DNA of 14,550 bases from Intestinimonas timonensis (GTDB lineage: Bacteria > Bacillota > Clostridia > Oscillospirales > Oscillospiraceae). Location: positions 49,494 through 64,043 of the forward strand of contig NZ_LR130817.1 in the NCBI RefSeq assembly GCF_900626145.1, written 5' to 3'. A model generated the notes under the pieces. The model was not told the DNA's origin. It ran no database searches and worked only from the letters and a program-made list of their open reading frames with translations. The stretch's first letter is position 1, and each line of letters opens with the position of its first letter. This document shows positions 1 to 14,550 of this stretch, piece by piece. Position numbers and translations under genes: made by a program.

Positions 1-201
1 AGGCCGCTGCATCGCACTCGCTTCGCTCGCACGTTTGCGGCCTGAGCAGTGTTTTTTCCGAGGCACATGTCCCCGGAAAAAACAGACTGTACTTGATTCC
101 GTCGTCTGCGGACGACGGAACTCTGCGAGGCTCTTGCACAAAATCTGACGTATATGCCCTTTTTCGACAACCTGGACCTTCCCCCTCAGGGGGAAGGCTT
201 T
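1..201. repeat. Gene-free stretch with a cluster of hairpins
   Basis: No credible gene is visible here. Four inverted repeats lie close together: AGGCCGC/GCGGCCT (1-7 with 37-43), GTTTTTTCCG/CGGAAAAAAC (51-60 with 74-83), TTCCGTCGTC/GACGACGGAA with a TGCG loop (97-120), and CCTTCCCCC/GGGGGAAGG with a TCA loop (177-197). The last is followed on the plus strand by CTTTT. This density suggests an intergenic repeat element or stacked terminators, but only a genome-wide search could show whether it is repeated. Confidence 0.45.
177..201. terminator. Hairpin beyond the small minus-strand gene
   Basis: A perfect 9-bp GC-rich stem with a 3-nt loop lies directly after the stop codon (202) of the leftward gene. 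The T-rich tail (CTTTT) is on the plus-strand side, and there is no T-run on the minus strand. Termination of the leftward gene is therefore possible but not canonical. Confidence 0.35.
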
Positions 202-474
202 TCATTTCTCCGGCAGCAGGTCCAGCCGGCCCATGGAGATGCCCAGCTGAAGGCCCATGAGAAAGGCCCGCTCCGTCTCAAAGCCGGCCAGGGCGTTTTC
301 CGCGTCCGCTGCGGCCAGCAGGGCGTGTCCCATCTCCCCCTGGTAGCGCTGCCGCAGCTGGGCCCAGAGGGCCTCCCCCTCCGCTTGACACTGGCGGTAG
401 TCGGCGTCGCAGGTCAGCTCCTCCCGCATGCACCCCAGGGCGGCATCGGTCAAAAAACGGAGGGCATTGTCCAT
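202..474 (-). CDS. Small acidic hypothetical protein, DUF6809-like (90 aa)
   Basis: I do not recognise a function. The ATG at 474 is chosen because GAGGT lies 7 nt upstream and a promoter sits just before it (493-521). A longer reading from 582 would run through that promoter and add an implausible hydrophobic leader. The protein is soluble, helical and acidic. Its C-terminal segment (E-R-A-F-L-M-G-L-Q-L-G) recalls the Y/F-G-F-R-L-G end of small DUF6809 proteins, which are common in Clostridia and often sit beside XRE regulators; this assignment is from memory. It diverges from the XRE gene at 599 and shares its operator region, so the two are probably co-regulated. Confidence 0.6.
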   Translation of the reverse strand: MDNALRFLTDAALGCMREELTCDADYRQCQAEGEALWAQLRQRYQGEMGHALLAAADAENALAGFETERAFLMGLQLGISMGRLDLLPEK

Positions 475-492
475 ATTGATTACCTCGACAAG

Positions 493-521
493 AATATAGC
501 ACATTGCAATAACCAGGTCAA
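493..521 (-). promoter_or_regulatory. Leftward promoter of the 90-aa gene
   Basis: On the minus strand, TTGACC (516-521) and TATATT (493-498) are separated by exactly 17 bp, 18 nt upstream of the start codon. An ATTGCAATAA copy (503-512) lies inside the spacer, where a bound protein would block RNA polymerase. Confidence 0.65.
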
Positions 522-548
522 TCACTATTATTGCAATAAGCAATAATT
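503..548. promoter_or_regulatory. Putative operators with ATTGCAATAA motif
   Basis: TTATTGCAATAA at 528-539 is a perfect 12-bp palindrome. ATTGCAATAA recurs at 503-512, and GCAATAAT follows at 540-547. The copies lie between the divergent promoters, one inside the leftward promoter spacer and one just upstream of the rightward -35 box. Binding by the XRE protein encoded at 599 is inferred from position only. Confidence 0.5.
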
Positions 549-575
549 TACACATATTGCACAGAGCTATATAAT
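547..575 (+). promoter_or_regulatory. Rightward promoter of the XRE-gtrB-gtrA operon
   Basis: TTTACA (547-552) and a perfect TATAAT (570-575) are separated by 17 bp and lie 23 nt upstream of the XRE start codon, with the ribosome site GAGGGAGGTG in between. Confidence 0.7.
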
Positions 576-598
576 GAATCACACGAGGGAGGTGCCCT

Positions 599-799
599 AT
601 GGATTATCGGGATCTCATCCGCAAAAAACGGGAGGAAAAAGGATTAAGCCAAAATCAGCTTTCAAAGCTGCTGGGGATCTCTCAGCCGTATATGAACCAG
701 ATCGAGACTGGAGCGAGAAACCCCACCCTTCCACTGATGATGAAGATATGTGAAGTATTGGAGATTTCTATGTTTGAGGTACCAAAAGAAAATGAATAA
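599..799 (+). CDS. XRE-family HTH transcriptional regulator (66 aa)
   Basis: This is a compact single-domain Cro/C1-type regulator. An HTH occupies about residues 5-60, with the typical L-S-Q-N-Q-L-S-K-L-L-G-I-S-Q recognition region, I-E-T-G, and a final L-E-I-S-M-F-E-V. There is no sensor or multimerisation domain. The ribosome site GGGAGGTG sits 5 nt before the ATG. Its end overlaps the start of the glycosyltransferase gene by 8 nt (ATGAATAA), so the genes are very probably co-transcribed and translationally coupled. It probably binds the palindromes at 503-548 and controls both its own operon and the divergent 90-aa gene; that is inference from layout. Confidence 0.9.
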   Translation: MDYRDLIRKKREEKGLSQNQLSKLLGISQPYMNQIETGARNPTLPLMMKICEVLEISMFEVPKENE

Positions 800-1757
800 T
801 ACATTATATATCGTCGTCCCCTGTTATAACGAGGAGGCCGTGCTGCCGGAGACCGCCAGGCGACTGGGGGAGAAGCTGACGAGCCTGACGGCGGCGGGGA
901 AGATTTCGGACAAGAGCCGGGTCCTCTTTGTGAACGACGGCTCCAAGGACGGCACCTGGTCCATCATCAGCGGCCTGCACCAAAGTGATTCACGGTTCTC
1001 CGGTGTGGACCTGAGCCGGAACCAGGGCCATCAGAACGCCCTGCTGGCGGGGCTTATGACGGGCAAGGACCGGGCGGATATGGTCATCTCCATGGACGCC
1101 GATCTTCAGGACGACATCGACGCCGTGGACGCCATGGTAGACAAGTACCACGAGGGGTGCGACATCGTCTATGGGGTGCGCTCCGCCCGGGAGAAGGATA
1201 CCTTCTTCAAGCGTGTCACCGCCGAGGGCTTTTACCGCTTTATGAGCTTTCTGGGGGCGGAGACCGTGTTCAACCACGCCGACTACCGCCTCATGTCCCG
1301 CCGTGCCCTGGAGGGCCTGGCCCAGTTCAAGGAGGTCAACCTCTTCCTGAGGGGCATTGTGCCCATGATCGGCTACACCACCGGCTATGTCTCCTACGAG
1401 CGTGGGGAGCGCTTCGCCGGAGAGAGCAAGTACCCCCTCAAAAAGATGCTCTCCTTCGCCCTGGAGGGCATCACCAGCCTCTCCACCAAGCCCATCCGGT
1501 ACATCACCCTGCTGGGCTTCCTGGTCTTTCTGGTGAGCATCGCCATGCTCATCTACTCCATCGTCCGCTGGGCCATGGGGGAGACCATTCTGGGCTGGGC
1601 CAGCCTCATCTGCTCGGTGTGGGCCATCGGCGGGCTGATCCTGCTGTCCCTGGGGGTTATCGGGGAGTATATCGGCAAAATCTACCTGGAGACCAAGGCC
1701 CGGCCCCGGTTCCTGATCCGGGAGGTATTGGAGGAGCGGGATGAAGAAGCTCTTTGA
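792..1757 (+). CDS. GtrB-like polyprenyl-phosphate glycosyltransferase (GT2, 321 aa)
   Basis: This is a membrane-anchored family 2 glycosyltransferase of the DPM1/GtrB/YkcC type. Such enzymes move a sugar from a nucleotide sugar to undecaprenyl phosphate on the inner membrane face. Visible motifs are V-V-P-C-Y-N-E-E (8-15), F-V-N-D-G-S-K-D-G-T (46-55), S-R-N-Q-G-H (75-80), the metal-binding D-A-D (102-104), A-D-Y-R-L-M (163-168) and E-R-F-A-G-E-S-K-Y-P-L (206-216). Two C-terminal membrane helices lie at about 236-260 and 270-295. The ATG at 792 is chosen over a reading from 750 because it begins just before the conserved V-V-P-C-Y-N-E-E and has GAGGT upstream. The gene overlaps its GtrA-like partner by 17 nt. 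The sugar cannot be told from sequence. Confidence 0.93.
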   Translation: MNNTLYIVVPCYNEEAVLPETARRLGEKLTSLTAAGKISDKSRVLFVNDGSKDGTWSIISGLHQSDSRFSGVDLSRNQGHQNALLAGLMTGKDRADMVISMDADLQDDIDAVDAMVDKYHEGCDIVYGVRSAREKDTFFKRVTAEGFYRFMSFLGAETVFNHADYRLMSRRALEGLAQFKEVNLFLRGIVPMIGYTTGYVSYERGERFAGESKYPLKKMLSFALEGITSLSTKPIRYITLLGFLVFLVSIAMLIYSIVRWAMGETILGWASLICSVWAIGGLILLSLGVIGEYIGKIYLETKARPRFLIREVLEERDEEAL

Positions 1758-2154
1758 TGTGAGCATGCTCAAATTTCTCCTGGTGGGGGTGGGGAACACC
1801 CTCCTCTCCACGGTACTCATGTTCGCCCTGGAGGGCCTGGGCTACTGGCCCTCCACCGCCATCGCCTATGTGGCCGGGGCGGTGATGAGCTTTTTCCTCA
1901 ACCGGCGCTTCACCTTCCACAGCGACGAGGTAATGTGGAAGGCGGCGGTGAAATTTGCTATCAACGTGGCGGTGTGCTATGTGGTGGGCTACGGCCTGGC
2001 CCGGCTGGTGATGGGGGTGCTCGCCCCTCTCAACCCCCTCCCCGCAATCTGGTGGGAGCGGCTCTCCAAGCTGGTGGGCATGGGCCTCTACACCGTCTTC
2101 AACTATTTCGGACAGCGCTTTTTTGCCTTCCGCCGGAGAGGTAGTACCACTTGA
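1741..2154 (+). CDS. GtrA-like membrane protein (137 aa)
   Basis: This is a GtrA/DPMS-family integral membrane protein. Four helices are visible at about residues 10-30, 38-56, 68-92 and 105-125. Family hallmarks are F-L-L-V-G-V-G-N-T (12-20), S-F-F-L-N-R-R-F-T-F (50-59) and N-Y-F-G-Q-R-F-F-A-F (121-130). GtrA proteins are thought to flip polyprenyl-phosphate-linked sugars made by a GtrB-type enzyme to the outer face. The start overlaps the end of the GT2 gene, with GGAGGAG 4 nt upstream, so the two are coupled. The third partner of phage gtrABC cassettes, the specific GtrC transferase, is absent nearby. The function therefore probably concerns teichoic acid, wall or glycoprotein decoration with the last enzyme encoded elsewhere. 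Confidence 0.9.
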   Translation: MKKLFDVSMLKFLLVGVGNTLLSTVLMFALEGLGYWPSTAIAYVAGAVMSFFLNRRFTFHSDEVMWKAAVKFAINVAVCYVVGYGLARLVMGVLAPLNPLPAIWWERLSKLVGMGLYTVFNYFGQRFFAFRRRGSTT

Positions 2155-2179
2155 CTTTCCTGGAGTAAAGTGCTACCAT
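2151..2179 (+). promoter_or_regulatory. Putative promoter of the larA-like gene
   Basis: TTGACT (2151-2156) and TACCAT (2174-2179) are spaced by 17 bp. The -35 box overlaps the gtrA-like stop codon, and the gene begins 58 nt after the -10. There is no terminator between the two genes, so read-through is also possible. Confidence 0.45.
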
Positions 2180-2236
2180 CATAAATCGATACCGGCGTCC
2201 TTTGACGCAAACCCCAGAAACAGAAGGCGAAAAACA

Positions 2237-3535
2237 ATGGAAACCATGAAATACAGCGACACCGCATTCCCAGTGCATCTGGACCCCGGCCAGATTGTGG
2301 CGGAGCTCCATGCCAACGCGGTGGATCTTCCCAAGCGGACGGTGCGTGAGCACATCGAGTACGCCCTGGACCACCCCATCGGTTCCGGCCCCATTGAGGA
2401 GGCCGTGCAGGCCGGGGACAAGGTGTGCATCATCATCTCCGACGTGACTCGGCGCTGGCAGCAGCCCAGCACCTACCTGCCCATCCTGGTGGAGCGGCTC
2501 AACCGGGCCGGCATCCCCGACAAGGACATCCTCATCCTCTGCGCCACCGGCACCCACCGGCGGCAGACCGAGGAGGAGCATATCTCCCTGGTGGGGGAGT
2601 ACCTCTACCGCCGCATCCGGTTCATCGACCACCAGTGTGACGACAAAGAGCACCTCACCTATATGGGCACCACCAGCCGGGGCACGCCGGTGTGGCTGGA
2701 CAGCTATGCTATGGCCTGCGACAAGCTCATCCTCACCGGCGGCGTGGTCTATCACTTCCTGGCCGGCTTCGGCGGCGGCCGGAAGTCCATCGTCCCCGGC
2801 ATCGCCGGCCGTGAGACCATCAATACCAACCACAACAACGCCCTCAATCCCGGCCTGGGCAGCGGCTCCAACCCCCGGGTGTGCAACGGCAACATGGGGG
2901 AGGACAACCCCTTCCACGCCGATCTCATGGAGTGCGCCGCCTTTGCCAAGCCCGCCTACCTGCTCAATGTCATCGTGGATGACGATTATCAGATCGTGGG
3001 CGCCTTTGCCGGCGACTGGCGGGAGGCCCACAGGGCGGCGGCCAAGGTGGTGGAACAGATGGACGGCGTGCCCATCCCCCACCGCACCCCCCTGGTCATC
3101 GCCAGTGCGGGGGGCTATCCCAAGGACATCAACCTCTACCAGTCCTCAAAGACCCTGACCAACGCCATGTCCGCCACTGCCCCCGGCGGCACCATCATCC
3201 TGCTTTCCCAGTGCCGGGAGGGCTTCGGCGACGCCGACTGCGAGGCTCAGATCTGCGAGTACGACACCATGGATGAGCGGGAAAAGGCCCTCCGGGCCGA
3301 CTTCTCCATCGGTGGCTTTATCGGTTTCCTCTTCGCTGAAATGGCGAAGAACTACAACCTGATCTTGGTCACCGAGCTGGACGTCCAGCGCTTTGGACGA
3401 ACCAAGATCCAGGTGGCCCGGACTCTGGATGAAGCTTTGAAACTGGCCGCCCGATGCAACGGCGGCAGTCTGGCAGGGGTGGAGACCATCCTCATGCCTC
3501 ACGGCGGCAGCACCGTCCCCCTGCCCCAGGCATGA
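2237..3535 (+). CDS. larA: LarA-family nickel-dependent 2-hydroxyacid racemase/epimerase (432 aa)
   Basis: This belongs to the lactate racemase catalytic family (DUF2088 plus C-terminal domain), which uses a nickel-pincer nucleotide covalently bound to lysine. The residues fit LarA closely: S-D-V-T-R (68-72), A-T-G-T-H-R (103-108), H173 in Y-H-F-L-A-G-F, K183 in G-G-G-R-K-S-I-V-P-G, and H199 in N-T-N-H-N. These align one position below H108, H174, K184 and H200 of the Lactobacillus plantarum enzyme as I recall it. ATG 2237 has GAAGG 9 nt upstream; an in-frame opening from 2123 would lie inside the gtrA-like gene. Many LarA homologues act on substrates other than lactate, so the substrate is open. 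The cofactor genes larB, larC and larE are not here. Confidence 0.92.
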   Translation: METMKYSDTAFPVHLDPGQIVAELHANAVDLPKRTVREHIEYALDHPIGSGPIEEAVQAGDKVCIIISDVTRRWQQPSTYLPILVERLNRAGIPDKDILILCATGTHRRQTEEEHISLVGEYLYRRIRFIDHQCDDKEHLTYMGTTSRGTPVWLDSYAMACDKLILTGGVVYHFLAGFGGGRKSIVPGIAGRETINTNHNNALNPGLGSGSNPRVCNGNMGEDNPFHADLMECAAFAKPAYLLNVIVDDDYQIVGAFAGDWREAHRAAAKVVEQMDGVPIPHRTPLVIASAGGYPKDINLYQSSKTLTNAMSATAPGGTIILLSQCREGFGDADCEAQICEYDTMDEREKALRADFSIGGFIGFLFAEMAKNYNLILVTELDVQRFGRTKIQVARTLDEALKLAARCNGGSLAGVETILMPHGGSTVPLPQA

Positions 3536-3549
3536 TGAGTTGAACACAG

Positions 3550-3582
3550 AAAAAATGGCCGCGATCCGCGGCCATTTTTTTC
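3550..3582 (+). terminator. Strong intrinsic terminator after the larA-like gene
   Basis: GGCCGCG-ATC-CGCGGCC (3557-3573) is extended by A-run/T-run pairing and ends in seven T residues. It lies 14 nt after the stop codon and is A/T-flanked on both sides, so it may act in both directions. Confidence 0.93.
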
Positions 3583-3642
3583 TGCCCTGCGCACGAAAAT
3601 ACCCCTGCTCCGTCGTTATATCAGTAGAAAGGAGGGGGAGCG

Positions 3643-4122
3643 GTGGAACAACTGACCGTGGACCGGGCCCTGGCGGCCTGGGCGGTGGAGCAGTACGGCT
3701 CCATGGTGCTGCGGCTGGCCTTCCAGCGGCTCAAAAGCCAGGCCGACGCCGAGGATGTGGGCCAGGAGGTTTTTCTCGCCCTGCTGAGGGAGCGCACCTT
3801 TCAGGATGAGGACCATCTGAAGCGGTGGCTGGTCCGGGTGACCCTCCACAGGTGTGAGGACCTGCGCCGGTCCGCCTGGCGGCGGCGGTGTGTGCTGCCC
3901 TACTGGTCACTGCTGTGGCGGTCTCACCTGGCCTGCGTGAGGCCCTGCTGGTCACTCTGGGAAATTTCGCGCCCTATGCCCAAGAGGTGGATGGGGTATC
4001 CGCCACCGACCAGGGCATCGAGATCCGGGCAATCTCCGCCCTCTCGGACGGTAATACTGCCCGGGTGTATCTGGAGGTCCGGGACCGGACCGGGGACCGG
4101 CTGGGAGAGGATACGGAGCTGA
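3643..4122 (+). pseudogene. ECF sigma factor remnant: region 2 only, region 4 lost
   Basis: The first 82 residues look like an ECF sigma-70 factor. Region 2 includes A-V-E-Q-Y-G-S-M-V-L-R-L-A, A-E-D-V-G-Q-E-V-F (36-44) and H-L-K-R-W-L-V-R-V-T-L-H-R-C-E-D-L-R-R-S-A-W-R-R-R (58-82). After W-R-R-R (about 3888) the reading frame runs on to 4122 as Trp/Arg/Pro-rich nonsense, while the same DNA in another frame encodes the DUF4179-like protein at 3888. Region 4, needed for -35 recognition, is missing; ECF factors are usually about 160-190 aa. The start is GTG with a strong AAAGGAGG upstream. I read this as a deletion that removed the end of the sigma gene and the beginning of its anti-sigma partner. 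Confidence 0.72.
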
Positions 4123-5120
4123 CGGTGGCCATGGCCCAGCGGCCGGAGGCAGACTATGAGACCTGGAGCTGGACCGGCGCCAAGGCGGTCAGCTACGACG
4201 CCGAGACCAAGACCGCCCTGGTGCGCTTTGATTTCAACGCCGACGGAGTGGCTGCTGTGGGCGGCACCTTGGAGCTCACCATTGACGGCGTATACGGCGG
4301 GATGTGGCATGAGTCGGGCCGGTTCGATGAAAGCCTCCTCACCGAGGCCACCCTGGAGACCATGACCCTGGACACCGGGGAGACGGTGCTGATGCCGGAG
4401 CAGACCCCGGCGGAGCTGGAGGGGACGGCGCTGGCGGAGCTGTCCTCCATCGGTTTCGGAACGGACGGCAGGCTCCATATCCAGCTCCGATGCGACGGAA
4501 AGGGCATTCATGTCCCAAGCTCCACCTTCTCTGTGGTGGTGAACAGCCGGAGCGCGGGAGAGACGGTGGAGAGCCGTGAGCGCTATTTCCGGTATACGCA
4601 GGACTGGACGGAGGTCCGCTTCCAACAGGATGGAGTATGGTACATGGACCGTTGCTATCAGATCACCCAGGAGGACCTTCCTGATCTCCTTGTGGGGCAG
4701 GTGTCTATTCTGGCGGCAGACAGCCCGGCAGTGGAGGGAAACTGGGCACTCACCGTCCCCCTGGAGGATGTGCCCCACCGGCGCATCCAGCTGGAGGAGA
4801 CCGTTGGCGATATCACCATCCGGGCCCTGGACATCACGGCCTTGGGTCTGTCTGCGGAATGTGTGTCCGCAGACGGGATGAGTCTCCAATATTCTCCCGC
4901 TCTCTACCTGGCGGACGGCACCATATGCAAGGAGCTCATACCGGGCGGCACCTTCTACCTGGGATCTGGAGATGGTTCGGAGGACTATACGTATAGTCGG
5001 TGGGATCTGCAGGACCCCATCGATCCGGAGCAGGTGGTGGGGGTGTCCTTCGGCCTGTGGTACATCCCCATTGAGGGAGAAACCGCCGGGCCGGGCTGCT
5101 GGTTGGAGACCCTTCCATAA
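3888..5120 (+). CDS. DUF4179-like anti-sigma/surface protein, N-terminally truncated (about 410 aa)
   Basis: The product resembles DUF4179 proteins, which commonly follow ECF sigma genes in Clostridia and carry a short cytoplasmic N-terminus, one membrane helix and a large extracellular beta-rich region. Here the open frame begins in the helix (A-A-L-L-V-T-A-V-A-V, about residues 3-12), followed by S-P-G-L-R-E-A-L-L-V-T-L-G-N-F-A-P-Y-A and then the beta-rich part. The frame is closed by a TGA at 3855, and the GTG at 3888 has no ribosome site. The cytoplasmic sigma-binding segment is therefore gone. Residual expression could come only from translation through the sigma remnant. Most likely non-functional in signalling, although the long intact frame downstream suggests recent damage. 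Confidence 0.65.
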   Translation: MCAALLVTAVAVSPGLREALLVTLGNFAPYAQEVDGVSATDQGIEIRAISALSDGNTARVYLEVRDRTGDRLGEDTELTVAMAQRPEADYETWSWTGAKAVSYDAETKTALVRFDFNADGVAAVGGTLELTIDGVYGGMWHESGRFDESLLTEATLETMTLDTGETVLMPEQTPAELEGTALAELSSIGFGTDGRLHIQLRCDGKGIHVPSSTFSVVVNSRSAGETVESRERYFRYTQDWTEVRFQQDGVWYMDRCYQITQEDLPDLLVGQVSILAADSPAVEGNWALTVPLEDVPHRRIQLEETVGDITIRALDITALGLSAECVSADGMSLQYSPALYLADGTICKELIPGGTFYLGSGDGSEDYTYSRWDLQDPIDPEQVVGVSFGLWYIPIEGETAGPGCWLETLP

Positions 5121-5125
5121 TGACG

Positions 5126-5159
5126 CCCCCCGGCCTCATGGCCGGGGGGTTCCTATTTT
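5126..5159 (+). terminator. Intrinsic terminator after the DUF4179-like gene
   Basis: A perfect 10-bp stem, CCCCCCGGCC-TCAT-GGCCGGGGGG (5126-5149), is followed by TTCCTATTTTT. It lies 5 nt after the stop codon and separates this gene from the ABC-F gene. Confidence 0.9.
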
Positions 5160-5178
5160 TGGGGAAATCGTGTATACT
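5150..5178 (+). promoter_or_regulatory. Possible promoter of the ABC-F gene
   Basis: TATACT (5173-5178) is a good -10 box. A poor -35 (TTCCTA, 5150-5155) lies 17 bp upstream in the terminator tail. A gene directly behind a terminator needs its own promoter, and this is the best candidate in the 61 bp available. Confidence 0.4.
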
Positions 5179-5210
5179 GGAGGGCAGATCCACAAAAGTG
5201 AGGGAACCAT

Positions 5211-6995
5211 ATGCTGCTTTCGGCGGAACACATTACAAAGACCTACGGGACACGGTCCGTGCTGGATGACGTGTCCCTCTATCTGGAGCCCGGCGAGAAG
5301 CTGGGGGTCATCGGCGTCAACGGCACGGGGAAGAGCACCCTGCTGCGCATCCTGGCGGGAGCCGAGGAGCCCGACGGCGGTTCGGTGAGCCGGGACCCCA
5401 ACGTGCGCCTGGACTACCTGCCCCAGCTCCCCAACTTCGACCCGGCCAACACCGTGCTGGAGCAGGTCTTTGCCGGGCTCTCGGATGAGGCACGGGCGGT
5501 GGCCGAGTACGAGGCCAAGACCATCCTTACCCGGCTGGGGGTGCCCATGTTCGACCAGCCGGTGGGGCAGCTCTCCGGCGGCCAGCGCAAGCGGGTGGCC
5601 CTGTGCGCCGCCCTGGTCAGCGGCTGCGACGTCCTCATCCTGGACGAGCCCACCAACCATCTGGACAGCGGCATGGTTGCCTGGCTGGAAGACTATCTGC
5701 GCTCCTTCAAGGGAGCCCTGGTCATGGTCACCCACGACCGCTACTTCCTGGAGCGGGTCACCCAGCGCCTGGTGGAGGTGGAGCGGGGCAAGCTCTATTT
5801 CTACGAGGGCAACTATGACAAGTACCTGGAGCGGAAGGCCCAGCGGGAGGAGATGGCCCAGGCCAGCGAGCGCAAGCGGCAGTCCATCCTCCGCCGGGAG
5901 CTCCAGTGGGTGATGCAGGGCCCCACCGCCCGGGGCACCAAGAGCCGGGAGCGGCTGGAACGGTACGAGGCCCTGAAGGAGCAGAAGGGCCTGGAGGAGA
6001 AGGCCTCCATGGAGATCACCGCCCTCTCCTCCCGGCTGGGCAAGAAGACCATCTCCCTCCAGCACGTGTCCAAGGCCTTTGGGGAGCGGACCGTCCTCCG
6101 CGACTTCAGTCTGGAGCTGCTGCGGGACGACCGCATCGGCGTGGTGGGCACCAACGGCAGCGGCAAGTCCACCCTCCTCAACCTCATCGCCGGGCGGCTT
6201 ACTCCCGACAGCGGCACCATCGAGGTGGGAGAGACGGTGCGGATCGGCTACTTCTGTCAGGAGACCCCCATCCTGGACCCGGAGCAGCGGGTCATCGACT
6301 ATGTGAAAGACATCGGGGACAGCATCCAGACCCGGGAGGGGAAGGTCACCGCCTCCCAGCTCCTGGAGCAGTTCCTCTTCCCCAAGGATGAGCAGTGGGC
6401 ACCCATCGGCCGGCTCTCTGGCGGAGAGAAGCGGCGGCTCTTCCTCCTCGCCGTCCTGGCCGCCGCCCCCAACGTGCTGCTGCTGGACGAGCCAACCAAC
6501 GATCTGGATATCCAGACCCTCACCATTCTGGAGGACTATCTGGAAAACTTCCCCGGCGCCGTCATTGCCGTCTCCCACGACCGCTACTTCCTGGACAAGA
6601 CGGCAAACCGTCTGCTGGAGGTTGGGCCTGAGGGCGTGGTCACCGAGTATGTGGGCAACTACACCGACTACCTGGCCGCCCGCCAGGAGAGGGACAAAGA
6701 AAAGGAAAAGGCCCGGAAGACCGCTCCCGAGAAAAAGGAGGAGCGGCCCACGGGCCAGAAGAAGCTGCGCTTCAGCTACAAGGAACAGCGGGAGTTCGAG
6801 ACCATCGACGACGACATCGCCGCCCTGGAGGGGGAGATCGCCGCCGTCAAGGCCGAGGCGGAGGCCAAGGCCAGCGACTACGTGGCCCTCCAGGAGCTCC
6901 AGGCCAAGCAGGAGGCCCTGGAGACCGCCCTGGAGGAGAAGATGGACCGCTGGGTCTACCTCAACGACCTGGCCGAGCGCATCGCCAACCAGTAG
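5211..6995 (+). CDS. Uup-like ABC-F family ATPase (594 aa)
   Basis: This is a soluble ABC-F protein with two ATP-binding cassettes and no membrane domain. Domain 1 has Walker A G-V-N-G-T-G-K-S-T (35-43), signature L-S-G-G-Q (121-125), Walker B L-I-L-D-E-P-T-N-H-L-D (142-152) and H-loop T-H-D-R (174-177). The inter-domain linker spans about 195-265. Domain 2 has G-T-N-G-S-G-K-S-T (313-321), L-S-G-G-E (402-406), L-L-L-D-E-P-T-N-D-L-D (423-433) and S-H-D-R (455-458). A charged segment leads to a C-terminal coiled coil (about 525-590), as in Uup, which binds DNA and acts in ribosome-related processes. Antibiotic resistance ABC-Fs are less likely given the Uup-type C-terminus. GTGAGGGA precedes the ATG. 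The stop touches the stop of the opposing hydrolase gene. Confidence 0.93.
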   Translation: MLLSAEHITKTYGTRSVLDDVSLYLEPGEKLGVIGVNGTGKSTLLRILAGAEEPDGGSVSRDPNVRLDYLPQLPNFDPANTVLEQVFAGLSDEARAVAEYEAKTILTRLGVPMFDQPVGQLSGGQRKRVALCAALVSGCDVLILDEPTNHLDSGMVAWLEDYLRSFKGALVMVTHDRYFLERVTQRLVEVERGKLYFYEGNYDKYLERKAQREEMAQASERKRQSILRRELQWVMQGPTARGTKSRERLERYEALKEQKGLEEKASMEITALSSRLGKKTISLQHVSKAFGERTVLRDFSLELLRDDRIGVVGTNGSGKSTLLNLIAGRLTPDSGTIEVGETVRIGYFCQETPILDPEQRVIDYVKDIGDSIQTREGKVTASQLLEQFLFPKDEQWAPIGRLSGGEKRRLFLLAVLAAAPNVLLLDEPTNDLDIQTLTILEDYLENFPGAVIAVSHDRYFLDKTANRLLEVGPEGVVTEYVGNYTDYLAARQERDKEKEKARKTAPEKKEERPTGQKKLRFSYKEQREFETIDDDIAALEGEIAAVKAEAEAKASDYVALQELQAKQEALETALEEKMDRWVYLNDLAERIANQ

Positions 6996-7796
6996 TCATC
7001 GGTAGAACCAGTGGCCGCCGATGGTGGCCACATAGTCCCGGTTCTCCATGATCCAGTGATTGCCGGCCAGGGAGGGGGCCAGAAAGTAGAGGCTGTCCCC
7101 TACCGTGTCGGCCCCCTCCAGCACCAGCTTGGCGGCGATGACGCTCTCCTGGGTGGGGGTGCTGTAGACGGTGCCGTTCTGGACCGGCTCGAACTGACCG
7201 CCCCAACGGCTGTCAAAGATGACGCCGTAGATGGTGTTGGGGAACTCAGCGTGGCCCACCCGGTTGAGGATCACGTTTCCAACTCCCACCTTGCCGGTCA
7301 GGGGTTCCCCCTGACTCTCGGCGGAGATGATGCGGGAGAGCCAGTAGAGGGCGTCGGGATCGTAGACGTCGTACTCGGTGAGAATGGTGCCGTCACCGGA
7401 GGTGACGGTCACCTCACCGGTGGCGCTGTTCCAGTCCACGTCGGCGCCCAGAGCCTCGGCCAGCACCCGTACGGGCACAAGAGTACGGCCGTTTTCCAAC
7501 AGAACGCCCTGGGGGATGTAGAGGGCCCGGCCGTTGACCTCCAAATAGAGGGCGCCGGGCTGGGCGGTGAGGGAGAAGTCCTGCCCCTCCGCTGAGGCCC
7601 GGTCGCCGGTCCAGAGGATGAGGGCGTCGGGTTGAAGAGCCTGCGTCACTGCCCGAAGGGAGACGTAGGTGGTATTGTTTCGCACGGTAGCGTCGGTGTC
7701 TACGGTGCGGCCGTCAACGGTCAGGGTACTGGCCGCCAGGGCCGGGGTAAGGGTCAGAGAAAGGCTCAGGGCCAGACTCATCAAAAGGCGTTTCAT
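6996..7796 (-). CDS. Secreted cell-wall hydrolase, SleB-like, with copper-amine-oxidase-type N-domain (266 aa)
   Basis: The product has a signal peptide (residues 1-21; M-K-R-L-L then a Leu-rich core, cut near A-L-A-A). A copper amine oxidase N-terminal-like repeat domain, thought to bind the cell wall, spans about 25-135 (T-Y-V-S-L-R-A-V and R-T-L-V-P-V-R-V-L-A-E-A-L-G-A). An SleB-type Hydrolase_2 domain follows (149-266) with R-I-I-S-A-E-S-Q-G-E (E160 is the likely catalytic acid), V-G-N-V-I-L-N-R-V and F-P-N-T-I-Y-G-V-I-F. SleB domains are lytic transglycosylases of cortex or wall peptidoglycan. ATG 7796 has AGGAGG upstream and a good promoter at 7827-7855; an extension from 7862 would cross that promoter. 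It could serve spore germination or vegetative wall turnover. Confidence 0.93.
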   Translation of the reverse strand: MKRLLMSLALSLSLTLTPALAASTLTVDGRTVDTDATVRNNTTYVSLRAVTQALQPDALILWTGDRASAEGQDFSLTAQPGALYLEVNGRALYIPQGVLLENGRTLVPVRVLAEALGADVDWNSATGEVTVTSGDGTILTEYDVYDPDALYWLSRIISAESQGEPLTGKVGVGNVILNRVGHAEFPNTIYGVIFDSRWGGQFEPVQNGTVYSTPTQESVIAAKLVLEGADTVGDSLYFLAPSLAGNHWIMENRDYVATIGGHWFYR

Positions 7797-7826
7797 GGTG
7801 GGTCCTCCTGAAAAAGTTGTAACCAA

Positions 7827-7855
7827 ATTGTAACTAATTTTCCCCGCCAGGGCAA
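7827..7855 (-). promoter_or_regulatory. Promoter of the cell-wall hydrolase gene
   Basis: On the minus strand, TTGCCC (7850-7855) and TACAAT (7827-7832) are spaced by 17 bp, 30 nt upstream of the ATG. The sequence GTTACAA occurs twice 12 bp apart across and just after the -10 box (7817-7823 and 7829-7835), a possible regulator site. Since this promoter belongs to the host gene, the prophage junction must lie to its right. Confidence 0.65.
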
Positions 7856-7941
7856 GGCACAATCTTTTCCAGGGTCGAAAAGCGGGGATGATTCCTATAC
7901 CCTGCCTTGTAAATTGATTAAAATTCGGATATTTAGAAAAG

Positions 7942-7975
7942 ACTGGGCCGCAAGGGATTGCGGCCCAGTTTGTTA
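7942..7975 (-). terminator. Terminator of the integrase gene
   Basis: A perfect 12-bp stem, ACTGGGCCGCAA-GGGA-TTGCGGCCCAGT (7942-7969), is followed by TTTGTTATT on the plus strand and CTTTTCTAAAT on the minus strand. It is suitable for stopping leftward integrase transcription and possibly works in both directions, insulating the host hydrolase promoter. Confidence 0.85.
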
Positions 7976-7979
7976 TTAA

Positions 7980-7998
7980 CCCGTTACTTGCCCGTTAC
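7980..7998. repeat. Direct repeat CCCGTTAC, possible integrase arm site
   Basis: CCCGTTAC occurs at 7980-7987 and 7991-7998, an 11-bp period (one helical turn), between the integrase stop and its terminator. Tyrosine integrases bind short direct repeats near att sites with their N-terminal domain, so this is a candidate arm-type site. Evidence is position and spacing only. Confidence 0.4.
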
Positions 7999-8018
7999 GA
8001 ATGGGTGGTATTTAGTGA

Positions 8019-9071
8019 TTATGCCAAGAGCAAAATGGCGGCCCTAAGCTGCTCAATGTCTGTCTTGGTATAGTGTTCGGTCACGTTGCTGTCCGCATGC
8101 CCCAAGATGCGCTTGATCTCCAAATCAGGCGCGCCGGCAGCGTGGAGGCGGGTGAAGGCGGTATGACGGCACCAATGAGGGGTGGCCTGGGGGAGGCCGA
8201 GATCTGCTACAATAGGGTTGAAGGCATGCTTGCAGTACCAGTCATAAGTCAGGCGGCGGCCAGTGTCCCCGCAGATGATGGTGCTGCCTCCACGGGAGAG
8301 CCAGCGGAGCAGATACGGCTTGATCTTGGGGTGAACGGGGACGATCCGGTCCCGGCCGGCGCGGGTCTTGGAGCCGCCGCGCAGATAATCTCCCTCCCGG
8401 TCATAGGCAAAGGGTGTGAGGCCCAGAAACTCATTGATGCGGAAGCCGGTATAGCACAGCATCAGAACGGTATCAGCCCAGGGACGGCCGGAGGCGGCCA
8501 TCTCCTCCAAGTGTTTTATCTGGAAATCGTTGAAGACCCCCTTTTCATGCTTTGCGCCTACGGAGGGCATCTGGATGAATGCGGAGTAATCCTTGTCCAC
8601 GATATCCCGCTCCATCGCATAGCGGAACAGAGAGCGCATGAGAAGCCGGTCATTTTTCAGGGTAGACTGGGAGAGTCCCGCGGCCTCGTCGGCGTCAATG
8701 ATCCGCTGAAGGTGATCTATGGAGACGTCCTTCATCTTCATCCCGGCCAGGGCCTGCACACGGCTCCAGGAGGAGCGATAGCTGGTCACGGAGGCGTCGC
8801 CTGCCTTGGCATATTTCCGGGCCGACCACAGTTCATAGACCTTTCCAACAGTGATCGTGAGCCGGTCTAACTCCGAACCCGTCAGGGCGGTATGGTGAGC
8901 ATCATTGTAAGCATCCAGCGCAGCCTGTGCCTCGCTGAGCCTGGCATGGTAGCTCACTGCCTTTTGTACCAGCCGGCCATATTTGTCACGGACGGATACC
9001 CGCACCGCATAGGGCCTCCGGCGGTTGCCGGAGAGCTTGACCACGGTTCCTGTCCCATTGGCACGCCTCAT
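8019..9071 (-). CDS. int: Tyrosine site-specific integrase (350 aa)
   Basis: This is a phage/ICE-type tyrosine recombinase of ordinary length. A basic N-terminal arm-binding domain with an AP2-like beta sheet spans about 1-60. A SAM-like core-binding domain spans about 72-160. The catalytic domain is 175-350. The catalytic residues are present: R211 in C-Y-T-G-F-R-I-N-E, K235, H299 and R302 in T-P-H-W-C-R-H, H325 in I-L-G-H-A, and nucleophile Y334 in T-E-H-Y-T-K-T-D. ATG 9071 has GGGGTGAG upstream. It reads towards the host junction with a terminator at 7942-7975. It should catalyse integration and, with an excisionase (see 11719), excision. Confidence 0.95.
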   Translation of the reverse strand: MRRANGTGTVVKLSGNRRRPYAVRVSVRDKYGRLVQKAVSYHARLSEAQAALDAYNDAHHTALTGSELDRLTITVGKVYELWSARKYAKAGDASVTSYRSSWSRVQALAGMKMKDVSIDHLQRIIDADEAAGLSQSTLKNDRLLMRSLFRYAMERDIVDKDYSAFIQMPSVGAKHEKGVFNDFQIKHLEEMAASGRPWADTVLMLCYTGFRINEFLGLTPFAYDREGDYLRGGSKTRAGRDRIVPVHPKIKPYLLRWLSRGGSTIICGDTGRRLTYDWYCKHAFNPIVADLGLPQATPHWCRHTAFTRLHAAGAPDLEIKRILGHADSNVTEHYTKTDIEQLRAAILLLA

Positions 9072-9116
9072 ATGCTCACCCCGTTATCATACAAATGTTC
9101 GATTTCTTGGACTTTT

Positions 9117-9144
9117 AAAGGCCGGGGCCGCTGCCCCGGCCTTT
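9117..9144 (-). terminator. Terminator after the zinc-ribbon gene
   Basis: A perfect 12-bp stem, AAAGGCCGGGGC-CGCT-GCCCCGGCCTTT, is followed by TAAAAG on the minus strand and by CACGATTTTT on the plus strand. It separates the leftward immunity operon from the integrase, so the integrase is probably transcribed from its own promoter in 9072-9116, where I see no convincing -35/-10 pair. Confidence 0.75.
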
Positions 9145-9173
9145 CACGATTTTTCAGAAATAATCGGATAACT

Positions 9174-9530
9174 TTATTTTATTTTTGCTGTAATTTTCCC
9201 CGATATCCGATTGAACCCAATTTCAACTCTTGTATCTTTTTGCAGGTCAAATTCAAGAGTAGTCTTCCGAATGCTAGCTGAGAGTTCTAGGACACAAGGT
9301 CCAGGTTCTACCTCTATTGTTTCGGTATGACCATTTTCGACAGAAGCAAAGATTGTCCCATTGATGGTCGCCTTAATTGGAGGATTCAGTAAGTAAATCT
9401 GACTTGCCCGGTCTAATATCAGTTTCACCGTTCCAGAGCCGGTTTCGGTAGAGAAGTTCTGCTTTGCACCACACTTGTGGCAAAACAAAGCATTATTTTG
9501 AAGTTCTTCTCCACACATAGAGCAAAACAT
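9174..9530 (-). CDS. Zinc-ribbon protein with C-terminal beta domain (118 aa)
   Basis: The N-terminus is a zinc ribbon with two C-x-x-C knuckles (C3, C6, C17, C20; M-F-C-S-M-C-G-E-E-L). A linker leads to a beta-rich domain (about 32-118) with P-I-K-A-T-I-N-G-T and I-E-V-E-P-G-P-C-V-L-E-L, resembling PEGA-like repeats. No membrane segment is seen. ATG 9530 is chosen because it starts at the zinc ribbon and GGGAGGG lies 7 nt upstream. It is last in the leftward XRE-protease operon, 47 nt after the protease stop. It is clearly more AT-rich than its neighbours, as expected for a recently acquired lysogenic cargo gene. Function unknown; expression in the lysogen is inferred from the operon. Confidence 0.8.
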   Translation of the reverse strand: MFCSMCGEELQNNALFCHKCGAKQNFSTETGSGTVKLILDRASQIYLLNPPIKATINGTIFASVENGHTETIEVEPGPCVLELSASIRKTTLEFDLQKDTRVEIGFNRISGKITAKIK

Positions 9531-9577
9531 TATAAATCCCTCCCACAAATACTTCTCTATGGTAGGCGTGTGCAATA

Positions 9578-9994
9578 TCAAGTCCTAAAAACTGTTTGGT
9601 AATACTGCAATGCATCCCGTAAAAAAGGCTCGGTTACATCAAAATATTCAGCCAACTCCCAAGGCTCATGGTAGCCCTGGCGGTAGGCCTCTATCAGCTC
9701 GTCCTCTGGGACGAGCTTTTCATATGCCCAGCGATTGGCATGCAGCTCATGCTTTTGACGGAGATCATGAGCTGCGCAACGGTTGTAGAAGGCGCCGGTC
9801 TCACAGTGGCCCAACTCATGGGCCAGCTTACACTTTTCGTCGGCCAGGGTGGGCATCCGCCAGGGGTCCATGGCGATGGCGTAGCTCCCGTCGTCCAGGG
9901 AAATGGACAGGGACTCAGCGGCGCCGAGGTCAAACCAGTAGACGTCAATGCTGTGGGCCTCCGCGAGGTTATAGAGCTCCAGGAGTTCAGCCAT
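9578..9994 (-). CDS. ImmA/IrrE-family metallopeptidase (138 aa)
   Basis: This is a zinc protease of the ImmA/IrrE (COG2856) family. The motif H-E-L-G-H lies at residues 59-63, and E83 in K-H-E-L-H-A-N-R-W-A is the likely third ligand. In Bacillus ICEBs1 and related phages, ImmA cleaves the XRE repressor encoded beside it and so triggers induction after DNA damage. ATG 9994 overlaps the last 8 nt of the repressor gene (ATGGCTGA) and has GGAG upstream, indicating translational coupling. An extension from 10051 would lie inside the repressor gene. The probable substrate is the repressor at 9987-10361. Confidence 0.93.
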   Translation of the reverse strand: MAELLELYNLAEAHSIDVYWFDLGAAESLSISLDDGSYAIAMDPWRMPTLADEKCKLAHELGHCETGAFYNRCAAHDLRQKHELHANRWAYEKLVPEDELIEAYRQGYHEPWELAEYFDVTEPFLRDALQYYQTVFRT

Positions 9995-10361
9995 TCTTTT
10001 TCTCCTGACGTTTTTTCTCAGCAAGGAAGGCCGCAAACCGTTCGACATCATTCCACATGTCGTCCAGTTCCTCTTGACTTAGGTCCTTTTCTCCGCCCCA
10101 GAAGGCGGCCTTCATTTGACCTTTGGTAACTTCATCTTCATGTGATGGAGACGAAGAGGAAGGCTTTGAGCTATCAGAGCGACCAATCACATAATCAACG
10201 GAGACAGAGAAATAGTCGGCAATTTTTTGGAGCGTATCAAAATCGGGTTCGTATTTACCAGTTTCATAGCCGGAGAGAGCTGCTTGACTGACAGAAATGT
10301 TTTTTGCCAGTTCAACTTGTTTCAGCCCTCTGGCAGTGCGGAGCTCACGGATTCGGTTCAT
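9987..10361 (-). CDS. XRE-family phage repressor (124 aa)
   Basis: The N-terminal HTH (about 1-60) shows I-R-E-L-R-T-A-R-G-L-K-Q-V-E-L-A, S-V-S-Q-A-A-L-S-G-Y-E-T-G and Y-F-S-V-S-V-D-Y-V-I-G-R. A Ser-rich linker (about 64-76) and an acidic helical C-terminus follow. There is no LexA/CI-type peptidase domain, which fits a repressor inactivated by the neighbouring ImmA protease rather than by RecA-stimulated self-cleavage. ATG 10361 has AAGGTGG 8 nt upstream; a GTG at 10373 lies inside that ribosome site and is rejected. It is divergent from the Cro-like gene and is the obvious candidate to bind the three operators at 10416-10500. Confidence 0.93.
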   Translation of the reverse strand: MNRIRELRTARGLKQVELAKNISVSQAALSGYETGKYEPDFDTLQKIADYFSVSVDYVIGRSDSSKPSSSSPSHEDEVTKGQMKAAFWGGEKDLSQEELDDMWNDVERFAAFLAEKKRQEKKNG

Positions 10362-10379
10362 TATATCAACCACCTTGAT

Positions 10380-10407
10380 TCTATATTAGCATGATTGATA
10401 CAGCCAA
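10380..10407 (-). promoter_or_regulatory. Leftward promoter of the repressor operon
   Basis: On the minus strand, TTGGCT (10402-10407) and TATAGA (10380-10385) are spaced by 16 bp. The leftmost operator (10416-10434) ends just upstream of the -35 box, a position where a bound repressor could activate its own promoter, as lambda CI does. This is a weaker match than the rightward promoter. Confidence 0.5.
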
Positions 10408-10415
10408 AAAAGAAA

Positions 10416-10500
10416 ATATCAAGAAACTTTAATAAATGCTTGACATATAAAGAAACTTGATATATTATGATTGCGTACAAGATATAAAGAAACTTGATAT
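10416..10500. promoter_or_regulatory. Three 19-bp operator-like palindromes of the immunity switch
   Basis: ATATAAAGAAACTTGATAT occurs identically at 10445-10463 and 10482-10500. A related copy, ATATCAAGAAACTTTAATA, is at 10416-10434. Each is an imperfect palindrome, ATATnAAG-AAA-CTTnATAT. The start-to-start spacing is 29 and 37 bp. The middle site fills the gap between the -35 and -10 of the rightward promoter, and the right site lies just before the ribosome site of the Cro-like gene. This is the arrangement expected for repressor/Cro control. Confidence 0.8.
10440..10468 (+). promoter_or_regulatory. Rightward early (PR-like) promoter
   Basis: A perfect TTGACA (10440-10445) and TATTAT (10463-10468) are spaced by 17 bp. 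The spacer is almost exactly one operator copy, so repressor binding would exclude polymerase. Confidence 0.75.
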
Positions 10501-10516
10501 GAAGAGGAGGGAGAAA

Positions 10517-10735
10517 ATGAAAGGGCTTCGACGACTTCGCCAGATGGCCAATTTGACACAGAAAAAGTTGGCTGAGCAGCTAAATGTGAGTCAGTCCAAT
10601 ATTGCCATGTGGGAAACAGGAGCGGCGATGCCAAGTGCTTCAAAATTGCCCGAATTGGCCGACTTGCTCCACTGTAGCATTGACGCCCTCTACGGCCGGG
10701 AGCCGCCCGGGGTGGAGGAGAAGGACGCCAGCTGA
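10517..10735 (+). CDS. Cro-like XRE regulator (72 aa)
   Basis: This is a single HTH domain (about 1-62): L-R-Q-M-A-N-L-T-Q-K-K-L-A-E-Q-L-N-V-S-Q-S-N-I-A-M-W-E-T-G, ending L-H-C-S-I-D-A-L-Y-G-R. ATG 10517 is selected for its GAGGAGGGAG ribosome site; earlier in-frame starts fall in the promoter/operator region. It is the first gene of the rightward early transcript, opposite the repressor. By analogy with lambda-type switches it would act as Cro, binding the same palindromes and shutting off repressor synthesis. Its HTH differs clearly from the repressor's, so shared operator recognition is inference. Confidence 0.9.
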   Translation: MKGLRRLRQMANLTQKKLAEQLNVSQSNIAMWETGAAMPSASKLPELADLLHCSIDALYGREPPGVEEKDAS

Positions 10736-10753
10736 GTGAGGAGGTGAATAAGG

Positions 10754-10918
10754 ATGAATACAGGTTTTGAGAGGTACACACTGGTATTTGAGATAAACGT
10801 AGATCGTGAGAGTTTAATATCAAGATTGCTGACGCTGAAGGAACAGGCCAGCGCAGTAGCTACGGAAGCGAACAGGATTATCTCGGATCTCCAGCAGGCC
10901 ACCGAAAATAAAAGCTGA
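10754..10918 (+). CDS. Small hypothetical early phage protein (54 aa)
   Basis: I do not recognise it. The ATG follows AGGAGGTG at good spacing and lies 18 nt after the Cro-like stop, so it is co-transcribed. The protein starts M-N-T-G-F-E-R-Y-T-L, has a short beta-like segment and then a helix (about 18-50, L-I-S-R-L-L-T-L-K-E-Q-A). It has no cysteines and no membrane segment. The stop codon lies in the left arm of the hairpin at 10913-10937. Confidence 0.75.
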   Translation: MNTGFERYTLVFEINVDRESLISRLLTLKEQASAVATEANRIISDLQQATENKS

Positions 10919-10937
10919 GGCCATGGAGGCCTCAGCT
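10903..10937 (-). terminator. Leftward terminator of the 61-aa gene
   Basis: A perfect 10-bp stem, AGCTGAGGCC-ATGGA-GGCCTCAGCT (10913-10937), is followed on the minus strand by TTTTATTTTC. On the plus strand there is no T-run, so it should stop only leftward transcription and let the early transcript through. Confidence 0.85.
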
Positions 10938-10942
10938 AGTGC

Positions 10943-11128
10943 TCAGGGAAGGTACTCCAGAATTGCTGTTTTGAACTCATGCAGGGCGTAGAAAGTCTGC
11001 CGTGCGAATTCATGGAGCTCACCATCCGTAACAGGGCGCTTCCCGTAAGGGTCGCTTAAGGCCAGCGTGTCTGTTTTGTAGGATTCAAGCGCTTGATTCA
11101 GACGCTCTTCAAGTTCCTGCTTTGTCAA
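10943..11128 (-). CDS. Small hypothetical protein in an opposing orientation (61 aa)
   Basis: I do not recognise it. The protein is acidic and helical (L-T-K-Q-E-L-E-E-R-L-N-Q-A-L-E, then E-F-A-R-Q-T-F-Y-A-L-H-E-F), without membrane segments. The TTG start at 11128 is preferred because GGGGGTG of an AAAGGGGGTG ribosome site lies 6 nt upstream; the GTG at 11137 falls inside that site but cannot be excluded. It has its own promoter (11156-11184) and its own terminator, and is transcribed against the surrounding early genes. Such self-contained reversed genes in phages are often expressed in the lysogen. Confidence 0.7.
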   Translation of the reverse strand: MTKQELEERLNQALESYKTDTLALSDPYGKRPVTDGELHEFARQTFYALHEFKTAILEYLP

Positions 11129-11155
11129 TTCTTTCACCCCCTTTCTACCACCCGA

Positions 11156-11184
11156 ATTTTACCACGGGTGGCGGAAGGGGACAA
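11156..11184 (-). promoter_or_regulatory. Promoter of the reversed 61-aa gene
   Basis: On the minus strand, TTGTCC (11179-11184) and TAAAAT (11156-11161) are spaced by 17 bp. A 7-bp inverted repeat, CCACCCG/CGGGTGG (11148-11154 with 11165-11171), surrounds the -10 box and could be an operator. Confidence 0.5.
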
Positions 11185-11255
11185 GAAGAGTACTGGGGAA
11201 CGAGATTATCTGCTCCCCTACACCATCATCATATCCCATTGAGGAGGGAAACACC

Positions 11256-11705
11256 ATGCCGGAGGAATGCCGGAATATCTACAAAATCTGCCGCAAGGCC
11301 GCCGGGTTTACCCAGGAGGCGGCAGCGGAGCGGCTGGGCATCAGCGTGGAGTCCATGCGGGCCTATGAGACCGGACAGCGGACGCCGCCTGATGATGTGG
11401 TGGACCTCATGTCCATCCTGTACAACGCCCTGCATCTGATCGCATGGCACGCCCGTGAGAAAAACGCCATGTACAGCCGGGTGGTGCCGGAGATCCAGCC
11501 CCGGTCAGTACTGGAGGCCAGCGCCAAGCTGACCAATCGCATCTACAAGTTTGCCGACGCCCACAGAAACCGGCGGCTCATGGAGATAGCGGAAGATAAC
11601 GTCATTGACACCGGCGAACGCCCGGAGTACGACGAAATCCTGGACGAGCTCGATGGAATCGTGGAGGCCGCCCTGGAACTGCGGTGCGCCCGACAGGGCG
11701 AGTGA
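11256..11705 (+). CDS. HTH (XRE-type) early phage protein (149 aa)
   Basis: The N-terminal HTH (about 5-55) reads I-C-R-K-A-A-G-F-T-Q-E-A-A-A-E-R-L-G-I-S-V-E-S-M, then Y-E-T-G-Q-R-T-P-P and D-D-V-V-D-L-M. A helical region follows with R-S-V-L-E-A-S-A-K-L-T-N-R-I-Y, and the C-terminus is acidic (Y-D-E-I-L-D-E-L-D-G-I). It starts at an ATG 7 nt behind GAGGAGGG. It is 13 nt upstream of the next gene, and the same GAGGAGGGAAACA leader precedes both, so they form one unit. Probably a DNA-binding early regulator; target unknown. The C-terminal part resembles nothing I can name. Confidence 0.85.
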   Translation: MPEECRNIYKICRKAAGFTQEAAAERLGISVESMRAYETGQRTPPDDVVDLMSILYNALHLIAWHAREKNAMYSRVVPEIQPRSVLEASAKLTNRIYKFADAHRNRRLMEIAEDNVIDTGERPEYDEILDELDGIVEAALELRCARQGE

Positions 11706-11718
11706 GGAGGGAAACAGA

Positions 11719-12084
11719 ATGAAACGGAAATCGAATGCCCCCACAGATGAGGAGATCATGGAGCACGCCAATGTGCCGGTATGGCTGGCGGCTTCTGCGA
11801 TTGGCTGGTCGTCCTGCACTTTGGCATCGGCGCTCCAGCAGGGCCGGGTCCCTTTCGGTTTTGCGGTGCAGAACGATGATACCGGGACATGGGCCTATAA
11901 CATCAATCCCGCCGGCCTGATCCGCTACCGCCATGGGGAGTTCCAAGCCATGGGCATGCGGGAGCTGAAAGAGATCTGGTCCGACATTGCCAACAGCATT
12001 GTGGACGCAAAACTGGAGTCAGCGCGGGTCATGGCGGCCGCCGTCACCGGAGCCGTGATGGGAATGGGGGGAGCGGCATCATGA
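11719..12084 (+). CDS. Excisionase/MerR-like HTH protein (121 aa)
   Basis: Residues about 12-70 look like the winged-helix fold of phage excisionase or MerR-type proteins: V-P-V-W-L-A-A-S-A-I-G-W-S-S-C-T-L-A-S-A-L-Q-Q-G, then R-V-P-F-G-F-A and Y-N-I-N-P-A-G-L-I-R-Y. The C-terminus is a long helix with a small, Gly/Ala-rich end (V-T-G-A-V-M-G-M-G-G-A-A). ATG 11719 has GAGGAGGG upstream; a longer frame from 11605 overlaps the preceding gene. A role as a directionality factor for the integrase is plausible but unproven. It overlaps the next gene by 4 nt. Confidence 0.75.
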   Translation: MKRKSNAPTDEEIMEHANVPVWLAASAIGWSSCTLASALQQGRVPFGFAVQNDDTGTWAYNINPAGLIRYRHGEFQAMGMRELKEIWSDIANSIVDAKLESARVMAAAVTGAVMGMGGAAS

Positions 12085-12404
12085 GCGAGCGGGACTTTAT
12101 GGCTAAGGTGCTGGCCGAATGGGCGGCCCAGAAAGCCAAGCGGGAAGAAGACTGGCCCAAGGCACTGGATAAGCTGCATATCACCTTTGAGGCCAGCCAT
12201 GGAGGTGGGTACCCCAAGTGTCTGGTTGTACGGGACAGCGAGGAGGAGCGGCTGCGCTACCTATGGGAGCTGGGTTTCGGAGTACGAAGGCATTTTTACT
12301 TTGAGGAAACTTATGACACCCGTGAGGAGCACTGGGTAGAGCTGTCCGGCGGGATCGTGTGCAGCCTGTCCAGCGGCTGGGTGTGCGATAAGGCGCCCCT
12401 GTGA
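12081..12404 (+). CDS. Hypothetical early phage protein (107 aa)
   Basis: I do not recognise this protein. It starts at ATGA overlapping the previous stop, with GGGGGAG upstream, so it is translationally coupled. The N-terminus is a charged helix (A-E-W-A-A-Q-K-A-K-R-E-E-D-W). The rest is mixed, with S-H-G-G-G-Y-P-K-C-L-V-V, R-L-R-Y-L-W-E-L-G-F-G-V and a C-terminal beta-like end (G-G-I-V-C-S-L-S-S-G-W-V-C). It has no membrane segment. It is the last gene before a 141-nt gap and a change of theme to membrane proteins. Confidence 0.8.
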   Translation: MSERDFMAKVLAEWAAQKAKREEDWPKALDKLHITFEASHGGGYPKCLVVRDSEEERLRYLWELGFGVRRHFYFEETYDTREEHWVELSGGIVCSLSSGWVCDKAPL

Positions 12405-12545
12405 GCATCAACACGACCGTGCCGCCGCTGGGGCGGCGGGGATCAGGCGGAGCCGGCTCTTTCCCCCGGTAGGACGCCCGCCTCTGGCGTCACCGCGACC
12501 CGCCGCGCCAGGAGCGGCACGGAATAAACAGAAGGAGGGATTCAC
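12405..12545. other. GC-rich gap between early regulators and the membrane module
   Basis: No gene is supported here. A 6-bp hairpin, GCCGCC-GCTGG-GGCGGC (12421-12437), lacks a T-run. No clear -35/-10 pair is visible, so the downstream module is probably read from the early promoter. The gap ends with the AGAAGGAGGGA ribosome site of the next gene. Confidence 0.5.
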
Positions 12546-12698
12546 ATGGACTACATGGACGCGGACTGGACCCCAGTGAGGGAAAATCCCCGCAGGGAAT
12601 CGGGGCACGGCCTTGGAATCGTGCTGAAGGCAGTCGTAGTGATGGCAGCTATGGTCGCTGTTGCCGTGCTCACCGGAGCAGTGGTCTGCCTGAGATAG
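12546..12698 (+). CDS. Small single-pass membrane protein (50 aa)
   Basis: The start is supported by AGAAGGAGGGATTCAC before the ATG. An acidic N-terminal segment (M-D-Y-M-D-A-D-W-T-P) and a basic patch (R-E-N-P-R-R-E) are followed by one hydrophobic helix (about 24-48: I-V-L-K-A-V-V-V-M-A-A-M-V-A-V-A-V-L). Charge suggests the N-terminus stays in the cytoplasm. It sits 10 nt before the 26-aa gene and is the first member of a four-gene membrane cluster around the SPFH gene. Function unknown. Confidence 0.75.
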   Translation: MDYMDADWTPVRENPRRESGHGLGIVLKAVVVMAAMVAVAVLTGAVVCLR

Positions 12699-12708
12699 GA
12701 GGGGCGAT

Positions 12709-12789
12709 ATGAAGGCTGTGCTGTTCCTGTTTCTTATCATCTTCGCCACTGTTTTTTCCATCGTATATTACATGATGAATCGGAGGTAA
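12709..12789 (+). CDS. Tiny membrane protein (26 aa)
   Basis: The protein is almost entirely one transmembrane helix: M-K-A-V-L-F-L-F-L-I-I-F-A-T-V-F-S-I-V-Y-Y followed by a basic end, M-M-N-R-R. GGAGGGGC lies 3-8 nt before the ATG and overlaps the preceding stop region. The final codons (CGG AGG TAA) contain the GGAGG ribosome site of the SPFH gene, whose ATG begins 2 nt after this stop. Translation of the two is therefore physically linked, which argues that this short frame is used. Function unknown. Confidence 0.65.
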   Translation: MKAVLFLFLIIFATVFSIVYYMMNRR

Positions 12790-12791
12790 CT

Positions 12792-13661
12792 ATGAAATAC
12801 TTTGCATTTATCGCGGCTGTCGTCGTAGCTCTGGCGTGTGCCATCGGGGCCATTGTATCCTTGGAGATCGTTGAGACTGGAAATGTGGGCGTGGTCTACT
12901 CCACCAAGGGAGTGGAGGAGGAGACCATTTCTCAGGGGTGGCATTTCATGAGCCCGTTCCGCCATGTCAAGCAGTTCCCCATCTCCCAGCAGCAGATCGT
13001 TTTTTCCGATGACCCAGCGGACTACAACGATAACAAGCACCCAGACTGGTCCATCGATGCCCCCGCCAATGGGGGTATGGTCAAGATCAATCTCACCGTC
13101 AACTACAATTTTATCCCGGACAGGGTGGTCGATCTCTACCGCAAATTCAACGGTATGGATGGTTATACCATCGTGGAATCCCGCGTCCAGAACAGCATCA
13201 TTGCCTATGTCAAAGAAGTCACGCCGAAGTTTACGGTGATGGACATCTACTCGGATAAGAAGTCCGAGGTCAACGATGCCATCACCACCTACCTCAACGA
13301 AAGACTGACTGAGGAATATGGGATCAATGTCTCCAGTGCCTTGGTCATCGATGTGGAGCTGGACAATACCCTCATGGCCAAGGTACAGGCCAAGGAGCAG
13401 GCCAAGCAGGATGCAGAAATCGCGGAGCTGGAGCGCCAGACAGCCCAGGCCCAGGCAGAGACCGATCGTGTGATCGCGGAATCTGAGGCCGCCGTAAAGC
13501 TCATCGAAGCGGAGGCAGAGGCAGAGGCAAATCGCATCATTGCCGCATCCATTACTCCTGAGCTCATCCAGATGAAAGAGGCTGAGGCGAGGCTGGAGCA
13601 TGGCTGGATCACTGTCCAGGGGGCAAACACAGTCGTGACGGAAGCAGGCGGTGCCGCATGA
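12792..13661 (+). CDS. Phage-borne SPFH/prohibitin-like (Band 7) membrane protein (289 aa)
   Basis: An N-terminal membrane anchor (residues 4-24) is followed by an SPFH/Band 7 domain (about 25-195: I-V-E-T-G-N-V-G-V-V-Y, Q-G-W-H-F-M-S-P-F, V-K-I-N-L-T-V-N-Y). A long Ala/Glu-rich coiled coil (about 197-262, with repeated A-E-A-E) and a short tail complete the protein. This is the layout of prohibitin, HflK/HflC and related proteins, which form large membrane rings and often control FtsH-type proteases or membrane microdomains. The ribosome site is inside the preceding 26-aa gene, and the end overlaps the next gene by 4 nt. SPFH genes are mostly cellular; here it sits beside a phage initiator. 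Its role (membrane anchoring of replication, FtsH control, exclusion) is open. Confidence 0.92.
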   Translation: MKYFAFIAAVVVALACAIGAIVSLEIVETGNVGVVYSTKGVEEETISQGWHFMSPFRHVKQFPISQQQIVFSDDPADYNDNKHPDWSIDAPANGGMVKINLTVNYNFIPDRVVDLYRKFNGMDGYTIVESRVQNSIIAYVKEVTPKFTVMDIYSDKKSEVNDAITTYLNERLTEEYGINVSSALVIDVELDNTLMAKVQAKEQAKQDAEIAELERQTAQAQAETDRVIAESEAAVKLIEAEAEAEANRIIAASITPELIQMKEAEARLEHGWITVQGANTVVTEAGGAA

Positions 13662-13804
13662 TCGCCGAGCTTCAACGGTCCTGGCAGAAGATGACCCGGG
13701 CGGAGCGCCGCCGTACCCTGCGCATCCTGCGGGAGAGTGCCGTGGTGCTCGGCTGCATCGTGGTGGCCATCGGTCTGCCCGGCTGGGTCGAGTATATCTT
13801 GTGA
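13658..13804 (+). CDS. Small basic membrane protein (48 aa)
   Basis: The ATG overlaps the SPFH stop (ATGA), and GCGGTG lies upstream, so translation is coupled. The N-terminal half is strongly basic (R-S-W-Q-K-M-T-R-A-E-R-R-R-T-L-R). The second half is one hydrophobic helix (about 28-42: A-V-V-L-G-C-I-V-V-A-I-G-L). The basic half should stay in the cytoplasm and could contact DNA, RNA or the SPFH ring. The initiator gene begins 13 nt later. Function unknown. Confidence 0.72.
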   Translation: MIAELQRSWQKMTRAERRRTLRILRESAVVLGCIVVAIGLPGWVEYIL

Positions 13805-13817
13805 GGAGCGTGGTGGT

Positions 13818-14550
13818 ATGGCAGAGCGACCGGCCTACTGGGCCGTCATTCCCGCCTCCGTCCGCTACGACCAGGACCTGCCCCCCAATGCAAAGCTGCT
13901 CTACGGGGAGGTGACCGCCCTCTCGGACAAGCGTGGGTATTGCTATGCCCAGAACGGCTACTTTTCGGAGCTGTTCAGCCTGTCCGAGCGGAGCATCACC
14001 CGGCTCTTTGCGGTGCTGGTGGATCGGGGCTATCTGCGGGTGGACGTGATCCGGGACGAGAGCACCCAGGAGGTGCTGGAGCGGCGGATCTATCCCATTT
14101 ACGACCACGGGATATCAGAACCCCCTCCCGACATTTTTGTCGGGACCCCTCCTGACATTGCGCCGCAAGACATGGGCGGAGACTATACCCCTCCCGACAA
14201 TTTTGTCAGGACTCCTCCTGACAATTCTGACGGGACCCCTCCCGACAAAAATGTCGGGGGGAACGGTACAAGTTATGATTATAATATACCCCCTATAGTC
14301 CCCCAAGGGGGACAGCCCGAAAAACCGAAAGAACCCAAAGAACCGAAGCGGAAGCGGGCGTCCAAGAGCGTGCCCGCCTGGAAGCCGGAGCGCTTCGAGG
14401 CTTTTTGGAAGTTCTATCCCCGGCATGAGGACCGGGTGAGCGCCGTCCGGGAATGGGACAGGCTCAAGCCGGACGACGCTCTCATCGACACCATTGCCCG
14501 GGCCCTCAAGCGGCAGGTGCAGAACAAGGACTGGGCGGTGCCATACGCCT
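13818..14550 (+). CDS. Phage replication initiator (replisome organizer), cut by the window edge
   Basis: 244 codons are present and the frame is open at the edge. Residues about 1-95 form an N-terminal winged-helix region (N-A-K-L-L-Y-G-E-V-T-A-L-S, G-Y-F-S-E-L-F-S-L-S-E-R-S-I-T-R), as in phage and plasmid initiators. A Pro/Asp-rich linker (about 101-148) repeats T-P-P-D-x-x-x-G and is encoded by the iterons. A basic stretch (167-183) leads to a C-terminal domain (F-E-A-F-W-K-F-Y-P-R-H, W-D-R-L-K-P-D-D, I-A-R-A-L), typical of replisome organizers. ATG 13818 has AGGAGCG and TGGTGG upstream. It should bind its own internal repeats and load the helicase; a helicase loader gene is expected just beyond the edge. 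Confidence 0.85.
   Translation, partial: MAERPAYWAVIPASVRYDQDLPPNAKLLYGEVTALSDKRGYCYAQNGYFSELFSLSERSITRLFAVLVDRGYLRVDVIRDESTQEVLERRIYPIYDHGISEPPPDIFVGTPPDIAPQDMGGDYTPPDNFVRTPPDNSDGTPPDKNVGGNGTSYDYNIPPIVPQGGQPEKPKEPKEPKRKRASKSVPAWKPERFEAFWKFYPRHEDRVSAVREWDRLKPDDALIDTIARALKRQVQNKDWAVPYA
14127..14258. repeat. Palindromic iterons inside the initiator gene (probable phage origin)
   Basis: Four 18-bp palindromes lie at 14127-14144 (CCCGACATTTTTGTCGGG), 14193-14210 (CCCGACAATTTTGTCAGG), 14217-14234 (CCTGACAATTCTGACGGG) and 14241-14258 (CCCGACAAAAATGTCGGG). A degenerate half copy (CCTGACATT) is at 14151. Spacers are ACCCCT or ACTCCT, giving a 24-bp period for 14127-14151 and 14193-14217-14241. The period is eight codons, so the protein keeps its frame. 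Iterons inside the initiator gene are the pattern of lambda O and many Gram-positive phages. Confidence 0.85.
14269..14288. other. AT-rich stretch beside the iterons (candidate unwinding element)
   Basis: About 20 bp of almost pure A/T (ATGATTATAATATA core) follows directly after the last iteron in an otherwise GC-rich gene. Next come CCCCCTATAG and a CCCCC-AA-GGGGG hairpin (14300-14311). Phage origins usually place a DNA unwinding element next to the iterons. The assignment rests on composition and position. Confidence 0.55.

Follow-up and report, generated by a model that had tools for sequence, protein, structure and literature searches.

Recurring tiny membrane-protein genes beside prohibitin-like SPFH genes suggest an overlooked two-part device of phages

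Introduction

The prohibitin complex (PHB1/PHB2) is a mitochondrial assembly of two SPFH proteins, for which we know of no pairing with a micro-protein. Among cellular SPFH proteins, subfamilies 1, 2, and 5 are accompanied by partners of the NfeD type, with no such partner identified for the other subfamilies; the main text of that survey holds no word beginning with "phage" (PMC2636767). NfeD was proposed to promote oligomerization or assembly of SPFH proteins (PMC13086221) and takes part in FloA multimers (PMC11222466). HflK/C forms a periplasmic SPFH cage surrounding FtsH, for which both shielding of substrates from FtsH and enhancement of their degradation have been proposed (PMC12048511). 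CIII of phage lambda is a small protein that acts on FtsH, and HflKC takes part in this (PMC1838920). In Bacillus subtilis, the SPFH protein YdjI depends on the operon-encoded membrane partners YdjG and YdjH (PMC8581546).

MbpV and MbpS of Kayvirus were described as two predicted membrane proteins, and the authors suggested that MbpS helps secretion of Tgl (PMC7150955). For other phage SPFH proteins a role in lysogeny was suggested by analogy to HflKC (PMC4936722, PMC8540360). The literature searched held proposals of this kind and no tested function of a phage SPFH protein.

Here we describe a phage SPFH gene and its small partner gene, found in a 14,550-nucleotide stretch of DNA from Intestinimonas timonensis (the window). 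Like the operons FloA-NfeD and QmcA-YbbJ, the phage pair consists of an SPFH gene and an adjoining, co-directional membrane-partner gene (PMC13086221, PMC11222466). The partner of FloA comprises six helices and an OB-fold (PMC11222466), whereas the phage partner has just one helix and, beyond it, no more than a short charged tail. The 26-residue partner encoded in the window is not an NfeD protein: it is too short to hold an OB-fold, and a Pfam search gave no match. HflK and HflC build a cage of SPFH proteins with FtsH, whereas the window has one SPFH gene, whose profile lies nearer to prohibitins; the prohibitin complex in turn contains two SPFH proteins and, to our knowledge, has no micro-protein paired with it, unlike the phage cassette. 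YdjI is likely soluble and linked to PspA (PMC8581546), whereas the phage SPFH protein has a helix of its own. Lambda CIII is an amphipathic FtsH inhibitor; the 26-residue product has no amphipathic helix of the CIII type and contains a transmembrane-type helix (hydropathy 2.57) encoded beside an SPFH gene. Kayvirus MbpV-MbpS is likewise an adjacent pair of small transmembrane and SPFH proteins, in which MbpV has 102 residues; the passage describing it does not call the pair recurring (PMC7150955).

Results

The window starts with host-type genes (glycosyltransferase, GtrA, LarA-like, and ABC-F), after which the gene order is integrase, zinc-ribbon protein, IrrE-type peptidase, HTH regulator, SPFH module, and phage initiator (Table 1). 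The window probably covers the left-hand end of a prophage or of a related integrated element. The zinc-ribbon protein and the IrrE-type peptidase (9174-10051) adjoin the integrase, as in a lysogeny module. The initiator matched HTH_36 and phrog_270 (E 1.7e-30). Inside its gene, positions 14122-14261 contain repeats and palindromes (GACAATTTTGTC-like) that are origin-like and are poorly kept in the related phage locus L140.

The four frames between regulator and initiator were tightly packed, as the sequence-only reading had it; the coordinates, both gaps, and the overlap were all confirmed, and the ribosome-binding site of the SPFH gene was read from the sequence inside the 26-residue gene, which is probably translationally coupled to the SPFH gene. 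The 19-residue hydropathy maximum was 2.57 for the 26-residue and 1.99 for the 48-residue product, and the helix of the 50-residue product was read from its sequence. The closest relative, the Candidatus Intestinimonas contig L001, carries all four frames together with the initiator. Because changes between the window and L001 fell mostly on silent sites in all three small frames (one-sided Fisher p values, calculated on rounded site counts, of 0.018 for 26, 0.0006 for 50, and 0.003 for 48 residues), all three are probably real genes. The 26-residue gene showed four silent changes in 17.3 sites and two nonsilent changes in 60.7 sites.

Table 1. Positions of the features discussed, numbered from the first nucleotide of the window
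Feature	Position	Strand	Remark
Integrase	8019-9071	minus	
HTH regulator, early	11256-11705		
Structured non-coding leader	12408-12528	plus	5' of the 50-residue gene; also in L140
One-helix protein, 50 residues	12546-12698	plus	
Block in window and L001, absent from L140	12570-13679	plus	67 nt (2953-3019) instead in L140
Micro-protein, 26 residues, one transmembrane helix, cassette partner	12709-12789	plus	10-nt gap after 50-residue gene
GGAGG, SPFH ribosome-binding site	12782-12786	plus	in last two codons of 26-residue gene; 5 nt before SPFH ATG
SPFH/Band 7 protein, 289 residues	12792-13661	plus	2-nt gap after 26-residue gene
One-helix protein, 48 residues, backbone gene	13658-13804	plus	4-nt overlap with SPFH gene
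Phage replication initiator (HTH_36)	13818..14550	plus	continues past window end; neighbour, outside cassette

The SPFH product matched Band_7 (PF01145; E 1.8e-21, 77.4 bits against a cut-off of 23.6) and phrog_200 (E 1.7e-55). Its AlphaFold2 monomer model (pLDDT 87.9, pTM 0.69) had helices at residues 2-22 and 192-253 and showed an N-terminal membrane anchor, an SPFH fold, and a long C-terminal helix, which was supported by fold matches. Prohibitins ranked first in both the sequence-profile and the fold comparison, and the modeled protein is prohibitin-like. Relatives, all less than 60% identical, were found in 371 phage records and 22 plasmid records; a different query gave 329 phage records, a set that may overlap with the first. 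One scan of genome_contigs returned 12 loci. Of two scans of viral_contigs, the first returned 20 loci and the second, limited to the best 80 out of 139, returned 80, with many loci found more than once. Genomes of two host families seldom contained a relative (E up to 1e-15): 2 of 200 in one family and 5 of 200 in the other.

In most relatives, the SPFH gene was directly preceded by a micro-ORF that encodes one hydrophobic helix and usually overlaps the SPFH gene or lies within a few bases of it, and many pairs overlapped by 4 to 11 nt. The pairing was counted at 74 non-redundant SPFH loci (representatives at 90% identity, at least 200 residues, drawn from scans that include the best 80 of 139; the fragments L009, L031, and L032 were excluded). 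An automatic test accepted micro-ORFs of 18-110 residues on the same strand with their own ribosome site, a 19-residue hydropathy of at least 1.8, and a stop between -90 and +100 nt from the start of the larger gene, so that the helix in every partner counted is partly built into the test. Such a micro-ORF adjoined 63 of the 74 SPFH genes versus 14 of 353 other genes of at least 150 residues from the same loci; within 20 nt either way, the counts were 58/74 versus 8/353. The Fisher value for the first comparison, 1e-49, is no true probability, since the 74 representatives are related; at 60% identity they fell into 14 groups, in 10 of which one member or more had a partner.

The SPFH loci were also checked by hand, including the downstream side, which gave 68 of 74 with a partner, five without, and one unsure (L113); as the 353 controls were not so treated, the automatic counts are the fair comparison. 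The automatic match at L118 proved spurious, and that at L108 was the N-terminus of the split SPFH gene itself, with the true partner before it. Partners added by hand were those of L057 (hydropathy 1.78, just below the cut), L036, L034 (without a Shine-Dalgarno sequence), L101 (its copy carrying a stop at codon 2), and L119 and L122 (both downstream). In L108, the SPFH gene is split into two frames close to its N-terminus (4849-5028), and the partner frame before it is open; in L101, the stop lies at about 4814, and the frame is open in the near relatives L102-L105. Loci without a partner were L010, L011, L033, L118, and L120. The Streptococcus prophages L033, L118, L120, and L128 had no credible small transmembrane gene adjoining the SPFH gene. 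The same was true of L010 and L011, so that the SPFH protein can work without a partner.

Partners ranged from 23 to 102 residues and fell into three main types. The short type (11 loci, 23-29 residues) includes the 26-residue gene of the window; on the SPFH tree, eight of its 10 further loci neighbour the window and L086 branches elsewhere; L004 is missing from the tree. An MWxIFL-like type was found at 20 loci (mostly 48-63 residues) and an MNPVFW-like type at 28 loci (mostly 47-59 residues, many with a WFLLSxLFxPLG-like motif), and 10 partners lay outside these types. The partner type follows the SPFH clade, and the labels were strongly clustered: type labels changed 13 times on the SPFH tree versus a mean of 42.3 for shuffled labels, the labels having been set by hand before the partners of L036 and L122 were known, with L119 also standing as none and L078 labeled W though N-type in appearance.

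The micro-ORFs are also under purifying selection and hence protein-coding. Nonsilent changes per site relative to silent changes per site ranged from 0.00 to 0.40 in nine pairs with silent changes, out of 14 pairs chosen (two were missing, two identical, and L050/L051 had only two nonsilent changes); the pooled ratio was 0.26 for pairs with a silent divergence below 0.75. The SPFH values for L060/L061 in this test used a doubtful frame. Little sequence is shared between the types. Pfam gave only sub-threshold matches for 10 micro-protein relatives of 28-63 residues. PHROGs matches were weak except for phrog_35614, of unknown function (E 7.4e-07 for L114 and 9.2e-05 for L110). A homologue search with the 63-residue partner of L021 retrieved eight proteins, hypothetical wherever named; in PADLOC-DB, this partner gave weak matches to a 2TM effector (E 4.4e-4) and Csx18 (E 0.006), which were judged to be helix matches. 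A protein as small as the short type is known from Escherichia coli: YohP, a real protein of 27 residues with one helix in N-out/C-in orientation (PMC7549839).

Several phage genomes have the pair annotated side by side: Kayvirus P4W (mbpV-mbpS), jumbo phage AR9 (g180-g181), Troll (gp147-gp148), Sepunavirus SEP1 (103-104), and Sundance (100-99). The order is not fixed. The partner lies downstream of the SPFH gene at L119, L122, L130, and L132, and a small transmembrane gene stands directly 3' of it in Enterococcus phage EF24C and in one plasmid each from Vagococcus, E. faecium, and L. reuteri, these products sharing an MG(F/Y)FI start. Among nine hand-picked records of Gram-negative phages, for which there is no control count (ProddE was picked separately, the others from 40 of 329 matches listed), eight had a small protein of one to three helices directly 5' of the SPFH gene, namely ProddE, N4 (gp19-gp20), U47, P88 (gp11-gp12), phiCbK, Cyrano, Paxi, and DSS3P8; KB57 had no small membrane protein directly before the SPFH gene. 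Two helices were found in six of the eight; the helix of U47 is C-terminal, and the phiCbK protein has 116 residues and three helices. In N4, the gene before gp19-gp20, gp18 (L141, 1284-1598), is annotated as superinfection exclusion. In Arthrobacter phage AbbyDaisy, drawn from the list that supplied these other records, and in contigs L151 and L152, no separate small partner gene was found, and the SPFH protein has an extra N-terminal helix that aligns before the usual start; these three represent a fusion of partner and SPFH protein.

The boundaries of the cassette were set by L140, the one locus found in a scan with the 48-residue protein. Its early region is 82-91% identical to the window on both sides, apart from one upstream gene that differs (about 11711-12080), and its record (27,371 bases, possibly a fragment) gave no SPFH match. 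The block that L140 lacks relative to the window and L001 (Table 1) comprises most of the 50-residue gene, the 26-residue and SPFH genes, and the first codons of the 48-residue gene. In its place, L140 has a single gene for a 71-residue one-helix protein, followed by the initiator; the start of this gene resembles the 50-residue gene, whose first codons it shares, and its C-terminal part matches the 48-residue gene. The 50-residue gene beyond its first codons belongs to the variable block, and scanning viral_contigs with its product revealed no relative. The SPFH block is thus a unit that is present or absent between related phages. Because other relatives carry the block among unrelated neighbours, its insertion into the lineage of the window would be a simpler reading than its loss in L140.

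The genes around the cassette were not conserved. Among the downstream neighbours (125 of 181 genes plus the initiator of the window) and the upstream neighbours (92 of 122), a census that omits minus-strand genes and list tails, every PHROGs family was confined to at most 3 of the 126 downstream and 2 of the 92 upstream proteins. The named families among those shown were mostly of DNA metabolism (methyltransferases, dUTPase, ligases, topoisomerases, and initiators), and among loci with neighbours inspected, the initiator of the window adjoins the SPFH module only in L001.

These results divide the claims of the sequence-only reading. It had proposed an SPFH protein with dedicated tiny partners and had named a lack of conserved small neighbours in related elements as grounds for refutation; the proposal held for the 26-residue gene, with small neighbours kept at 63 of 74 loci by the automatic test and, as it had required of a true gene, purifying selection (ratios of at most 0.40 across pairs). 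It did not hold for the 48- and 50-residue genes. A module of three micro-proteins was rejected, since only the 26-residue gene recurs, the 48-residue sequence occurring without an SPFH gene in L140 and the 50-residue protein having no relative in viral_contigs. The 48-residue gene and the initiator were likewise rejected as cassette parts, as both occur in L140 without an SPFH gene, and the proposed link to the initiator and origin failed on L140 and on the neighbour census. What remains is a unit of two genes, in place of four and an initiator, with a range that extends beyond one prophage to numerous phages.

The leader upstream of the 50-residue gene was predicted to fold into a long closed hairpin (-72.3 kcal/mol, z -4.2; relatives, z -3.6 in L140 and -3.0 in L001). 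It was identical in 109 of 126 columns to L140 and 118 of 125 to L001, little above the flanking genes. An Rfam search of the window, leader included, gave no match, and a 27-base core had one exact match in viral_contigs, the L140 record. Because the leader is also present in L140, without the cassette, it is assigned to the phage backbone; it is possibly a phage regulatory RNA.

Topology was judged from charge and motifs. By the charge rule, 43 of the 74 representatives fell to the N-side and 8 to the C-side, and 23 were equal and thus undecided. A lipobox-like motif was present in 7 of 7 Gram-negative SPFH relatives but in only 4 of the 78 SPFH proteins in the Bacillota set; of two later records, Paxi had it and DSS3P8 did not. 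This evidence is not decisive and suggests that the SPFH ring probably lies outside the cytoplasm.

Discussion

In the literature searched, mainly outside subscription papers, no description of a phage SPFH plus small-protein pair was found. The earlier claim that no phage system of such composition has been described stands to that extent, but phage SPFH genes in themselves are common (371 records) and have been described, MbpS being an example (PMC7150955).

The reading to which we incline, with slightly better than even confidence, is that of a widespread phage cassette in which a small transmembrane protein and a prohibitin-like SPFH cage, the former in an NfeD-like partner role, remodel host membrane proteins. 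The SPFH protein would be anchored through its N-terminal helix, its SPFH domain facing outward from the membrane, and would form a cage in the manner of prohibitins and HflK/C. As a partner subunit oriented N-out/C-in, the micro-protein would lie next to the cage wall or within it and do for the phage SPFH protein what NfeD proteins do for cellular ones. Early in infection, this cage would enclose host membrane proteins or fence them off, the FtsH protease being the likeliest of them, and a change in what is degraded would favour the phage; of all these steps, the one on FtsH is the least certain, and FtsH is named by analogy.

We consider it an evenly balanced proposition that tailed phages of Bacillota, Proteobacteria, and Actinobacteria (the last in the fusion form, with one named phage and two contigs) share one unnamed system, a prohibitin-like SPFH cage with a tiny dedicated transmembrane partner, which would be a viral counterpart of NfeD-SPFH and HflKC-FtsH. 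Given the little sequence shared between micro-protein types, the partners need not form a single family; those of Gram-negative phages mostly have two helices.

An unlikely alternative is superinfection exclusion or a membrane shield, in which ring and helix, seated in the membrane of an infected or lysogenic cell, would block DNA entry of other phages or guard that membrane against pore-forming defence effectors. It would agree with the accessory distribution of the cassette (relatives in 2 of 200 and 5 of 200 genomes; L140 lacks it at the site where the window and L001 carry it), with the annotation of the N4 gene before gp19-gp20, and with the gene list of phage SH19, in which a superinfection-exclusion gene adjoins the SPFH gene (PMC3220722). 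Against it, none of the 25 most frequent neighbour families listed for either side, downstream or upstream, was an exclusion family, and three SPFH proteins tested had no PADLOC match. The cassette also occurs in the large phages Kayvirus, EF24C, AR9, and Troll, which we take to be virulent. A known anti-phage defence system was rejected, as the four window proteins matched 0 PADLOC-DB families.

Tiny hydrophobic proteins are often toxic, and with the gene pair fixed, the micro-protein might be a holin-like or toxic peptide that the SPFH protein neutralizes. We hold this to be very improbable: the partner reaches from 23 to 102 residues and can be fused to the SPFH protein, gene order varies (downstream in L119, L122, L130, and L132), and lysis-family matches were only weak. 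Even less credit is due to the view that the 26-residue ORF is a mere leader for translational coupling whose peptide has no function. The position of the SPFH ribosome site inside the ORF and the 4- to 11-nt overlaps of many pairs would suit it, but protein-level constraint and clade-specific motifs speak against it, as do the fusion form and the downstream partners, for which a leader role is impossible. Just as little can be said for an SPFH protein that, with three micro-proteins and the initiator, anchors replication to the membrane, as the sequence-only reading had considered: the genes are contiguous in the window and L001, but the 48-residue sequence and initiator occur without the cassette in L140, neighbours are not conserved, and anchoring would need a cytoplasmic SPFH domain and is unlikely because the domain probably lies outside the cytoplasm.

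That the partner is so short, and varies too much to be gathered into families, may be why the cassette of micro-protein and SPFH protein has escaped notice. ORFs of very small size are missed by gene callers, and the partners exemplify a class of micro-genes that is easily overlooked. The conserved partner gives a handle on phage SPFH proteins, since the two-gene unit occurs in a model coliphage and can be deleted and purified, and it bears on the open question of what SPFH cages contain and which membrane partners they have. The recurrence of tiny membrane genes beside SPFH genes in many phages suggests an overlooked two-part viral device.
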